Source: Bacteroidia bacterium (GTDB lineage: Bacteria > Bacteroidota > Bacteroidia > J057). From it: a stretch of DNA of 64,000 nucleotides. The notes under the pieces are model-generated. The model worked only from the letters and a program-made list of their open reading frames with translations, did not search any database and had not been told where the DNA came from. The position numbers were made by a program, and so were the translations under genes. How positions within the stretch are numbered: position 1 is the stretch's first letter; each line of letters opens with the position of its first letter. Below are positions 1 to 64,000 of the stretch, in pieces. The stretch is from assembly GCA_033391075.1 (NCBI GenBank), contig JAWPMV010000005.1, positions 186,001 to 250,000 on the forward strand, given 5' to 3'.

Positions 1-1959
1 GGAGAAGGATATTTATATGCAAGAAAAACCTATCCAGCTCCTCTCGCCTATTTTGTGGGCTGGGCCCTGGTTTTGGGATATTGTTCTTCCTGCGCTTTTT
101 ACATTGCCAGTCTTGCTTCTTATTTTAATGAATTTATCTGGCATCCACCGATAGAGACCCTATTCGGACTTATTTGTCTGGCGATTCTCACCTTACTAAA
201 TATAAAAGGGACAGAGGAAAGCGGGCGATTCCAGATCATCGTCACCGTGGGCAAAGTCTTGCTGCTTTTGTGGTTTGTATTTGGAGGATTGAGTGAAGTA
301 AGTGTAGACAGGTTTATCGAGAAATTCAGTACAGATATTGTTGATATCAGTGGGACTGCAGCATTGGTATTTATCACCTTTTTTGGGTTTTCGGCGATTG
401 CGGCTACTGCGGGAGAAGTAAAGAATCCTGTCAAGAATATCCCCAAAGCTATATTCCTGTCTATGGGCATCGTGACAGCTTTATATGTATTAGTGGTTTT
501 AGTAGTGGAAGTGGCAGATTTGGAGGAATATACAGAAGCCGCAATGGGAATTGCTGCGAAAAAGTACCTGGGTGAGATTGGAGGAACAGTAATTGTTTTA
601 GGGGGAATTTTCTCCATGGTTTCAGCCTCAAATGCCTCTATTATGGCAGGTTCGCGAGTAACCATGGCCATGAGTCAATTGGGACATTTTCCCAGTGCAT
701 TTGGAGCAATCAGTTCGAGGACCAAAACGCCCATTGTTGCGGTGATGTTGGTAGGAGGAACCATCATGATATTTGCCATCAGTCTATCCCTGGAAGATCT
801 CACTCATTTCGCCAATATTGTCTTATTGCTGGTTTTGACCCTGGTAAATGCAGCCCTGATTATTCACCGGAAAAAATACCCGGATATAGAGCGTCCCTTC
901 AAAGTCCCCTTGGTACCCCTGATCCCTATTTTAGGGATTTTCGCCAATCTTTATCTTCTCTACCAGAATGTCCAGCATCTTGCACCTTCCATGATGGCTT
1001 TAGCTAGCTTGATGTTAGGATTTTTAGGCTTCCTGGCATGGAAAGGAAGTCAGGCAGAAGAAGAGGCCATAGAAGGTGAACCTTCCAAGGTAGCTATGGG
1101 ACGTTATGCAACTAAAGAAGCCAAATTTAGAATACTGGTTCCCCTTTCCAATCCACGAACGGTTGAACCCCTTATAGATTTAGCCGCAGGAATAGGAAAA
1201 GACCGAGAAGCCGAAATTGTAGCTTTACGGGTAGCACTTATCCCGGATCAAGCCATCCCCGATGATGAGGAAGTATATGTACAGAAGGAGCAAGCGATAC
1301 TTGATTTGGCACACAAAACTGCCCATAGCTATAACATGCCTATTACCTCCTTACTCAGGATAGGACATAATGCAGCCAGAGCCATTTTGGAAACAGCCAG
1401 AGAACAACATTGTGATCTCATTTTGATGGGATGGAAAGGCTATAGTACCAAAGCCCAGATGATGTTGGGAGAAGTTACTGAAGCGGTCATCAATAATGCA
1501 AAAACAGACATCATGCTGGTAAAGCTGTCTGGAAAACGCGATTTGAAAAAATTCCTTCTTCCAAGTGCTGGAGGACAGCATGCCAAGCTGGCGAGTTCCT
1601 ATGTGGCTTCCATCGTGAAAGAGTCAGGAGGATCTCTAACCCTGGGAGGAGTTGTTTCACCCGGCTCGGATACAGATGAAATCAGTGAAAGACTGGGGGC
1701 TTCGATAGCCGAGATCATGGATAAAGATCAGATCAATCTGGATACCATGATTATTGAGCATAATGATGTTGCAGAAGGAATTATTGGAGCTGCTGAGGAT
1801 TATGATGCTGTGGTTGTAGGTGCTGCCGGAGCGGGTTATTTCCAGCAAATCCTGTTTGGAAGTATTCCGGAAACCATTGCAAAAGGAACAGATAAGACGG
1901 TAATTCTGGTCAAACAATACGATCGGGTCAAGTCTCTGATAGAAAGGATCATGGGCTAA
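1..1959 (+). CDS. APC-family amino acid permease fused to two universal stress protein domains (5' end outside window)
   Basis: The reading frame is open from base 1 and the first residues (GEGYLYARKTYPAPLAYFVG) read as the loop before an APC transporter helix, so the true start lies upstream. Residues 1 to about 350 (counted from base 1) are hydrophobic and membrane-spanning. Two Usp domains follow, starting near 374 and 515. The second keeps the ATP-binding pattern G-2x-G-9x-G-S (GAAG, then GS). The first has the same spacing but ends G-E. The likely role is proton-coupled amino acid or amine transport with nucleotide-sensing cytoplasmic domains. The substrate cannot be told. No partner gene overlaps it; the next gene starts 61 bp downstream. 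Confidence 0.85.
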   Translation, partial: GEGYLYARKTYPAPLAYFVGWALVLGYCSSCAFYIASLASYFNEFIWHPPIETLFGLICLAILTLLNIKGTEESGRFQIIVTVGKVLLLLWFVFGGLSEVSVDRFIEKFSTDIVDISGTAALVFITFFGFSAIAATAGEVKNPVKNIPKAIFLSMGIVTALYVLVVLVVEVADLEEYTEAAMGIAAKKYLGEIGGTVIVLGGIFSMVSASNASIMAGSRVTMAMSQLGHFPSAFGAISSRTKTPIVAVMLVGGTIMIFAISLSLEDLTHFANIVLLLVLTLVNAALIIHRKKYPDIERPFKVPLVPLIPILGIFANLYLLYQNVQHLAPSMMALASLMLGFLGFLAWKGSQAEEEAIEGEPSKVAMGRYATKEAKFRILVPLSNPRTVEPLIDLAAGIGKDREAEIVALRVALIPDQAIPDDEEVYVQKEQAILDLAHKTAHSYNMPITSLLRIGHNAARAILETAREQHCDLILMGWKGYSTKAQMMLGEVTEAVINNAKTDIMLVKLSGKRDLKKFLLPSAGGQHAKLASSYVASIVKESGGSLTLGGVVSPGSDTDEISERLGASIAEIMDKDQINLDTMIIEHNDVAEGIIGAAEDYDAVVVGAAGAGYFQQILFGSIPETIAKGTDKTVILVKQYDRVKSLIERIMG

Positions 1960-2020
1960 TTGAGGAAATCCCTCGGAATCCGTATCTTTTCATTGGAAAG
2001 CATTTAACTTTCCTCACTAC

Positions 2021-2998
2021 ATGCTACGAACTACTACATATTTCTTCCTGCTTTGGCTGGTAATTGGGCTTGCCTGTAGTCCAGCTGAACAAAAGGTTTA
2101 TACATTTCGCATTGGTCATGTGGCCAATGAAGACCATACCTGGCATCAATCCTTCCTCTACTTAAAGAAAATTCTCCATGAACGGACAAATGGTCGAATT
2201 AAAGTAGAAGTCTATCCCGCAGAGCAATTGGGCAAAGAGATAGAGGTCATCAGAAGTATACAGGCGGGCATCGTGGAAATGACTGTAACTGCTGGCACCT
2301 TACAGAACTGGACAGAAATGGCCGGATTTTGTGAGACGCCCTTTCTGCTAAAGGATTCCACCCATTTACATAGAGTCGCAGATGGCCCTATCGGCAAAAG
2401 AATAGAGGCCGACATCCTGGAACATACCGCAATGCGCCCCCTTGCCTATTTTGAGAGAGGTGCCAGACATCTTACCTCCAATCGCCCCATTCGCCATCCT
2501 GATGAATTGAAAGGAATAATCCTCCGAACCCCCAATGTTCCTTCTTATATCACGGCCTGGGAAGCCTTGGGAGCCAAACCAACCCCTATGGCTTTTTCCG
2601 AAGTATTTACCTCTCTGCAACAGGGAACCATCGAAGCGCAGGAAAATCCATTTGCCATGATCCGAAGTGCCAGTTTCGCGGAAGTTCAGGATTATCTCAA
2701 TTTGACCGGCCATTTGATCAGTTGGGTGTATATCGTAGTAGGAGAAAAGCAGTTTCAGGCCTTACCTGATGATCTTCAGCAAGAGTTCTCCCAGGCAGCC
2801 AAAGATATGCAAGCTTATGAGCATAGCATGTTTCTGAGAAACGAAGAGATGATCAAAGCAGAGTTGAAAGAGAAAGGCATGGAATTCATAGAAGTTGATA
2901 AGCAAGCGTTCAGCGGAGGAAGCTCCAAAGCCCTTTACGAAAGACTTTCTCCCGAAATGCAAAAGATTTATAAAGAAATAGAAGCCCTGAGTCCATGA
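2021..2998 (+). CDS. dctP: TRAP transporter substrate-binding protein, DctP family
   Basis: This is the extracytoplasmic solute receptor of a tripartite ATP-independent periplasmic transporter, 325 aa. The N-terminus is a hydrophobic signal ending at a Cys near residue 19 (IGLAC), so it is probably a lipoprotein. The DctP fold is recognisable from the FRIGHVANEDH start, the QLGKE region and the LRTP motif, whose Arg (about residue 168) normally binds the substrate carboxylate. The later GTIEAQENP block is also typical. It overlaps the small permease gene by ATGA. The ligand is expected to be a carboxylic acid; its identity is not readable here. Confidence 0.93.
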   Translation: MLRTTTYFFLLWLVIGLACSPAEQKVYTFRIGHVANEDHTWHQSFLYLKKILHERTNGRIKVEVYPAEQLGKEIEVIRSIQAGIVEMTVTAGTLQNWTEMAGFCETPFLLKDSTHLHRVADGPIGKRIEADILEHTAMRPLAYFERGARHLTSNRPIRHPDELKGIILRTPNVPSYITAWEALGAKPTPMAFSEVFTSLQQGTIEAQENPFAMIRSASFAEVQDYLNLTGHLISWVYIVVGEKQFQALPDDLQQEFSQAAKDMQAYEHSMFLRNEEMIKAELKEKGMEFIEVDKQAFSGGSSKALYERLSPEMQKIYKEIEALSP

Positions 2999-3465
2999 AA
3001 AGAACCAACAAAATCATAGGTAAAATCCTGAAATACGGGACTCTGCTTAGCACTTTTGCCTTGATAGGGACTGTATTGCTCCAGATTTTTGCACGCTTCT
3101 TTTTAGAAAGTGCTCCATCCTGGACAGAGGAAGCCTCGCGCTTTCTCTTCATCTATGCTATAAGTTTCGCCGCAGGTCTTGCGATGAAGCAAAACTACTA
3201 TGTCCACCTTGATCTGATCTTTAACAAACTTTCACTCAAAGGTCAAAAGTGGTTGGAATTCCTCATATCGGCTTTGATTGTTTTGCTCTTTGGCATTTTT
3301 ACCTTCTATGCCATTCAGTTTATCCAATTGGGCCATGCCGAAAAGTCTCCCAGCATGGCCATTCGCATGTCTTTTGCCTTCGGGAGTATGTTTATTATGG
3401 GAGCCTCCATCACCTATTTTGCCTGGATTGAAACCCAAAAAGCCTTAAAGAACCTACGCGCATGA
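2995..3465 (+). CDS. dctQ: TRAP transporter small permease, DctQ family
   Basis: A 156 aa protein with four predicted membrane segments and the family motif around residues 36-48 (FLESAPSWTEEASRF). DctQ forms the small membrane subunit that pairs with DctM for sodium-coupled uptake. The start overlaps the dctP stop by four bases and its own stop overlaps the dctM start by four bases, so translational coupling is likely. The size and position are normal for the family. Confidence 0.93.
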   Translation: MKRTNKIIGKILKYGTLLSTFALIGTVLLQIFARFFLESAPSWTEEASRFLFIYAISFAAGLAMKQNYYVHLDLIFNKLSLKGQKWLEFLISALIVLLFGIFTFYAIQFIQLGHAEKSPSMAIRMSFAFGSMFIMGASITYFAWIETQKALKNLRA

Positions 3466-4736
3466 TACTTGCTCTGATTCTCGTATTCATCATCTGCCTG
3501 ATTCTCCGCTTTCCTATTGCTTTTTCGCTAGGGCTGGCTTGTTTGGTTTATGTATTGATGAAAGGTCTGCCTTTACTCATCGTCCCCTTAAAGATGTATT
3601 CGGGTATAGATGTTTTTGTCCTCCTTAGTATTCCCGGCTTTATTCTAGCGGGAAATCTGATGAATCATGGAGGTTTGACCGAAAAAATCATCCACTTCTG
3701 CAATCATTTATTAGGGCACATTCGAGGGGGTCTGGCTTTGGCTAATATTGGAGCTTCTATGCTTTTTGCAGGAATTTCCGGAACCGCTGTAGCTGATACG
3801 GCCAGTATAGGTTCTGTGATGATCCCAGCCATGAAGAAAGAAGGATATAAAGTAGATTTTGCCTGTGCCGTTACGGCTTCTTCTTCCACAGTCGGTCCCA
3901 TCATTCCTCCCAGTGTTCCCATGATTATAGCAGCCACCTTAAGTGGCCTTTCAGTTGGGCGTCTTTTCCTGGCAGGAGCTATACCAGGATTTATGCTGGG
4001 AATTGGGTTGATGCTGGTTGCTTATATTATTTCTGTAAAGGAAAATTATCCCAAACTGCAAAGAAGCACCCTCAAACAAATTGGAAAAGGCTTTATCGAT
4101 ACCTTTTGGGCCTTGTTGATGACCTTCATAATCTTATTTGGGATCATTGGAGGAGTATTCACCCCTACAGAAGCTTCGATCATTGCCGTGGTATATGCCC
4201 TCTTGGTTGGGGCCTTTGTCTATCGAAAACTTACCCTTAGGAATATTCCAGTGATTATCCTTGATTCGATGAAGACCTCCGCTTCCCTCATGGTCCTGGT
4301 CGGCTTTGCCAATCTTTTTGGATGGATACTCATTACCGAACGCTTACCCCAGGCAATTTCTGAAGGCATTCTGGACTTCACGCAAAATAAATACCTGGTT
4401 CTCCTCCTGATCAATTTACTGCTCATTTTTGTGGGAACCTTTATGGAGACCATTGCAGCTTTATTAATCCTCTTTCCCATTCTACTGAAGGTAGCGGTAA
4501 CGGTTGGGGTAGATCCTATCCAATTTGCTGTGATTGCTGTATTAAATCTCATGATCGGTCTTACAACTCCTCCAGTGGGTGTTTGTCTTTTTGTTTCCTC
4601 TAGCATTGGAAAAATCTCCATTGGAGAGGTCAGCAGAGCTGGATTTCCCTTCTTCTTACTCAGTTTGGGGGTACTTGCTTTGGTAACCCTCATTCCGGAA
4701 CTCTCATTATTCCTCCCGGGACTGTTTTTGGATTAG
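3462..4736 (+). CDS. dctM: TRAP transporter large permease, DctM family
   Basis: A 424 aa, highly hydrophobic protein with about 11-12 membrane helices. Typical DctM blocks are visible: FAGISGTAVADTASIGSVMIPAMKKEGY near residue 105 and SSSTVGPIIPPSVPMIIAA near residue 143 (the PPS motif). A late block with LTTPPVGVCLFV lies near 366. It is the main transport channel and completes a full P-Q-M TRAP system in the inner membrane. It is the third gene of an operon that continues into a cupin and a 2-hydroxyacid dehydrogenase, which suggests that the imported acid is processed by those enzymes. Confidence 0.94.
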   Translation: MILALILVFIICLILRFPIAFSLGLACLVYVLMKGLPLLIVPLKMYSGIDVFVLLSIPGFILAGNLMNHGGLTEKIIHFCNHLLGHIRGGLALANIGASMLFAGISGTAVADTASIGSVMIPAMKKEGYKVDFACAVTASSSTVGPIIPPSVPMIIAATLSGLSVGRLFLAGAIPGFMLGIGLMLVAYIISVKENYPKLQRSTLKQIGKGFIDTFWALLMTFIILFGIIGGVFTPTEASIIAVVYALLVGAFVYRKLTLRNIPVIILDSMKTSASLMVLVGFANLFGWILITERLPQAISEGILDFTQNKYLVLLLINLLLIFVGTFMETIAALLILFPILLKVAVTVGVDPIQFAVIAVLNLMIGLTTPPVGVCLFVSSSIGKISIGEVSRAGFPFFLLSLGVLALVTLIPELSLFLPGLFLD

Positions 4737-4756
4737 GAGAAATACTAGTTTTGGGC

Positions 4757-5125
4757 ATGGAGAAAAAATATTTCATTCAAAAGGCTCCTTTTGTAGTTCC
4801 AACCACGGATGGGAAACTGATAGAAGAACATCATGGAAAGGCGACAACTGGAAATTCTCAAATAAGTATCGCTCATATGGTCGCTCCTCCAGGATGGAAC
4901 GAACCTTTCCAAACCCCTGAATTTGATGAATACACCTACATCATCAGAGGTAAAAAGCAATTCATTATAGAAGGAGAAACCCTCATTTTGGAAGCGGGAC
5001 AATCTATTAAAATTGAGAAAAACACACGAATCCAGTATTCCAATCCATTTGATCAGGAATGCGAATACCTGGCCGTTTGTTTACCTGCATTTTCTATGGA
5101 TTTGGTACACCGAGAAGAGGAGTAA
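4757..5125 (+). CDS. Small cupin-domain protein
   Basis: A 122 aa single-domain cupin. I chose the ATG at 4757 over a TTG two codons upstream; a GGAGA stretch lies about 20 nt before it. Cupin features include GWNEPFQTPEFDEYTYIIRGKK (first motif; Glu present, but only a partial His set) and a second motif near GETLILEAGQSIKIEKNTRIQY. The metal-binding His residues are largely absent, so a non-metal or sugar-binding cupin is possible. The stop codon abuts the next start codon, so it belongs to the TRAP operon. It may be a small-molecule isomerase or a binding protein. Confidence 0.85.
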   Translation: MEKKYFIQKAPFVVPTTDGKLIEEHHGKATTGNSQISIAHMVAPPGWNEPFQTPEFDEYTYIIRGKKQFIIEGETLILEAGQSIKIEKNTRIQYSNPFDQECEYLAVCLPAFSMDLVHREEE

Positions 5126-6055
5126 ATGAGTATTCTCCTGATCTGTAATCATAAAGATCCCGCTCCCTGGGCAGAAGCTTTACAAAAACAGCTCCCCTCA
5201 GAACGGATAGAAATCTATCCAGAGATAGAGGATGCGAGTTCTGTAGAATTTATTCTTTCTTGGAAAGCGGAAGCAGGGATATTCGATCAATTCCCAAACC
5301 TCAGAGCTGTCCAATCATTGGGCGCATCAGTCAGTCACATTCTGGATCATCAGGACTTAGCTCCCCAAATTCAAATAGCACGAATTGTAGATGAGCGGCT
5401 TTCACAGGATATGTGGGAATATGTTCTGGCGGTAGTAATGGCTCACCTGAAAAGACTGGATAGGTATCAGGAATTAGAAAAGGAGAAAAAATGGCATCCC
5501 CTCCCCTACAAGAGCATCAGAGATATTCACATCTCATTTTTAGGATTGGGAAAAATTGGAGCCTTTGTAGCAGATAAATTTTCCCACTTGGGATTCAAGG
5601 TCTCAGGCTGGTCTAGGACTAAAAAGGAACTCGAAGGAATCAAGACTTTCGAAGGCGAGAAAGGCCTGATCCAAATGCTAGAGAGATCTGATATACTCGT
5701 CAATCTATTGCCCCACACAGCTGAAACTCAAGCTCTGATAAACGAAGCCTTTTTAGAACGCTTGCCCAAAGGTGCCTATCTGATAAACGCAGGAAGAGGA
5801 GAGACATTGGTTGAAGAGGATTTGCTGAAAGTACTGGATAAGGGACTTCTTTCCGCTGCCTACCTGGACGTTTTTCAGCAAGAACCTTTAGCAATAGATC
5901 ATCCCTTCTGGCAACATCCCAAGATTAGAATCAGTCCACATATTGCCAGTATCACAAATATCGAATCTGCAAGCCAGCAAATCGTTCAGAATTATCGGCG
6001 ATTAAAATCGGGAGAAGCTTTACTACATAGTGTTTCACCTCAAAATGGATATTGA
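5126..6055 (+). CDS. D-2-hydroxyacid dehydrogenase (glyoxylate/hydroxypyruvate reductase GhrA-like)
   Basis: A 309 aa NAD(P)-dependent D-2-hydroxyacid dehydrogenase. The Rossmann motif GLGKIG lies near residues 138-143. The catalytic triad is visible: Arg224 in NAGRGE, Glu253 in FQQEP and His272 in SPHIAS. The family interconverts 2-keto and 2-hydroxy acids such as glyoxylate/glycolate and hydroxypyruvate/glycerate. The TSWKAEAG-type N-terminal half and overall length resemble the GhrA branch. It follows the cupin directly and overlaps the next gene by one base. In context it probably reduces or oxidises the acid brought in by the TRAP transporter; this is inference. Confidence 0.9.
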   Translation: MSILLICNHKDPAPWAEALQKQLPSERIEIYPEIEDASSVEFILSWKAEAGIFDQFPNLRAVQSLGASVSHILDHQDLAPQIQIARIVDERLSQDMWEYVLAVVMAHLKRLDRYQELEKEKKWHPLPYKSIRDIHISFLGLGKIGAFVADKFSHLGFKVSGWSRTKKELEGIKTFEGEKGLIQMLERSDILVNLLPHTAETQALINEAFLERLPKGAYLINAGRGETLVEEDLLKVLDKGLLSAAYLDVFQQEPLAIDHPFWQHPKIRISPHIASITNIESASQQIVQNYRRLKSGEALLHSVSPQNGY

Positions 6056-6567
6056 TGCCTCGAAAGACCTTTCCTACTTCCTACTGGACTTTCTTTTGCA
6101 ATCCTCGTATTTGGGAAATAGACCATCATTTGGCTTCGAATCCCAAAGAAGGGAATTATCGGATTTCCCCCTATCAAAAATCATGGTTTGAAGTCGGGCA
6201 ATTGGGAGTTATTCGAGTGGGCGTAGATCATAGAAACCGGAAGGAGCTGGCAGGAAAACCCAAAGTAAAGCCAGGGGTTTATGCAATTATTGAAGTAATA
6301 TCAGGACCCTTTATCGCCCTTTCGGATCATCCCGAATTTTACCTAAACAATCACGCCAAAGCCAGTATCGCTTCTCCTCGTATTCGTTATCGAATGCTCA
6401 AAAATCTACTTAAGAAGCCCCTGCTCTTCTCTGATTTACAAGAAGACGAACTCATACAGGAAGATCCCTATCTCGTAAAAGGTTTTCAGGGCGCTTCTAT
6501 GCCCTTGCATCCCTTGAGTTTCAGAAGGATTCTTGAGTTGGCAGATGTAGGCGAAATGGAAATGTAA
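6055..6567 (+). CDS. EVE-like domain protein (PUA/YTH-related fold)
   Basis: A 170 aa protein. I start it at the ATG that overlaps the preceding stop codon (TGATG). The N-terminal YWTFFCNPRIWEIDHHL, followed by GQLGVIRVGVDHRN and KPGVYAIIEV, resembles EVE domains, which bind modified bases in nucleic acid in characterised relatives. The C-terminal part (about 110-170) is not recognised. It is the last gene of the TRAP operon, an unexpected place for such a fold, so either a different ligand or a chance operon member is possible. The fold call is by motif resemblance only. Confidence 0.7.
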   Translation: MPRKTFPTSYWTFFCNPRIWEIDHHLASNPKEGNYRISPYQKSWFEVGQLGVIRVGVDHRNRKELAGKPKVKPGVYAIIEVISGPFIALSDHPEFYLNNHAKASIASPRIRYRMLKNLLKKPLLFSDLQEDELIQEDPYLVKGFQGASMPLHPLSFRRILELADVGEMEM

Positions 6568-6672
6568 TTACATTAATACGTAATTATTCAAGTTTTGAAG
6601 GAGAAATAGGCTGAAAGCAGATTTTTCCCTAATTTCTATGTACCATTTTGTCTAACTCAACTACTACTATAT

Positions 6673-8196
6673 ATGAAATCCTCAAAGAAGGTAAATCGCA
6701 GGAAATTTATCAAAACCACAGCTGCAGGGGCAGCGAGTTTTAGTATTATTCCCAGTCATGTCCTGGCAGGTTCGGGGAAAATTGCTCCTTCCGATCGTAT
6801 CCATGTGGCAAATATTGGCTGTGGGACACAAGGGCTTCGAGAGATGTCTGACATTCTAGAAAATGAGAAAGTTCAATTGACCGCCGTTTGCGATCCCAAC
6901 AAGTTTTCGGAGAATTATCTGGACTGGTCACCTGCTGGCCTAAAAGCCGGAATCAGAAAAACCCTGGGGGACAAAAGCTGGGGAGAGAATTTCAAAGGAA
7001 TTGCTGGTGGAAGAGATGTTGCCAAAGATTATGTAGATAAGTATTATCAAAAAAACAGTCCCAATCCCGGCAAAAAATATAAAGGCTGTACAGCATATGA
7101 AGACTTTAGGGAATTGCTGGAAAAAGAAAAGGATCTGGATGCAATCAAGATCATGACTCCTGATCATTTGCATGCGACCATTGCACTTGCAGCCCTTGAT
7201 GCAGGCAAACATGTGATCACACATAAACCTATAGCCAATCGACTGAAAGAAGCTCGTCTGGTTTTTGATAAAGTCCGGGAAACCAAGCTAAAAACTCATT
7301 TGATGGCCTGGGATGAAAAGTATGAATATGGATTGATCCGCCAATGGTTGAAAGATGGAGTTATTGGTGAATTAAAAGAGATTCACAATTGGTCGGTAAG
7401 ACCTGTTTGGCCTCAATTTCCGAAAGCCCCTGAAGGCGATATGCCTATCCCTAAAGATTTCAATTGGGATCTATGGTTAGGACCGGTTCCCCATCGCCCT
7501 TACCACAAGGACTGGACCCATAATGTCTTCCGAGGATGGTTTGACTTTGGAGGCGGGAGTTTTGCAGATATGGGACATTATAGCCTTTTCCCTTTGTTCC
7601 AACAGCTTGACATACGCAAGCCGGCCATCAGTGCTAAAGCCTATGGAAATGCCCAGACAACTTCTGTAAATGGTGTCTGCCGAAGGATCAATAATAAATC
7701 TGCTTATCCCCTGGCTTGCATGTTCAAATTGCGCATGCCCGAGCAGGAATGGTTACCCTCCTTTGATTTGTTCTGGTATGATGGAGGGATGAAGCCTTTT
7801 GAGTCAGATGAGCTGGAAGCGGAAGGAGTTAGTTTTGATAGAGAGGGCTTGATGTTTGTGGGGACCAAAGGAACGATACTCGCTGGATTTGAAGGAGCCA
7901 ATCCCCGTATTTTATCCAAAGCCAATTCTGATGCGTACAGCGGCAAGAAGAAAATTGAAAAGTACCAATCAGAAAGACGTTCGGATACATGGGCTCGCGC
8001 TATCATCAGTGGCAATGAATCCCCCGGAAGTTTTCTGGAAGCAGAGTGCATCACCGAAACCATCAATTTGGCTACTGTCGCACTCCGGGTCGGAAAGAAA
8101 GTGGAGTATGATTCAGCAAATATGAAAATCACCAATAGCAATCTGGCAAACAAATACCTCACAAGAGAGTATCGCGAGGGTTGGGAATTGGGGTGA
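6673..8196 (+). CDS. Exported Gfo/Idh/MocA-family oxidoreductase with Tat signal
   Basis: A 507 aa secreted oxidoreductase. The N-terminus has a twin-arginine signal (NRRKFIKTTAAGAASF), so it is exported folded with its cofactor. A Rossmann motif follows (HVANIGCGTQG, about residues 44-54). The usual E-K-P block appears as HKP near residue 190 (MTPDHLHATIALAALDAGKHVITHKP is split by this motif). Family members oxidise or epimerise sugars, and some are NAD-dependent glycosidases of GH109 type; this one is longer and cannot be assigned a substrate. It lies 105 bp after the TRAP operon on the same strand and may act on the same carbohydrate-derived compounds. Confidence 0.88.
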   Translation: MKSSKKVNRRKFIKTTAAGAASFSIIPSHVLAGSGKIAPSDRIHVANIGCGTQGLREMSDILENEKVQLTAVCDPNKFSENYLDWSPAGLKAGIRKTLGDKSWGENFKGIAGGRDVAKDYVDKYYQKNSPNPGKKYKGCTAYEDFRELLEKEKDLDAIKIMTPDHLHATIALAALDAGKHVITHKPIANRLKEARLVFDKVRETKLKTHLMAWDEKYEYGLIRQWLKDGVIGELKEIHNWSVRPVWPQFPKAPEGDMPIPKDFNWDLWLGPVPHRPYHKDWTHNVFRGWFDFGGGSFADMGHYSLFPLFQQLDIRKPAISAKAYGNAQTTSVNGVCRRINNKSAYPLACMFKLRMPEQEWLPSFDLFWYDGGMKPFESDELEAEGVSFDREGLMFVGTKGTILAGFEGANPRILSKANSDAYSGKKKIEKYQSERRSDTWARAIISGNESPGSFLEAECITETINLATVALRVGKKVEYDSANMKITNSNLANKYLTREYREGWELG

Positions 8197-8209
8197 TAAG
8201 GATATAAGA

Positions 8210-8236
8210 GGATATATAGGATATATAGGATATATA
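8210..8236 (+). repeat. Three perfect tandem copies of a 9-bp repeat
   Basis: The unit GGATATATA occurs at 8210, 8219 and 8228, with a degenerate fourth copy just before (8200-8209). It sits between the oxidoreductase stop and the first REP-like palindrome, just outside the transposase unit. It may be a slippage product or part of the insertion boundary. Confidence 0.85.
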
Positions 8237-8245
8237 GAACACCAT

Positions 8246-8267
8246 GGGGCAGCTCATGAGCTGCCCC
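8246..8267. repeat. REP-like 22-bp perfect palindrome, upstream copy
   Basis: The left arm is GGGGCAGCTCA and the right arm is its exact reverse complement, so the site forms an 11-bp stem with no unpaired loop on paper (in practice the central CATG would open). It lies 25 bp before the transposase start. Confidence 0.9.
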
Positions 8268-8292
8268 TACCATTACATAATTTGAAAACACA

Positions 8293-8811
8293 ATGAAACA
8301 CAACAGAAAGCACATTCGTTGGCGAAGCTGGGACTATTCTTCATGCGGAGCCTATTTTGTCACAATCTGTACAGAGAAGAGAGAAAGGTACTTTGGTGAA
8401 ATAAAGACCGGTCTGCTAAATTTAGACCTTGAAGATCCATTATCTTACCTAAATGCTAAGCTGATTGCTGTAAAAGCTTTCGAATTCTGGAAAGAAATTC
8501 CTCTACATTACAAATTTGTGCAAGCGGATTGTCTAGTAATTATGCCAGACCACATCCATGGTATTTTATATTTAGATCTTCCCTATAAAACTGAATGGAA
8601 ATCCAATTCATTTGGGCCTCAAAGAAAAAATTTGCCTGACATAATTAGAGCTTATAAAGGAGCTGTTACTAAATGGGCAAATGAAAATCTTCATGCATTT
8701 AAATGGCAAAGAAGTTACTATGATCGTGTAATCCGTAATGAAGAAGAATACCACAGGATCAAGAGTTATATTTCTGAAAATCCTAACCGATGGTGTAAGG
8801 GCAGCTCATGA
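8293..8811 (+). CDS. REP-associated tyrosine transposase (IS200-like, Y1_Tnp)
   Basis: A 172 aa protein of the RAYT/TnpA-REP group. The N-terminus (RWRSWDYSSCGAYFVTICT) is typical. The HUH nickase motif is HIH in MPDHIHGIL (near residue 91), and the conserved C-terminal segment RVIRNEEEYHRIKSYISENP carries the candidate nucleophilic Tyr in SYI. The enzyme cuts and rejoins single-stranded DNA at hairpins. The gene looks intact. Its TGA stop (8809-8811) lies inside the downstream palindrome, so the last codons are supplied by the repeat. Confidence 0.93.
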   Translation: MKHNRKHIRWRSWDYSSCGAYFVTICTEKRERYFGEIKTGLLNLDLEDPLSYLNAKLIAVKAFEFWKEIPLHYKFVQADCLVIMPDHIHGILYLDLPYKTEWKSNSFGPQRKNLPDIIRAYKGAVTKWANENLHAFKWQRSYYDRVIRNEEEYHRIKSYISENPNRWCKGSS

Positions 8812-8818
8812 GCTGCCC
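8799..8818. repeat. REP-like 20-bp perfect palindrome, downstream copy
   Basis: The arms GGGCAGCTCA and TGAGCTGCCC are exact reverse complements and match the inner 20 bp of the upstream palindrome. One more C follows at 8819 but the pairing base on the left is A. The transposase stop codon is contained in it. Confidence 0.9.
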
Positions 8819-8836
8819 CATATAAGTTACCATAGG

Positions 8837-8869
8837 CAAAAAGCCCCAATCAATGATTTAGGCTTTTTG
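8837..8869. terminator. Bidirectional rho-independent terminator
   Basis: A 9-bp stem CAAAAAGCC / GGCTTTTTG (8837-8845 and 8861-8869) with a 15-nt loop and T-runs on both strands. It lies between the transposase unit and the stop of the convergent tricorn gene. Confidence 0.7.
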
Positions 8870-8870
8870 T

Positions 8871-11800
8871 TTAATCTTTCTTCGCCGGCGTATTATAAGG
8901 TGGCACCTTTATTACTGGTGTAGGATTTCTATCCAGCATTTTCAATACTTCCTGTACAGCTCGTTCCAATTGCGGATCACGGTCTTCAGATAGGGCTTTG
9001 GCATCTTGCCTAACAGCTATATCTGGAGCGATGCCTTCATTTTCACCGATAAACTTCTTATTGATCGGGTCAAATACTGCATTATCAGGAGAAGTCAGGG
9101 CTCCTCCATCCACAAGCGCATAATGTACTGAGGATTTCACCAAACCTCCCCAGGTGGTTGCACCGATCAGGGGACCGGCTTGTTGCTGGCGGAATACCCA
9201 GGGGAAGAAGTCTCCACCGGATCCGGCCATTTCATTTACCAAAAGTACTTTTGGCCCCAGGATACCTGCGGGTAAACGGAAAGGCTTTCCATTGGGAACT
9301 TCATTGGTGATACCTGCACGCAAAGAACGAGTCATCAAGTCAACCATATAGTCATCCAGAAGTCCTCCTCCATTGAAACGCTCATCTATTACAGCCCCTT
9401 CTTTATCCTGCTGGGCAAAGAAATAACGGTTGAAAGATACAAATCCGGGACCTCCGGTATTTGGCACCCAGATATATGCGAGGCGACCCCCAGAGAGTTC
9501 GTCTACCCTCCTACGATTATCTTCTACCCAGGCACGCTGACGGAGGGCATTTTCATTTCTGATCGGCTCTACCGTCTCTTTCCACGAACCTTCAAATTCA
9601 GGCTTATCATTGAGGTGTAAAACAGTCTGATTACCTGCTGTACCATCCAATAATTCGAAGGGATCCATCGCAGTTGTTAATTCCTTGCCATTTACTCCAA
9701 CCAGGAAGTTTCCTTCTTTCACTTTCATCCCCGGACGATCCAGAGGACTGGAAAGATTGGGGTTCCAGCTTTCGGTGGTAAATATTCGGCTAATCTTCCA
9801 TCTTCCTTTCTCTGCTTCGAAATCTGCTCCCAACATACCTACTTCAGAACGATCCACATCAGGGAAATCTCCCCCAAATACAAAACTATGTCCTACAGAG
9901 AGTTCTCCATTGACCTGATCCAGGATGTAACTCAGATCCGAACGGTGGCGAATATGTTCTACCAATGGTGCATATCTTTCATAGACCTTATTCCAATCTC
10001 TACCATGCATATTAGGATCATAGAAATAATCCCTTTCATAGCGCCAGGCCTCCTCAAACATTTGCTTCCATTCTTCTGGTCTTTTCAATTTCATTTTCAA
10101 TTTAACAGAAACCGGCTTGGCTCCTTTTCCACTAGGACCCGCAGCTGATGCAATTTTCCAGGAAGGTCCGGATTGAATCAGGATTTTCTTATGGTCTGCA
10201 GATACGGTGAACTGACGTACCCTGGAGCTAAATTCTTTGGCTTTGCGATCCTTTAAGGTGAATTTATGCAAAGTAGCTCCTGGAGTTCCTTGCTTGAACT
10301 CTGCAATGAATACACTTCCGGCTGGTCCACTTTCCATTGCGCGATAATTGGCCACTGGAATTGGCATCGCTATAGTTCGGCGGTCTAATCGATCATAATC
10401 GATTTTTAGTCCTTCATCTTTCTTTTCCTTTTTTTCCTCCGCTTTATCTTCTTTCTTTTTATCGCCTTCCTTCTCTTCTTTCATTTCTTCTCCTTCTTTT
10501 TTCTCTTCCTTGACTTCCTCTTCATCACTTCTTGGGATAAAAGGAGAGTCCTGATCGTCTGCAAGCACAATCACATAGGCCGCATAGCGGGGACGAGCCT
10601 GCATAGCACTGGTATTTGCCCAACCAGAACCCAAAGCCAAATCAGTACTTGCGAGAAAGTAGAAATGCTTTTTATCCTGATCCCAGGCTGGAGAAAAGGA
10701 ATCTGCAAACTTATTTGTCAGGGCCTTATTTGTATTCGTTTCGCTATCCCAAACAATGATTTGGCGGAAGTTGTTGCTTCCTGATTTTACATAGGCCAAT
10801 TTCTTTGAATCGGGTGCCCAACTTAAAGCAGTACGTCCTCTATCCAGATTATTTCCTCCGACATCTACGGTTTTTACACTACCGCTTTCCAATTCCAGTA
10901 CACGAATTCTCACATCATCATCGACAAACGCGATATGTTTGCCATCCGGTGACCAAGTTGGATTCCAGGCCAGTTTAGACTCCCCGATTGGAATTTTCCT
11001 GGAAGGCTTGGACAAACCATCCTGGTCCGCCAAATAGAGGGCGTATCCTTCTCCATCTGAATCGGAGAACCAGGCAATTTTATCCCCCTTTGGAGACCAA
11101 AGTGGATTTCTATCAGCGGCATCTGAACTTTGGGTAATATTTCGGGAATCTCCATGCTCAATAGGTACGGTAAAAATCTCACCGCGAGCCTCCATCAGTG
11201 CCCGTTTTCCAGTTGGTGAAAGAGACACAGATCTCGAACGGCGACTAACATCTTCCCATTTGGGTTCAGCCCAGGGGAAATCACCACTTACGGTAATACT
11301 AAGCTGGGTCGCTGCTCCACTTTCTTTATCCAGCATATGTAAGTAACCGCCTTGCTCGATAATCATTTTTCCACCTCCATATGCGAGCCATTTCACATCC
11401 GTCTCCTTGAACTTGCTGAGCTGACGGACTTCTTTGTTTTTGGTATTGTAGGCCCAGACATTCATGGTCCAGTCTCTGTCGGACAAAAAATAGATTTCAT
11501 CGTCTACCCAAACAGGCTGAATATCTGTAGTCTTTTCATTAGGTAATAAAGTCTCTGCATTTGATTTGAGATCCAATAAGATCAGGGGAGTATTTTGCCC
11601 CCCTCTATAGGCTCTCCATTCAACATCCCAACGACTCATTTTATCTACGATCATTTTGCGACCATTTGGAGAATAAGAACCATCAAATCCCCATTGGGCC
11701 GTGACTCTTTCAGAAGGTCCTCCCTCCGTAGATACTGTCCAGAGACGATTGAAAGAAGAAGGTGCACTTTCACGACTTGAAGCATAAAGTACGCCTTTCC

Positions 11801-12155
11801 CATCCGGCGTCCATCCTCTTACGGAGGCGGAAGAAGGATGCCAGGTCAATCTTTCAGGTATACCTCCTTCAATGGAAACAATATATACTGCATTAGGACC
11901 AGAGCGATTGGAACTAAAAGCGATCCATTTTCCATCCGGGGAAAGGTAAGGATTGCTTTCAACAGCAGGGGTACTGGTAATTCGTTTTACATTTTGACCA
12001 TCGAGATCCGATAGCCAGATATCCGCTCCATATACAAAAGCGATATGATCGGAACTCAAGCTGGGTTGGCGCAACAATCGCGTGCCCTGGGCTATGCTAA
12101 AGCTATTGAGAAGCAGGCATGCCATGAGGCTGAGTAGAGTGTTTCTAAAAAACAT
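8871..12155 (-). CDS. Tricorn protease homologue (S41 family), exported
   Basis: A 1094 aa protein with an N-terminal signal peptide ending near AQG. Residues about 25-520 are WD40/TolB-like beta-propeller repeats (SPDGKWIAFSSNR, SPKGDKIAWFSDS, SPDGKHIAFVDDD). A Lys/Glu-rich segment lies near 541-583. Then come the tricorn core, a PDZ domain near 775-860 and the S41 catalytic domain. His756 (SVGHS) and Ser979 (AGSGGDFF) match the tricorn catalytic residues. It should degrade peptides in the periplasm, the propellers gating access. The start at 12155 gives a normal signal peptide. It is monocistronic and divergent from the sulfatase gene. Confidence 0.93.
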   Translation of the reverse strand: MFFRNTLLSLMACLLLNSFSIAQGTRLLRQPSLSSDHIAFVYGADIWLSDLDGQNVKRITSTPAVESNPYLSPDGKWIAFSSNRSGPNAVYIVSIEGGIPERLTWHPSSASVRGWTPDGKGVLYASSRESAPSSFNRLWTVSTEGGPSERVTAQWGFDGSYSPNGRKMIVDKMSRWDVEWRAYRGGQNTPLILLDLKSNAETLLPNEKTTDIQPVWVDDEIYFLSDRDWTMNVWAYNTKNKEVRQLSKFKETDVKWLAYGGGKMIIEQGGYLHMLDKESGAATQLSITVSGDFPWAEPKWEDVSRRSRSVSLSPTGKRALMEARGEIFTVPIEHGDSRNITQSSDAADRNPLWSPKGDKIAWFSDSDGEGYALYLADQDGLSKPSRKIPIGESKLAWNPTWSPDGKHIAFVDDDVRIRVLELESGSVKTVDVGGNNLDRGRTALSWAPDSKKLAYVKSGSNNFRQIIVWDSETNTNKALTNKFADSFSPAWDQDKKHFYFLASTDLALGSGWANTSAMQARPRYAAYVIVLADDQDSPFIPRSDEEEVKEEKKEGEEMKEEKEGDKKKEDKAEEKKEKKDEGLKIDYDRLDRRTIAMPIPVANYRAMESGPAGSVFIAEFKQGTPGATLHKFTLKDRKAKEFSSRVRQFTVSADHKKILIQSGPSWKIASAAGPSGKGAKPVSVKLKMKLKRPEEWKQMFEEAWRYERDYFYDPNMHGRDWNKVYERYAPLVEHIRHRSDLSYILDQVNGELSVGHSFVFGGDFPDVDRSEVGMLGADFEAEKGRWKISRIFTTESWNPNLSSPLDRPGMKVKEGNFLVGVNGKELTTAMDPFELLDGTAGNQTVLHLNDKPEFEGSWKETVEPIRNENALRQRAWVEDNRRRVDELSGGRLAYIWVPNTGGPGFVSFNRYFFAQQDKEGAVIDERFNGGGLLDDYMVDLMTRSLRAGITNEVPNGKPFRLPAGILGPKVLLVNEMAGSGGDFFPWVFRQQQAGPLIGATTWGGLVKSSVHYALVDGGALTSPDNAVFDPINKKFIGENEGIAPDIAVRQDAKALSEDRDPQLERAVQEVLKMLDRNPTPVIKVPPYNTPAKKD

Positions 12156-12317
12156 GGGTTTTATTAATCGGTGATTGAATTTAGCTGATCCTATGTCCAG
12201 GATACAGATAATATGATAAATTAGGGAAGATTCAGATAAAGGCTTTAATACTCGAAAAAATATTCTGCCAACATTCTGATTGTATCTATCAAAATCTTTA
12301 CTCCAATCTACTGCGGC

Positions 12318-13793
12318 ATGAACCGATCTATTTACCTTCTCCTACTTCTTATATTTTTAGGGTCCTGTCAGGAGAAAACAAAGGAAAAGAAAAGCTCAGG
12401 ACCGAATTTCCTCTTCTGCCTGGCAGATGACTGGAGTTACCCTCATGCCGGAATTTATGGGGATAAAATCGTTAAGACCCCCAACTTTGACCGCATAGCA
12501 CGAGAAGACTATCTATTCATGAACGCCTTTACGGCCTCTCCTTCCTGTTCCCCCTCCCGGGCAGCAATTCTGAGTGGTCAGGAAATGTGGCGACTGGAAG
12601 AAGGGAGTTTACTCTTTGGGGCTCTCTCTAAAAAGATTCCTGTCTATACGCATTTGCTTAAAGACAAAGGATATGAAATTGCTCATACCGGTAAAGGATA
12701 TGGACCAGCTGATCTGAAACGGGGAGGCTGGGATGAGAATCCGGCCGGTACCGCATTTCAAGCCATAGAAAAAGAAGTTCCTGAGGGAATTCGCAGTACG
12801 GATTATGCTGCCAATTTCGAAGCATTTATGGAATCAAGAGATCCCAACAAAGCCTTTTGCTTTTGGTATGGTGCTTCAGAACCACACAGGAGGTATGAAT
12901 ATGGAATAGGAGCAAAAAATGGATATGACTTAGACCAAATAAAAGTACCGGGATTTTTGCCAGATGCAGAAGAAACCAGAAATGATGTTGCTGATTACTA
13001 CTATGAGGTAGAATGGTTTGACAATCATTTAGGCAAAATGATCGCCTATTTAGAAGAGAAAGGCTTGCTGGAGAATACGGTTATTGTTGTTACTTCCGAT
13101 AATGGGATGCCTTTCCCCCGGGCGAAATCTACCCTCTACAATTATGGTACACATATGCCTTTGGCCATACGCTGGGGGAAAAGCGCAGAAAAAGGAAAAA
13201 TTATTCAGAATCCCGTTTCACTCAGTGATGTTGCCCCGACCTTTCTTGATTTGGCTCAGGTCCCGATACCAGAGGAAATGACAGGACAGAGCCTTGCTCC
13301 TCTCCTGATAGGGGAAGCAGATGAAGCTCCCAGAAGTTATGTAGTAAGCGGACTTGAACGTCATACCATTGCCCGTCCGGAAAACAAAGGGTATCCCATG
13401 CGTTCCATTCACACTCGGGATCTTAGCTATGTCTATAATTTTGAGCCTGAAAGATGGCCAGTTGGAGCTCCGGATTTTGATGCCTGGCCTCAAGGATTTT
13501 ATGGAGATGTAGATGGGGGCGCTTCAAAAACCCTTTTTATGGAAAAGCCTGATAAATGGAAAGAGTTATTTGAACTTTCATTTGGGAAAAGGCCTGTCGA
13601 GGAGCTTTTCTTTAGAAAAGATGATCCCTTTCAATTACGTAATCTGGCAGATTTAGAGGAACACACTGCTCTTAAGAAAGACCTTCAAAAACAGTTATTT
13701 GACTATCTGCAAAAAACCCGCGATCCACGCATGAAAGGACTCTCTCCCTGGGATGCTTATCCCTTTGCAGGAGGAGATGAATGGGAAAAGTAA
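12318..13793 (+). CDS. Sulfatase (formylglycine-dependent, S1-type) lipoprotein
   Basis: A 491 aa sulfatase. Residues 1-17 form a lipoprotein signal with lipobox LGSC. Metal-binding ADDW lies near residue 36. The formylglycine motif is Cys77-S-P-S-R, followed by AAILSG. A second metal block is VTSDNGMPFPR near 260. The enzyme removes sulfate esters, probably from polysaccharide, in the periplasm or at the outer membrane; it needs a formylglycine-generating enzyme encoded elsewhere. It ends before a strong bidirectional terminator. Substrate type (chondroitin, ulvan, carrageenan and so on) cannot be read from the sequence. Confidence 0.92.
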   Translation: MNRSIYLLLLLIFLGSCQEKTKEKKSSGPNFLFCLADDWSYPHAGIYGDKIVKTPNFDRIAREDYLFMNAFTASPSCSPSRAAILSGQEMWRLEEGSLLFGALSKKIPVYTHLLKDKGYEIAHTGKGYGPADLKRGGWDENPAGTAFQAIEKEVPEGIRSTDYAANFEAFMESRDPNKAFCFWYGASEPHRRYEYGIGAKNGYDLDQIKVPGFLPDAEETRNDVADYYYEVEWFDNHLGKMIAYLEEKGLLENTVIVVTSDNGMPFPRAKSTLYNYGTHMPLAIRWGKSAEKGKIIQNPVSLSDVAPTFLDLAQVPIPEEMTGQSLAPLLIGEADEAPRSYVVSGLERHTIARPENKGYPMRSIHTRDLSYVYNFEPERWPVGAPDFDAWPQGFYGDVDGGASKTLFMEKPDKWKELFELSFGKRPVEELFFRKDDPFQLRNLADLEEHTALKKDLQKQLFDYLQKTRDPRMKGLSPWDAYPFAGGDEWEK

Positions 13794-13844
13794 GCTAAAT
13801 ACTATATGGCAGATATCCTTCTTGATTTAAATCTCAAAACCGAT

Positions 13845-13877
13845 AAAAAAGGCGAGGATCATCTCCTCGCCTTTTTT
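13845..13877. terminator. Strong bidirectional terminator
   Basis: Stem GGCGAGGA (13851-13858) and TCCTCGCC (13864-13871) with a 5-nt loop, preceded by six A and followed by six T. It serves both the sulfatase and the convergent serine hydrolase, whose stop is at 13880. Confidence 0.9.
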
Positions 13878-13879
13878 AT

Positions 13880-15547
13880 TTAATCGCCTACTTTTTCGAA
13901 GCGTAGATTGTCTACTCGCCCACCTCCAACTAGGAAGGATAGCAATTCATTCTTCTTACCAAATACAAATTCGATTTTCCCCATCCACCAGGCACTGCTT
14001 GAAAAGGTATGAGGCCCGTTTTGTGTCAATTTGATATTTCCATGTCGATGGTGAGAGGCAATAAGTCCCTCTTCTGTATAGCGGATCTTGTAAAAAGTAT
14101 CCAGTTCAGAGGAATAAAAGTTCCCTTCGTAGATGCCCAGCTTTGCCTCACTCACTTCATAATTTATATACGGAATAGCATCCAGCTCTGTCTTACCGTC
14201 CAACATATCGATTTTTTCGATTTCACCTTTTTTTAGCTTATACATTAATCTTAAACCCGGATCTTCTTCAGCTAAAAAGCTATCGTCCCCCAAATGGATC
14301 AAGTGGAATTTTTCCCCACTCCATTCCAAGAGGGCAAATAACTTATCTTCTTCTGCTTTTACCGTGAAATTGATCCCATATTGAGTGAGTACAAAACGGC
14401 CCTGGTATTTTTCCAGCTCTTTTGAAGAAATAGGAACTGCTTCTATCGGCTTTTCTTCTTTCTTCTCTTCTTTGACAAAATGCTCGCCTAGAAATATATC
14501 TGAAATCTGATTGGCTTTTAAGGAAGGATTAAAGGAAGCCAAATTGCTCAGAACCACCAACCCAAAATCATGTTCCGGATACCAACGAACCGTCGAACGA
14601 AATCCTGCATCTGCTCCCCCATGACCGGCCCAACTTAATCCTTTATATTCATTTACACTTTGGCCCAAACCATAATTGATCTCATCTCCATTGTTGAGGA
14701 TACCTTTTGTTCTCATTTTCACGATAAAGCTTTTACCCAAAGTAGGCTTGAGCATATTATTCATCCATTTACCCATATCCTCTACCGTAGTAAATAAACT
14801 CGTAGCTCCATCATTGGAATAGCTGAGTACAGATTTTTTGTAAAACAGACCGTCCGGACGATAAGAATATGCCCTGCGGGGAACAATCCGCTCATGATCG
14901 TCATGCACGTGGGTATCCTTCATCCCCAACGGCTTGAAGATTCTGTCTTTAGCAAATTGGCGGAAACTTTTGCCAGAGATTTTCTCCACCAAACGAGCCA
15001 AAATAGAATAGCCGCTATTAGAGTATCTGTATTGGGAACCCGGTTCGAAATTGAGTTCGCGCTGCCCTTCTATCAAACGCATGATTTGCTCTTTGGTAAT
15101 GACATCATCCAGGCGCCAACCTGCTAATGCCAGCAATTGCCACTGATCCCGATATCCACTGGTATGATGCATGAGCTGTCGAATGGTGATGGTTTTCCCG
15201 AAATCTGGAATTTCAGGCATGTGTTTCCTGATATCATCTTCGATACTGAGTTTTCCTTCTTCCTCCAGCAAAAGAACCGCGAAATTGGTGAACTGCTTGG
15301 AAATCGAGGCCACATGAAAAATGCTGTTCGGTTTGATGGGGATATCATACTCAAGATTTGACATACCGTATCCTTGCGTATAGATAAGCTTGCCGTCTTT
15401 GTAGATACCTAAGGCTGCTCCAGGTGAATTAGGTTTGGCCCAGGGGGTAAAAAGGCTGTCAACACTCTTGAGTTCCTCTTCAAAGCTTTCCTGAGCATAA
15501 AGAGGATGAATGATAAAGAGGATAAGTAAGAAGAAGTAGGGTTTCAT
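13880..15547 (-). CDS. Serine hydrolase, class C beta-lactamase/penicillin-binding family
   Basis: A 555 aa protein. I start it at 15547, where MKPYFFLLILFIIHPLYAQ gives a clean signal peptide; the frame is open for 37 more codons upstream but these look non-coding. The S-x-x-K motif is Ser81-Ile-Ser-Lys. A Y-S-N motif follows (YRYSNSGYS), then an HGG block in AGHGGADAGF. The C-terminal about 150 residues form an added beta-rich domain typical of periplasmic D-aminopeptidase or esterase relatives. The enzyme may hydrolyse peptides or esters rather than antibiotics. It lies downstream of an acyl-CoA dehydrogenase gene, with a hairpin between them. Confidence 0.88.
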   Translation of the reverse strand: MKPYFFLLILFIIHPLYAQESFEEELKSVDSLFTPWAKPNSPGAALGIYKDGKLIYTQGYGMSNLEYDIPIKPNSIFHVASISKQFTNFAVLLLEEEGKLSIEDDIRKHMPEIPDFGKTITIRQLMHHTSGYRDQWQLLALAGWRLDDVITKEQIMRLIEGQRELNFEPGSQYRYSNSGYSILARLVEKISGKSFRQFAKDRIFKPLGMKDTHVHDDHERIVPRRAYSYRPDGLFYKKSVLSYSNDGATSLFTTVEDMGKWMNNMLKPTLGKSFIVKMRTKGILNNGDEINYGLGQSVNEYKGLSWAGHGGADAGFRSTVRWYPEHDFGLVVLSNLASFNPSLKANQISDIFLGEHFVKEEKKEEKPIEAVPISSKELEKYQGRFVLTQYGINFTVKAEEDKLFALLEWSGEKFHLIHLGDDSFLAEEDPGLRLMYKLKKGEIEKIDMLDGKTELDAIPYINYEVSEAKLGIYEGNFYSSELDTFYKIRYTEEGLIASHHRHGNIKLTQNGPHTFSSSAWWMGKIEFVFGKKNELLSFLVGGGRVDNLRFEKVGD

Positions 15548-15583
15548 TTCGCTTCCGTTTTTAGGGATAATTAGTAAAAATTT

Positions 15584-15611
15584 GGGTAGTGCCTCCATAG
15601 AAACACTACCC
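15584..15611 (-). terminator. Hairpin between acyl-CoA dehydrogenase and serine hydrolase genes
   Basis: The 8-bp arms GGGTAGTG (15584-15591) and CACTACCC (15604-15611) flank a 12-nt loop. Read on the minus strand it is followed by AAATTTTTA, so it fits an intrinsic terminator for the upstream acyl-CoA dehydrogenase. Confidence 0.55.
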
Positions 15612-15677
15612 ATTTTATGTTTTATCAGTAGAGAAACTGACCCTATTATTACAATCAATTTCTATATTTTCAAAAGC

Positions 15678-16835
15678 TTATTTAGAATAAGCCCGATTAT
15701 ACTTTACTCCTTCAAACATCATTTTAGCAATGATTTCCCGCATGATCTCGGAAGTGCCGCCAACAATGGATGCTGCCCTTGCATCTCTGTACACCTGAGC
15801 TATTGGAAATTCTTCCATATATCCATAGCCACCAAACATTTGCAGGCATTCATCTACCAACTTCTTATGAAGTTCTGCAGATAACAATTTGGCCATCGAA
15901 CATTCTTTCACCGCAAACTCCCCATTTTCCAAAAGCCAGGCCGTATGATAAACCAATTGACGAGTTGCCTCTAGTTCTGAAGCAATATCTGCCAATCGAT
16001 GTCTGAGGGCCTGAAATTTTGAGATGGGCTTCCCAAAGGCTTCTCTTTCAGACATATATTGCTGGGTAAGTTCGAGTGTGCCATCCATCAAGCCAATAGA
16101 ATTCATGGCTAATACCAGACGCTCCATCTGCAAACTCTCAGAAAGGAAGTAGAAACCCTGCCCCTCTTCTCCTAATAGATTCTCTTTGGGAACTTTTACA
16201 TCCTGGAAAAATACCTCCGCTGTATCTGAGGAATGCCACCCAATTTTTTCAAGTTTATTTCTGCTTACCCCTTCAGCATCCAAGTCGACAATCAATAAGG
16301 AAATTCCCTTGGCGGTATCTGCGACCAGGGTCATAAAGTCGGCATAATAGCCATTGGTAATAAAGATTTTGGAGCCATTTACGAGGTAATGATCTCCTTT
16401 GTCTTCTGCAAAAGTTTTGAGGCCTTTTACATTGGAACCTACAGCCGGCTCACTCATTCCCAAAGCTGCTACCATATCTCCAGCAATAGCAGGTGCGAGA
16501 TACTTTTCCTTTTGAAAAGAATTACCTGCATGAGCAATATGATTGGTAGCCATATAGACATGCACGGCTACTGAGATGGCAAAACCTGTATTCAGGCTTC
16601 TTGAAAGTTCTTCATTAAATACTACCTGATAGAACATATCGGCATCCAGGCCGCCATATTCTTCCTCATGACAGATGCCGAGATAACCCATCTCGCCCAT
16701 CTTTTTCCATGCCCAGCGAGGTATGGCATTTTCTTTTTCCCATTCAGCAAAATAGGGTTGAAATTCTGTTTGAATAAAAGCCCTGAGGCTGTCCCTAAAT
16801 AACTGGTGTTCTTCGTTGAAATAAGGTGATTTCAT
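15678..16835 (-). CDS. Acyl-CoA dehydrogenase (LCAD/isovaleryl-CoA dehydrogenase type)
   Basis: A 385 aa FAD enzyme for alpha,beta-oxidation of acyl-CoA. Typical blocks: GICHEEEYGG, MSEPAVGSNVKGLKT, and the C-terminal FGGYGYMEEFPIAQVYRDAR block. Where most members have the catalytic Glu before GTSEI this one has Gly (IVGGTSEIMRE). However, QMERLVLA carries a Glu at the position used by long-chain and isovaleryl-CoA dehydrogenases, so it is probably active in that class. It stands alone, with a good promoter match 32 nt upstream. Substrate is unknown. Confidence 0.92.
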   Translation of the reverse strand: MKSPYFNEEHQLFRDSLRAFIQTEFQPYFAEWEKENAIPRWAWKKMGEMGYLGICHEEEYGGLDADMFYQVVFNEELSRSLNTGFAISVAVHVYMATNHIAHAGNSFQKEKYLAPAIAGDMVAALGMSEPAVGSNVKGLKTFAEDKGDHYLVNGSKIFITNGYYADFMTLVADTAKGISLLIVDLDAEGVSRNKLEKIGWHSSDTAEVFFQDVKVPKENLLGEEGQGFYFLSESLQMERLVLAMNSIGLMDGTLELTQQYMSEREAFGKPISKFQALRHRLADIASELEATRQLVYHTAWLLENGEFAVKECSMAKLLSAELHKKLVDECLQMFGGYGYMEEFPIAQVYRDARAASIVGGTSEIMREIIAKMMFEGVKYNRAYSK

Positions 16836-17144
16836 AGGAGAAAGGTGTATTGACTTATTGTGAGGGCAAAATTAGTATTTATTGAGGACTTAACCAATAT
16901 AATCGAGAGAGTATTAAATTATTAACAGCTCCTTTTCTCCAGAGAATTTGATCGCATCCTGAAATACTTATTCTACTTAGTATGTACGAAAAGTTCAAGC
17001 TTTGTTCTGTCTACTTCTATACATTGGCGCAGACTTAAAATTAAGGAGCTGAATTTTCATAGTGGAATAAGAAACTCATGCCTTCAGAATCCTCCCCGGT
17101 TTTCATTTCTCTCACTTCCTTGATAATATTGCAAAAAACATTTC
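16836..17144. other. Divergent intergenic region (309 bp)
   Basis: Lies between the start of the acyl-CoA dehydrogenase (minus) and the histidine phosphatase (plus). Apart from the minus-strand promoter match at 16867-16897, I see no coding potential, RNA gene or strong repeat. Confidence 0.6.
16867..16897 (-). promoter_or_regulatory. Bacteroidota-type promoter of the acyl-CoA dehydrogenase
   Basis: On the minus strand a TTG (16897-16895) is followed after 20 nt by TAATTTTG (16874-16867), matching the consensus -33 TTG and -7 TAnnTTTG of the Bacteroidota primary sigma factor. The start codon is 31 nt further on. Confidence 0.5.
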
Positions 17145-17870
17145 ATGAGCCGACTCATCCTGATCCGACACGCCCAAGCCTCCCTGCTTTCTGACAATTA
17201 TGATCAGCTCTCCGATCTTGGCCATGAGCAATCACAGGTATTGGGAAATTATCTGGCGGAGTCGAATTTCGAATTTGATGCCATCTATACCGGCCCTTTA
17301 CACAGACATTGGCAAACCCTGACTCATGTGAAGGATGCTTTTCATACCAAAGGAAAAGCCTGGCAGGATCCTACAGAATTACACGAACTAAAAGAGCATC
17401 AGGCTCCGGAAACCCTTCGAACGCTCCTACCCCAATTGGTCGAACGATATCCACAAGTGAGGAAATGGCATGAAGAAGCTCAAGTTACGCCCCAGTTAGC
17501 ACGCAAAACCTATCTTCGGATTTTTCACCTTTTTATAGAAGAATGGGCCAAAGGGAAAGTAGCAGATATTCAACCGGATCATCTGGAGGACTGGGCAACT
17601 TTTAGGAGCGAGGTGAGCAAGGGAGTACAAAAAATTCTGGAAGGAAATGGCAGAGGAAAAACGGTTGTAGCCTTTACTTCGGGGGGTACCATTTCAGCGG
17701 TATTGGGTCATGCCTTGAAGATGCCCTATGAAGAACAGATCATAGAACTAAATGGTAAAGTCAAAAATACTTCCATCACAGAGTTCCTATTTACTCCTGA
17801 GAAATTTAGCCTGCAGAACTTCAATACGGTTCCTCATTTACGCGAACCGAGATTAGTTACTTTTGTATAG
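17145..17870 (+). CDS. Histidine phosphatase superfamily protein (phosphoglycerate mutase-like)
   Basis: A 241 aa cytoplasmic protein. The phosphohistidine motif is R-H-A-Q at residues 8-11 (His9). The second conserved His, normally just before GG in the C-terminal part, is replaced by Ser179 (FTSGGTISAVLG), a variant found in a subgroup of the family. It probably acts as a small-molecule or protein phosphatase; substrate unknown. The gene stands alone. Confidence 0.82.
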   Translation: MSRLILIRHAQASLLSDNYDQLSDLGHEQSQVLGNYLAESNFEFDAIYTGPLHRHWQTLTHVKDAFHTKGKAWQDPTELHELKEHQAPETLRTLLPQLVERYPQVRKWHEEAQVTPQLARKTYLRIFHLFIEEWAKGKVADIQPDHLEDWATFRSEVSKGVQKILEGNGRGKTVVAFTSGGTISAVLGHALKMPYEEQIIELNGKVKNTSITEFLFTPEKFSLQNFNTVPHLREPRLVTFV

Positions 17871-17956
17871 ACTGCTGTTATTTCCTAAAATTGAAGTACC
17901 TTATTAGCAAATAGCTTATATAGCTATACATGATCTATCCCTTAACAATCCTTCCC

Positions 17957-18136
17957 ATGAAAAGTATACTCCTATATGGAATAATTAGCGGGCTCGCTTT
18001 CGCACTCTGTATGTCGGCATTTGATCATTTTGTAGATAATAATTTCAATTATGTAAAGTCTATTGTCTACTTCCTCATATTTGGAACTAGCATGGGCCTT
18101 ACACAATATTATATGTCTAAAAAAAGAGAGAATTAA
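17957..18136 (+). CDS. Small membrane protein
   Basis: A 59 aa protein from the ATG at 17957, with two hydrophobic segments (ILLYGIISGLAFALC and VYFLIFGTSMGL) and a basic C-terminus (SKKREN). An upstream ATG at 17930 would add nine residues but gives a less regular N-terminus. I do not recognise the family. It is followed by about 150 bp before the next gene. Confidence 0.5.
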   Translation: MKSILLYGIISGLAFALCMSAFDHFVDNNFNYVKSIVYFLIFGTSMGLTQYYMSKKREN

Positions 18137-18246
18137 TAGGCAAGTATTTCTAACTCCTTGAGTTGGGGCATAGCAGGACCCCACAAATAATTATTTCTTT
18201 TTCGCAATTCTTAACCGAGGTCAATGACTGGCTTTGGGAGCCCAGC

Positions 18247-18254
18247 TATCTTTG
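18247..18254 (+). promoter_or_regulatory. Possible -7 promoter element
   Basis: TATCTTTG fits TAnnTTTG and lies 34 nt before the start codon of the 18289 gene. No good -33 element is visible at the expected distance, so the call is tentative. Confidence 0.3.
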
Positions 18255-18288
18255 TTCTATTAAACAAATACAAAAGAACTAATAGATC

Positions 18289-18675
18289 ATGAAAAGTCTA
18301 AGTATAGGCCTGGGCATAGCCCTAAGCCTACTCATCCTCCTCTTAACCACCAGTATCCTGCTTCAAAATCCAGAGCAGAAGAAATACCAGCAAACCCTAA
18401 AGGCTTTTGAAGAGCAAACAGGGATTCAATCAGAAACAGAATTATTAAGTCAATTTCCTCAATTAGAAGCACTCAAAAAGCAAATTGGGAAACTGGAACG
18501 CATGAATGGAAAGGTCCAGAATCAAATGAAAGACCCTATGCCCATGTCATCTGAAGAGTCCTGGAAGCTTAAGGAACAGATTCAATCCATTCAGCTGCTG
18601 AGACGAGATATCAATTCTATGGTAAAGATAGTCTCTTCTACTTTGCCTAATATTTCTCCATACGCAAGAAATTGA
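18289..18675 (+). CDS. Hypothetical membrane-anchored helical protein
   Basis: A 128 aa protein with one N-terminal membrane helix (LGIALSLLILLLTTSILL, about residues 8-26) and a charged, mostly helical remainder with likely coiled-coil (LEALKKQIGKLERMNGKVQ). No known domain is recognised. It is followed 12 bp later by a strong terminator, so it is probably transcribed alone. Confidence 0.65.
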   Translation: MKSLSIGLGIALSLLILLLTTSILLQNPEQKKYQQTLKAFEEQTGIQSETELLSQFPQLEALKKQIGKLERMNGKVQNQMKDPMPMSSEESWKLKEQIQSIQLLRRDINSMVKIVSSTLPNISPYARN

Positions 18676-18687
18676 TCCTTTAGCTTG

Positions 18688-18720
18688 AAAAAATGCCTGC
18701 CGTTGAGGTGGGCATTTTTT
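18688..18720 (+). terminator. Rho-independent terminator
   Basis: A 10-bp stem AAAAAATGCC (18688-18697) and GGCATTTTTT (18711-18720), 13-nt loop, with the T-run as the end of the stem. It ends the 18289 transcript. Confidence 0.8.
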
Positions 18721-18758
18721 ATTTGATTTACTGTAAAAAGATCATGTAGCTTTATGAC

Positions 18759-19700
18759 ATGTTACAGCGCCTCATTTACCTGGCCTTCATCTTTTCAATC
18801 AGCGCTACCTATGCCTGCAAACCCAAAGGGAAGCAAGCTCCTTTAACTCAAACAGAAAAAGGGAGCATTCAAATAGACGAGAGTATACTTGATTTCGCCA
18901 TCGAAGGAAATGGCAGAGATTGTTTGGTCATTGGATCATCGGTCTACTATCCCCGGACTTTTTCTGCGGAATTAAGAAAGCATCTAAGAATGCATTTTGT
19001 GGACCTTAAATGGTTTGCGAAAGGCTATCAAAAAGAGGAGTTAAGCGAAGTAGATATTGCTTCCATCCTTGAGGATGTAGAGCAAATCAGAAAGGAGCTC
19101 AGCCTGGAAAAAGTCTTGATTATGGGGCATAGCATCCACGGAACCATTGCAACCGAATACGTAAAAGCCTATCCAGATGCCGTTTCAGGATTAGTTGTCA
19201 TTGGTTCTCCTTCTCAATGGGGCAATGAAGCCTACGATCAAAAGGCTGCTGAACTCTGGGCTAGTGCATCCGAGGAGCGAAAGCAGATTCAGGAAAAAAA
19301 CTGGGGCAAGTCTCAGGAAATTGATCGCCTGACCGGCCAGGAAGAGGCCTCTGCCCGCTACAACAATATGTCTCCCCAGTACTGGTACAATCCCACTTAT
19401 GATGCTAGTTGGTTATGGGAGGGAATGACTGTTCATTCGGAATTAACTCAGCATCTGTTCACGCAGGTATTTAAGGATTACGACATGTTTGATCCTCCCG
19501 TACCTATATCTGTCCCGGTTTTTATTGCACTAGGCAAATATGATTATGTAATCCCGCATACCTTATGGAAAGACGAATATGAGAGCATAGGTGATTTGCG
19601 GTTGATCCGATTTGATACATGTGGACATACTCCCCAACTTGAAGTCCAGCAAGCATTTGATCGAGAATTGATTGCTTGGCTAGGGGATCGATATTTGTAA
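18759..19700 (+). CDS. Alpha/beta hydrolase, probable lipoprotein
   Basis: A 313 aa hydrolase with an N-terminal signal ending at Cys (ISATYAC, residue 20). The nucleophile elbow is GHSIHG with Ser125. The acid is probably in the ALGKYDYVIP region, and the catalytic His is in FDTCGHTPQLEV near the C-terminus. Family members cleave esters, amides or epoxides; its substrate is unknown. The signal sequence suggests that it acts in the periplasm or on the outer membrane. It is a stand-alone gene. Confidence 0.8.
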   Translation: MLQRLIYLAFIFSISATYACKPKGKQAPLTQTEKGSIQIDESILDFAIEGNGRDCLVIGSSVYYPRTFSAELRKHLRMHFVDLKWFAKGYQKEELSEVDIASILEDVEQIRKELSLEKVLIMGHSIHGTIATEYVKAYPDAVSGLVVIGSPSQWGNEAYDQKAAELWASASEERKQIQEKNWGKSQEIDRLTGQEEASARYNNMSPQYWYNPTYDASWLWEGMTVHSELTQHLFTQVFKDYDMFDPPVPISVPVFIALGKYDYVIPHTLWKDEYESIGDLRLIRFDTCGHTPQLEVQQAFDRELIAWLGDRYL

Positions 19701-19813
19701 TGGCGAGGCTGAAAGTAAGCTATCAATCTGTTTGATTTAATTCTTTTTTAGACTTAGCTCGATTTAATGAGTCCTTATTCAAAAACACAAACACTTCCAG
19801 AAAACCTACTCAC

Positions 19814-20644
19814 ATGAAGAAAGTTCGCAACTTCCTACAGAAAATTTTCCATCCAAAGTCTGGCAGCTATTCATTTTTCCTGGGTCTCATGAGTTTTTCT
19901 GCTATTCTCATTTCCCTCCTTACTTTACAGGAGATGAAAACGCAGCGAGAATTGAGCATGATGCCAATAGTAAGAATTCAAAATCCCAATAGTATAGAAA
20001 TTCAGCTTGATTCTGCCTGCACCCAGAGCTATTATACCCAGGACATTAGGCTTTTGGAGGAGGATGAAATTTCTCCCAAAAAGATAGAGGATTGGTTTGC
20101 CCTGCATTTGGTGAATGTGGGTGAAGGTAGTGCAGTAAATTTAGAGATAGAATGGCAAATTGATTATAAGTGGTTTGAAGATCATTTCACGAAATTGAAA
20201 CTCGATCCCTTACTTTTTAACCTTCAAACAAAGGAAGATTTTATTCTGCTTACCTATAAAAACTGTTATGAAGGCAATTCAGGAGATTATTATGAAAAAG
20301 CAGGAACAGAAAAGAAATCACATCTCCTTTCCACATCTAAAGATGTAAAACCCCTGAAGATTAGGATCCCTCCAATCCTATTGAAGCTATACATTAGTGC
20401 GATTCGCTCCGACTGGATTAAAAATGGCCAAACCAAAGAAAATTTGTTGTCTGAGCAAAGCCTGGATAGCAGATTAACTATTAGGTATGAATCTGTTACT
20501 GGCTATGCATACTCAGAACGCTATGAGCTTAATGTTTCACTCATTCCCCCCCATATAAATGCAACAAGCCTGGAAGGAAATTTAGCAGGTATTTCTGCTT
20601 CTTATAATGACTTTATCCTGGATTTGGCCATAAAGAGAATTTGA
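19814..20644 (+). CDS. Hypothetical protein with one N-terminal membrane helix
   Basis: A 276 aa protein. Residues about 17-38 (YSFFLGLMSFSAILISLLTLQ) form a membrane segment after a basic N-terminus; the rest is a soluble, beta-rich domain. I do not recognise the family. It is followed by another membrane protein after 81 bp, both on the plus strand. Confidence 0.6.
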   Translation: MKKVRNFLQKIFHPKSGSYSFFLGLMSFSAILISLLTLQEMKTQRELSMMPIVRIQNPNSIEIQLDSACTQSYYTQDIRLLEEDEISPKKIEDWFALHLVNVGEGSAVNLEIEWQIDYKWFEDHFTKLKLDPLLFNLQTKEDFILLTYKNCYEGNSGDYYEKAGTEKKSHLLSTSKDVKPLKIRIPPILLKLYISAIRSDWIKNGQTKENLLSEQSLDSRLTIRYESVTGYAYSERYELNVSLIPPHINATSLEGNLAGISASYNDFILDLAIKRI

Positions 20645-20725
20645 GCAACTTTTCATCAAAAAGGCAAATAGACTAAACCTTAAAGCCCTCGTTTAAGTAT
20701 AAGCCTAGATACAATTGCACAAACC

Positions 20726-21205
20726 ATGAATGAACTCAAGGATCTCTTTCTTGTCTTCTTATTCTTTCTTCTTTTTCTATTAGCGGTACCGCTATTTATA
20801 CTCCTATTCCTCATTTTATCTCCTCTTTTTTGGTATCAGGAAAGGATTTTCAAAAAGAAATATCAGGCTTACCTTCGAGAACTTGAGGGCAAGAATTTCT
20901 TTTGCTACAACAATCGTAAGAAAGGAAGAAATTATATTGAAGAGGAGATTTTGCCTTATTTGCCTATAGGGATTGAAGTACTTTTTCTAAATGGAAGAGA
21001 TCTGGAATCCGAACCTTATACAAAAGAGTTCATGTCCAGGGTTTTCCATGAATTCAAATACTATAGTCGCTTTCCCCAACTGCTCAAAATCAGAGATGGA
21101 AAGGCCTATGATGCCTCTTTGAACCAGGAGCTCTTCCTCTGTCTAAATCAGGCAAAGTCCAGGGCTTTATGGGAAGAAAAAATGCTAGAATTTTTCAGCA
21201 CTTAA
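20726..21205 (+). CDS. Hypothetical membrane-anchored protein
   Basis: A 159 aa protein with a very hydrophobic N-terminus (residues 8-36) and a basic soluble domain that begins YQERIFKKKYQAYL. No family recognised. It ends 9 bp before the phosphotransferase gene, so it is probably in the same transcript as the downstream kinase and acetyltransferase. Confidence 0.6.
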   Translation: MNELKDLFLVFLFFLLFLLAVPLFILLFLILSPLFWYQERIFKKKYQAYLRELEGKNFFCYNNRKKGRNYIEEEILPYLPIGIEVLFLNGRDLESEPYTKEFMSRVFHEFKYYSRFPQLLKIRDGKAYDASLNQELFLCLNQAKSRALWEEKMLEFFST

Positions 21206-21214
21206 CTATCCAAA

Positions 21215-22123
21215 ATGCAATCCCTCATTTCAAAGATATGCCTCGAAGCCCTCTCTGCGGAGCTCATTTCCTCTCACCCAATTGCTGGGCTGGGAAGTGT
21301 AAATGAGATTCATGCTTTTGATACAGCAGAAGGAAAATATATCCTTAGACTCAATGATTTCGAGGAAAAACAAAGCGAATACCTAAAGGAAAAATTTTGT
21401 CTGGAAGCTACCGCAGAAATGGGCATTCCCGGGCCAAAAGTTCTGGCTATGGGCCGAATGCAAAGCTATGTCTATATGGTTCAGGATCGGATAGGCGGGA
21501 TAAATGCGAAAGAAGTGCAGCAAGAAAATCGGAATAGGATCTGGAGGAAGTTGGGAACATATGCCCGAAAATTTCATCAAATTCCGAAGATTGAAGATGA
21601 AACAGTAAACAAAGCAGAATTTCATGCTGATTGGAGGGCTCGACTTCTTTACAACCTTAAAGAACTCAATCCAGAAGACAGTCTCTTAGAATTTGGCTAT
21701 GTTGAGTTCCGTAAACATGAGGCAATTAGATCAGTTCTCCAATCATTATTAGCAAAAAACTTTAAGACAGGTCTCGTTCATGGCGATCTTTGCCCTAGAA
21801 ATGTACACATAGAGGAAGAAAAGATTTATCTTTTGGATTGGGGGACGGCAGAAATCAATGTTGTCCCTCATACAGAAATTGGAATCCTCCTATTATCTGG
21901 AGAAGCCTCAGAAGATGAAACAGGAATTTTTCTGGAAGGGATGGGCATATCTGTTGAAGAATTTCGGCAGATGGAGAAAGATATCCATAGCTTGAATCTC
22001 CTGCACCGACTCGACAAATATCGATGGGCAGAGGCTTTTGACCCCGAAAATCTTGGTGAATATGTTAACAGGATAAAAACTGTCTTTCAGCAACTCAATC
22101 ATTCAGCATCAGATGAAACATAA
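21215..22123 (+). CDS. Aminoglycoside phosphotransferase (APH)-family kinase
   Basis: A 302 aa protein with the APH fold. The catalytic loop is HGDLCPRNVH (near residue 189) and the metal-binding motif is DWGTAE (near 208). The N-lobe Lys/Glu region is less clear. Family members phosphorylate aminoglycosides, choline, homoserine or other small alcohols; resistance is not implied by the fold. It overlaps the next GNAT gene by 11 bp, so the two are co-translated and may act on the same class of compound. Confidence 0.85.
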   Translation: MQSLISKICLEALSAELISSHPIAGLGSVNEIHAFDTAEGKYILRLNDFEEKQSEYLKEKFCLEATAEMGIPGPKVLAMGRMQSYVYMVQDRIGGINAKEVQQENRNRIWRKLGTYARKFHQIPKIEDETVNKAEFHADWRARLLYNLKELNPEDSLLEFGYVEFRKHEAIRSVLQSLLAKNFKTGLVHGDLCPRNVHIEEEKIYLLDWGTAEINVVPHTEIGILLLSGEASEDETGIFLEGMGISVEEFRQMEKDIHSLNLLHRLDKYRWAEAFDPENLGEYVNRIKTVFQQLNHSASDET

Positions 22124-22676
22124 TATACCCCTTACATACCAATTAGAAACCGAAAGATTCTTCCTGAAAATCCCGGAAGAGTCAGACCTCCCACATGTCT
22201 TTTCCGCTACACGATACAAAGGCTTCAATGAAGGCATGCAATGGGATCCCCCAGAAAATATGGAAGAACTTCAGGCTCCTCTGGAAAGAAGCCATACAAA
22301 ATGGAAGGAAGAAAGGGAATTTAGTTTCAGCATTAGAGACAAAGAGACGAAGGAGTTTAAAGGACGTATTTCCATTCGAACTACAGAGCAGGAAGCTATT
22401 TGGAATGTGGGTTTCTGGACCCATCCTCGATCCCAGGGAAAAGGAGTCATGACAGAATCTTTGGCTGCTATGCTGAAGTTTGGTTTTGAAGAACTTAAGG
22501 CTCAAAAAATAGAAGCTGAATATGCGATTTGGAATAAAGCCAGTGAGAAAGTTCTCCATCGGAATGGACTTAACTTCGTCGAATTTTTGGCAAAGGGATT
22601 TCAAAAGAGAGGAGAATGGGTAGCTGAGAATGTGGTTGCGATAGATAAAAAGGAATGGGAAGGCATTCAAAAATAA
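22113..22676 (+). CDS. GNAT acetyltransferase, RimJ/RimL-like
   Basis: A 187 aa acetyl-CoA-dependent transferase. The N-terminal TERFFLKIPEESD and the acetyl-CoA site with QGKGVMTE (near residue 109), followed by WNKASEKVLHRNG, are typical of the RimJ/RimL group, which acetylates protein N-termini or small amines. It overlaps the APH-type kinase gene by 11 bp. Confidence 0.85.
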   Translation: MKHNIPLTYQLETERFFLKIPEESDLPHVFSATRYKGFNEGMQWDPPENMEELQAPLERSHTKWKEEREFSFSIRDKETKEFKGRISIRTTEQEAIWNVGFWTHPRSQGKGVMTESLAAMLKFGFEELKAQKIEAEYAIWNKASEKVLHRNGLNFVEFLAKGFQKRGEWVAENVVAIDKKEWEGIQK

Positions 22677-22744
22677 GATACAGACTTACTCATCGAAGAA
22701 ATTTCAAACTTTGAGATAGGCATATTTTACAGGAAATATTCGAA

Positions 22745-23209
22745 ATGAAAGAAGGAATCAGAAAAGTAGAAGACATAGACCTGGACGCACTTAAAAAAGT
22801 CCTCGATAGCAGTGGTCTATTCCCATCGGAATACCTGGATGATATGATTTCAGATTATCTCAACAATCCCAAAAGTTCAGATATCTGGTTTACCTACCTC
22901 GAAAATGAGCTGCCCGTATCTATTGCCTACTGCGCTCCGGAGAAGTTTACCGAAGGCACCTATAACCTATATGCCATCGCAGTAGATAAAGAGCAGCAGG
23001 GAAAAGGAATTGGGCGAAAGAAAATGGCGTATTTGGAAAATTTGCTTAGAGAGAAAAGTGCCAGAGTTCTCATAGTGGAAACTTCAGGAACCGCAGATTT
23101 TGAGCTGACGCGTGAGTTCTACCATAAATGCCAGTACACCCAGGAAGCTGTCATTCGAGAATTTTATGACAAAGGGGATGATAAGGTAGTATTTTGGAAG
23201 AAGTTATAG
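22745..23209 (+). CDS. GNAT-family N-acetyltransferase
   Basis: A 154 aa GNAT protein. The acetyl-CoA binding segment AVDKEQQGKGIGRKKMAYLE lies at about residues 79-98. The C-terminus (RVLIVETSGTADFELTREFYHKCQY) has the usual terminal strands. It is the second acetyltransferase in a row, 68 bp after the first. The substrate is unknown. Confidence 0.88.
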   Translation: MKEGIRKVEDIDLDALKKVLDSSGLFPSEYLDDMISDYLNNPKSSDIWFTYLENELPVSIAYCAPEKFTEGTYNLYAIAVDKEQQGKGIGRKKMAYLENLLREKSARVLIVETSGTADFELTREFYHKCQYTQEAVIREFYDKGDDKVVFWKKL

Positions 23210-23226
23210 CTGTGAATGAAGCACTT

Positions 23227-23730
23227 ATGGAGAGAATCACCAATGACATCCAGAAATTATTTAAAGAAGCTAAAAGAGAAATAGCGGATTTTTCCTTATC
23301 TGAAGGAGAGCAAATCATTTATTCATTGAGTGAATATCCTGCCATAGTGGACTTACCCTTTCAAATGGTGATTATTCAGGATCATATGGGCAGGATGAAA
23401 TATTCTTCTCGAACATGGGACAGAAGCTATGACCTGATAAGATGGAAAGAAGGGATTTATAATTTAGATCGTTTGCGGATCCTGAGCCAGGATAAGCAAT
23501 TGTCTTTGGATCAAGAAGAAAAGCTATTAGCGGAATTAAAGAAGATTTCAAAGAGCAGCTTAGCTGATAGCCTGGCCAAAAAAGGAGTCATCGTACTAGA
23601 TGGTTCTGAATGGGAACTCAAGCTAGCTTATGAAAGCTTTAATAGAACGTTCAAATGGAATACTCCAAATGAACAAATAGAGATTTTTCGTCCCTTGATT
23701 GAATGGATGCTACGTCTATCAGAGGAATAA
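23227..23730 (+). CDS. Hypothetical soluble protein
   Basis: A 167 aa charged, helical protein. I use the ATG at 23227; GTG 23212 and TTG 23194 are in frame upstream, and the latter would overlap the acetyltransferase. No domain recognised. It probably shares the transcript of the acetyltransferase. Confidence 0.6.
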   Translation: MERITNDIQKLFKEAKREIADFSLSEGEQIIYSLSEYPAIVDLPFQMVIIQDHMGRMKYSSRTWDRSYDLIRWKEGIYNLDRLRILSQDKQLSLDQEEKLLAELKKISKSSLADSLAKKGVIVLDGSEWELKLAYESFNRTFKWNTPNEQIEIFRPLIEWMLRLSEE

Positions 23731-23788
23731 GTATGTTCTAGCCTTCCTGGCCATTGCAAATCAAAGCTAAAGGTCTTTACTTACCGGA

Positions 23789-24850
23789 GTGGAAGAAAAG
23801 CTGCTTATAACCTCGGGAATCGGGATCATCCAATCGGTCATTTTTGGCCTGATGATCCTTCAAAAGAAACAGAAACTCCTATCAGACATCATTCTGTTTC
23901 TTTGGTTTCTCATGTTTGCCACGCATCTGGTTTTGATTTGGACAGCCCTCTATTATCCCGACAGTTCTGCTCTAGCCCTCGCCAAAAGCTTTAGTTTGAT
24001 CCACGGCCCTATCCTCTTTATCTATACCCAAAGCTTATTCAAACAGAAACTCAGCCCGATTCATTTATTCCATTTACTTCCCTTCCTAAGTACCAGCCTC
24101 ATCGCACTTTTTATCGTCAATCAGGAGGCAATGATCTGGGAAATATTTTTATTGATCGCTAAATCTCTCTCCCTGATCGGCTATCCACTTTTTGTTTTAT
24201 TTTGGCTAAAGAAAAATCTTGAGTTCCTCAAGCAAAATCGTGCGGACAATTTTCTGCTGGATTCACTTTGGATGAAAAGGCTCTCTTGGATATTTATCCT
24301 GTATGCAGTTCTTGGAATTCTACATGTATTGGCCGATATCCTCTTCCAGGTTCAATTCTCTATCCTCATCGATCTTATTTTTTATGTAGGCATCATTACC
24401 ATGATTGGATATTACGGCCTTCGCTATCAGGTAGTTTTTGAAGTCCTGGATATAGGGGAACATAAGCCTAAAGCTTATGGAACCAGCCCACTTTCTTCCA
24501 AGGAAATCGAAACCAAAACACAAATGATTGAAGGCTTCTTTCAGGAAAGGGAGGACTATTTGCAAGCTGATTTCTCTCTGACTTTGCTTTCAGAGAAACT
24601 GAACATTCCCCGACACCATTTATCCGAACTCATCAACCAGAAAATGGGCAGGAGTTTTTATGATTTGGTAAATGAAAGACGCATTAGATATGCAGTTGAA
24701 ATGATTAAGGAAGGCAAAGACAAATCGATCACACTCGAAGCTCTGGGATATGACTGTGGATTCAATACTAAATCAGCTTTTTACCATCATTTCAAGCAAT
24801 TTACCGGAAAAACACCCGGTCAATACCGCAAGGAAATTCGTCCTGATTAA
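23789..24850 (+). CDS. Membrane-bound AraC-family regulator (7TM-AraC), copy 1
   Basis: A 353 aa protein with a GTG start. Residues 1-220 form about seven membrane helices. The C-terminal about 100 residues are an AraC/XylS DNA-binding domain with two helix-turn-helix motifs (LSEKLNIPRHHLSELINQ and the ALGYDCGFNTKSAFYHHFK block). Such hybrid regulators are common in Bacteroidota and are thought to sense membrane or extracellular cues. It lies 55 bp before a CPBP protease gene, which is its likely partner or target. Confidence 0.88.
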   Translation: MEEKLLITSGIGIIQSVIFGLMILQKKQKLLSDIILFLWFLMFATHLVLIWTALYYPDSSALALAKSFSLIHGPILFIYTQSLFKQKLSPIHLFHLLPFLSTSLIALFIVNQEAMIWEIFLLIAKSLSLIGYPLFVLFWLKKNLEFLKQNRADNFLLDSLWMKRLSWIFILYAVLGILHVLADILFQVQFSILIDLIFYVGIITMIGYYGLRYQVVFEVLDIGEHKPKAYGTSPLSSKEIETKTQMIEGFFQEREDYLQADFSLTLLSEKLNIPRHHLSELINQKMGRSFYDLVNERRIRYAVEMIKEGKDKSITLEALGYDCGFNTKSAFYHHFKQFTGKTPGQYRKEIRPD

Positions 24851-24905
24851 TTAAGACAGTCCTATTATTACTAAAAAGGAGCTTGATTGGGACAAAATTC
24901 AAGCG

Positions 24906-25694
24906 ATGAAAGATGTCAAACTACTTCCCCTGATAGCTACGGTTTTCCTGATTTCCTGGATTGGAGTTATCCCAAGTTTAATGCAGGCCCACGGATATGA
25001 GGTCGGTACTTTCCTGAGACTTCTGGATAAGCTCATGATACTGGGACCTCTGCTGGGTGCCTCATTGGTCGTCTTCTATAATCAGGGGAAAGCTGGAGTA
25101 AGCTCTTTATTCCGCAGACTCCTCATCTTCAAGGCAAATCAAATTCCGATACTAATTGCAGTACTCAGTCCCATACTTTTTGCATATGGAGGCTCTTATT
25201 TGGGCCACGTTTTTTCAAAAACTGCCTGGCCAGTCTCTTATGATTTTCTGAGTATTCTCAGCAATGGCCTAATCATCATGTTGGGCTATTTGATTGTAAA
25301 TACAGAAGAGATTGCCTGGCGAGGGGTAGTATTTGACAAACTTCTGGACAAATACGGCTTCTTTAAAGCCTGTTTAATTCTCGCCCCGATTTGGTGGCTG
25401 TTTCACATGCCCCTTTTCTTATTTCCCGGAGGGCATCCCGCAGGCTATGGACTGGATATATTTACCCTCATCGTTTTAGGGCAGACTTTTATCCTCGGAT
25501 GGATCTATATTAAAACAAAAAGGAGCCTTGTCTATGTTCACTTGCACCACCAGCTCAATAATGGATTTGCAGAAGCCTTTCCTATTTTCCCAATCTTCAT
25601 AGGAGGAAATATGCTCCCCGTCTGGATGTTTAGCGGAATGATTTTGCTCTTTGCAAGCTTACTTATTTTTTGGGATCGTAAATCTTTAAAATGA
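24906..25694 (+). CDS. CPBP-family intramembrane metalloprotease
   Basis: A 262 aa membrane protein with about eight helices. The CPBP (CAAX protease/bacteriocin-processing) motifs are complete: E-E-x-x-x-R in NTEEIAWRG (Glu134-Glu135, Arg139), a His in WWLFHMPLF, and HLHHQLNN at the end. It is probably an inner-membrane protease; substrate unknown. The stop lies 4 bp from the convergent modC stop. Confidence 0.85.
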   Translation: MKDVKLLPLIATVFLISWIGVIPSLMQAHGYEVGTFLRLLDKLMILGPLLGASLVVFYNQGKAGVSSLFRRLLIFKANQIPILIAVLSPILFAYGGSYLGHVFSKTAWPVSYDFLSILSNGLIIMLGYLIVNTEEIAWRGVVFDKLLDKYGFFKACLILAPIWWLFHMPLFLFPGGHPAGYGLDIFTLIVLGQTFILGWIYIKTKRSLVYVHLHHQLNNGFAEAFPIFPIFIGGNMLPVWMFSGMILLFASLLIFWDRKSLK

Positions 25695-25698
25695 ATCC

Positions 25699-26781
25699 TT
25701 AATCTGCCACATCAATAGCCACTGATTTAAACAAGCACCAAATCTCCGAACCCTTCCTGATATCCATTCTTTTTTGAGATTCCGCACTAATTTCGACCAA
25801 TAATGGAAAGCCGACATCCACCACGCAAAGCTGGCTGGCAGCTCTTTCTATGATACCAGTGATCTTTCCTTTTAGCTGGTTTTGAATACTGACATTTTCC
25901 AGTTTTTCCTTGGAAAGGGCGATATCATCTGCCTGAATAAAAATTTTGATTTCCTGCCCCTTGCGATAGACTTCCCGACTCTGTTCACATTTTATTCTTA
26001 CCTCCTGCCCTTCTCCATTCCCATTCAAAATTGTCAGCCCACTTTCTGGATAGGCCTGAACGACTCGCATATCTATGGCATTGATCACGGAACTAGCGCC
26101 AAAAAGATCAGCCAATTCCGGTTTTTTGAGCAATTCATAATAGCTATCATGTCCAATTACCTTCCCCTCCCGAATGAGGCAAAGTCGATCGCTCAATTTT
26201 AGTAAGTCAGGTAAATCATGACTGACCACCAGTATGGGGATTTTGAATTTCTGTTGGATGCGGATGATAAAGGGCAAAATTTGTTTACGCAAAACCATAT
26301 CAACTGCCGAAAAAGGTTCATCCAGCAAAAGCAGATCTGGGGATGAAAGTAAAGATCGGCCTAAAGCTGTACGCTGACTTTCCCCTCCCGAAATCTGACT
26401 TATCTTCCGATCCAACAAATGTCCTAGTTGCAAGAGTTCTACAACTTCATCGAATGAGACTTGATTGTTCCCCTTCTTTTTTTGGCCGTATCTCAGGTTC
26501 TTTTCTACCTTCATATGTGGAAAAAGGCGACCTTCCTGAAAAACGTAACCTATGTTTCTCTTTTCTATAGGAACATGGAGCTTTGCTTCCCTATCGAATA
26601 AGGGCTTATCCCCTATTTTGATAAATCCCTCTTTAGGTTTTGCCAGACCGGCAATCGCATGCAGCATTGAAGTTTTTCCTGCACCGCTAGGCCCAAAAAC
26701 ACCTGTGATCCCAGCCGAAAATTTCTCTTGAATTTTCAGATCAAAATGGTTCCTCGGCAATAGGATATCAAGCTCTAGCAT
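25699..26781 (-). CDS. modC: Molybdate ABC transporter ATP-binding protein ModC
   Basis: A 360 aa ABC ATPase. Walker A is GPSGAGKTS (near 33-41), signature ISGGESQR, Walker B LLLLDEPF, followed by SHD. The C-terminal about 110 residues form a molybdate-binding TOBE-like domain with two repeats. The start overlaps the modB stop by 14 bp. Together with modA and modB it makes a complete high-affinity molybdate/tungstate importer. Confidence 0.93.
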   Translation of the reverse strand: MLELDILLPRNHFDLKIQEKFSAGITGVFGPSGAGKTSMLHAIAGLAKPKEGFIKIGDKPLFDREAKLHVPIEKRNIGYVFQEGRLFPHMKVEKNLRYGQKKKGNNQVSFDEVVELLQLGHLLDRKISQISGGESQRTALGRSLLSSPDLLLLDEPFSAVDMVLRKQILPFIIRIQQKFKIPILVVSHDLPDLLKLSDRLCLIREGKVIGHDSYYELLKKPELADLFGASSVINAIDMRVVQAYPESGLTILNGNGEGQEVRIKCEQSREVYRKGQEIKIFIQADDIALSKEKLENVSIQNQLKGKITGIIERAASQLCVVDVGFPLLVEISAESQKRMDIRKGSEIWCLFKSVAIDVAD

Positions 26782-27466
26782 TTTTCATTTTCTTTATATA
26801 CCACTCCGAAAGAATCATTGCCAGAAAGGAAATGAAAATGGATACCAAAACAAGGCGAAAAGTCGAATCTTCTTGTCCGGGGATCTGCATATAGGAATAA
26901 ATGGCCAGGGGTAAAGTTTGGGTTTCTCCTTCGATATTTCCGGCGAAGGTAATCGTAGCTCCAAACTCTCCCAATGAGCGGGCAAAGCTCAAAATAGTAC
27001 CCGAGATCACCCCCGGCAATGCCAGAGGAATGGTGATTTGGATAAATGTTTTGAATTTGCTGGCCCCCAACATGCGAGAGGCATCTTCCAATCCTGTATC
27101 TACCAATTCCATAGAGGTTCGAATAGAACGGACAATCAAAGGAAAGGAAACCACAACAGAGGCAATTATAGCCGCATAAAAGGAAAAGGCCAGTTTGATC
27201 CCGAAAGTATCATATATCCAGCTTCCGATCGGGCTTTTCGAGCCCAGAAGTAGGAGGAGGATATAGCCTGTAGTAACCGGAGGCATAACCAAAGGAAGAT
27301 GAATGATACTTTCTACGATCGACTTCCCCCAAAACTCCTTACGTGCCATCACATAGCCGAGCCACAGAGCGAGGGGCAGAGAAATCAAGGAACAAATCAA
27401 TGCGACTTGTACAGACAAGGAAATTGCCTGTAATTCCGCCCCATTAAATTCGAATAACTCACTCAT
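26768..27466 (-). CDS. modB: Molybdate ABC transporter permease ModB
   Basis: A 232 aa inner-membrane protein with about six helices. The EAA-type loop is the segment SLGEFGATITFAGN near residue 165. The ALPGVISGTILSFARSLGEFG region and PLVMPPVTTGYILL near residue 59 are typical of ModB. It lies between modC (14 bp overlap) and modA (15 bp gap). Confidence 0.94.
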   Translation of the reverse strand: MSELFEFNGAELQAISLSVQVALICSLISLPLALWLGYVMARKEFWGKSIVESIIHLPLVMPPVTTGYILLLLLGSKSPIGSWIYDTFGIKLAFSFYAAIIASVVVSFPLIVRSIRTSMELVDTGLEDASRMLGASKFKTFIQITIPLALPGVISGTILSFARSLGEFGATITFAGNIEGETQTLPLAIYSYMQIPGQEDSTFRLVLVSIFISFLAMILSEWYIKKMKNARA

Positions 27467-27481
27467 TTGTCAATGCTTCCT

Positions 27482-28255
27482 TTACTCAAAACCGTATCGC
27501 TCCCAGATGCTTTTCCCTTCCTCTGAAACGAGATAAGACAGAAAATCTTTTACCAGACCTCTTTCTGTACACATCCCGGCATAGTAGTAAATACCATCAT
27601 GCGACTCTTGTGGGAACTGAGCAAGTATATTGACTTTCTTCGATCGAAGGGCATCTGTCCGATATACAACTCCCAAAGCCGCCTCTTCCAACTCAACAAC
27701 CATTAGGGCTGATCTCACATCCTTGCCCGGTAATATATAGGGCTCAGCTTCTTTATATAAATCGAAATGTTGCAGGGCCTGACGTGCATATTGTCCGGCT
27801 GGTACATGATTGGGATCTCCCAAAGAAAGTCTTTTTTCTCCAAGTATAGCTGGCAGATTCAAGCTACTATCTATCCCAAAGTCATCTAGTCGGAGGTTTT
27901 GTGGTGCTATCATGACCAATCTGTTTTGCGCAATCCTCTCAGGCTTACTTCCACCAAAAGCGCCTTCCTCTTGTAAATATTGGGCCCATTTTTCATTGGC
28001 AGAAATATAGAGATCCGGCTGGGCTCCTTCTGCGATTTGACGGGCCAGGGTTCCGCTCGATCCGAAATTAAATCTCAGATTCACTTCTTTCCCCTGCTCA
28101 AAACCCTTTCCCAACTCTCGAAGAACATCTCCCAAACTGGCCGCTGCAAAAATAGTCAGCGTATGTTCTTCTTTTTCACTTTCGCAGGCCGAAAAAAGAA
28201 ATGCAGATACCATGCTCAATAGTAAACTGAGAGATAAAAGTCGTGGCCTTACCAT
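27482..28255 (-). CDS. modA: Molybdate-binding lipoprotein ModA
   Basis: A 257 aa periplasmic binding protein. I use the ATG at 28255, which gives a lipoprotein signal with FSAC; a GTG at 28303 would add 16 residues. ModA features: LTIFAAASLGDVLREL, NFGSSGTLARQIAEGAQPD (GSSG ligand loop), DPNHVPAGQYA and YRTDAL. It delivers molybdate or tungstate to ModBC. It is first in the operon. Confidence 0.94.
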   Translation of the reverse strand: MVRPRLLSLSLLLSMVSAFLFSACESEKEEHTLTIFAAASLGDVLRELGKGFEQGKEVNLRFNFGSSGTLARQIAEGAQPDLYISANEKWAQYLQEEGAFGGSKPERIAQNRLVMIAPQNLRLDDFGIDSSLNLPAILGEKRLSLGDPNHVPAGQYARQALQHFDLYKEAEPYILPGKDVRSALMVVELEEAALGVVYRTDALRSKKVNILAQFPQESHDGIYYYAGMCTERGLVKDFLSYLVSEEGKSIWERYGFE

Positions 28256-28347
28256 CCAGCGGAAAACACCAGGTTTATTCAATTGATTTGTCTTTTGATC
28301 CACTCACAATAGCTTCAAATATTGAAAAAACATTCAGGATAAAAAAT

Positions 28348-28554
28348 TCATTCCCCAAAGAAATCGGGCAGAGTCAAAAGACTTTTGGAATTGATAGAAA
28401 TTTTCCGATCAAAAAGTGCCTTGATTTCATCATAAAGACTCTTTTTACCTATCCATAAAGGGCAATAGGCTGTTTCTTTCTGCTCATCCCTGACAATTAA
28501 CCATTCAGGACAGATAGAGGTGTTTGCATGTGAATAATTGGGAAATTTGCTCAT
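28348..28554 (-). CDS. Small hypothetical protein upstream of modABC
   Basis: A 68 aa frame (starts MSKFPNYSHANTSICPEW) 93 bp upstream of modA on the same strand. Its composition is not obviously artefactual, but I recognise no domain. It could be a real short gene, a leader peptide or a chance frame. Coding status is uncertain. Confidence 0.35.
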   Translation of the reverse strand: MSKFPNYSHANTSICPEWLIVRDEQKETAYCPLWIGKKSLYDEIKALFDRKISINSKSLLTLPDFFGE

Positions 28555-28590
28555 TCATTTACTCATAGACTCTCGGAAAGCCAAAAATTC

Positions 28591-30879
28591 ATGTACAAGT
28601 CCATTTTAATCCTAATCAGCCTTTGTTGGGTATCCACTCTGACAATTGCACAGGATTCTCATTTTTTATCACGAGAAGGCCAACAAATATCTTTACTCGA
28701 AAACACTTCATCCCTCTGTTTATATTTTCATGATCCCGTTCAAAGGGGAGCTTTCAAGTTTAAAGAGGAAGCTCAGGTTAGCTTTGTCAGATACTCCTAT
28801 GGAAATGAGCGCAAACGAGTAATCATCGACTTTGATTCGAACCTGCCGATTAGTCCCATGGAAGCCGTGGAAAAATTGGGCCTGGATCCTCTATCGATCA
28901 AGAGTGCATCCTGGTCCAGAACCCTGGATGGAGGGATGGATATGTGGCTTACTCATAGGGTTTTGTTTGAGAGTAAGGAAGGAGTTGACAGGGATAGACT
29001 AGCAGAAATTTGGGAAGTCTACAGCGGAGCGCAAAGTGGAGATTTTCCGACCGGATATTCTTATGTGGACATAGATAATATCGAAGAAGTCATTTCTCTG
29101 TCAAATAGTCTGTATGAGAGCGGGCATGTAAAATGGGCACAACCCAATTTTGCAGTTGTAGCTGTCAGCCAGAGCCTGAATATCCATGATCCTGTAAAAG
29201 TTACGGCAGATTCATTCCCGACGGACTCTCTTTTCGATAAACTTTTCTATTTGCATAATACAGGTCAAAATCCACTCGCAGACTTGAATTTCTGGTCAGG
29301 GGGAGTTGCAGATGTAGATATAGATGCACCAGAGGCCTGGGGAATTGAAACAGGTTCTCCGGGTATTACAGTGGCGATTGTGGATCAGGGGGTAACAGAT
29401 CATGAAGACCTGAATGACGACAATGGGGATGGAAGCAGTCGCCTGAAAGCCGGTTGGACAGCTGACCCAAGCCTCATAGCTGGAGGTGTTCCACAACTGC
29501 CCGATGCAGCTCATGGAATTGGCGTAGCGGGTATTATCGGAGCCTCGCATAATTCCATAGGCGTAGCAGGGATCTGTCCGGAATGTGAACTTATCTCGGC
29601 AACTGCCTTTGTAGATGCCGGCCAAATAGATCAAACAGATCCTACTGAGATACAATATCTTGCCAACTCCATCAACTGGGCCTGGCAAAATGGAGGAGAT
29701 GTAATCAATAATTCCTGGGTGCTGGAAACCTGTACTACGACAAGCGGAACCCTCTTCGCTCCTATCGAAGCGGCCATAGATGATGCAAAAAGCCTGGGAC
29801 GTTCAGGTCTGGGTTGTGTATTCATTTTTGCTTCCGGACAATATGTGGGTTCTCCCTCCTATCCCTGGGATTGTGTAGCATATCCGGCCAATCTACCGCA
29901 GGTAATTGCAGTTGGTGCTATTGACCTAAGGGGAAACTTTCCCGCTTATGGCAATTATGGACCTGAATTGGATATCGTAGCCCCCACTTCCCGACAAGTG
30001 GGAACCACCCCCTGGCAAGGCATGGAAAATAGTGTAACTACCATTGACCTCTATCCAGACGGTTACAATCATCCGACTGCCAATCTCAACTACCCCAATA
30101 TGAAATACAATCGCTATTTCGGAGGTACCTCGACTTCCTCTTCCATTGTTTCTGGGATCGTGGCCCTGATTATGTCGAGGAATTCTGGATTGACCGCTAC
30201 AGAAGTAACAAATATCCTCTTAAATAATACCGTAGATGTAGGGGCTAGTGGCTTTGATAATCAGTCCGGATATGGAATGGCCAATGCTAATGATGCGTTG
30301 AGTGCTACTCCTGCCCCAACCTTCCCGGTTGAGTATCTATCTTTCTCTGGAAAGGCTTTCAACGGAAACATCAAACTGGAATGGGAGACAGCCCAGGAGT
30401 TGAATAATGATCTTTTTGTGATAGAGAAAAAGTTTGGAAATAGTTTTCAAGCTATTGGAGAAGTAGGAGGATCAGGTACAGTTAATGGCATAAGTTCATA
30501 CAACTTTATTGACAAAGCTGCCAATTTAGGTAGCAATGTTTACCGCCTGAAACAAGTCGATTTTGATGGTGAATATGAATACTCCCGGAGTATAAATATC
30601 AAACTGAGTTCTCGAGACCTGGGACTTTCTAGTCGTCTTTATCCGAATCCGGCCAAAGATGAAATCCAGCTAGAACTGATCGATCTGCAAAGAAACAAAG
30701 TCAAACTTGCAATCAGAGATCTTCAGGGAAAGGAACTGTACACCTCTTCTCATGAAATTCAACAGGATCGAGAAGTCCTGCTTATCAATACAGCAGATTT
30801 AAGTAGCGGTTCTTATCTCCTGGAATTGAAAAGTAGCAGTGGGAAAAGGGAGCTTATGAAATTTGTCATCTCCCGATAA
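28591..30879 (+). CDS. Secreted subtilisin-like (S8) protease with T9SS sorting domain
   Basis: A 762 aa exported protease. A signal peptide ends near AQDS. An N-terminal prodomain-like part precedes the catalytic domain: Asp265 (AIVDQG), His308 (AHGIGVAG) and Ser514 (GTSTSS, then IVSG). The last about 80 residues form a type A T9SS sorting domain (LYPNPAKDE, then SSGSYLLELKS and ending FVISR). It should be secreted through the outer membrane and anchored or released at the surface, digesting extracellular protein. It ends 5 bp from the convergent LytTR regulator. Confidence 0.92.
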   Translation: MYKSILILISLCWVSTLTIAQDSHFLSREGQQISLLENTSSLCLYFHDPVQRGAFKFKEEAQVSFVRYSYGNERKRVIIDFDSNLPISPMEAVEKLGLDPLSIKSASWSRTLDGGMDMWLTHRVLFESKEGVDRDRLAEIWEVYSGAQSGDFPTGYSYVDIDNIEEVISLSNSLYESGHVKWAQPNFAVVAVSQSLNIHDPVKVTADSFPTDSLFDKLFYLHNTGQNPLADLNFWSGGVADVDIDAPEAWGIETGSPGITVAIVDQGVTDHEDLNDDNGDGSSRLKAGWTADPSLIAGGVPQLPDAAHGIGVAGIIGASHNSIGVAGICPECELISATAFVDAGQIDQTDPTEIQYLANSINWAWQNGGDVINNSWVLETCTTTSGTLFAPIEAAIDDAKSLGRSGLGCVFIFASGQYVGSPSYPWDCVAYPANLPQVIAVGAIDLRGNFPAYGNYGPELDIVAPTSRQVGTTPWQGMENSVTTIDLYPDGYNHPTANLNYPNMKYNRYFGGTSTSSSIVSGIVALIMSRNSGLTATEVTNILLNNTVDVGASGFDNQSGYGMANANDALSATPAPTFPVEYLSFSGKAFNGNIKLEWETAQELNNDLFVIEKKFGNSFQAIGEVGGSGTVNGISSYNFIDKAANLGSNVYRLKQVDFDGEYEYSRSINIKLSSRDLGLSSRLYPNPAKDEIQLELIDLQRNKVKLAIRDLQGKELYTSSHEIQQDREVLLINTADLSSGSYLLELKSSSGKRELMKFVISR

Positions 30880-30884
30880 ATCGA

Positions 30885-31772
30885 TCAGGCCTGCGGAATA
30901 AATTTGTCTTTTAACTTTTTCAAACGATTCCGGGACATGATAAACTCCCTGTCCTGGGCTATAAGACGGACTACGTATTTGTCATTCTCCCAATAAGAAT
31001 AATTGTGGAGATAATCCAGATTGATCAGGGTACTACGGTTGATTCGTACAAACTTATCCGGATCGAGTTTAGCTTCCAGTTCACTCAGGTTTTCTTTGAG
31101 CCGTAGTTTTTCTTTCGGGATAAAGGCAAAGGTTTTTCGATCAATCCTTTCTATCCAGGCAATCTCATTAGGTTTAAGCAATCGTTGTCCAAGCTCATCA
31201 GTAGCTGCTAATCGTTCCTGTATCTGTGGTTTTTGAGCCAAAACTAAATCCTGTCTGGTTTCGTCCAATTGCTGTTGATATAGCCTCAGCAAATTCACAT
31301 TCAGGATTGCATAGCCCGCCATAAGGACAACCGGGAGATAATTGATGTAGATTTTCCAGCTATAGAAATACTGATTGAAATAGATATCCGGCTTCCAATC
31401 CGGGAAATGATGTAAAAAATACCTAAGGCTTAAAGAAAAGGGCGCAAAGAAGAGGAAAGCAAGTAGCAATAGGGGCAAAAATTTCAATTCATAAAGGAGA
31501 AGATCTTTCAAGGTCAATTCCAGTCGATTGAGTTTCCATTTTCTCGCATACAGCCTGATTAAGAAAAAAAGGATGCTAATGGTCCAAATCTCAATGAGAA
31601 ATTGGTCGATAAAGAGAAAGTAGAAGAGATTGGAATAAGAGAAAGCCTTACTTCCCACCCAGTCCAGATTTTCGGGATGCAGGTATATAATGGCCTGATA
31701 AAAAAGGCTTATTAGAAAGGTAGAAAGTAGGATCACCTTCCAGTTTTTCAATAAATCATAAGTAAGACGCAT
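30885..31772 (-). CDS. Membrane-anchored LytTR-domain regulator
   Basis: A 295 aa protein with four N-terminal membrane helices (residues about 13-165) and a C-terminal LytTR DNA-binding domain from about 190 (LKPNEIAWIERIDRKTFAFIP to RNRLKKLKDKF). There is no receiver domain, so the membrane part probably senses the signal. It is followed closely by the convergent protease gene; its regulon is unknown. Confidence 0.88.
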   Translation of the reverse strand: MRLTYDLLKNWKVILLSTFLISLFYQAIIYLHPENLDWVGSKAFSYSNLFYFLFIDQFLIEIWTISILFFLIRLYARKWKLNRLELTLKDLLLYELKFLPLLLLAFLFFAPFSLSLRYFLHHFPDWKPDIYFNQYFYSWKIYINYLPVVLMAGYAILNVNLLRLYQQQLDETRQDLVLAQKPQIQERLAATDELGQRLLKPNEIAWIERIDRKTFAFIPKEKLRLKENLSELEAKLDPDKFVRINRSTLINLDYLHNYSYWENDKYVVRLIAQDREFIMSRNRLKKLKDKFIPQA

Positions 31773-31773
31773 A

Positions 31774-31793
31774 GCTCTTCATCGCTCTTCATC
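31774..31793. repeat. Two tandem copies of a 10-bp repeat
   Basis: GCTCTTCATC occurs twice in direct order just upstream of the LytTR gene start. It could be a binding site or simple slippage. Confidence 0.6.
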
Positions 31794-31949
31794 GCTCCTG
31801 ATTCGACTCTCAATTTAGGTATTTCAGACATTTGCTCCTTTCGCAGGCCGCGATTCATTGCTGATTTCGAACCTGAAAAGCCAGCTTTCAGACATTTTCA
31901 GGATTCTCAGGAAAAAATGGAGTGTATTTTCAATGAAAAACAAACGCAC

Positions 31950-32879
31950 ATGAGATACCTGATCATCCCGCTTTTATTGTTCTTCTCTTTTCCCCTTACT
32001 GCCCAAAAACTGGATATCTACTTGCTGGGGTCAGTCCATCATTTTGAAGAAGAATACCAATCGCTTCAAAATCTGGAAGAGATAGAAAACTTTATCGTTG
32101 AGCTAAAGCCGGATATTATTTGCATCGAAGCCATTCCAACTTATGATACGGAAAGTCTGGAAGAAATCTGGGGGAATACCCTTAAAAAAGCAGATCGCTT
32201 ACGCGATAGCCTGGAAAAGTCAGATTTTCACTCTCAGACCCGATCTACAGATCTCATTCTTAAAGGAGCAGCGTTTTATGCGCAATATGATTTCTGGAAT
32301 GCTTATTACTATTGGATGCAAGCGGAAAGTGCAGGAGATAGTTTAGGGTATTTTGCCAAATATCACCGAAACCTCAAGCATTCAGAATACGGCCTCTTTG
32401 TTTATCCTGCCGGTATCAGATTAGGGATGGATCAGTATTATCCCATTGATTACAGAGCGGGAGAAAAAGACTTTCTCTCCAACAATAATAAAGTCCTTAA
32501 AAAGTTCTTCTTTTCCCTGAAATGGAAGCCACTCAAAAGCTATTTAAAAACCCAAAAGCGATATAAAAAAGCCCAAAAGGAAGGAGGCCTGATGGAATAT
32601 GTGAATGGAGCTGAATTTCAAGATGCCTTTTCACAACTTATTGATCAACTCCCGGATCGATTGCCAACATCTCTTGAGGCCAGAGATGTCAAAAGCTATT
32701 GGTTGAAAAGAAATGAGATCATGGCAGATCGGATCATTGAGCAAGCCCGGTCAACAGGCGCCCAAAAAGTACTTCTCACAGTAGGAAGCGCGCACATCAG
32801 TCATATCAAGCGATTCCTGGAAGCAAAAGGACATAGCGTACGGACCTTTGGAGAAATCCTGGCTCAAAATCCTCATTAG
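31950..32879 (+). CDS. DUF5694-type exported protein
   Basis: A 309 aa protein. I start it at the ATG at 31950, which gives the signal peptide MRYLIIPLLLFFSFPLTAQ; an ATG at 31917 adds 11 unlikely residues. The motifs LLGSVHHFEE and PDIICIEAIPTYD match the DUF5694 family, related to TraB/GumN-like proteins with a putative metal-dependent hydrolase fold. Near the C-terminus KVLLTVGSAHISHIKRFLE holds conserved His residues. Function is not established. It ends 2 bp before the next start. Confidence 0.7.
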   Translation: MRYLIIPLLLFFSFPLTAQKLDIYLLGSVHHFEEEYQSLQNLEEIENFIVELKPDIICIEAIPTYDTESLEEIWGNTLKKADRLRDSLEKSDFHSQTRSTDLILKGAAFYAQYDFWNAYYYWMQAESAGDSLGYFAKYHRNLKHSEYGLFVYPAGIRLGMDQYYPIDYRAGEKDFLSNNNKVLKKFFFSLKWKPLKSYLKTQKRYKKAQKEGGLMEYVNGAEFQDAFSQLIDQLPDRLPTSLEARDVKSYWLKRNEIMADRIIEQARSTGAQKVLLTVGSAHISHIKRFLEAKGHSVRTFGEILAQNPH

Positions 32880-32881
32880 AT

Positions 32882-33655
32882 ATGGAAGAAATCATGCGTT
32901 CGGAGGCATTTTTTATCCTGCCGCTTCTTCTCGCCTATTCGGCCATTTGTTTGAGTTGGTTTGTGATGAATGGCAAAAGGTTTCTTTGGCAAGCAGAAAT
33001 GCCGGAGATTTCTCAAAAAGCCCGTTTAGATTTATTCTTAGCACTCCTGGCAAGTTTTGGCATACTTGGAATAGGACAATTGTATAGTGCGGGTTTCCTG
33101 ATTCCAAAAGTGGACTCGGAAGCAATAGACAAATTGCTGATTTGGCCTCTGAACAATCTGCTCATATTCAGCCCCATTTTCCTCTTACTCATTTTCCGAA
33201 AACAAAGTCCCAAAACTATATATTTGTCGAGCCGCGAAGTTTTCAAAAAATTGGGCTTCGGCTTCATAGCTTCTTTAATCGGACTTTTTGTATTCCTGCT
33301 TTTGCGTGGCGAGCTACACAGATTTCCGAAAATCCTGCAATCAGCTCTCAGCCTGGACTCAATTTCCAATTTTCCGGCTGTATTTCTGGAGAATGTAGCT
33401 CTGGCCTTTCTATTTATTCGACTAAAATGGGCGACAAACTTGAAATGGGCCCTGGCCATCCCCGCTTTTCTTTTTGCTTTGGGGCATGTGCCTTCCTCTC
33501 TGGCTGAAGGAGATCCCTGGATGCATATACTTAGTTTCTTTTTCCTTACAGCTAGCATCACCATCCTTGTTCTTTACACTTTAAATCGAAGCAAGGATAT
33601 TCTCTGGTTGGGTTTGGTCCATTATTTCATGGATCTGGCAATCAAAGCTTTTTAA
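32882..33655 (+). CDS. Divergent CPBP-like membrane protein
   Basis: A 257 aa protein with about seven membrane helices. The order of conserved positions resembles CPBP proteases: VFLENVALAFLFIR, ALGHVPSSLAE and GLVHYFMDLA. The paired Glu of the active motif is reduced to one Glu followed by Asn (LENVALAFLFIR). It may be an inactive or altered relative. It abuts the DUF5694 gene (2 bp), suggesting a joint role. Confidence 0.6.
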   Translation: MEEIMRSEAFFILPLLLAYSAICLSWFVMNGKRFLWQAEMPEISQKARLDLFLALLASFGILGIGQLYSAGFLIPKVDSEAIDKLLIWPLNNLLIFSPIFLLLIFRKQSPKTIYLSSREVFKKLGFGFIASLIGLFVFLLLRGELHRFPKILQSALSLDSISNFPAVFLENVALAFLFIRLKWATNLKWALAIPAFLFALGHVPSSLAEGDPWMHILSFFFLTASITILVLYTLNRSKDILWLGLVHYFMDLAIKAF

Positions 33656-33733
33656 AAGAAGGTATTTCCCATTCTACTTCTTTCATTTCTAAGTATAGCT
33701 GTTTTATCTTGAGGGAGACTAAGACAGATTTTC

Positions 33734-34339
33734 ATGAAAGGCACACGCAAAAACTATTTGGCAGAAGGACTCCTCATTGTGTTCAGTGTACTCTTTGCCC
33801 TTTTTATCAATAAACTCTATGAGGATGGAAAAATCCGGAATAAAAAAGAAATTGCCCTGGAGAGCATTGAAAAGGAGCTAAAACAAAACCACAATAGCAT
33901 CAAGCGATGGAAAGAAAAACATGTAGCTATTCGGCAACGAATAACACGGCTTATTGAGGGAAAGGAGGATAGTCTTAAACAAGAAATGGCATCCTTTAGC
34001 TACCTCAATTTAGGGCTACTCACAAAAAATGAGTCTCTGGTTGATGCCATTCTCACAAAAACTGCCTGGGAATCATCCAAGTCAACAGGAATTCTCGCAG
34101 AATTTGACTTTGAAACCACCCAAAAGTTGACGCGGGTTTATTCTTTACAAGATGTGCTCATGGATCGTACCCTCTCCAAAATTCTCGATTATTATTTCGA
34201 TACCCAATCTCATGACATGAAGCAGCTGGAAAAAATTCTCATTCAGTTTCAGTTAAGGTTCTGGGAATTGACTGGGCAGGAAATACTCTTAGAGCAGATG
34301 TATGAGGATGCACTGGAAGAGGTAAAAAGAAATTTATAA
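33734..34339 (+). CDS. DUF6090-like membrane-anchored protein
   Basis: A 201 aa protein with one N-terminal helix (YLAEGLLIVFSVLFALFINK) followed by a helical soluble part. The pattern, a single helix then KKEIALESIEKELKQN, resembles the DUF6090 group of Bacteroidota membrane proteins of unknown function. It is followed 8 bp later by a methyltransferase. Confidence 0.55.
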   Translation: MKGTRKNYLAEGLLIVFSVLFALFINKLYEDGKIRNKKEIALESIEKELKQNHNSIKRWKEKHVAIRQRITRLIEGKEDSLKQEMASFSYLNLGLLTKNESLVDAILTKTAWESSKSTGILAEFDFETTQKLTRVYSLQDVLMDRTLSKILDYYFDTQSHDMKQLEKILIQFQLRFWELTGQEILLEQMYEDALEEVKRNL

Positions 34340-34347
34340 AGGAAAAT

Positions 34348-34926
34348 ATGTCCAGCAGCTATAATAGCTATTATCAGCAGGAAAACCTTTTTGGGCAGGC
34401 CTATCCGGAATTACTGGCTTTTTTCAATCAATTTGAATCGAAAGGGAAAGTCCTTGACCTGGGTTGTGGTCAGGGCCGGGATGCTATTCCTTTGGCACGG
34501 ATGGGATTTGAGGTTAAAGCGATCGACTCATCCGAAGTAGGAATAGAGCAAATCAAGAAAATTGTAATTCAGGAGGGTCTTAGCCTATCTGTGGAAGTGG
34601 CAGATATTTTTTCTTTTGAGGGAAGTGCAGACTTCGACTTTATTCTGCTCGATAGCATGTTTCACTTTGCAAAAAAGGACAAAGAGAAAGAATGCCGCTT
34701 GTTAGAGAAACTATTCTCAAATATGAAGCAAGGAGCGATTATGTGCATTTGTATTCAGATTACTACTAAAAAAGAGAAAGTCCTCGGAGCGTTGATAGCT
34801 CAACATTCTTATTTGCGTATGATTCGCGAAGAGGATTTCCTCTACACCTTCCATGATCAAAGTTCTGGACACACTTCTACCTCTGATTATCGAATGATCT
34901 GTTTGGAAAAAGTTCAGTTAGCATAA
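34348..34926 (+). CDS. Class I SAM-dependent methyltransferase
   Basis: A 192 aa protein with the SAM-binding motif VLDLGCGQGRD (about residues 36-46), then AIDSS as motif II and DFILLDSMFHF as motif III-IV. It is similar in size to tellurite-resistance or small-molecule methyltransferases of the TehB type. The substrate is unknown. Start ATG at 34348 with AAGGAAAAT just before it. Confidence 0.85.
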   Translation: MSSSYNSYYQQENLFGQAYPELLAFFNQFESKGKVLDLGCGQGRDAIPLARMGFEVKAIDSSEVGIEQIKKIVIQEGLSLSVEVADIFSFEGSADFDFILLDSMFHFAKKDKEKECRLLEKLFSNMKQGAIMCICIQITTKKEKVLGALIAQHSYLRMIREEDFLYTFHDQSSGHTSTSDYRMICLEKVQLA

Positions 34927-34944
34927 ACCCACAAAACAATCTTA

Positions 34945-35445
34945 TTGGAATTATTAGGAAAAGTCGGGCGAAGACCGATCTATTATCTTGCCATCCGAAA
35001 TAACCGAGCCTGGAGGAAATCTCTACCAAATGGAGAATGGGTAGTATTCACCATTGCTAATGAGGAAGACGAGGAAATGATCTATCCGGTCGCCAAAGCA
35101 TGTATCGACCACAAAGTAGGAGCCATTTGCTCGGCAGGAGAATTGGCTTACAGGACCGAACAGGCCTTTGATGAAGAAATCGTCTGGCGAAATTTAGATA
35201 AGCATGATTCATCCATAAAAGATGAAGATATGCCCGTAACAACTGCCTCGAATAATTTCGACGAAGAATTTTTATTGGCAACTACTGAAATGGGAGCTTA
35301 CCAAAGTTCTCCGCTTTTGGTCTGCATCGATATGACGAAGAAAAAAGTAAGAAGCTATCTGCAAGCGCTTATTCCGAAAATTAATGCGGGCTGGCTTCCC
35401 TCTGAAGAAGAACATCTTTCCCCCAAATATGATGCTGAAAGCTGA
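34945..35445 (+). CDS. Hypothetical soluble protein
   Basis: A 166 aa protein with a TTG start; no ATG lies near the N-terminus. The conserved-looking core is EWVVFTIANEEDEE and KVGAICSAGELAYRTEQAFDEEIVWR. I do not recognise the family with confidence. It lies 18 bp after the methyltransferase and may be in the same transcript. Confidence 0.55.
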   Translation: MELLGKVGRRPIYYLAIRNNRAWRKSLPNGEWVVFTIANEEDEEMIYPVAKACIDHKVGAICSAGELAYRTEQAFDEEIVWRNLDKHDSSIKDEDMPVTTASNNFDEEFLLATTEMGAYQSSPLLVCIDMTKKKVRSYLQALIPKINAGWLPSEEEHLSPKYDAES

Positions 35446-35563
35446 ACATTGGCTATTTATTCCAACAATTCCATTCAACATGAAGTCCTTTCTCTGAACC
35501 CTCCAGAGAAATTAGGGTAAAAGAAGTAGCAGGAAGATGTATATTTAAGGGGAGCTTTTTCAG

Positions 35564-36619
35564 ATGGCATTTGAAACACAAGTATTATTCTTCTTTAGTG
35601 CACTTGGGGCATTCAATGGCCTCTTTCTAAGTGCCTATTTTGCCTTTTTTGTAAAACACAGAAATCGGGAAAGTTATTTTCTCGCAGGTCTTTTACTGGC
35701 AGTGAGTGTACGGGTTACCAAATCAGTTTTTCTCACTTTTGACCCTAATATTTCCAATACCTTCATCCAAATTGGTTTGGGAGCTTGTGCCCTGATTGGT
35801 CCTTGTTTATACCTTTATACCCGAGAAAGCCTGAAGCCCAAGGAAAACCCCTCCTGGAACTGGCTCTTGCATATCCTTCCCGTCGTAATCATTATGTTTT
35901 TACTCGGCTATTTTTTCCCCTACAGAGAAAATTATATGATGTGGCAAAGAAGCGGAGGAGGTCCTTTTGGTTGGATTCTATATGGGCAATGGTTCGTATA
36001 CATCCTCTTTTCCTTCCTTCTATGTAGAAAGACCTTTGCTTGTCTGTTCAAAAAAGGAGAAAAATTGAGTGATAAGGAGATTTGGATCATAAGCCTTGTA
36101 TGCGGCATATTCATCATCTGGCTCTTCTACAATTTGGTTCCTTATACCTCCTATGTATTCGGAGCGATTTCCTTTTCTTTTGTTTTCTATCTCCTTCTTC
36201 TCTTATGGATATTTAAAAGGCGGAATAATACTTCCTTTTTGGTACAGCAGGTCAAGTATGCTAATAAGAAAATTGAGGAAAAGGAAGCCAAGTCTATTGC
36301 GGGCAAACTGGACATCTTATTCCAAACAGAAGCTTTATACAAAAATCCAGAGCTCAAACTCCCCCAATTAGCAGCCAGACTCGACATCGCCCCTCACCTA
36401 CTTTCTCAATATCTCAATGATAATCTGGGGAAAAGTTTTTCCAATTTCATCAATGAATATCGGATACAGGCAGCGGAGGAAATGCTAAAACATGAACATC
36501 ATCTCACCCTGGAGGCCATCGGCCAGGAATGTGGTTTTAAATCCAATTCCTCTTTTTACACTGCATTCAAAAAATTCAAAGGTCAAACCCCGGCCAAATT
36601 CAAAAAGTCCCTCGTTTAG
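35564..36619 (+). CDS. Membrane-bound AraC-family regulator (7TM-AraC), copy 2
   Basis: A 351 aa protein. About seven membrane helices cover residues 1-220, then a basic linker and the AraC domain from about 250 (LPQLAARLDIAPHLLSQYLNDNLGKSFSNFINEYR and the EAIGQECGFKSNSSFYTAFKKFKG block split by these motifs). It has the same layout as the copies at 23789 and 46941. It lies after the hypothetical 34945 gene and before an NTF2-like protein gene. Confidence 0.88.
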   Translation: MAFETQVLFFFSALGAFNGLFLSAYFAFFVKHRNRESYFLAGLLLAVSVRVTKSVFLTFDPNISNTFIQIGLGACALIGPCLYLYTRESLKPKENPSWNWLLHILPVVIIMFLLGYFFPYRENYMMWQRSGGGPFGWILYGQWFVYILFSFLLCRKTFACLFKKGEKLSDKEIWIISLVCGIFIIWLFYNLVPYTSYVFGAISFSFVFYLLLLLWIFKRRNNTSFLVQQVKYANKKIEEKEAKSIAGKLDILFQTEALYKNPELKLPQLAARLDIAPHLLSQYLNDNLGKSFSNFINEYRIQAAEEMLKHEHHLTLEAIGQECGFKSNSSFYTAFKKFKGQTPAKFKKSLV

Positions 36620-36763
36620 GTCTTTTTTTCTTCGGATTTATAATCTCGGAGATCATTAGCGGCATCTGAGACCCTTTTTCTAGCTACTTCTTCTAATTTG
36701 GGTAAAAGCTGATCACATTCCTTTCAGCTCCTTTACATTTTAAAACCCACATTTCATTTAGCT

Positions 36764-37183
36764 ATGAAAAGAATAAGTTTCATCATCCTTTTACTGGCTT
36801 TTTTGCCCTCTCTTCAGGCACAATCTGAATTTGAACTCATCAGCCAAACCCTCACAGATTATATAGAAGGCTCAACCAATGGTCAACCTGACAGACTTAA
36901 AAAGGCCTTTCATCCAGATCTGAATCTCTATTATGTGAAAAATGATGATGTCGCGGTATGGTCAGGCAAATCCTATATCCTGGATACCAAAGAAGGGGAG
37001 CCTACCGGAGAAAGAGGCAAGATTATTTCTATCGATTATGAAAACAATGCAGCCGTAGCAAAAGTCGAGATTTCTCACCCCAAAAATCCAGTTCCTTATA
37101 TCGACTACTTTATGCTGCTCAAAACAAATGGGAAATGGACCATCATTCACAAGATGTTTACCAAAAGAAGTACAGCAAACTAA
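36764..37183 (+). CDS. Exported NTF2-like protein
   Basis: A 139 aa protein with signal peptide (MKRISFIILLLAFLPSLQAQ) and a nuclear transport factor 2/lumazine-binding-like domain (ISQTLTDYIEGSTNGQPDRLKKAF, then NNAAVAKVEI and GKWTIIHKMF). Such domains bind small hydrophobic ligands. It lies 11 bp upstream of the alpha/beta hydrolase-TPR gene and is probably co-transcribed. Confidence 0.75.
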   Translation: MKRISFIILLLAFLPSLQAQSEFELISQTLTDYIEGSTNGQPDRLKKAFHPDLNLYYVKNDDVAVWSGKSYILDTKEGEPTGERGKIISIDYENNAAVAKVEISHPKNPVPYIDYFMLLKTNGKWTIIHKMFTKRSTAN

Positions 37184-37194
37184 GACCTGCATAT

Positions 37195-38385
37195 ATGCCT
37201 TACCTGAAACACAAAGGGGAGTATATCTTACTCCTCTTCCTCTCATTCACAGTAATCACTCCCCTATCCGTTTTTTCTCAAAATCTGGATACGCTGGTAT
37301 CTGTGGGAAAGCAAAAACTCCATTTCAATATTCAGAAAGGAAAAGGGATACCTATCCTTTTTGAATCTGGCGGAGGAAATGATGGCAGCATCTGGAATCC
37401 CTTATTAGGACCTTTGCAGGAAATAACGGGCACTAGCCTGATTACTTACGACAGGGCCGGATACGGACAAAGCAGCCTTAATCCGGATTTGCCCGATGAT
37501 GAAAAAGGCTTCATTGACCATGGAATCGATGCCTTGATGGAAGGCCTGGATAAGCTGGGCTATGATGAGGAATTGATTTTGGTTGCCCATTCTTATGGAG
37601 GATTCTATGCGGCCTATGTAGCCGCCCATTATCCCGATCGAGTCAAAGCCATTGTCCTTATAGATGTTAACCTAAAAAGCTTCTGGACCGATAAATTCCT
37701 GGAGCAAAAAAAGGCAGAATTTACCCCGGAATGGTTGGAGTATGTGAAGGGCTTAAGTCAAGGTCTTTATTATGAATGCCTTTCTCTGGAGAAGACTGTG
37801 AAAAGTGTCCGCAAATTTGATTTCCCTCCTGACATACCGATTATAGATATAGTAGCGGATAATCCTCCTGAATTTGAATTAGAAGCGGATCGGGAAAGAT
37901 GGAAAGAGCGCCACATCGAATTTGCCGCAAAACGCGATAATGTCCAGGGAATACTCGCCAATGATTGTTCTCACTATCTCCATTATGATAATCCGGCTTT
38001 GGCAATAAATAGCATTGTCAAACTGTATGCACAGCTTGATCCAAATAGTGATTCACAAGATATCCTCAGCAAAAGCCTGCAGTACAATCTGGAGCAGAGC
38101 AATACCTACCGCGAACGGGAATATGAATTTTGGCATTCAGAAAGGGACCTCAATCGATGGGGCTATGAATTGCTCAATGAAGAGGAACTGGAAAAAGCCC
38201 TGGAAATATTTAAACTCAATACCCTCCTTTTTCCCAATAGTGCGAATGTCTATGATAGCTATGGGGAGGCCCTTTTATTGGACGGAAAGCATAAGGAAGC
38301 AAGGGAGATGTATAAAAAATCCCTAGAACTCAATCCTGATAATGATCGGGCAAGGGAAATACTGGATAGCATTTCTAAAAACTGA
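37195..38385 (+). CDS. Exported alpha/beta hydrolase fused to TPR repeats
   Basis: A 396 aa protein. The ATG at 37195 gives a signal peptide ending near VFSQ; the frame is open 20 codons further, into the previous gene. The nucleophile is Ser133 in VAHSYGGF, and a His near NDCSHYLHYDNPAL fits the catalytic His. The C-terminal about 80 residues contain TPR-like repeats (KEAREMYKKSLELNPDNDRA). It may hydrolyse esters or lactones; the TPR suggests a protein partner. It is followed by a good terminator. Confidence 0.82.
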   Translation: MPYLKHKGEYILLLFLSFTVITPLSVFSQNLDTLVSVGKQKLHFNIQKGKGIPILFESGGGNDGSIWNPLLGPLQEITGTSLITYDRAGYGQSSLNPDLPDDEKGFIDHGIDALMEGLDKLGYDEELILVAHSYGGFYAAYVAAHYPDRVKAIVLIDVNLKSFWTDKFLEQKKAEFTPEWLEYVKGLSQGLYYECLSLEKTVKSVRKFDFPPDIPIIDIVADNPPEFELEADRERWKERHIEFAAKRDNVQGILANDCSHYLHYDNPALAINSIVKLYAQLDPNSDSQDILSKSLQYNLEQSNTYREREYEFWHSERDLNRWGYELLNEEELEKALEIFKLNTLLFPNSANVYDSYGEALLLDGKHKEAREMYKKSLELNPDNDRAREILDSISKN

Positions 38386-38410
38386 AACGAAATAGATGTT
38401 AATTAAGGCG

Positions 38411-38440
38411 GGGATAGCTGAATAGGGCTATCCCTTTTTT
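38411..38440 (+). terminator. Rho-independent terminator
   Basis: Stem GGGATAGC (38411-38418) and GCTATCCC (38427-38434) with an 8-nt loop, followed by seven T. It ends the transcript of the hydrolase-TPR gene. Confidence 0.9.
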
Positions 38441-38487
38441 TCTGGATTCGAAAAGCGTAATTTCATTTGGCTTTATTTGATCTCCAT

Positions 38488-40230
38488 ATGAAACTACTAC
38501 GAAGAATACTCATTGCTATATTTCTCCTCTTTAGCCTGCTATTAGGGGGCTTGGTCTTTTTTATAAAGAAAAACAGTTTTCAAGTGGAAGCCTGGGAATT
38601 CCCGGAACAAATGGAAGCTTCTGCTTCTGTGGATGCAAGACCTAATATTCTTTTATTGGTAGCTGAAGATATGAGTGATCGAGTCGGAGCTTTTAGAGAT
38701 AATGTGGCTCATACTCCTAATATTGACCGTTTAGCGGAAAAGGGAGTTCGCTTTCCCAATACCTTCACTACCGCAGGCGTATGTTCGCCAAGTAGAGCTG
38801 CCCTGATCACGGGTATGATGCAAACCCAAATTGCTTCCCATCATATGCGGACCGGAAGCAGACCCGAAGGTGCTTATACCTCTGTTCCGCCTCCTGAGGT
38901 AAAAGCTTTCCCCGAACTCCTACGCAAAGCCGGCTACTTCACTTTCAATACTGCCAAGCAGGACTACCAATTTAGCGGGGCTTTCCCTGGCTCGGGCCCT
39001 TTCACTATTTGGGATGAAGAAAATGAGAGCAAGCTCTGGAGGAATCGAGAAACAGGCCAGCCTTTTTTTGGGATGATGAATTTCATGGAGACGCATGAAA
39101 CAGGTCTTTTCGCTCCATTAGGTACAAAGCCTCATGGAGCCATGCATTTGGGAATACAGCTTTTTCGAAAACTGAGTAGCCAGGAAGCTGTCGTCCAAAC
39201 CGATCCTGCTAAAGTGGAACTCCCGCCCTATTTCCCCGATACAGAAATCGTAAGAAAAGATATCGCCAAACACTATAACAATATATCTGCTATGGATGCG
39301 ATTGTAGGAGATATTTTGGATAAGCTTGAGAAAGATGGCCTGACTGATAATACCATTATCATCTGGACAACGGATCATGGCGATTGTTTACCCCGATCTA
39401 AGCGAGAATTATATGATTCCGGTATCAAAGTGCCCATGATCGTTTATGTCCCTCCCCGATGGAGGAATGAGGGCTATCAGGCGGGAGGTATAGATTCTAG
39501 TCTGGTCAGTTTTATCGATCTGGCTCCCAGTATCCTGAAAATGGCTGATGCAGCTGTCCCTGATTTTATCGAAGGACAGGATTTCCTTTCGCCCGATACC
39601 TCCAGAACCTATATCCTGGCAGCCAGAGATAGAATTGATGAAGTTCCCGATCGACAAAGGGCTATCCGCGATAAACGCTTTAAGTATATCCGCAGTTGGC
39701 ATCCGGAACAGGAAGGAGGACATCCTCTTGCATTTAGGGATAATCTCGACATCATGAGGGAGTTATGGCAACTCAAAGATGCCGGAAAATTGAATGCGGA
39801 GCAATTGCGTTGGTTTGAGGCGCCGGGTGAGGAAAGACTTTTCGATACCTGGACGGATCCTTTTGAACTAAAGGATTTGAGTCAGGATACTGCTTACCAG
39901 GAGGATTTGCATCGACTCAGAAGCGCACTTAAGGAATACCTGGCAAGCCATAAAGACTGGGGAGAAATCGCAGAGGGAGATATGGTAGAGGAATTTCATC
40001 CCGGAGGAAAAACTCCCAAAACCAAAGCTCCCCTTATTCAAGAGGATGGAGGTAAAATCACCATCGAATCATCCATTGAGGGAGCCTCTATCGCCTATAG
40101 AATCAATGAAGGAAAATGGAAGCTCTATCATGAAGCGCTGAATATGGAAGGAGTTACTAAAATTATGGCTAAAGCCGTAAGATATGGTTGGGAGGAAAGT
40201 GAGGAAATACAATTAGAAGTGGGAAAATAG
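38488..40230 (+). CDS. Sulfatase (heparan N-sulfatase-like)
   Basis: A 580 aa sulfatase. The ATG at 38488 gives a basic N-terminus and one membrane segment (ILIAIFLLFSLLLGGLVFF); a TTG seven codons upstream is also in frame. The catalytic site is Cys99-S-P-S-R, followed by AALITG. The metal block is NILLLVAEDMSD, and IWTTDHGD lies further on. The arrangement with CSPSRAALITGM and TSGVCSPS-like context resembles sulfamidases. About 60 C-terminal residues form an extra beta-sandwich like the chitobiase C-terminal domain (STIEGASIAYRINEGKWKLY). It would need formylglycine maturation. Confidence 0.88.
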   Translation: MKLLRRILIAIFLLFSLLLGGLVFFIKKNSFQVEAWEFPEQMEASASVDARPNILLLVAEDMSDRVGAFRDNVAHTPNIDRLAEKGVRFPNTFTTAGVCSPSRAALITGMMQTQIASHHMRTGSRPEGAYTSVPPPEVKAFPELLRKAGYFTFNTAKQDYQFSGAFPGSGPFTIWDEENESKLWRNRETGQPFFGMMNFMETHETGLFAPLGTKPHGAMHLGIQLFRKLSSQEAVVQTDPAKVELPPYFPDTEIVRKDIAKHYNNISAMDAIVGDILDKLEKDGLTDNTIIIWTTDHGDCLPRSKRELYDSGIKVPMIVYVPPRWRNEGYQAGGIDSSLVSFIDLAPSILKMADAAVPDFIEGQDFLSPDTSRTYILAARDRIDEVPDRQRAIRDKRFKYIRSWHPEQEGGHPLAFRDNLDIMRELWQLKDAGKLNAEQLRWFEAPGEERLFDTWTDPFELKDLSQDTAYQEDLHRLRSALKEYLASHKDWGEIAEGDMVEEFHPGGKTPKTKAPLIQEDGGKITIESSIEGASIAYRINEGKWKLYHEALNMEGVTKIMAKAVRYGWEESEEIQLEVGK

Positions 40231-40310
40231 AAGCGCCGTAAGATTCATTTCAAACTTTAGGATAGAGGACTTAATCTTTAGGATACAGTTTTCAAGAAAG
40301 TTTACATACC

Positions 40311-40760
40311 ATGAAGCCAGAAGTCATTTTCCTAAGCGTTTTTTTACTCGTGCTTGGATATATTTTATTCCAATTTTACCGTTTAAGTAAGAAAGCCAGC
40401 GCCGTCACCTTCCCTGATTTAGAGAGTGTAAGGGTCTTATATCGAGATAAAAGAGGCTCAGGTCAATCCGACAAAGATTGGCAGGCAAAAATGGGATCTG
40501 CTGACAAAACATTGGAAATAGTCCTTACCGAAGATGAACTCTGGATTCGGGGACCTAAAATGTTCGCATTTATCGCTGAAAAGATTGATCTATTTCATCG
40601 AATACCCATTGGCAAAATTTCAAAAGTGGAGAGAAAAAGAAAAGTAATTAAGATTTGCTTTTCTTTGGATCAAGGGGCTAGCAGAACCCTTTCGATCAGG
40701 ACAGCTGATCCCGATGAATTTATTGCTTTGCTGAATAAACAAAGAGGTCATGCAAATTGA
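40311..40760 (+). CDS. Membrane-anchored PH-like protein
   Basis: A 149 aa protein with an N-terminal membrane helix (VIFLSVFLLVLGYILFQFY), then a soluble domain (EIVLTEDELWIRGPKMFAFIAEKIDLFHRIPIGKISKVE split as the central part) resembling bacterial PH domains. Overlaps the next gene by 11 bp. Function unknown. Confidence 0.55.
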   Translation: MKPEVIFLSVFLLVLGYILFQFYRLSKKASAVTFPDLESVRVLYRDKRGSGQSDKDWQAKMGSADKTLEIVLTEDELWIRGPKMFAFIAEKIDLFHRIPIGKISKVERKRKVIKICFSLDQGASRTLSIRTADPDEFIALLNKQRGHAN

Positions 40761-41277
40761 AGATTTTCTCCTCTATAGTATTATTAGCGCCCTTATATTT
40801 ATCGTCTATTCCTTTGTGAATAAAGGGAGTAAAAAGGAATTGGAGCTAAATCCTGATGGTTCGGGCCTTTTGCGTATGCACGCTTTTTACAGAGTCATTG
40901 GATATCTCGCTCTACTTATGACCTTAATCCTTTCCATAGGTATTCTCTTGAATGAAGAAGATGCTATTTTGATCGTATTTTTCTGCTGGTTAATTTTTGG
41001 AGGTATGGGAGTCTACCTGCTGATGTGGTATTACAAACATGAAGTTAGCTTTGACAATGATCAGATTCAGGTACATAGCTACTTGGGCAAAAGTCAGGAA
41101 TTGAAATGGTCCGAAATCGAAGAAGTAGGTTTCTCTCCCCTTTCCGGATTGCTAAAAATGAAAGGCAAAGGAAAAGTGCTCAAATTGCATCAACATTTGC
41201 TAGGCTTGAGTACTCTTTTAGATGTAATGGAGAAACAAACTCCTTTTAGCAAAACCGAGCTAAATTTTCCTCAATAG
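40750..41277 (+). CDS. Membrane protein with PH-like domain
   Basis: A 175 aa protein with three membrane helices (residues about 8-24, 47-68, 74-95) and a C-terminal beta-rich segment (EVSFDNDQIQVHSYLGKSQ, then LKWSEIEEVGFSP) that fits a bacterial PH domain. It is translationally coupled to the preceding gene and 15 bp from the following lipoprotein. Confidence 0.55.
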   Translation: MQIEDFLLYSIISALIFIVYSFVNKGSKKELELNPDGSGLLRMHAFYRVIGYLALLMTLILSIGILLNEEDAILIVFFCWLIFGGMGVYLLMWYYKHEVSFDNDQIQVHSYLGKSQELKWSEIEEVGFSPLSGLLKMKGKGKVLKLHQHLLGLSTLLDVMEKQTPFSKTELNFPQ

Positions 41278-41292
41278 AAATACAACAAAACC

Positions 41293-42027
41293 ATGAAATA
41301 CACATTCCCTTTTCTTTTACTCTATGTACTAGTCCTTTTCGGCTGCAGTTCGGAAGGCTCCTATGAATATCGAAATCCGGATAAACTGGATTGGGTCTAC
41401 AGGGTTTATACCTACCAGGAAAAATTTCGTCCGGGCTCATGGTCTAGTTTCAATTACAAGGGAAGTTTGAGTTCTGGCTTGGAAAAGTACCTGGCTTCCA
41501 TTGATCAAAAAGAATTTGAAGCCTATATACACGAAAGTAAATCCGACAGCTTATATCAGGATTGGGGGATTTATGAACAAAATGGAGAACAAGAAGACAC
41601 CCTGTTTCATGCGCGAATCAGTCCTGTACTCTCTCGCATTGGAGATTATGGAAAGGAAGCATGGCTTATAAGTTCGGTGAAATGCAGCTGGAAGAAAAGC
41701 TGGAAGCTAAGGGCTTTTGACATCAAACCATTTGTAGGTCTTTCTTATTATAGCTCCCTCTATGGACCTGGCCATGAAGACAATGATATTACCTCCCATA
41801 TGATCATGGAAATTAAAATAGATGATTCTGATTTTTGGAACCACCTCAGCTATGGATTTCGTGGGGATATGGAATTTCGGTCCGCCAAAGAAGGATGGAC
41901 TATCTATAAGGATGAATATAATCTGTTCATAGCGGAAGGAAAAAATCAGGAAAATTTTGAGAATCTATTCGAAGAATCCTGGCAGACACGAGCAAGAGGG
42001 AATATTTTTCCTGAATTAAGCTATTAA
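41293..42027 (+). CDS. Lipoprotein, tandem paralogue A
   Basis: A 244 aa lipoprotein (signal YVLVLFGCSS, Cys near residue 17). The mature part shares many blocks with the next gene: GSYEYR, LYQDWGIYE, EDTLF, SRIG, KKSWKL, FDIKPFV and RARGNIF. No known domain. It belongs to a four-gene cassette with two PH-like membrane proteins. It probably sits in the periplasm or on the outer membrane. Confidence 0.7.
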   Translation: MKYTFPFLLLYVLVLFGCSSEGSYEYRNPDKLDWVYRVYTYQEKFRPGSWSSFNYKGSLSSGLEKYLASIDQKEFEAYIHESKSDSLYQDWGIYEQNGEQEDTLFHARISPVLSRIGDYGKEAWLISSVKCSWKKSWKLRAFDIKPFVGLSYYSSLYGPGHEDNDITSHMIMEIKIDDSDFWNHLSYGFRGDMEFRSAKEGWTIYKDEYNLFIAEGKNQENFENLFEESWQTRARGNIFPELSY

Positions 42028-42075
42028 GCTAGATGGAATGGATTTAGTAAAATTTTCATCCAGTTAAAATCAATC

Positions 42076-42810
42076 ATGAAAAAACTTATCTATTACCTTC
42101 CTTTGATCATTTTGGTAAGTTCAGGATGTGGAAAAAGTGGCTCTTATGAATACCGTCAATACGAGGACCTGGATCATGCTTATCGAGTGCTGAAAGGCGT
42201 AGAAGAAAAGCAATTGTCAGGATCAAGCATTTCCAATCGTAATCCAGGAGTAGATCAATTGATGAAGGAAAAAATCGCTACATCCAGTAAAGGGCTATTG
42301 TCAACTCCGATTCTTGAAACTCAAAAAGATAGTTTATTTGAAGACTGGGGAATTTATGAGCGCAAGTCCGACAATTCAGAAGATACCTTGTTTTTTGTAT
42401 CCCTGATTCCAAAAATTTCAAGAATAGGCGAAGAAAGTGATGAGATTTGGGTAATAGAATCCGTCTCATGTAAATGGTGGAAAAGCTGGAGAATCCAGGG
42501 ATTTGATTTAAGGCCTTTTGTGGATTTAAGATATATGAATGCGAATTTTGAACCGGATTTTGACGATGAGCGCATCAATTCAGATTTCATGCTTCAAATC
42601 CTAATCGATCAATCAAGTCTCTTGCACAGTAAGCAATCTTTCATTTATGGACGAGGCGTGATGGATTCCAGACGTAGGTATTGGATTGAAAGTTTCTCAG
42701 ATGGTCTATTCGCCAGTCTTGATGCTAAGTCAACAGCTTTGCCCCTTTTAATGGATGAAAATTGGGAAATACGATCAAGAGGAAATGTATTTCAAGGATT
42801 AAATCGATAA
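42076..42810 (+). CDS. Lipoprotein, tandem paralogue B
   Basis: A 244 aa lipoprotein (signal ending SSGCGK) with the same length and block order as its neighbour: GSYEYR, LFEDWGIYE, EDTLF, SRIG, WKSWRI, FDLRPFV and RSRGNVF. The two genes are clearly duplicates that have diverged. Function unknown. Confidence 0.7.
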   Translation: MKKLIYYLPLIILVSSGCGKSGSYEYRQYEDLDHAYRVLKGVEEKQLSGSSISNRNPGVDQLMKEKIATSSKGLLSTPILETQKDSLFEDWGIYERKSDNSEDTLFFVSLIPKISRIGEESDEIWVIESVSCKWWKSWRIQGFDLRPFVDLRYMNANFEPDFDDERINSDFMLQILIDQSSLLHSKQSFIYGRGVMDSRRRYWIESFSDGLFASLDAKSTALPLLMDENWEIRSRGNVFQGLNR

Positions 42811-42845
42811 CTATTAAGTTCTAGCAATCATTAACAAATAGGATC

Positions 42846-43037
42846 ATGAACAAAGCGAACGTACTACAAATCATTGCCCTTATCTTACTCGTACTAGGAG
42901 GATATATTCTATACGAAAGACTTACCGCCGAAGAAGTAAATGCCTCTTTCCTTTCGGGCATCGCTCCTATTATCATGGCAATCGCACTATTTATTATTTC
43001 TAAATCCAAGTCTTTTAAAGGGGAACAGGATTCCTGA
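42846..43037 (+). CDS. Small membrane protein
   Basis: A 63 aa protein with two membrane segments (VLQIIALILLVLGGYILYERL and SGIAPIIMAIALFIIS) and a charged tail. No family recognised. It lies 35 bp after the second lipoprotein and may end that operon. Confidence 0.6.
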   Translation: MNKANVLQIIALILLVLGGYILYERLTAEEVNASFLSGIAPIIMAIALFIISKSKSFKGEQDS

Positions 43038-43091
43038 CAAAATCTTGATTTATCTTCTTTAACTAAAGAGGGATATTTCGCTAATAATCAA

Positions 43092-43132
43092 AAGGATAAG
43101 GGCAAAGAGCTGGAGTTATCCTTGCTTTGCCC
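43092..43132. promoter_or_regulatory. Crossed inverted repeats (possible pseudoknot or RNA switch)
   Basis: Two perfect 8-bp inverted repeats interlock. AAGGATAA (43092-43099) pairs with TTATCCTT (43116-43123), and GGGCAAAG (43100-43107) pairs with CTTTGCCC (43125-43132). Both can be satisfied as a pseudoknot or as alternatives. The plus strand is followed by an A-run, not a T-run. Confidence 0.5.
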
Positions 43133-43241
43133 TAAAAAAAATCTACAGTCGATTATTAGGTCGTATAATTAGGCATTATCGATGATGGTTTATTCCTGAT
43201 AGAGGAAGTAGGAAGAAAAGATCCCTAAACTTGTGTTAAAT

Positions 43242-43757
43242 ATGCTGGCAGAAAAAGATTGTCCCCGGGAGCAGCGATTCTTATTCACTGACATTCACTT
43301 TGGAAGCACTGCCCTGGATCATTGGAAAGCTAAATGCAGGGAAAATCTGTCAAAAGGTCTATTCAAGGAAACAGCCTTGACCCAAAAGTATCTGAACTGG
43401 GAAGCTTCGGGAAAGGAAATTGCTCTTTTCACCCATTATGCCTATGCCGATCTCAAAATTCCTAAGTCTTTTTCCTGTGTGTTTGACTTAAAAAATCCTG
43501 AAAGAGTAGAAAGGACCGATCTAAGTCTTGAACAATCCATGTATGAAGCCTGGTATCCTGTTGACTACCTCGATCATGGTCATAAGCACTTATGCATCTT
43601 TAAGTTTCAGAGTCAAATACCAGCTATCCTAAATGAAATCGAAAATTTAGAGCAAGAAATACGAAAACGGGAAGCCACAGGCTTAACAGTCGGTATCTGT
43701 CAATGGGAGGATTTCCCTTTGATAAAAAAGTCCCTGGAAGACACGAGCCAGAAATAA
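43242..43757 (+). CDS. Hypothetical soluble protein
   Basis: A 171 aa protein from the ATG at 43242; a GTG at 43233 is in frame. It has no signal peptide and is aromatic-rich (LSLEQSMYEAWYPVDYLDHGH). The C-terminus has a possible coiled coil (LNEIENLEQEIRKRE). I do not recognise the family. It lies 59 bp before a lipoprotein gene. Confidence 0.55.
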   Translation: MLAEKDCPREQRFLFTDIHFGSTALDHWKAKCRENLSKGLFKETALTQKYLNWEASGKEIALFTHYAYADLKIPKSFSCVFDLKNPERVERTDLSLEQSMYEAWYPVDYLDHGHKHLCIFKFQSQIPAILNEIENLEQEIRKREATGLTVGICQWEDFPLIKKSLEDTSQK

Positions 43758-43816
43758 GAAAACTTTATCTGAGTCTATGGGTTAAGTATGCTCAGCTCAG
43801 TCAAAACCTCGACAAG

Positions 43817-44224
43817 ATGAAACTTCTAAAAATCCCCTTTATACTCCTGGTTCTGCTGATTCTTTTTTCTTGTGGCAATAAACAGGAGAGCTCTATATAC
43901 GAATCCAGCATTCCCATTACAGATATTCGCAAAGTTGGAAGTTCGCAATCTGACTTACAAAGCCATCAGCCTGGTGAGGTTCAGATTTTCAGGGAAATCA
44001 AAGGATTTGAAGGTTATGGAGTAGTCTATTATCATGATGTCAGCGGCGCACTCAGGGCTTATAGAGCTTTCCAGGGCAGCAATCAGGATTTTGACCGGGC
44101 AAATTATGAATGGACCAGTGATACCAGTCTGGCCATTACCTTACTCAATACCAGCACCCAAAAACAATTGTCTTTTCGAGTGTTTGGAAATGGAAATCGC
44201 TCCGGTATGAGCGCAGCTGAATAA
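43817..44224 (+). CDS. Small lipoprotein
   Basis: A 135 aa protein. The ATG at 43817 gives a lipoprotein signal (ILLVLLILFSCGN); the frame is open upstream for 38 codons but these overlap the previous gene. No domain recognised; YGVVYYHDVSGALRAYRAF suggests a beta-rich fold. The stop lies 2 bp before the CIA30 gene, so they are probably co-transcribed. Confidence 0.6.
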   Translation: MKLLKIPFILLVLLILFSCGNKQESSIYESSIPITDIRKVGSSQSDLQSHQPGEVQIFREIKGFEGYGVVYYHDVSGALRAYRAFQGSNQDFDRANYEWTSDTSLAITLLNTSTQKQLSFRVFGNGNRSGMSAAE

Positions 44225-44226
44225 TT

Positions 44227-44775
44227 ATGCTAGTAAAAGTTTTTCTTCCCCTTATTCTCTTCTTTTCCGTGACAACAGATGCCCCTTATAAAATAAACTT
44301 CGGCCAAAAGCTTGACGGTCAAAAGTGGAGAGTAATCAACGATGGGGTCATGGGAGGGCTTTCTCAGGGTTCCGCCTACCTCACTGAGGAAGGTTTGAAA
44401 TTCAGCGGTAGGATTTCCCTCGATAATAATGGAGGTTTTGCTTCCCTGAGAAGTCCTTACCAGAATATGGATCTCCGAGCTTTTAAGGAAGTTCGTATCC
44501 GGTATCGGACGAAAGGATTGAAGTTGGGATTCCGCTTGGAGCTCAATCGAGCCTTCTACCTCCCCTATTACAAAAGCAATCTCAGGCAAAGCGATGGAGA
44601 ATGGATTACCCAAGTCATCCCGCTCAAAGAGTTCGAAGAATATCGTTTGGGAAAGCAAACGGGTGCTAGAATTAGTTCCTCAGAGCTTGCTCGTATTATT
44701 CGGATCGGTTTTATCTGCGCAGAGAAAAGAGAAGGAGATTTTGAAATCGAAATTGACTCCATCGAATTCCGCTAA
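44227..44775 (+). CDS. CIA30 family protein
   Basis: A 182 aa protein matching the complex I intermediate-associated protein 30 family by WRVINDGVMGGLSQG, FSGRISLDNNGGFASLRS and the C-terminal IRIGFICAEKREGDFEIEIDSIEF block. Bacterial members are beta-sandwich proteins of unclear role. A hydrophobic N-terminus (VFLPLILFFSVTTDA) suggests export. It follows the lipoprotein gene by 2 bp. Confidence 0.82.
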   Translation: MLVKVFLPLILFFSVTTDAPYKINFGQKLDGQKWRVINDGVMGGLSQGSAYLTEEGLKFSGRISLDNNGGFASLRSPYQNMDLRAFKEVRIRYRTKGLKLGFRLELNRAFYLPYYKSNLRQSDGEWITQVIPLKEFEEYRLGKQTGARISSSELARIIRIGFICAEKREGDFEIEIDSIEFR

Positions 44776-44893
44776 ATTGCTATTAGCACTAAGGTATTTC
44801 ATCCCAATGGCCTTAAATTCCTCCGCTCACGAAAATTAATTTCACTTTTTGTGTAATTTTTTCTGATTCCAGCCACTAAACAGAAAAAAGAGT

Positions 44894-45385
44894 GTGAGCA
44901 GCGACTTTTATCAGGCTTCTATTTTACCCTATGCCGGCATCATCATCAAGATCTGTCGGGCATATACCCATAGCCAGGCTGACTTTGAAGATTATTACCA
45001 GGAGGTATGCCTGCAAATCTGGAGAAGCAAGGATAGCTTTAAAGGCGATTCCACTTGGTCGACCTGGATTTACAGGCTGAGCCTGAATGTTTGCCTCACC
45101 CTTTTAAGAAAGGACAAAAAGAACCAACACATAGTTACTGCTGAGACCCTGCCTGCCGAGCAAAAGGAGGAGAAGGCTGCTTTTTCGGATGAGGATCTCA
45201 ATCAACTCTATCGGGCCATCAGACAACTGAAGGAGATAGATCGGGCTGTCATTCTCTTATACCTGGAAGAAAAATCCTATCAGGAAATCGCCGAGATCAT
45301 GGGTACCAATGCAAATAATGTGGGGGTGCGAATCAAACGAATTAAAGAAAGACTAAAGAAAATGCTTTATGGAAAAGTCTATTGA
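44894..45385 (+). CDS. ECF-type RNA polymerase sigma factor
   Basis: A 163 aa sigma-70 factor with a GTG start. Region 2 is HSQADFEDYYQEVCLQIW (RpoD-like -10 contact), and region 4 is LYLEEKSYQEIAEIMGTNANNVGVRIKRIKERL (helix-turn-helix for the -35 element) split here by its two motifs. It overlaps the following membrane protein by 17 bp. That protein is the natural candidate to control it. Confidence 0.92.
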   Translation: MSSDFYQASILPYAGIIIKICRAYTHSQADFEDYYQEVCLQIWRSKDSFKGDSTWSTWIYRLSLNVCLTLLRKDKKNQHIVTAETLPAEQKEEKAAFSDEDLNQLYRAIRQLKEIDRAVILLYLEEKSYQEIAEIMGTNANNVGVRIKRIKERLKKMLYGKVY

Positions 45386-46025
45386 ACATATATGGAATGC
45401 AGGATTTTCGGAGCATGAGGAAATGAGTATTCCACGGCTAAACGATCTTTATAGCCGTAAATCTGAGCATCTGATTGATAAATACCGGAGCATGTTTCGG
45501 AAAAACATTAACTGGATCGTTCTAGGTGCTTCTGTTATGTTGATTGCGACTAGCATATTTGGATTCGGGTATTTTGGAGTCTCCATGTTCCTGATGCTCA
45601 ATTTCATGGCCTTGGTAGATAAACGTCTGCTCAGCAGGCTAAAAGAAATCGACAAGTTTAAAAGTAGCTATGAGTATCTCCGTTCATTCAGGTCCTGGAT
45701 GGAATACAGGGGCAAAGTAAATATCCAGATTGCACGCGTGTTTTATCCCTTTTTCTTTATTTCTCTGGTGCTTGGGATTAGTTTCTTTAAAGTAGATGGG
45801 CAAATCCTGCTTTTTCATTTTCTGGATGCCCTGAAAGAGAACTTTGCGAATAGCTATTGGCTGTGGGGAATTCCTGCCTTGATGCTTGGAGGAGTATTGG
45901 GGATATCCGGGCTTCTCTTAAAATTTGCCGAGCGATTGTATAAATGGGATGTAAAAATGGTCTATGGAGAGATTATGGGCAAATTGGACGATTTGCTCAG
46001 AGACATCGAAGAACTTAGGTCCTAA
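45369..46025 (+). CDS. Membrane protein coupled to the ECF sigma factor
   Basis: A 218 aa protein with about 47 soluble N-terminal residues, two helices (VLGASVMLIATSIFGFG and FGVSMFLMLNFMALV), a basic loop, and two more helices (FYPFFFISLVLGISFF, WLWGIPALMLGGVLG), ending in a charged helix. No zinc-binding anti-sigma signature (HxxxCxxC) is present. By position it is a likely anti-sigma or signalling partner. Confidence 0.6.
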   Translation: MEKSIEHIWNAGFSEHEEMSIPRLNDLYSRKSEHLIDKYRSMFRKNINWIVLGASVMLIATSIFGFGYFGVSMFLMLNFMALVDKRLLSRLKEIDKFKSSYEYLRSFRSWMEYRGKVNIQIARVFYPFFFISLVLGISFFKVDGQILLFHFLDALKENFANSYWLWGIPALMLGGVLGISGLLLKFAERLYKWDVKMVYGEIMGKLDDLLRDIEELRS

Positions 46026-46066
46026 TTTAGCTGGATTCCTTATCTTTTGGGCAAATTTGAGTTCCT

Positions 46067-46378
46067 ATGAAGATTTCTTGTGCCTGCGGTTCCTTAATCA
46101 TAGATTCGACTGATGGACATAGTACCAAAGCTCATGTACTACCTGATAAATTATGGAATGCATTCTGGACAGCCGTAGATGATGCCATAGAATCACCCCA
46201 AAAAGGGAAAAAGGCCCAGGAGGCCAAATGCATGGACCTCAGGCGGAAGTTTTCTTTTCGATTTGCCTATGAATGCAACAATTGCGGTCGGCTGTATCTC
46301 TACGATCAAGAAAACCAACTCCAGGAATACCTGCCAGCCACTCAAAGCTATCAGAAAATATTGAACCATAAATCCTAA
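46067..46378 (+). CDS. Small zinc-ribbon-like protein
   Basis: A 103 aa protein with two Cys pairs, CAC near residues 5-7 and CNNC near 71-74, a plausible zinc site. The rest is soluble and basic. No known family. It lies 5 bp upstream of the CYTH gene and may be co-expressed. Confidence 0.55.
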   Translation: MKISCACGSLIIDSTDGHSTKAHVLPDKLWNAFWTAVDDAIESPQKGKKAQEAKCMDLRRKFSFRFAYECNNCGRLYLYDQENQLQEYLPATQSYQKILNHKS

Positions 46379-46383
46379 TTCCA

Positions 46384-46908
46384 TTGAGTATAGCTCCCGA
46401 AATCCCCGAAAGCAAAGCCTGGAAATATGCTCAAACAGAGTGGGAACGAAGCTTCCTGCTTCCAGGTCCACCCGCAGAATTAGGCAAACTCCCCTTCAAG
46501 GAAATAGAAGATCATTACCTCATAAATACCCAAATAAGACTCAGAAGGACTTTTGATGGAAAAAACAGGCAATGGAAGCTAAGTAAGAAGCTCAAACTCC
46601 AAAGCCAATCTCAACAATGGGTCAGCACGATTTACCTTAGTCAAAGGGAATATGACTTATTTGCCCAATTACCCGCATTCTTCCTAAAAAAAAGAAGATA
46701 TTATCTTAAAGACATCGACAGTCAACACATTGGGATTGATCATATAGTCTTAGCCGAAAAAGAGCTCTGGCTGGCAGAAGTTGAGTTTTCTTCTGAGGAA
46801 AAACTAAGGGCTTATAAACTGCCCCTGGCCTTTCTTCGGGAAGTGAGCGAGGAAACTGGCTATAATGGCTTTGAGCTAGCCCGGATCTTTTCCTCATTAT
46901 CTTCCTAA
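46384..46908 (+). CDS. CYTH-domain protein (triphosphate tunnel metalloenzyme)
   Basis: A 174 aa protein with a TTG start. The E-x-E motif is in TEWERSFLLPG, the Arg pair in TQIRLRRTFDG, and the EVEF strand in LAEVEFSSEEK. These match CYTH enzymes, which act on triphosphorylated compounds (thiamine triphosphate, tripolyphosphate or ATP). The C-terminal TGYNGFELA also fits. Substrate is undetermined. Confidence 0.75.
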   Translation: MSIAPEIPESKAWKYAQTEWERSFLLPGPPAELGKLPFKEIEDHYLINTQIRLRRTFDGKNRQWKLSKKLKLQSQSQQWVSTIYLSQREYDLFAQLPAFFLKKRRYYLKDIDSQHIGIDHIVLAEKELWLAEVEFSSEEKLRAYKLPLAFLREVSEETGYNGFELARIFSSLSS

Positions 46909-46940
46909 AAGATCTATTTATTTCCTATTCTTACGGAAAT

Positions 46941-48074
46941 ATGGAAAGTCTGGTACTTATCGGAGCCGTACAGGCATTTTTCATTGCCAGCTTATTTATA
47001 GGCGGGAAAAAGGTTATCGATGAACATAAAGTCCTGATTTTCTTTTTTCTGATAAATGGACTCCTACTCCTGGATCATTATTTTGAGATCAGTTCACTTA
47101 GTTTAAACCATCCACATCTCATTGGTTTGACCTATCCTCTTCCCCTGATTCTTGGACCCATCCTGTATTACTATACCCTGGCAATAAGCAGTAAGGTAAA
47201 GATTGCCATTCGACGATTTTTTATCTTGCACGGAATTCCCTTCCTCCTACTGACACTCTTTCTTCTCTTTGATTTTTATTTTCTATCTGCAGGGGAAAAA
47301 CTTGCCTATTATCAAAGAGAAAGTCAGGAGGAAACTTCCACGATTATCTATATAGCTGAGTTTTTTCTCAATTTTTCGGTACCTCTTTATTCCCTCTTTT
47401 CGCTTATTCATATTCACAGATACAGGAAGAGATTAGCAGATGAGTTTTCCTTTACAGAAAACATCGATTTACAATGGCTAAAAGTAATTCTGTATTTCTT
47501 CATGGCCCTCTCCTTTGTTTCTCTTTCCACCCATATTATTAGCGACCTCATTCCTCTCATTCCCTTTTCTCAGGCAGACAACCTCCTCTTCCTATCTTTA
47601 AGCCTGGCGATCCTCTTCATAGGTTATTTCGGTATCAAGCAACAAGCCATTTATCCCCGGCATATAGAATCGCCCTTGTCCTCCTCCATTTCAACTGCCG
47701 AATCAAAAAGCAGGAATAAAGATTTCCAGGAGGAAAAAGCTCGCTTGGAAGAGCTTTTAAAAAGCCAAAAACTTTACCTGAGACCCAGACTTTCCCTGGA
47801 TGAACTCGCGCAGGAAATGAATATGTCCTCCAATCAACTTTCCCAACTTATCAATGAGGGCTTTCAGAAAAGTTTTTATGATCTGATCAATGAAATGCGG
47901 GTGGATGAAGTGAAAGCAAAAATACATGACTTAGACTACGCTCACCTTTCTTTATTAGGAATCGGACTGGAATCTGGATTTAATTCCAAAAGCTCCTTTA
48001 ACCTCATTTTTAAGAAATTTAGCGGGCAAACTCCTTCTCAATACAGAAAAAACTTCCTGAAAAACAAGTCCTAA
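46941..48074 (+). CDS. Membrane-bound AraC-family regulator (7TM-AraC), copy 3
   Basis: A 377 aa protein with about seven membrane helices (residues 1-235) and an AraC domain (DELAQEMNMSSNQLSQLINEGFQKSFYDLINEMR, then the GLESGFNSKSSFNLIFKKFSG block, split by these motifs). It resembles the copies at 23789 and 35564. It lies 63 bp before an acyltransferase gene. Confidence 0.87.
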   Translation: MESLVLIGAVQAFFIASLFIGGKKVIDEHKVLIFFFLINGLLLLDHYFEISSLSLNHPHLIGLTYPLPLILGPILYYYTLAISSKVKIAIRRFFILHGIPFLLLTLFLLFDFYFLSAGEKLAYYQRESQEETSTIIYIAEFFLNFSVPLYSLFSLIHIHRYRKRLADEFSFTENIDLQWLKVILYFFMALSFVSLSTHIISDLIPLIPFSQADNLLFLSLSLAILFIGYFGIKQQAIYPRHIESPLSSSISTAESKSRNKDFQEEKARLEELLKSQKLYLRPRLSLDELAQEMNMSSNQLSQLINEGFQKSFYDLINEMRVDEVKAKIHDLDYAHLSLLGIGLESGFNSKSSFNLIFKKFSGQTPSQYRKNFLKNKS

Positions 48075-48137
48075 GCTACCCATTAGGACGATACTCGCTA
48101 CTGCAGAGCGCTATTTGCCTTCATATATACAATTAAT

Positions 48138-49280
48138 ATGATGGACAAAAGACTTCACTATGTAGACGCTCTCAGGGTTATTGCGATTCTGATGATGTAT
48201 CTTTTTCATGTTTCTATGGTTTTTGTCAGTGATTGGGGCTGGCACATAAAGAATCAAGAAAGCAGCCAGCTATTACTGGAACTCAATTTTTGGATGTCTT
48301 CTTTTAGAATGCCGCTCCTTTTCATGGTATCCGGATGTATCTCTTATATCCTCATGCAAAGGATGTCCTGGCAGTCCTTTGGCAAACTCCGCTTTCAAAG
48401 GCTGCTTATTCCTACTTTTATTTGGACCTTCCTTCTCGTAGCTCCTCAAATCTATTTTGAAAGGAAGCTACAGGGCTCAGACTTGAATTACCTCGAATTT
48501 TATTCGACTTTTCTGGACTTCCAATGGTGGCCTCAAGGCAATTTCCATTGGCTCCATCTCTGGTTTATCCCCTATTTGTTTTCTTACAATCTCCTTTCGC
48601 TTCCTATTTTCTACTTGTTAAAACGGAGACATATTTTCTCAAAGAAACAAATCAGGAGCTATCATATCGCTTTATTTATACTTATAGCTATTATTCCTCA
48701 TTGTTTGCTATATCCTTATTTCCCACCTTCTTTTGATTTGATTCATGACTTTGCCCGTCATGCCTTTTTCTTCTTTTTTATCCTGGCAGGTTTGTTCTAT
48801 ATCCATATCAAGGAATTAGCTACTTTCATCGAGTCCAGAAGAAAAACATTCCTCAGTTTAGCTTCTTTTTGTTTAGTATGGATTAATATTCTCCGCTGGA
48901 ATGCATGGGAACCCTTTTCTCCAGGAATAGACTGGGAAGCCGGCTTAAGTTCCTATCTGTATCTCGGCTTATTGAACATCCATAGCTGGATGTGGGTCCT
49001 GACTTCATTGGGATATGGGAAGAAATACCTGAATAGACCTTCCCGCATCCTTACCTATGCAAATACCGCCGTTTACCCATTCTATATATTGCATCAAACC
49101 CTCATCGTTATCCTTGCTTTCTACACAGTCCAGACAAATGATTCAATAATCTTTAAATTCTTCTTTTTACTATTTCTAGCATTCATCAGTTTTCTGCTTA
49201 TCTATCATTTGTTGATCCGTCCTTACAATTTTATTCGCTTCTTGTTCGGCATGAAGAAAAAAAGAAATACATCTTTATAG
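48138..49280 (+). CDS. Acyltransferase family 3 membrane protein
   Basis: A 380 aa protein with about ten membrane helices. The N-terminal LHYVDALRVIAILMMYLFHVSM contains the conserved R and H of the acyltransferase_3 family, and FRMPLLFMVSGCIS follows. These enzymes O-acylate glycans, lipids or peptidoglycan. The start could also be the next ATG (48141). Its gene follows a 7TM-AraC regulator, which may control it. Confidence 0.85.
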   Translation: MMDKRLHYVDALRVIAILMMYLFHVSMVFVSDWGWHIKNQESSQLLLELNFWMSSFRMPLLFMVSGCISYILMQRMSWQSFGKLRFQRLLIPTFIWTFLLVAPQIYFERKLQGSDLNYLEFYSTFLDFQWWPQGNFHWLHLWFIPYLFSYNLLSLPIFYLLKRRHIFSKKQIRSYHIALFILIAIIPHCLLYPYFPPSFDLIHDFARHAFFFFFILAGLFYIHIKELATFIESRRKTFLSLASFCLVWINILRWNAWEPFSPGIDWEAGLSSYLYLGLLNIHSWMWVLTSLGYGKKYLNRPSRILTYANTAVYPFYILHQTLIVILAFYTVQTNDSIIFKFFFLLFLAFISFLLIYHLLIRPYNFIRFLFGMKKKRNTSL

Positions 49281-49460
49281 AATAAATATTCAATTAATTT
49301 TGGATTTGGCCGTTATTTATAGATAAATTGAAATATCAAGGGAAAGGAAATTACTATTATCGCATCAATTCCTTTAGCCTTGACTGCCTGAAACGAACCT
49401 AAGAATAAACAAGATCTATCTAACATCAGGTAAGAGTTTAATGACAGATTCATATAATCT

Positions 49461-49487
49461 GGTCTTTTAGTCTTTCACTAAAAGGCC
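49461..49487 (+). promoter_or_regulatory. Hairpin in the leader of the azoreductase gene
   Basis: Arms GGTCTTTTAG (49461-49470) and CTAAAAGGCC (49478-49487) pair over ten positions with one G-T pair and a 7-nt loop. It lies 40 nt upstream of the azoreductase start and lacks a T-run, so a leader structure or operator is more likely than a terminator. Confidence 0.4.
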
Positions 49488-49526
49488 TGGAATAGATTGT
49501 TCTTAATTCAAATTACCGTTAACAAA

Positions 49527-50147
49527 ATGAAGTTATTACACGTCAATGCCGCGCCAAGAAAGGAATTATCCCGCACGCTAAGGGTATCCAGTGCTTATCT
49601 CGACTCTTTACAATCTCAACACCCGACCATGGAGGTCAAGCATCTTAATCTATTTGAAATGAACCTTCCTGAGATAACAGGAATGGATGCAAATTCCCTG
49701 CTTTCTGTTGTACAGGGAGGACAATTGAGTGAGGAGGCACAAAAATCAAGAGAAGCCAGTTTAGCTCTGGCCCATGAATTCCTCGATTACGACCTCATAC
49801 TGGTCTCAAGCCCCATGTGGAATTTTTCTATCCCCTATAAACTCAAGCAGTACATCGATCTCATCATGCAGCCCGGTATCCTTTTCACCTATACGGAAAA
49901 AGGCCCCCAAGGCCTGGCTACTGGAAAGAAAATGATCATTATCACTTCCCGGGGAAGCGACTATAGCCCCGGAGGTCAAATGGCCGATTACGATTTTCAG
50001 GCACCCTATCTCCGCGCCATCTTCGGATTGGCAGGTATCTATGATATCACCTTTGCCCATGCTCAACCAATGGACTGGGGTCCTGAAATGATGGAAAATG
50101 CCATAAAAAAGGCTATTCAAGACTTATCGGTAATCTCTATCGCCTAA
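49527..50147 (+). CDS. azoR: FMN-dependent NADH-azoreductase
   Basis: A 206 aa flavodoxin-like quinone/azo reductase. The ATG at 49527 (MKLLHVNAAPRKELSRTLR) fits the family; the frame is open ten codons upstream. PMWNFSIPYKLKQYIDLIMQPG (about residues 94-115) binds FMN, and ITSRGSDY is also conserved. It reduces quinones and azo compounds with NADH, giving protection from quinone stress. It ends before a strong terminator. Confidence 0.9.
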   Translation: MKLLHVNAAPRKELSRTLRVSSAYLDSLQSQHPTMEVKHLNLFEMNLPEITGMDANSLLSVVQGGQLSEEAQKSREASLALAHEFLDYDLILVSSPMWNFSIPYKLKQYIDLIMQPGILFTYTEKGPQGLATGKKMIIITSRGSDYSPGGQMADYDFQAPYLRAIFGLAGIYDITFAHAQPMDWGPEMMENAIKKAIQDLSVISIA

Positions 50148-50170
50148 AGAGAATTTTTCATACCGATCGT

Positions 50171-50210
50171 GCTAGCTGTTTGAGATCCCTGTCTCACAGC
50201 TAGCTTTTTT
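50171..50210 (+). terminator. Rho-independent terminator
   Basis: A long stem with GCTAGCTG at 50171-50178 and CAGCTAGC at 50197-50204, extended by TGAGA / TCTCA inside, followed by six T. It ends the azoreductase transcript. Confidence 0.92.
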
Positions 50211-50520
50211 GTTTTGTTATTAGGATGAAAATGCCAGACTTTAGGTCCTCTCGAATCAGGTTCAAATTACAAATCTTGTGATAAAAATTATCATTACGCT
50301 CTTCATGATTCCTGTGGGGTTTCTTAGAGGAGATCCTTTTACCTATGTCGCTGCTCCCAAAGAAGTCCTGAGATAGACAAGCGCAGATGTCATCATGAAG
50401 ATCGGGCATGCCTTGCCATCTATTGATCTTTCTGGATATATACCTCTTTCTATCATGTCCAGATTTTCGGCAAATTATGCAGCCAAAGTAAAGGCAAAAT
50501 CGAAACCATGATCCTGGGTT
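50211..50520. other. Intergenic region without recognised genes (310 bp)
   Basis: Between the azoreductase terminator and the methyltransferase-like gene. A 69-codon minus-strand frame here is unconvincing and overlaps the terminator. I see no RNA gene or strong repeat. Confidence 0.5.
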
Positions 50521-51219
50521 TTAAACACTTTCTACTACCCGTTCAGGATAACCAAGTAAGTAGATGATTTTGCCTCCTCTGCCATTATCAAGTTTGCCAC
50601 TTTTCCAGGAATAATCCTTGCATCCAAGTGAGGATGTCAGTTCATCCAGATCAGTGGGTGCATACAATTTCAATAAGGCCATAGCTCCATCCAGAAAAGT
50701 TACCAGAGGCAAAACAGGCAGGAGGTAGGTGAATATTATGCGACTGAATCGAAAAGGCTTCACAAATGGAGTTGCAAGCAAAACCGTCAGAGGTACGATT
50801 ACTGTCATCCCAAATACCTGCCAGAGGCTGTCATTATTCCCTTCCACAATTGCCAGAGGATGTCCCTCCGAGGCAATCCGACGGAGCAAATTTCGAGCTT
50901 TTTCTTCTTTTAATTTGTGAAAAGCATTTACACTTACATATAGACCTGATTCTTTGGTATTCAGTTCATCTATTTTCTGATACTTTATGGGAATATCGGC
51001 GTCCAGCAAGGGAGCTAAGGTTTCAAAACCTGCTCCCTGTTCCTCTTCGATTGCAATGATTTGATCAGCATGTTCGAGGCCTTGCTCAATAATCGGAAGA
51101 AAAGGAGCAGCAGCACCAACTTTACCCACAAACCAGCTCATAAATTCATGAATGTTCCTGCTAAGGAAGCCCGGAAACCAGGACTGGTCTGAAATCTGAG
51201 GAATATGGATACGTTTCAT
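50521..51219 (-). CDS. Methyltransferase-like protein with a degenerate SAM site
   Basis: A 232 aa protein. The N-terminus (RIHIPQISDQSWFPGFLSRN) and the C-terminal half with PFVKPFRFSRIIFTYLLPVLP, FLDGAMALLKLYAP and IIYLLGYPER match a Bacteroidota class I methyltransferase-like family. In relatives the middle carries a DLCSGGGG-type SAM motif; here that region reads ADQIIAIEEEQGAGFET, so SAM binding may be lost. Two helices near residues 135-175 suggest membrane association. It is divergent from a TetR gene and probably its target. Confidence 0.6.
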   Translation of the reverse strand: MKRIHIPQISDQSWFPGFLSRNIHEFMSWFVGKVGAAAPFLPIIEQGLEHADQIIAIEEEQGAGFETLAPLLDADIPIKYQKIDELNTKESGLYVSVNAFHKLKEEKARNLLRRIASEGHPLAIVEGNNDSLWQVFGMTVIVPLTVLLATPFVKPFRFSRIIFTYLLPVLPLVTFLDGAMALLKLYAPTDLDELTSSLGCKDYSWKSGKLDNGRGGKIIYLLGYPERVVESV

Positions 51220-51253
51220 CTTAAAATTAGGCTTAATTGTCTAAAAACTCTAT

Positions 51254-51272
51254 TTTAGACCAAATGTACTAA
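51254..51272. promoter_or_regulatory. Operator-like palindrome, distal copy
   Basis: TTTAGACCAAATGTACTAA has partial dyad symmetry (TTTAG with CTAA). It is 23 bp upstream of a better copy and lies in the gap shared by the divergent 50521 and tetR genes. Confidence 0.5.
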
Positions 51273-51276
51273 TTTT

Positions 51277-51296
51277 TTTAGACCACATGGACTAAA
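51277..51296. promoter_or_regulatory. Operator-like palindrome adjacent to tetR start
   Basis: Half sites TTTAGACCA and TGGACTAAA (reverse complement TTTAGTCCA, 8 of 9 matching) are separated by two bases. The site ends one base before the TetR start codon, so binding would block initiation: probable autoregulation. Confidence 0.6.
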
Positions 51297-51297
51297 T

Positions 51298-51912
51298 ATG
51301 AAAAAAACTCCTGAAAAAATTCTGGATACTGCCCATCAGCTCTTCAATGAAGAGGGAGTAGCAGCAGTTTCTCTTAGACAAATCGCTGCGGGTATGAAGA
51401 TCAGTCATGGCAACCTGATCTACCATTTCAAATCCAAACAGGAGATAATCGAAAGGCTGCATGGAAGAATATTGCAAGCTGCCCTGGAGGAAAATCAAAA
51501 ACTTAAAGACCGGCAAATGAGTATCTGGACCTTGATTCAGATGGCTCGCTCAGGATTTAAAACCTTATATGATTATCGTTTCTTTATGATAGATCTCAAT
51601 CTCATCATGCGGGAGAATGAGAAATTGAAAAAGGAGTTTCTGGAGATAGAAAAGCTTCGGGCTCATATGTATCGGGAAGCCATTTCAGATGCAATAGAAG
51701 AAGGGATCATGAGAGAGAAAGAATATGCCGGAGAATACGAGCAATTCATCAAGCGAATACGAATCTTTAGTGATTGCTGGATTTCTTCTGCAGAAATTTA
51801 CAATTCGGAGGGAGTAGAGCAGATTATTGAAGAGCATGTCCAACTATTTATGAATATGTTCTATCCTTATCTTACAGAAAAGGGGAAAAGCGCCTACAAA
51901 GAAAACCTATAA
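51298..51912 (+). CDS. TetR/AcrR-family transcriptional regulator
   Basis: A 204 aa regulator. The N-terminal helix-turn-helix is clear (VSLRQIAAGMKISHGNLIYHFKSKQEII). The C-terminal ligand domain is typical in length. It is divergent from the methyltransferase-like gene, and two operator-like palindromes lie in the 78-bp gap. An AraC-type gene follows 6 bp later, so the two regulators form an operon. Confidence 0.88.
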   Translation: MKKTPEKILDTAHQLFNEEGVAAVSLRQIAAGMKISHGNLIYHFKSKQEIIERLHGRILQAALEENQKLKDRQMSIWTLIQMARSGFKTLYDYRFFMIDLNLIMRENEKLKKEFLEIEKLRAHMYREAISDAIEEGIMREKEYAGEYEQFIKRIRIFSDCWISSAEIYNSEGVEQIIEEHVQLFMNMFYPYLTEKGKSAYKENL

Positions 51913-51918
51913 TAGCAG

Positions 51919-52683
51919 ATGAGATTTAAGGAATTCCTGCCCTCCAAACAGCCTGGCACCTTGATCAGAAATTTTTGGAAATTTGACATTCGTGAGACAG
52001 ACTTACAGCGATTTCCTTTTCTGCACGAATCTCTTCCAGAAAACACCCTCTCTATTGTTCTGATCAAAAGAGGAGCTTATATGGGAATTCGATATATGGG
52101 CATACAAACCAAAAAGTTCCAGCAGGAAATATTTGAAAATGCCTCCCTACTAGGAATCCGTATACATCCCTGGATCATTTCGCCCCAATTATTTCCCCAA
52201 AAGTCAAATTTACTCAACATCACAGCCGCCTTTACCCATAAAGCTCATGCGCTGGAAGAGATTCTGCAAACAAATTGGGAGGTACATGAACATCAATTGA
52301 TTGAAGAAGTAGAAAAAGCCTGCCTGACTGTCTTTCAGGAATATCAGCTGGAAGAAAATGAGTTAGTCAAATACCTATGTCTCCTGCTGGAAAAGGGACA
52401 AAAAGTAAAAGAAATAGTCGAAGAGCTTCCTCTTTCCATTCGCTCTCTGCAAAAGCTATTCAAAAGCATAACGGGCATCAGCATGAAACAATATCAAGAC
52501 ATCGCCCGAATCAGAAAAACAACTATTGATCTCTATACGGCTCAAAAAGATCGCTTCGACATCCTCTATACCAATGGATTCTTTGACCAAAGCCACTTCA
52601 TCAATGATTTTAAAAGAAGGATGGATCGCTCTCCCAGGGATTTCCTCAAATACCACAACTCCTTCGAGATTGACCTGGGTTAA
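51919..52683 (+). CDS. AraC-type regulator with DUF6597-like N-terminal domain
   Basis: A 254 aa cytoplasmic protein. The N-terminal about 120 residues (FLPSKQPGTLIRNFWKFDI, ENTLSIVLIKRGAYMGI) resemble the DUF6597 sensor domain; the C-terminus is an AraC domain (LPLSIRSLQKLFKSITGISMKQY, NGFFDQSHFINDFKRRM split by these motifs, and SPRDFLKY). It has no membrane helices, unlike the 7TM-AraC proteins. It is probably co-transcribed with the TetR gene. Confidence 0.82.
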   Translation: MRFKEFLPSKQPGTLIRNFWKFDIRETDLQRFPFLHESLPENTLSIVLIKRGAYMGIRYMGIQTKKFQQEIFENASLLGIRIHPWIISPQLFPQKSNLLNITAAFTHKAHALEEILQTNWEVHEHQLIEEVEKACLTVFQEYQLEENELVKYLCLLLEKGQKVKEIVEELPLSIRSLQKLFKSITGISMKQYQDIARIRKTTIDLYTAQKDRFDILYTNGFFDQSHFINDFKRRMDRSPRDFLKYHNSFEIDLG

Positions 52684-52769
52684 TTGGACGCTTTTTTACA
52701 ATACTTTCTTTGAGGAAAAGGGCAATTTGCTCTTGTTAATCAAATTTTGTCAACAAAAGAACACACAAA

Positions 52770-53315
52770 ATGAATGTAAAAAAGCTAAGCCTGATTTTCC
52801 TCATGAGCCTTTTCTCTCTCAGCTTTATCTTCGCACAGGGCGAGGAACAGAAGTCGTCCATAGATGATCTGAATTTTATGATCGGCATGTGGAAAGGAGA
52901 TGGTTGGATTCAAAGTCAGAGCGGTAGAAAAGAATTCAGTCAAACTGAAAGTATCCGCCCCAAAGTAGAAGGCAAACTTTTGGTGATAGATGGGATCGGT
53001 TATGGAAAAGGTTCTCCAGAAGAAGAAGCAAGAGTCATACATAATGCCTTTGGAGTCATTTCCTTTAATGATGAGCTACAACAGCTGACGATGCTCTCTT
53101 TTACAACTACGGGAGGTAAAATGGAAAACGAGATGCGTATCACCGGAGATAAAACCCTCGAATGGTCTTTCAAAGATAAGAGAGGAGGGACGATCCGATT
53201 TTCAGAAGATTTCACCCAGGAGGGTTTTTGGAAAGAGAAAGGAGAATACAGCCCGGATGGAGGAAAAACCTGGTACCAATTCTTCCAAATGGAATTGGAA
53301 AGACAAGCAGACTAG
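52770..53315 (+). CDS. Exported lipocalin-like/DUF1579-type protein
   Basis: A 181 aa protein with a signal peptide ending near IFAQG. The mature part begins LNFMIGMWKGDGW and has a beta-barrel pattern with ending WYQFFQMELER, resembling DUF1579/heme-binding-like families. Its ligand is unknown. It follows the AraC-type gene. Confidence 0.68.
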   Translation: MNVKKLSLIFLMSLFSLSFIFAQGEEQKSSIDDLNFMIGMWKGDGWIQSQSGRKEFSQTESIRPKVEGKLLVIDGIGYGKGSPEEEARVIHNAFGVISFNDELQQLTMLSFTTTGGKMENEMRITGDKTLEWSFKDKRGGTIRFSEDFTQEGFWKEKGEYSPDGGKTWYQFFQMELERQAD

Positions 53316-53363
53316 ATGCAAGGAAAAGGAGAAGTATTCGTTTAAAGGGAAAGCCTGACAGCT

Positions 53364-53954
53364 ATGCAAAAATTCTTTAGCCTATTTCTCCTTTTTCTCT
53401 CCTTCAACAGCACTTTCTCTCAGGAAGTCCATACTGAATATGTGCTTTCAGGGTATGAGGGCGAGCGCAGCTTCCTTAGCGGAAAAGAGGCGCGGGCATT
53501 TGATCTGGAAAAAGGAAAGAAGGAACAAGAAAACATCAGTATTCTCAATTACCATTTTGAAGGGGATCATTCCAATCTGTTAAGGAAAGTAACTACCAAA
53601 ACAATAGAAATAGAATTCCTGGATGAATCGGGCAAGTCTTATGTATTTCTCAGATCAGAGCATCAGGATTCAGATACTGCCCTCTTCTTTTCATTTTCAG
53701 GCGAATACAGAGAGTCTCCTATAAGCACAATATATTCCTCCCTCACTGATCCTCTCCCCTATTCTGTTCCTTATTTCATGGGTTGGGGAGAATGCCCGGA
53801 CGAATATCCGGATTTCATGTCTTATGTATCTTTTGAAATGAAGTATAAGGATGAGGAGGGAAAGTTATTGATGAAAAGAAGGTTTAAGATGGAGGCAGAG
53901 AATAGGGGTAAACAGGAAGCTAGTATCCGAATCCTGGATATCTTTGTCTACTAA
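53364..53954 (+). CDS. Hypothetical exported protein
   Basis: A 196 aa protein with a signal peptide (FFSLFLLFLSFNSTFSQ). The mature part is acidic and beta-rich. No family recognised. It starts 48 bp after the DUF1579-like gene. Confidence 0.6.
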   Translation: MQKFFSLFLLFLSFNSTFSQEVHTEYVLSGYEGERSFLSGKEARAFDLEKGKKEQENISILNYHFEGDHSNLLRKVTTKTIEIEFLDESGKSYVFLRSEHQDSDTALFFSFSGEYRESPISTIYSSLTDPLPYSVPYFMGWGECPDEYPDFMSYVSFEMKYKDEEGKLLMKRRFKMEAENRGKQEASIRILDIFVY

Positions 53955-53998
53955 AATCCTCGTCTTTATTTGTATTTTAGTGCCTCAAGAAGGCTGAT

Positions 53999-54613
53999 AT
54001 GCAAAGACCTGATTTTTCTGAGATCTCATCTGGAGAGGAATTCAATAAGTGGTATTGGATGAAAGAGGAAATGATGGAGATTTGTAAGGCAGCAGGCCTG
54101 CCTAGTAGAGGTAGAAAGTTTACCCTCAGAGATCGAATCATGTACGCCCTTGATCACGATGGTAAGCTCATGCCCGATCCACCAAAGAGGAAGCCTACTT
54201 CCAAATTCAACTGGGCAAAGGAAGCGCTCAGTCCAGAAACCCTTATTACCGACAACATTACTTTTGGCCAAAACCTCCGTCGCTTTATGGAAGAGCAAAT
54301 CGGGGATCATTTTAGCTTCAATATAGACTTCATGGATTGGGCGAAGGAAAGTGCAGGCAAAAGTCTGCAAGATGCTGTCATCAAATGGAAGGAGTTGGAA
54401 GCCCGAAAAGCAGACCCCAATTTCCGGACTCAGATCGCCGACAACAATATGATGAATCAGTACTTCCGGGACTTCTTTGGTGAAAATCCGGAAAGAAGTT
54501 TTGAAGAAGCAGGGAGGGCCTGGTTTCTTAAAAGACGTATGCCGATGAAAGAGGGCTTTGTCCGCTACGAAAGCTCAGACCTCGATCTTCTAGAATCGCA
54601 AACTCATTCCTAA
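53999..54613 (+). CDS. DUF6434/SAP-like protein
   Basis: A 204 aa soluble protein. The N-terminal EEFNKWYWMKEEMMEICKAAGLPS with GRKFTLRDRIMYALDHDG fits a SAP-like DNA-binding motif, followed by KFNWAKEALSPETLITDNITFG, the DUF6434 block. Cellular role is unknown; binding to DNA is inference. Its 3' end overlaps the PAP2 gene on the other strand by 24 bp. Confidence 0.72.
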   Translation: MQRPDFSEISSGEEFNKWYWMKEEMMEICKAAGLPSRGRKFTLRDRIMYALDHDGKLMPDPPKRKPTSKFNWAKEALSPETLITDNITFGQNLRRFMEEQIGDHFSFNIDFMDWAKESAGKSLQDAVIKWKELEARKADPNFRTQIADNNMMNQYFRDFFGENPERSFEEAGRAWFLKRRMPMKEGFVRYESSDLDLLESQTHS

Positions 54614-55420
54614 GCCATTGATATCGCCAGTAAGCGGCATAATCGCAACTTTTTTGCGATCTCTTTTGTGAAGTTCCGGCATGATAATACCCATGGCAGA
54701 ACCGACAACTAGTCCTACAATGATATCCGAAGGAAAGTGTTTCCCCGCCCTGTATCTATTTACCCCTACAAAAATGGGAATTGTGGCAGCCCCGGCATAA
54801 AGTAAGTATTTCTTATTTCCGAGTTCGGGATGATAATCGATGTAAACTTTGGCTGCGAAAAAGGTTCCGGTTGCAGTAGTAGAAACATGCCCCGAATACC
54901 AGGAAGTTCGCATGTGCCCTCCGGTTTTTCTTTCCAGAGGTTCGCGGGGATTATATACTAAGGGGCGAGCCCGGTCGATGGTGACCCCAGAAGGCCAACT
55001 ATAGATAGCACCATTGATAAAACCAGCCTCTATATACATCAGCAGAATGTCCATCCAGTCTTTGCGTATCTCAGGATCAAGCCCTAAGAGAAGTGGCATG
55101 GCATTGCCAATATTAGCCCCTAAATCCGAAAGCTTCTGACCATTTTCAGCAATAGCAGGATCGATACGCGTAGCCGGACGGTCAAACCAGTTCACATCCT
55201 CTGGACCCCAACCCCTAATTTCTTCCTCTGTATAGCGAGCTTTATTCTTGACGATATGCAGGCCGGAGAAATTACCCACACCAGCAACCAGCGTAATTCC
55301 CCCATCCAACCAGGGATTTACTTTATAGACCTTTGAAGTTCCAAATCTTTGTCCATAAATATCCGAACAAAAAGCGTAAAGCAGCAGTAGGGCTAGCAGC
55401 CATTTCTTTATCTCTCTCAT
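54590..55420 (-). CDS. PAP2-family phosphatase
   Basis: A 276 aa exported protein. The signal peptide is MREIKKWLLALLLLYAFCSDIYGQ. The phosphatase motifs are DRARPLVYN (second motif RP), SWYSGHVSTT (SGH with catalytic His) and NRYRAGKHFPSD (Arg, His, Asp). It may dephosphorylate lipid or isoprenoid phosphates in the periplasm. It overlaps the convergent SAP-like gene by 24 bp. Confidence 0.88.
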   Translation of the reverse strand: MREIKKWLLALLLLYAFCSDIYGQRFGTSKVYKVNPWLDGGITLVAGVGNFSGLHIVKNKARYTEEEIRGWGPEDVNWFDRPATRIDPAIAENGQKLSDLGANIGNAMPLLLGLDPEIRKDWMDILLMYIEAGFINGAIYSWPSGVTIDRARPLVYNPREPLERKTGGHMRTSWYSGHVSTTATGTFFAAKVYIDYHPELGNKKYLLYAGAATIPIFVGVNRYRAGKHFPSDIIVGLVVGSAMGIIMPELHKRDRKKVAIMPLTGDINGLGMSLRF

Positions 55421-55612
55421 GCTAATTTGTGTTTGCTAAATCTGTATATTTAAATCCTTTAGTCGTGTAGTTGTCCCGACAAACGTATCAGATAGAAGGC
55501 CATCTGCACCTTTCCTTCTTTTCCATCTTTTGTTCCTTCTTCTTCAATTCCCTAGTCCTATTTCCAACCCTAAGCTTTCTTCCTCTCTCTCTACCTAAAC
55601 CACCCACACAAA

Positions 55613-56497
55613 ATGCGACGAAAACTATTCATACTCTTCCTGATTGGTGTCGGCCTATTTCTACTCCTGATTCTTTTCGGGATAGGAAAACGAATGTATG
55701 AAAATTATCAACACAAACAGTACGTCGCTGGCCTTTCCCATACGGCTTCTGATCAGGTGCAGGTATTGAAAGATACTGCCTATATAGACTACCTGGATCA
55801 AAAACGGAGCTTACGTATTTATTTGCCTCCCAATTATGAGTCGGATACGATCTCTTATCCGGTCATATATTTCTACGATGCGGATGCACTTTTTGACGAT
55901 AAAGTTCTGGAAGGACCCGAATGGCAATTGGATGAGGTGCTGGATAGTATCTCTAAACTAGGAGGACAGGAAGCCATCGTAATTGGAATCGACAATTCAG
56001 AAGATCGCATGACTGAGTATAAACCCTATCCAAGTGAGGATTATCCGGATGATAAGGAGATCAGTGGAGATAAACATGCAGAGTGGTTGGCAACTGATCT
56101 TAAAAGCTGGGTGGACAAGACCTATCGAACAAAAACAGAACCCGCATATAATGCAATAGGAGGAGCTTCTTTGGGCGGCATTATGTCTTATTATACCTTG
56201 ATGAAGTATCCTGAAAAATTCGGACGTGCTTTTGTCTTTTCACCTTCTTTCTGGGTGAATGAAAAAATCTTTTCAATCCATCAGGAGACGGATTCTCTTT
56301 CTGCAATGAAGATTTATATGAATGTGGGGGAAGAAGAGGGAAGTATGGTAAGGAATGCAAAAAAAATGCGCGACATCCTACTAAGTCAGGGCATGAAGGA
56401 AGAGCAGATAAAATTTGACATTTTTCCTGGCCTGGGTCATGAGCATGAAACCTGGCGGAAAGGATTTAAAGCAGCCTATCCCTGGATTCTGGAATAG
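55613..56497 (+). CDS. Esterase of the enterochelin esterase/esterase D type
   Basis: A 294 aa alpha/beta hydrolase with one N-terminal helix (FILFLIGVGLFLLLILFGIG). The nucleophile elbow is GGASLGG with Ser186; the catalytic His is in GLGHEHETW near the C-terminus. The PVIYFYDADALFDD block is typical of this putative esterase family. It may hydrolyse esters of siderophores or short acyl groups; the role is not determined. Confidence 0.83.
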   Translation: MRRKLFILFLIGVGLFLLLILFGIGKRMYENYQHKQYVAGLSHTASDQVQVLKDTAYIDYLDQKRSLRIYLPPNYESDTISYPVIYFYDADALFDDKVLEGPEWQLDEVLDSISKLGGQEAIVIGIDNSEDRMTEYKPYPSEDYPDDKEISGDKHAEWLATDLKSWVDKTYRTKTEPAYNAIGGASLGGIMSYYTLMKYPEKFGRAFVFSPSFWVNEKIFSIHQETDSLSAMKIYMNVGEEEGSMVRNAKKMRDILLSQGMKEEQIKFDIFPGLGHEHETWRKGFKAAYPWILE

Positions 56498-56508
56498 GCT
56501 GCCTATGC

Positions 56509-57723
56509 TTATTGCATCACTTTCTTAACTGTATTTTTACCCAATTGATACATATGCACCTCATCTGGTCCATCTGCCAGTCGGATGGTACGCGCAGCTG
56601 CAAAAAAGCCAGATAACGGAGTGTCTCTGCTGACGCCCATACCCCCGTGAGCCTGCATGGCTCTATCTACTACTTCCTGGGTCATGCGAGGGGCTACAAT
56701 CTTGATCATGGCGATCAGGTCTTTAGCACCTTTACTTCCATATTTGTCCATAGCATCTGCTGCGGAAAGAGTAAGTAATCTTGCCTGCTCAATTTCGCAT
56801 CTGCTTTTGGCGATGTCCTGACGGATGCTGCTAAAGTCTCTGATTGCACGTCCGAAAGCTATCCTTTCAGAAACCCGCACACACATCAATTCCATAGCTC
56901 TTTGCGCCATTCCAGTCAAACGCATACAGTGGTGGATACGACCTGGTCCTAAACGCCCTTGCGCAATTTCAAAACCTCTCCCCTCTCCTAATAGCATATT
57001 TTCTTTGGGCACACGCACATCTTTCAAATCAATCTCTGCATGTCCATGTGGAGAATCTACCGAACCAAATACTGGCAAGGCTCTCATGATATCAACTCCG
57101 GGCGTATTGGCTGGAACTAAAATCATACTTTGCTGAGAGTATCTGTCTGCAGTGGGATCAGTTTTTCCCATGACAATGAAAATCTCACAACGAGGATCCA
57201 TTGCCCCAGAAGACCACCATTTCCGCCCATTGATGACATATTCATCTCCTTCCCGTTTGATACTGGTTTCAATATTGGTAGCGTCTGAGGAAGCTACTCT
57301 GGGCTCGGTCATCAAAAAGGCAGATCGGATTTTTCCATTCATCAAGGGCTTTAGCCAACGTTCCTGTTGAGCAGGAGTTCCGTATTTCGCCAAAACCTCC
57401 ATATTTCCGGTATCAGGAGCGGCACAGTTAAATACCTCTGAGGACCACATCACTTTCCCCATGATCTCAGCCAAAGGTGCATATTCCAAATTTGTCAATC
57501 CTGGGCTCAAATCTCCATACCCTTTAGGCAGAAAAAGATTCCAGAGGCCTTCAGCTTTTGCAGCTTCTTTCAAGCCTTCCATAGCCGGATGGATTTTCCA
57601 GAGATTATCCGGATGCTCAATCCATTCTCCATATTCTTTTTCTATCGGATAGATATGTGTGTCCATGAAGCTATTGAGCTTCTCCATCAGTCCCTTTACC
57701 TTGTCTGAGTAGTCAAAATTCAT
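56509..57723 (-). CDS. Acyl-CoA dehydrogenase (ACAD10/11-like)
   Basis: A 404 aa FAD enzyme. It has [15 protein letters not shown], the C-terminal [14 protein letters not shown] and the terminal [11 protein letters not shown], in which Asp replaces Glu as in the ACAD10/11 group. The proposed substrates of this group include 4-hydroxyacyl-CoA or branched acyl-CoAs. It is separated from the upstream nitronate monooxygenase gene by 40 bp on the same strand, suggesting an operon. Confidence 0.9.
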
Positions 57724-57763
57724 CTGCTTGTATTTATAAGTTTTGGCCTGTGCATTCCTGAAA

Positions 57764-58747
57764 TCAGGAGGCGAATATGTTAAGTAATTGTTGTTGTTCC
57801 TCTATAGCTGCCCGAAACTCTCTTTGCATTTGAGAAATGAGCTCTGCAACGGGTTTCACATCATCAATGGTAGCTACTCCCTGGCCAGCAGACCAGATTG
57901 TTTTCCAGGCTTTTGCTTCAGCCTGGGCAGCATCCAACTCTTTCCCAAAATCGATTTTGGCTTTTAGCTTCCACATTTCCTCAGTTATGCCCATCGCTTC
58001 CAGACTCTTGCTCAGGAAATTGGCATTTACCCCGGAAATTGCAGCCGTATACACGATATCTTTCGTTCCGCTTTCCATGATCATCTGCTGATACGCTTCA
58101 TCCGCACGACTTTCCTCTACATTGATAAAACGTGTACCCATATAGGCGAAATCAGCTCCCATTTGCATCGCTGAAGCAATGTCACGTCCATTACTCATAC
58201 AGCCACTGAGAATGATATTCTTGTCGAAAAAACTTCTCACTTCCTGCACAAAAGGCATGGGATTGAGCAAGCCGGCATGTCCTCCTGCGCCTGCACAAAC
58301 AAGGATCAAACCATCCACTCCGGCAGCTGCAGCTTTTTCTGCATGTCTACGGTTGATGACGTCATGAAAAACCAGTCCTCCATAGCTATGTACTTCCTCA
58401 ATCAGATCTGAAGCAGCCCCTAAAGAAGTAATGATAACAGGCACCTTATGTTTTATACAAACCTCTAAATCCGCCTGAAGGCGAGGATTGGTTCTGTGGA
58501 CAATGAGGTTGACTCCATAAGGAGCAGCAGCTTTTCCATTAGCTTGTTGATAGCCATCCAATTCTTGTTCTATATCTGTGAGCCATTGGTCGAAGCCTTC
58601 CGTTGTTCTTTGGTTTAAAGCAGGAAAAGTTCCGACAACTCCATTTTTGCAGGTCTCTATCACCAGTTTTGGACCGGAGATCAGAAACATGGGAGCGGCA
58701 ATCAAAGGTAAGCTAAGGTCTTTTCGAAAGGGAGCAGCGTAGTTCAT
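57764..58747 (-). CDS. Nitronate monooxygenase (2-nitropropane dioxygenase-like)
   Basis: A 327 aa FMN-binding TIM barrel protein. The [13 protein letters not shown] motif contains the catalytic His region. [12 protein letters not shown] at the start and [11 protein letters not shown] in the C-terminal half match NMO/enoyl reductase-type families. It oxidises nitronates, or may reduce enoyl compounds. It lies between the acyl-CoA dehydrogenase (40 bp) and DUF3667 (59 bp) genes. Confidence 0.87.
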
Positions 58748-58806
58748 AGCATAAATGTAGGCCTTTTTTAGAGGATTGCTGATAAAACCAAGCTAAGAAA
58801 AATCTC

Positions 58807-59649
58807 TTAGATGATAATTCCTGCCAGTCCTCCAAAGAAGATCCATAAACCGGGCACCAGAGAAATGTAGATGAGGAAAAGGAGGAAGAATTTGAAAAAG
58901 GTTTTCATGAGTCCCTGATTATATACCTTTTTGAAAGCAAAAAGCAGGTAAATGAAATGGATAAAAGGGATGTACATGAAAAATTGCACATTATCCATAA
59001 ACATCAGAAAGAAGGAAGCAAAAAAGAAGAGGAGAAAGAGGAAGGCATGGACATGCAAGAGAAAGACAAAATGCTCTACAAAGAAAATTTTGTGTCGGAT
59101 ATAGACCAAATGTTGAAAGAGGGCAAATATGGGGAGAACCACCAATAAGACAAATGGGAGTTTTTGCAGAGAATTGCTGATAAAAATTGCCGGATTTTCC
59201 TCGGCCTCCTTTGCCTTTTCATCCATATAGTTCAGGAAGACATTATTCGTCGTACTGTCTATTCCCAGCCCATCCATGAGACCTATATTGAAGTTCCCTT
59301 TATCCAGCTTCTTTATTTCCGGCTCAATCTGTAGCGATATAATAAAGAAGCAGAGGAAACCCATGAGTAGAAAAAGTTGGGGCGGCTGAATATAACTCCT
59401 CCGTTTTCCAACGATAAACTCATTGGTGAGAAAACCTGGATTTATGACCAGATTTTTCAGGGTTCTAAAAAGTCGGTTATCGATTTTGAGTTCATCCCGA
59501 ACAAAATCTCCAATAAACATCCATAATGGAACTTTACGATCGAGATTTTTTTGACCACAGGCAGGACAAAAATTCTCCCCTTCCTGCAATTGAGTTTCAC
59601 AGTTCGTACAATGGGTGAGTTTTCTATCTTCTCGGGTCGGAAGGCTCAT
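58807..59649 (-). CDS. DUF3667 membrane protein with zinc ribbon
   Basis: A 280 aa protein. An N-terminal zinc ribbon (CTNC, then CPAC) is followed by GDFVRDELKIDNRLFRTLKNL, the DUF3667 core, and four to five membrane helices. The family is common in Bacteroidota and of unknown function. It is upstream of the nitronate monooxygenase and possibly in one transcript with it. Confidence 0.87.
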   Translation of the reverse strand: MSLPTREDRKLTHCTNCETQLQEGENFCPACGQKNLDRKVPLWMFIGDFVRDELKIDNRLFRTLKNLVINPGFLTNEFIVGKRRSYIQPPQLFLLMGFLCFFIISLQIEPEIKKLDKGNFNIGLMDGLGIDSTTNNVFLNYMDEKAKEAEENPAIFISNSLQKLPFVLLVVLPIFALFQHLVYIRHKIFFVEHFVFLLHVHAFLFLLFFFASFFLMFMDNVQFFMYIPFIHFIYLLFAFKKVYNQGLMKTFFKFFLLFLIYISLVPGLWIFFGGLAGIII

Positions 59650-60032
59650 ACCTTAAAGATAATAGAAACCTTTCAAGGTTTGAAATATGCAATAAAAAAA
59701 AGGACTGTCTCATTTAACAGTCCTTTCGCTCACGTAATTGTGAATAACAGTCGATAATACCCGGCATCGACATTTTTTTGAATTGCTTTGCACACTATTG
59801 CAAATGATTTTCCGTAATGTATTAGTTTAGACGGGAGGGTCTTCGCAAACATCACCGCTTGGGTAAAAAAAAATTAAGTACTCGATTTTGAGGATTTAAA
59901 AGACCACTAAAACACCCTGCTTGAAGACTAGCTGAACGATGGATTGAGGGCTGAAGGATTCAGTATCAAGTGGGACCCAAAAAACAAGATCCCTCGAGGG
60001 TGTTCGAGATTACATATTTTATGTAAGTCGAA
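59650..60032. other. Non-coding region downstream of the desaturase (383 bp)
   Basis: Contains no gene that I can support. On the minus strand it is the stretch from the desaturase stop to the hairpin at 59694-59724. A CCCTCGAGGG palindrome lies at 59991-60000. It could be a long 3' UTR or a small RNA locus. Confidence 0.4.
59694..59724 (-). terminator. Rho-independent terminator on the minus strand
   Basis: Arms AGGACTGT (59701-59708) and ACAGTCCT (59717-59724) with an 8-nt loop; on the minus strand seven or more T follow. It is 308 bp from the nearest upstream stop (desaturase at 60033). Confidence 0.75.
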
Positions 60033-60992
60033 TTACTCTTGAACTGCAAGCTTCAACACATTCAGATAATTCTCTTCCAAGGTACCTTCTTCATAGAAGC
60101 CTCTTTCCTTCAAGAGTTTATGCATCCTGGGAAGGTTGTAGAAAGGAACCGTCATCAGCATGTGATGCTCCACATGATAATTGACATGATAGGGAGCAAA
60201 AAGAAGACGTTCGAAGAAATTGGCGTAGGTGGTACGGGTATTTCTGAGAGGATCAGATTGATCCGTCATGGAGTGCTCAGCCATGGAACGGACACGCAAA
60301 CTAAACTGGAAGGTAGTTAAGAGAGCTCCTATCCAGAGCACATATAACCAGGGAGATGCAAAAGCCCAAAGCAAACCGAAAATGATGAGTTGAGCCAGAA
60401 TAGGTCCACTCAATTTTTGGAAAAAACCTTTGAAGAATTCAGACCAGCTTCTGTCTTTCTGAGAAATCCATACGGCCTTTCCTCCCAAATTGTACTCCAT
60501 ATATCCCAGATGCATAGCAAAGAGCCCGACATAGGCTTTGATACCGGTTTGCCCACTCAAATCCCGAAAGAATTTACGCATCATGGATTTGCGGCTGGTC
60601 GGATACCCTCGTGTTAACAATAGATCAGGATCTTCCTCAGTACCCGTACTCACATGATGTTTCCAATGATAGGGCCGATAATCCTGTACATGGTGCATTA
60701 CAGGGTAAGCACCCAGCCAGTTTCCAGCAAAATCATTGAGTTTTTTGTTTGTGAAAACTGATTTATGCGAAGCATCATGCATGAGAATGGAACAGGCCAG
60801 TTGCTGCCCGCCCAGCAGAAGGAGAGCAATCAAAACTGTCAATACATTCGGGAAAAAGTATACCAGCGCAAACGCCCCTATGATGATCAGCCAATAGTAT
60901 AAAATACCCATAAAGGCTCGAAAATCATTTTTTTTCAGAAGTTCTTTCCTTTCTTCCAGACTTAAATATGGATTTGCTGACAGTTTTTTCAT
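60033..60992 (-). CDS. Membrane fatty acid desaturase
   Basis: A 319 aa di-iron membrane enzyme. The His boxes are HDASH (about 93), YHWKHH (about 128) and the C-terminal VNYHVEHH. These chelate the iron centre that introduces double bonds into lipids or hydroxylates them. Between the boxes are four or so membrane helices. It is probably monocistronic. Substrate type is not readable. Confidence 0.9.
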   Translation of the reverse strand: MKKLSANPYLSLEERKELLKKNDFRAFMGILYYWLIIIGAFALVYFFPNVLTVLIALLLLGGQQLACSILMHDASHKSVFTNKKLNDFAGNWLGAYPVMHHVQDYRPYHWKHHVSTGTEEDPDLLLTRGYPTSRKSMMRKFFRDLSGQTGIKAYVGLFAMHLGYMEYNLGGKAVWISQKDRSWSEFFKGFFQKLSGPILAQLIIFGLLWAFASPWLYVLWIGALLTTFQFSLRVRSMAEHSMTDQSDPLRNTRTTYANFFERLLFAPYHVNYHVEHHMLMTVPFYNLPRMHKLLKERGFYEEGTLEENYLNVLKLAVQE

Positions 60993-61142
60993 AGCAAAGG
61001 CTTTTGTCCAAAATACAAAAGCTAACTAAGAGTTTCGATTCCCTGGTTTAATAAGTGGGGAAGACGTGTTGGAGTTGAATAGGACTTCTCCCTTCTCCAT
61101 TCCTTGTTCCTTGTTCTTCATTTATTCTGGGCAAAATAGTAT

Positions 61143-61218
61143 TGTAGTGTTTTAGTGTTGTAGTGTTGTAGTTGTTCTTTAGAACCCGAGCGCACCAGAA
61201 CACCAAAACACTTCTACA
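61143..61218. repeat. Tandem and inverted repeat cluster
   Basis: Units like TGTAGTGTT recur in direct order at 61143-61176, and an imperfect inverted copy lies at 61201-61218 (CACCAAAACACTTCTACA). The whole can fold into a long imperfect hairpin between the desaturase and the hemoglobin gene. Confidence 0.55.
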
Positions 61219-61262
61219 TTCTCTACATGAATTAAGTCATTCCTCCAACTCATCATTTTCCC

Positions 61263-61270
61263 TACCTTTG
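61263..61270 (+). promoter_or_regulatory. Possible -7 element next to hemoglobin start
   Basis: TACCTTTG matches TAnnTTTG and lies only four bases before the ATG. If real, the transcript would start at or just after the start codon (leaderless or initiating from a later codon). No -33 match is seen. Confidence 0.25.
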
Positions 61271-61274
61271 TCAT

Positions 61275-61679
61275 ATGGCAGAAAATCTCAAAGATATTAG
61301 TAGCAGAGAGGACATCGAATTACTGGTCCACAATTTTTATGAAAAGGTAAAACAGGATGAATTGATTGGTCCTGTCTTTCACAGATTGGGGCCTGAGTTT
61401 TGGGATTATCATACCCCTATTATGGTAGAATTCTGGTCAGGGATTCTCCTCCATGTCGGCAACTATCCGGGAGGATTGATCTGGAAGCATATCATGATTG
61501 ATAAGCAGACTCCGCTAGAGCCGGAGCATTTCGCCCGATGGAAAAAGCTATTTACTGAGGCTCTCTATAGCACTTTCAAAGGTTCGGTTGCAGATGAAGC
61601 CATGACTCGGGTAAAAGTGGTGGAACAGGTAATGATGGCCAAAATAAAAGCCAGCCGCAATCCGGGATTTATTCAGTAA
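61275..61679 (+). CDS. Group 3 truncated hemoglobin
   Basis: A 134 aa heme protein. The proximal His is His85 in EPEHFARWKKLF; the LVHNFYEKVKQDELIGPVFH start and the FWSGILLHVGNYPG block are typical of group III. It binds oxygen, CO or NO in the cytoplasm, with possible roles in NO or redox protection. Its stop abuts that of the convergent ABC permease gene (no gap). Confidence 0.9.
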   Translation: MAENLKDISSREDIELLVHNFYEKVKQDELIGPVFHRLGPEFWDYHTPIMVEFWSGILLHVGNYPGGLIWKHIMIDKQTPLEPEHFARWKKLFTEALYSTFKGSVADEAMTRVKVVEQVMMAKIKASRNPGFIQ

Positions 61680-62780
61680 TCAAGCCTCCTTGAATCCATT
61701 CCACTTGTAATATTCCTCAAAAAAGATCCAACTAGAGAAAAGAAGGAGCAGAAGTCCACACAATTTTGCCCCTATCCCAAAAAGAATGAGTACGAAAAGT
61801 GTCATAAACATACCAAAAATCCATTGAATGAAATCCGGTAAAGGCATGGGTTTATAATAAAGCAGGGCAATCCCCAGCATCCATACGCCCATTCCCACTG
61901 CATAATAACTTAAGGATTGAAACAAGCTGGTATCGGTTGGGAGAAAGCTATTCCAGAAGATAAACTCGGGTAAATAGATCAATAAGCCGGTGATGAGATA
62001 GGAGAAATATCGTTTGTATCGGGGAATGGGAAGATTTCGAAGAATGAAGATCGATTCATCTTCGGCTCGTCTCAATTGATAGGCGTACACACATTGCAGA
62101 CTTGCAATACACAGAAAAAGAAGATCAAGAGCTTTGGGGGCGAATGGATCATCTATTTCACTCCATACCATCAAAGCTAGTAAAGCCAAACTGATTCCTT
62201 TGAGGATGATTACCTGTCTTCTTTTTCGAAACCAAATCATTTGAATCTGGATAAAACTCAAACTCTTTTTGAGTTTACCCTCCATAAAATACTGCCAGCC
62301 ACTTTTGATCTCTTTTTCATTGGGTTGTTGAATGACCTTCATCATGGCCCAGGCTGAACCAGCGATCAGAAGGCTATGAATGCCCAGAATCGCCCAAATG
62401 TGCCAACTTGCATAATAAACGCTATAGCCAGCTATTACCATCATATACAGCATGCCCGGTCCCATTACGCCTAGCAGCACTTTTACCATCACCAAAAAAA
62501 GCTCATCATTAGGTAAGGCTCCCAATAGGTATAAAAATCGATTCTCCGGCAAGCGGATGTTTCGCCAGGTATCCGTCAGACACTTTATATAATAAAGCCC
62601 GATCAGGCCAGAAACTACCCCGAAGAACAACAGGTCTTTGATCATGCCCTCAATGAAAAAAGGACTAATCAGTAAGGTGGGCGGGCGAAAAACAAAAGCC
62701 AGTAAGCTCAAACAGAGAAAAAATAGCAGGAAGTTTCTCCGATAGAATTGCTGGATCAATACCTCATATACTGCTTTCAT
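61680..62780 (-). CDS. ABC transporter membrane component
   Basis: A 366 aa protein with about ten membrane helices in two sets. It resembles ABC-2 type permeases of Bacteroidota. Its start overlaps the ATPase gene by 17 bp, so the two are translationally coupled. Export substrate unknown. Confidence 0.75.
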   Translation of the reverse strand: MKAVYEVLIQQFYRRNFLLFFLCLSLLAFVFRPPTLLISPFFIEGMIKDLLFFGVVSGLIGLYYIKCLTDTWRNIRLPENRFLYLLGALPNDELFLVMVKVLLGVMGPGMLYMMVIAGYSVYYASWHIWAILGIHSLLIAGSAWAMMKVIQQPNEKEIKSGWQYFMEGKLKKSLSFIQIQMIWFRKRRQVIILKGISLALLALMVWSEIDDPFAPKALDLLFLCIASLQCVYAYQLRRAEDESIFILRNLPIPRYKRYFSYLITGLLIYLPEFIFWNSFLPTDTSLFQSLSYYAVGMGVWMLGIALLYYKPMPLPDFIQWIFGMFMTLFVLILFGIGAKLCGLLLLLFSSWIFFEEYYKWNGFKEA

Positions 62781-63411
62781 ATTGCAACAATTTTTGGTCG
62801 TGAATCCGAAAGAATAATTCTATTGGAATATCGAGTTCAGAAATATCCTGATGGGTCGCCAGCATAATGCTCGAACCTTTCGCTCTATATAATAAGATAA
62901 GTCGCTTCAAGGCTTCCTGCGAAACCTGGTCCAGCGTATTGAGAGGTTCATCCAGCAATATAAGTGAAGGACTCCCCAAAAAGGCCAACAACAGAGCCAA
63001 CTTCTTCTTCATACCGGATGAATAGGAGCCAATTTTATGTTCGAGGTAATCCGTGATTCCCAGAGCGGATTTGATTTCGTCCAATTCTTCCTGCGTCCCG
63101 GATTTTAGTTTCATAAACATCTCCACCAAATAGCTGCCGGTCAGGAATTCAGGAAAAAGAGGTTCTGCTTCGCAATAACTTACACGTCTACGATGCTCTT
63201 TGCGATCTTTCTGCAGATCGATTTCATCCATGAGTCTGATTTTTCCTTCGAAAGGGATCAAGCCCGATAATACTTTGAGCAGGGTACTTTTGCCGGAACC
63301 ATTGGGGCCTTGAAGGAGATGCAAGCCCTCAGGAATCTCCACCTGGTCTATTTCCAGGATGATGTGATATCCGTAGCGTTTAATAAATGAATCGAAGCGA
63401 AGCAGTGTCAT
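62764..63411 (-). CDS. ABC transporter ATP-binding protein
   Basis: A 215 aa ABC ATPase. Walker A is GPNGSGKST, signature YSSGMKKKL, Walker B SLILLDEPL, followed by ATHQD. The small size fits exporters of the ABC-2 type. It overlaps the permease gene by 17 bp. Confidence 0.92.
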   Translation of the reverse strand: MTLLRFDSFIKRYGYHIILEIDQVEIPEGLHLLQGPNGSGKSTLLKVLSGLIPFEGKIRLMDEIDLQKDRKEHRRRVSYCEAEPLFPEFLTGSYLVEMFMKLKSGTQEELDEIKSALGITDYLEHKIGSYSSGMKKKLALLLAFLGSPSLILLDEPLNTLDQVSQEALKRLILLYRAKGSSIMLATHQDISELDIPIELFFRIHDQKLLQYESSI

Positions 63412-63542
63412 GCCCCATATGTCGGAGGCTAATTGGATTTATTACAGAAGCGCTTGTCCCCTTTCTAGAAAATATTTTCTAAACCCTTCAATTCCTTCTT
63501 TTTCTCAAACAGCTCTCTTATTTTGATAAAAAGATTAAAAAT

Positions 63543-64000
63543 ATGGTCTCCAAATCCAATCGTGCCGCCCGAGGAACTGTACAATGCGACAATACTACTA
63601 TGCATTTGCTCAAAGCCAATGACTTTGTAGCTGAAAGCATTCGCAAAAAAATGGAGGAAGAAAATATCCTCCTCATCAACATTGTTTCTTCCCCGGGAAG
63701 CGGTAAAACCACGCTGCTTCAAGAAACTGCTAAGCGAATCGGAGATAAGGTAAAAATGAAAATTCTGGTTGGGGATTTAGAAACGGAACGGGATGCAGAA
63801 AGACTCAAAGAAGTGGGAGCTGATGCCATGCAAATCGTGACGGGTGGAATTTGCCATTTGGAGGCCCAAATGATTTGGCAGGGGATGGAGCAAATCGACA
63901 TTAAAGGTATTGACATCCTCATTATCGAAAATGTAGGAAATCTTGTATGTCCAGCCTCTTTTGATTTAGGAGAAGATTATAGGGTAACCCTGATAGCAAC
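63543..64000 (+). CDS. hypB: Hydrogenase nickel incorporation protein HypB (3' end outside window)
   Basis: The frame from ATG 63543 runs off the window. The GTPase P-loop is SSPGSGKTT (about residues 49-57), followed by GDLETERDAERL, TGGICHLEA and ENVGNLVCP. Cys104, His105 and Cys136 have the same spacing as the conserved metal-site Cys-His and Cys of HypB. The N-terminal His-rich nickel-storage stretch and CxxCGC motif are absent. HypB inserts nickel into [NiFe] hydrogenase, so further hyp or hydrogenase genes are expected downstream. Confidence 0.93.
   Translation, partial: MVSKSNRAARGTVQCDNTTMHLLKANDFVAESIRKKMEEENILLINIVSSPGSGKTTLLQETAKRIGDKVKMKILVGDLETERDAERLKEVGADAMQIVTGGICHLEAQMIWQGMEQIDIKGIDILIIENVGNLVCPASFDLGEDYRVTLIA

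Follow-up and report, generated by a model that had tools for sequence, protein, structure and literature searches.

The Transposase Locus and Its Two Palindromes

The window, a stretch of 64,000 nucleotides from the genome of a Bacteroidia bacterium, contains a RAYT-type transposase gene (8293-8811) that sits amid two inverted copies of a palindrome, at 8246-8267 and 8799-8818. Upstream of this gene lies a Gfo/Idh/MocA-type oxidoreductase gene on the plus strand (6673-8196), and downstream lies a convergent gene for a tricorn-like S41 protease on the minus strand (8871-12155). The features between these two neighbours are:

8199-8237, no strand: 9-nt tandem repeat AGGATATAT, 4.2 copies, ending 8 nt before the left REP
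8246-8267, minus strand: left REP hairpin, GGGGCAGCTCATGAGCTGCCCC, a perfect 22-nt palindrome
8293-8811, plus strand: gene for a RAYT-type Y1/HUH transposase of 172 amino acids, ATG start, single copy in the genome
8551-8559, plus strand: HUH motif H87-I-H89, with H87 and H89 invariant in 44 sequences
8704-8709, plus strand: W138-Q139, with W138 invariant in 44 sequences and Q139 almost invariant in them
8767-8769, plus strand: Y159, the candidate catalytic tyrosine, in a YI..NP motif, invariant in 44 sequences
8795-8818, plus strand: right REP, consisting of a GTAA foot (8795-8798) and a 20-nt palindrome (8799-8818)
8809-8811, plus strand: TGA, the stop codon, positioned centrally in the right REP
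8837-8869, no strand: inverted repeat resembling a terminator, in the gap separating the RAYT gene from the convergent gene for the tricorn-like protease

The left REP ends 25 nt upstream of the ATG start, and its GTAG foot, on the gene-proximal side, occupies 8270-8267 of the minus strand (read as CTAC on the plus strand). The right palindrome, GGGCAGCTCATGAGCTGCCC, is perfect over 20 nt, the base adjoining it on the left being A and not G, and its foot, gene-proximal on the plus strand, has the degenerate form GTAA. The original prediction held that the same perfect palindrome brackets the gene. Both copies are indeed perfect and do bracket it, but the arms of the right copy are one base shorter. 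Together with their flanks, the two REPs form a 27-nt inverted repeat that is 96% complementary (arms 8244-8270 and 8795-8821). The possibility that the pair belongs to a larger duplicated segment, which had been named as an objection to the prediction, is ruled out, since the ungapped repeat match stops at the 27-nt arms. With up to three mismatches, the palindrome has two matches in the window and none in each of 100 shuffles. This result, along with the 10 copies in the genome compared with none of a control pattern, indicates that the pair at the RAYT gene is not due to chance.

As RNA, the left REP folds at -18.8 kcal/mol, which was equalled by 0 of 200 shuffles, and the right REP at -16.5 kcal/mol (3 of 200). 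The inverted repeat at 8837-8869 folds at -16.8 kcal/mol (0 of 200); it was not reported by the terminator scan, whose sole terminator-like site is not at the REPs. The promoter scan found fewer sites than in shuffles.

Identity and Copy Number of the Transposase

The gene at 8293-8811 encodes a RAYT, or TnpA-REP, with a HUH motif and a candidate catalytic tyrosine in a Y1 fold. Searches with standard family models fall short of their thresholds. The protein scores 21.2 bits against Pfam Y1_Tnp, under the cut-off of 23, and 47 bits against NCBIfam REP_Tyr_transpos (NF047646), under a cut-off of 80 that is a naming threshold and not a biological definition, for a model that may not cover the subclass of this RAYT. 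A single-sequence PDB search with the protein gave a chance match only, and a PHROGs search gave no significant match. A profile built from 44 homologues, however, matches 4ER8, the structure of E. coli TnpA-REP (E=1.2e-9). The AlphaFold model of the protein has a mean pLDDT of 88.2, and Foldseek retrieved ISDra2, IS608 and 4ER8 with it at a probability of 1.00, the TM-scores being 0.45-0.65 in the first 30 rows. In this fold search 4ER8 ranked 13, with 16% identity in the structural alignment and TM-scores of 0.52/0.54.

The window protein thus shares both a profile match and a fold match with the E. coli enzyme. By motif, W138-Q139 is the counterpart of W94-Q95 in E. coli TnpA-REP, a region that is said to recognise the REP foot (PMC6006769). 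In contrast, the same survey describes the REP stems of the E. coli TnpA-REP subclass as mostly bulged (PMC6006769), whereas the REPs in the window are perfect palindromes.

Both the protein search and the profile search find one copy of the RAYT gene in the genome. A second Y1_Tnp gene, L017 (G000:C1:1090665-1090943, an ORF of 154 amino acids), was matched by neither search. It was found by a Pfam family search of the genome, which missed the RAYT gene of the window. Because the Y1_Tnp search overlooked this gene, the Pfam model evidently misses such RAYTs, and the profile search provides the better count.

The copy number bears on the claim that the locus is a self-contained unit. If that is taken to mean an autonomous, IS-like mobile unit with the inverted REPs as its ends, the bracketing 27-nt inverted repeat and the compact, single-gene unit of about 580 bp would fit. 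However, there is one copy in the genome, whereas several near-identical genome copies would be expected of an IS200/IS605 element. Mobility of the unit is not supported by either count, and this explanation is very improbable. The neighbouring genes were also compared among relatives in search of an empty site; no comparable one was found, which weighs neither for nor against a mobile unit. The tricorn-like protease has relatives in 12 other genomes of the family, at 64% identity in G008, 46% in G011 and far weaker in most others. The oxidoreductase and sulfatase that neighbour the protease in the window are encoded in none of the 13 other loci from the protease search, one of which is in the same genome, within flanks of about 1.5 kb where the contig allowed. 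The window oxidoreductase has no match at a strict E<=1e-60 in six relatives.

The REP Family in This Genome and in Other Genomes

Contrary to one objection raised in advance, the palindrome is not confined to the RAYT gene. The genome of 9,489,248 bases contains it 10 times exactly, once with a single mismatch and five times with two. Reversing the pattern as a control gives none. A wider family, GGGRCAG-N(3-14)-CTGYCCC, occurs at 54 places compared with two for its control. Both feet, GTAG before and CTAC after the palindrome, are present in five of the 10 exact copies, and at least one such foot in eight of them. The GTAA foot is also found in one other exact copy, L008, and neither copy at the RAYT gene has both feet intact. 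More general double-foot palindromes of the form GTAG...CTAC occur at 18 places in the genome (control, 1). Eight of the exact copies lie away from the RAYT gene. By simple ORF calling, five of these are between convergent genes, three are between co-directional genes and none is between divergent genes. This placement agrees with that described for other genomes in an earlier study (PMC3733652).

Two of the copies have partial REPs beside them. In L003 (about 1480-1525) a half-palindrome directly precedes the full copy, and in L007 (about 1500-1550) a near-copy follows it. These partial REPs look like traces of REP duplication.

Of the genomes searched, this one alone has the REP sequence. 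When one mismatch is allowed, none of the order's 21 other genomes (22 searched) contains the palindrome, and none of the 295 other genomes in a sample of 296 from the phylum, which listed no further member of the order, contains the footed palindrome. The palindrome was therefore found in no other genome, with or without a RAYT, although its occurrence in many genomes lacking a RAYT had been raised as a possible objection. The Por secretion tail family, which is characteristic of Bacteroidota, has at least 150 matches in the genome, and among 14 control genomes only Bacteroides had any. The 10 exact copies and these matches bear out the original prediction of a RAYT and a REP family of its own in a member of Bacteroidota. 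With this locus, a Bacteroidota lineage gains a clean example of a REPtron whose REP is private to the genome.

Across the order, the number of palindromes follows the presence of a RAYT. The profile search found a RAYT-like match in 13 of the 22 genomes (marginal in G001, 6e-4). The 13 genomes with such a match contain 0-139 double-foot palindromes compared with 0-2 in the nine others (Mann-Whitney p=0.0014, 22 genomes). Some RAYT-matching genomes have nearly none (one each in G001 and G004, none in G011), and in two others the count is near that of the control (3 vs 4 in G008 and 8 vs 5 in G012). REPs and RAYTs go together in the order, but the association is not absolute.

The distribution also bears on whether the palindromes are repeated signals for transcription or translation, such as hairpins of the terminator type, that are unrelated to the transposase. 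In favor of this explanation, the hairpins form in RNA and most of the copies elsewhere, five of eight, are between convergent genes. However, no T run follows either copy at the RAYT gene, and most exact copies carry at least one GTAG foot, as in RAYT-linked REPs. Moreover, palindrome number goes with RAYT presence, and outside this genome both the palindrome in the 22 genomes of the order and its footed form in the phylum sample are missing, which would not be expected of a general signal. An origin as such signals is extremely unlikely.

The Stop Codon and the C-Terminal Tail

The RAYT ORF ends in ...NPNRWCKGSS, encoded by the codons TGG (W167) TGT AAG GGC AGC TCA TGA. The foot of the right REP starts one base past the codon of the conserved W167 (8791-8793), and the right palindrome encodes G170, S171 and S172 as well as the stop. 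This confirms the earlier observations that the TGA lies inside the second copy, where it occupies the center, and that the last residues and the stop come from the repeat.

When the footed REP is read in three frames, two encounter a stop, the TAG in the foot or the TGA at the center. A REP that lands at the end of a gene will therefore often terminate it, and the stop of the RAYT gene appears to be a by-product of the position of the REP. The best reading of the TGA at the REP center is that it is incidental to where the REP lies. Nor is the supply of a stop special to the RAYT gene. In two of the eight exact copies elsewhere, L001 and L006 (both at about 1521), the GTAG foot provides the TAG stop of the neighbouring gene. 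One of these two genes is, we presume from its sequence, methyltransferase-like.

The residues that normally follow the conserved Trp are missing from the window protein. All five aligned homologues have an acidic stretch after this residue. Among 91 genes with the motif, the window gene included, 81 have an acidic residue at positions 2-4 past the Trp, and 82 of the 91 have one at positions 1-4. The median tail past the Trp is 10 residues in these 91 genes, and that of the window protein, CKGSS, is among the shortest. Nothing resembling a lost tail was found in the three frames of the 57 nt that start at the right REP's foot. Most simply, a REP may have settled directly behind W167, with loss of the original tail. 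The missing acidic tail fits the earlier suggestion that the repeat had been captured as part of the gene, the insertion itself being inferred.

Comparison with Published RAYT Systems

The layout of the locus had been regarded as unusual, a minimal unit in Bacteroidota. This view is not supported: the layout corresponds to the published REPtron (PMC2817692), and subclass 2.4, with REPs inside the gene, has been described (PMC6006769). The family was first reported as a rayt gene flanked by a pair of inverted REPs, and REPs are also said there to be often very near or immediately past the rayt stop codon (Nunvar 2010, PMC2817692). A single-copy Y1/HUH gene, two inverted REPs and REP copies throughout the genome are shared between the window and the REPtrons of this report. 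The difference is that there the REP follows the stop, whereas here it contains the stop (PMC2817692). As a layout this is not new, and it is no evidence that the unit moves autonomously.

Subclass 2.4, which corresponds to RAYT group 4, comes from Bacteroidetes and Cyanobacteria and is abundant in Bacteroidetes (Quentin 2018, PMC6006769). The subclass is described as having double-foot REPs, short repeats in the variable region between HuH and Y, and in-frame REPs inside the gene in that same region, a location of the REP that is predominant but not universal (PMC6006769). The window gene shares with this description the WQ motif, the presence of double-foot REPs in the genome and an in-frame REP within the coding region. 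However, the motifs NH[IFV]H, WQ and YIxNNP are represented in the window by DHIH, WQ and YISENP, so that one of the three agrees. Moreover, the window gene has no REP between HUH and Y and instead has one at its C-terminus, and its two REP copies have at most one intact foot in place of the double feet. As judged against this description, the window gene is nearest to subclass 2.4 but is not filed as a member, a placement made independently of the published subclass tree.

REPs are known to supply the stop codons of adjacent genes by means of the TAG in their foot, according to a study of such elements (Di Nocera 2013, PMC3733652). The REPs in that study act through the foot on neighbouring ORFs, whereas here the TGA of the palindrome center ends the transposase gene itself (PMC3733652). 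A REP can therefore end its own transposase gene through the center of the palindrome and not only through the foot TAG. In the accessible portions of the RAYT/REP literature, no description was found of a rayt stop codon at the center of a REP, which is weak evidence of absence. The position of the stop is a small variation on the published arrangement. How the GTAG foot acts in vitro has been described; E. coli TnpA-REP is reported not to accept any change in GTAG, whereas the Stenotrophomonas enzyme tolerates it for binding (PMC8266576).

Recurrence of Hairpins in Related RAYT Genes

The best 80 of at least 436 relatives were taken as survey loci, and further loci came from the genome searches. 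ORFs were kept if their match reached model position 160 and their end lay 60 nt or more within the locus boundary (n=106). Seven ORFs without M[PS][ND]H.H were dropped (L135, L146, L161, L041, L040, L050 and L159). The remaining 99 ORFs came from 98 loci; the best 80 loci contributed 78 of them and the genome-search loci 21, with the window gene itself among them. Relatives of the window gene are over-represented in this set and the rows are related to one another, which means that the counts are not independent. The controls were 195 neighbouring ORFs chosen by length only (at least 150 amino acids), which may include spurious ones.

A hairpin was found within the ORF in 49 of the 99 RAYT-type genes compared with 2 of the 195 neighbouring ORFs (Fisher p=2e-25). 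The stop was in or at most 4 nt from a hairpin in 8 of 99 compared with 2 of 195 (Fisher p=0.003), and strictly inside one in 5 of the 99 genes. In three genes, those of the window, L125 and L100, the stop is near the hairpin center. The survey therefore quantifies a pattern that had been published in general terms; in a sample enriched for relatives, about half of the genes have an in-ORF hairpin and under a tenth terminate within or next to one. Nearly all in-ORF hairpins (50 of 52) are located after the HUH motif and before the later W motif. Where a GTRG foot was readable (n=42), it was in frame 0 in 33 cases and in frame 1 in nine, the frame that gives a TAG stop being used in none. DHIH, the form in the window protein, is found in nine of the 99 genes.

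The count of stop hairpins depends somewhat on the set and the threshold. It is 9 of 106 in the unfiltered set, with L146 added, and 8 of 93 (strict 5) when six divergent rows are removed. At the highest hairpin threshold it drops to four (strict three), and the window case fails there. On a quick tree with many weak forks (37 of 96 open), the stop label requires eight changes for eight rows, so the cases look independent. When only rows with in-gene hairpins are compared with them, there are seven changes compared with a shuffled mean of 7.6, and no clustering.

The hairpins in these genes often resemble others at the same locus. For in-gene and stop hairpins paired with same-locus hairpins, 29 of 50 pairs match at 0.83 or above, compared with 2.7% of 2606 between-locus pairs. 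By locus entry the figure is 20 of 29. In the remaining nine of 29 entries, including those of the stop hairpins of L034 and L073, the best same-locus value is below 0.83, and by eye the two hairpins of L034 share a REP.

These results bear on whether the stop REP is a functional part of the gene, kept by selection for self-binding or self-regulation by the RAYT or for linkage between the gene and its substrate. The recurrence of both stop-overlapping and in-gene hairpins would fit this explanation, as would the matching within loci, and folding as RNA is strong for the left hairpin and weaker for the right one. In contrast, two unrelated genes of this genome are ended by the same REP, which makes a special role unnecessary, and the stop cases are scattered on the tree and not conserved. 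The foot of the stop copy, furthermore, is GTAA and not GTAG. Selection for such a role is decidedly unlikely. A broader proposal is that RAYT genes of this group repeatedly take their own REP into the coding sequence, between the catalytic motifs in about half of the surveyed relatives, where it is kept matched to the flanking copies as a self-targeting or self-limiting device, the stop hairpin being one form of this. That proposal is unlikely as well, if somewhat less so. If functional, the in-gene copies would provide a direct handle on the control of RAYTs. Why the RAYT genes of this group so often carry their own REP in the coding sequence is the more interesting question.

Proposed Origin of the Gene-Terminal REP

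The locus is very probably an ordinary REPtron, that is, a single-copy RAYT amid two inverted REPs of its own, of which the right one ends the gene incidentally. By analogy with TnpA-REP enzymes studied elsewhere, the RAYT would be expected to recognise the single-stranded DNA form of the REP hairpin beside the GTAG foot, binding it and cutting nearby. Over time, this activity would spread copies of the REP, with many arriving at gene 3' ends. One REP may then have come to abut W167, the last conserved residue of its own RAYT. Read in the frame AAG GGC AGC TCA TGA, it would reach the TGA at the hairpin center, and it would in this way have replaced the usual short acidic tail and provided the stop.

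The window gene pairs on the tree with L033 (G009), with an SH-aLRT of 85, under the 95 mark; L033 has a palindrome upstream and none at its stop. Several observations count against the REPtron reading. The nearest gene is only 52-54% identical, and neither a tail-bearing close relative nor an empty site was available for comparison, so we infer the insertion. In addition, the right REP has a GTAA foot and only half of the exact copies have both feet. Lastly, the subclass 2.4 motifs agree in part, the Pfam and NCBIfam scores are under their cut-offs, three genomes with a RAYT-like match have 0-1 double-foot palindromes, and in G008 and G012 the number is near that of the control.

Other Repeats at RAYT Genes

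The same-family relatives L043, L055, L044, L039, L046 and L042 have a REP-like palindrome in frame inside the RAYT ORF. Many of L060-L139 likewise hold one, nearly always between the HUH and W/Y motifs. Short tandem arrays are near 35 of the 99 surveyed RAYT genes compared with 24 of 168 control stretches from the same loci (p=1e-4), and some of these arrays are partial REP copies. L146 (G021:C13:26466-27020) contains a disrupted RAYT-like gene with an in-frame TAG and hairpins at and around it, and is perhaps a RAYT copy broken by its own REP. In L036 (G012), about five copies of a 33-nt repeat are found upstream, directly before the RAYT domain, and would encode a repeated peptide if in frame.
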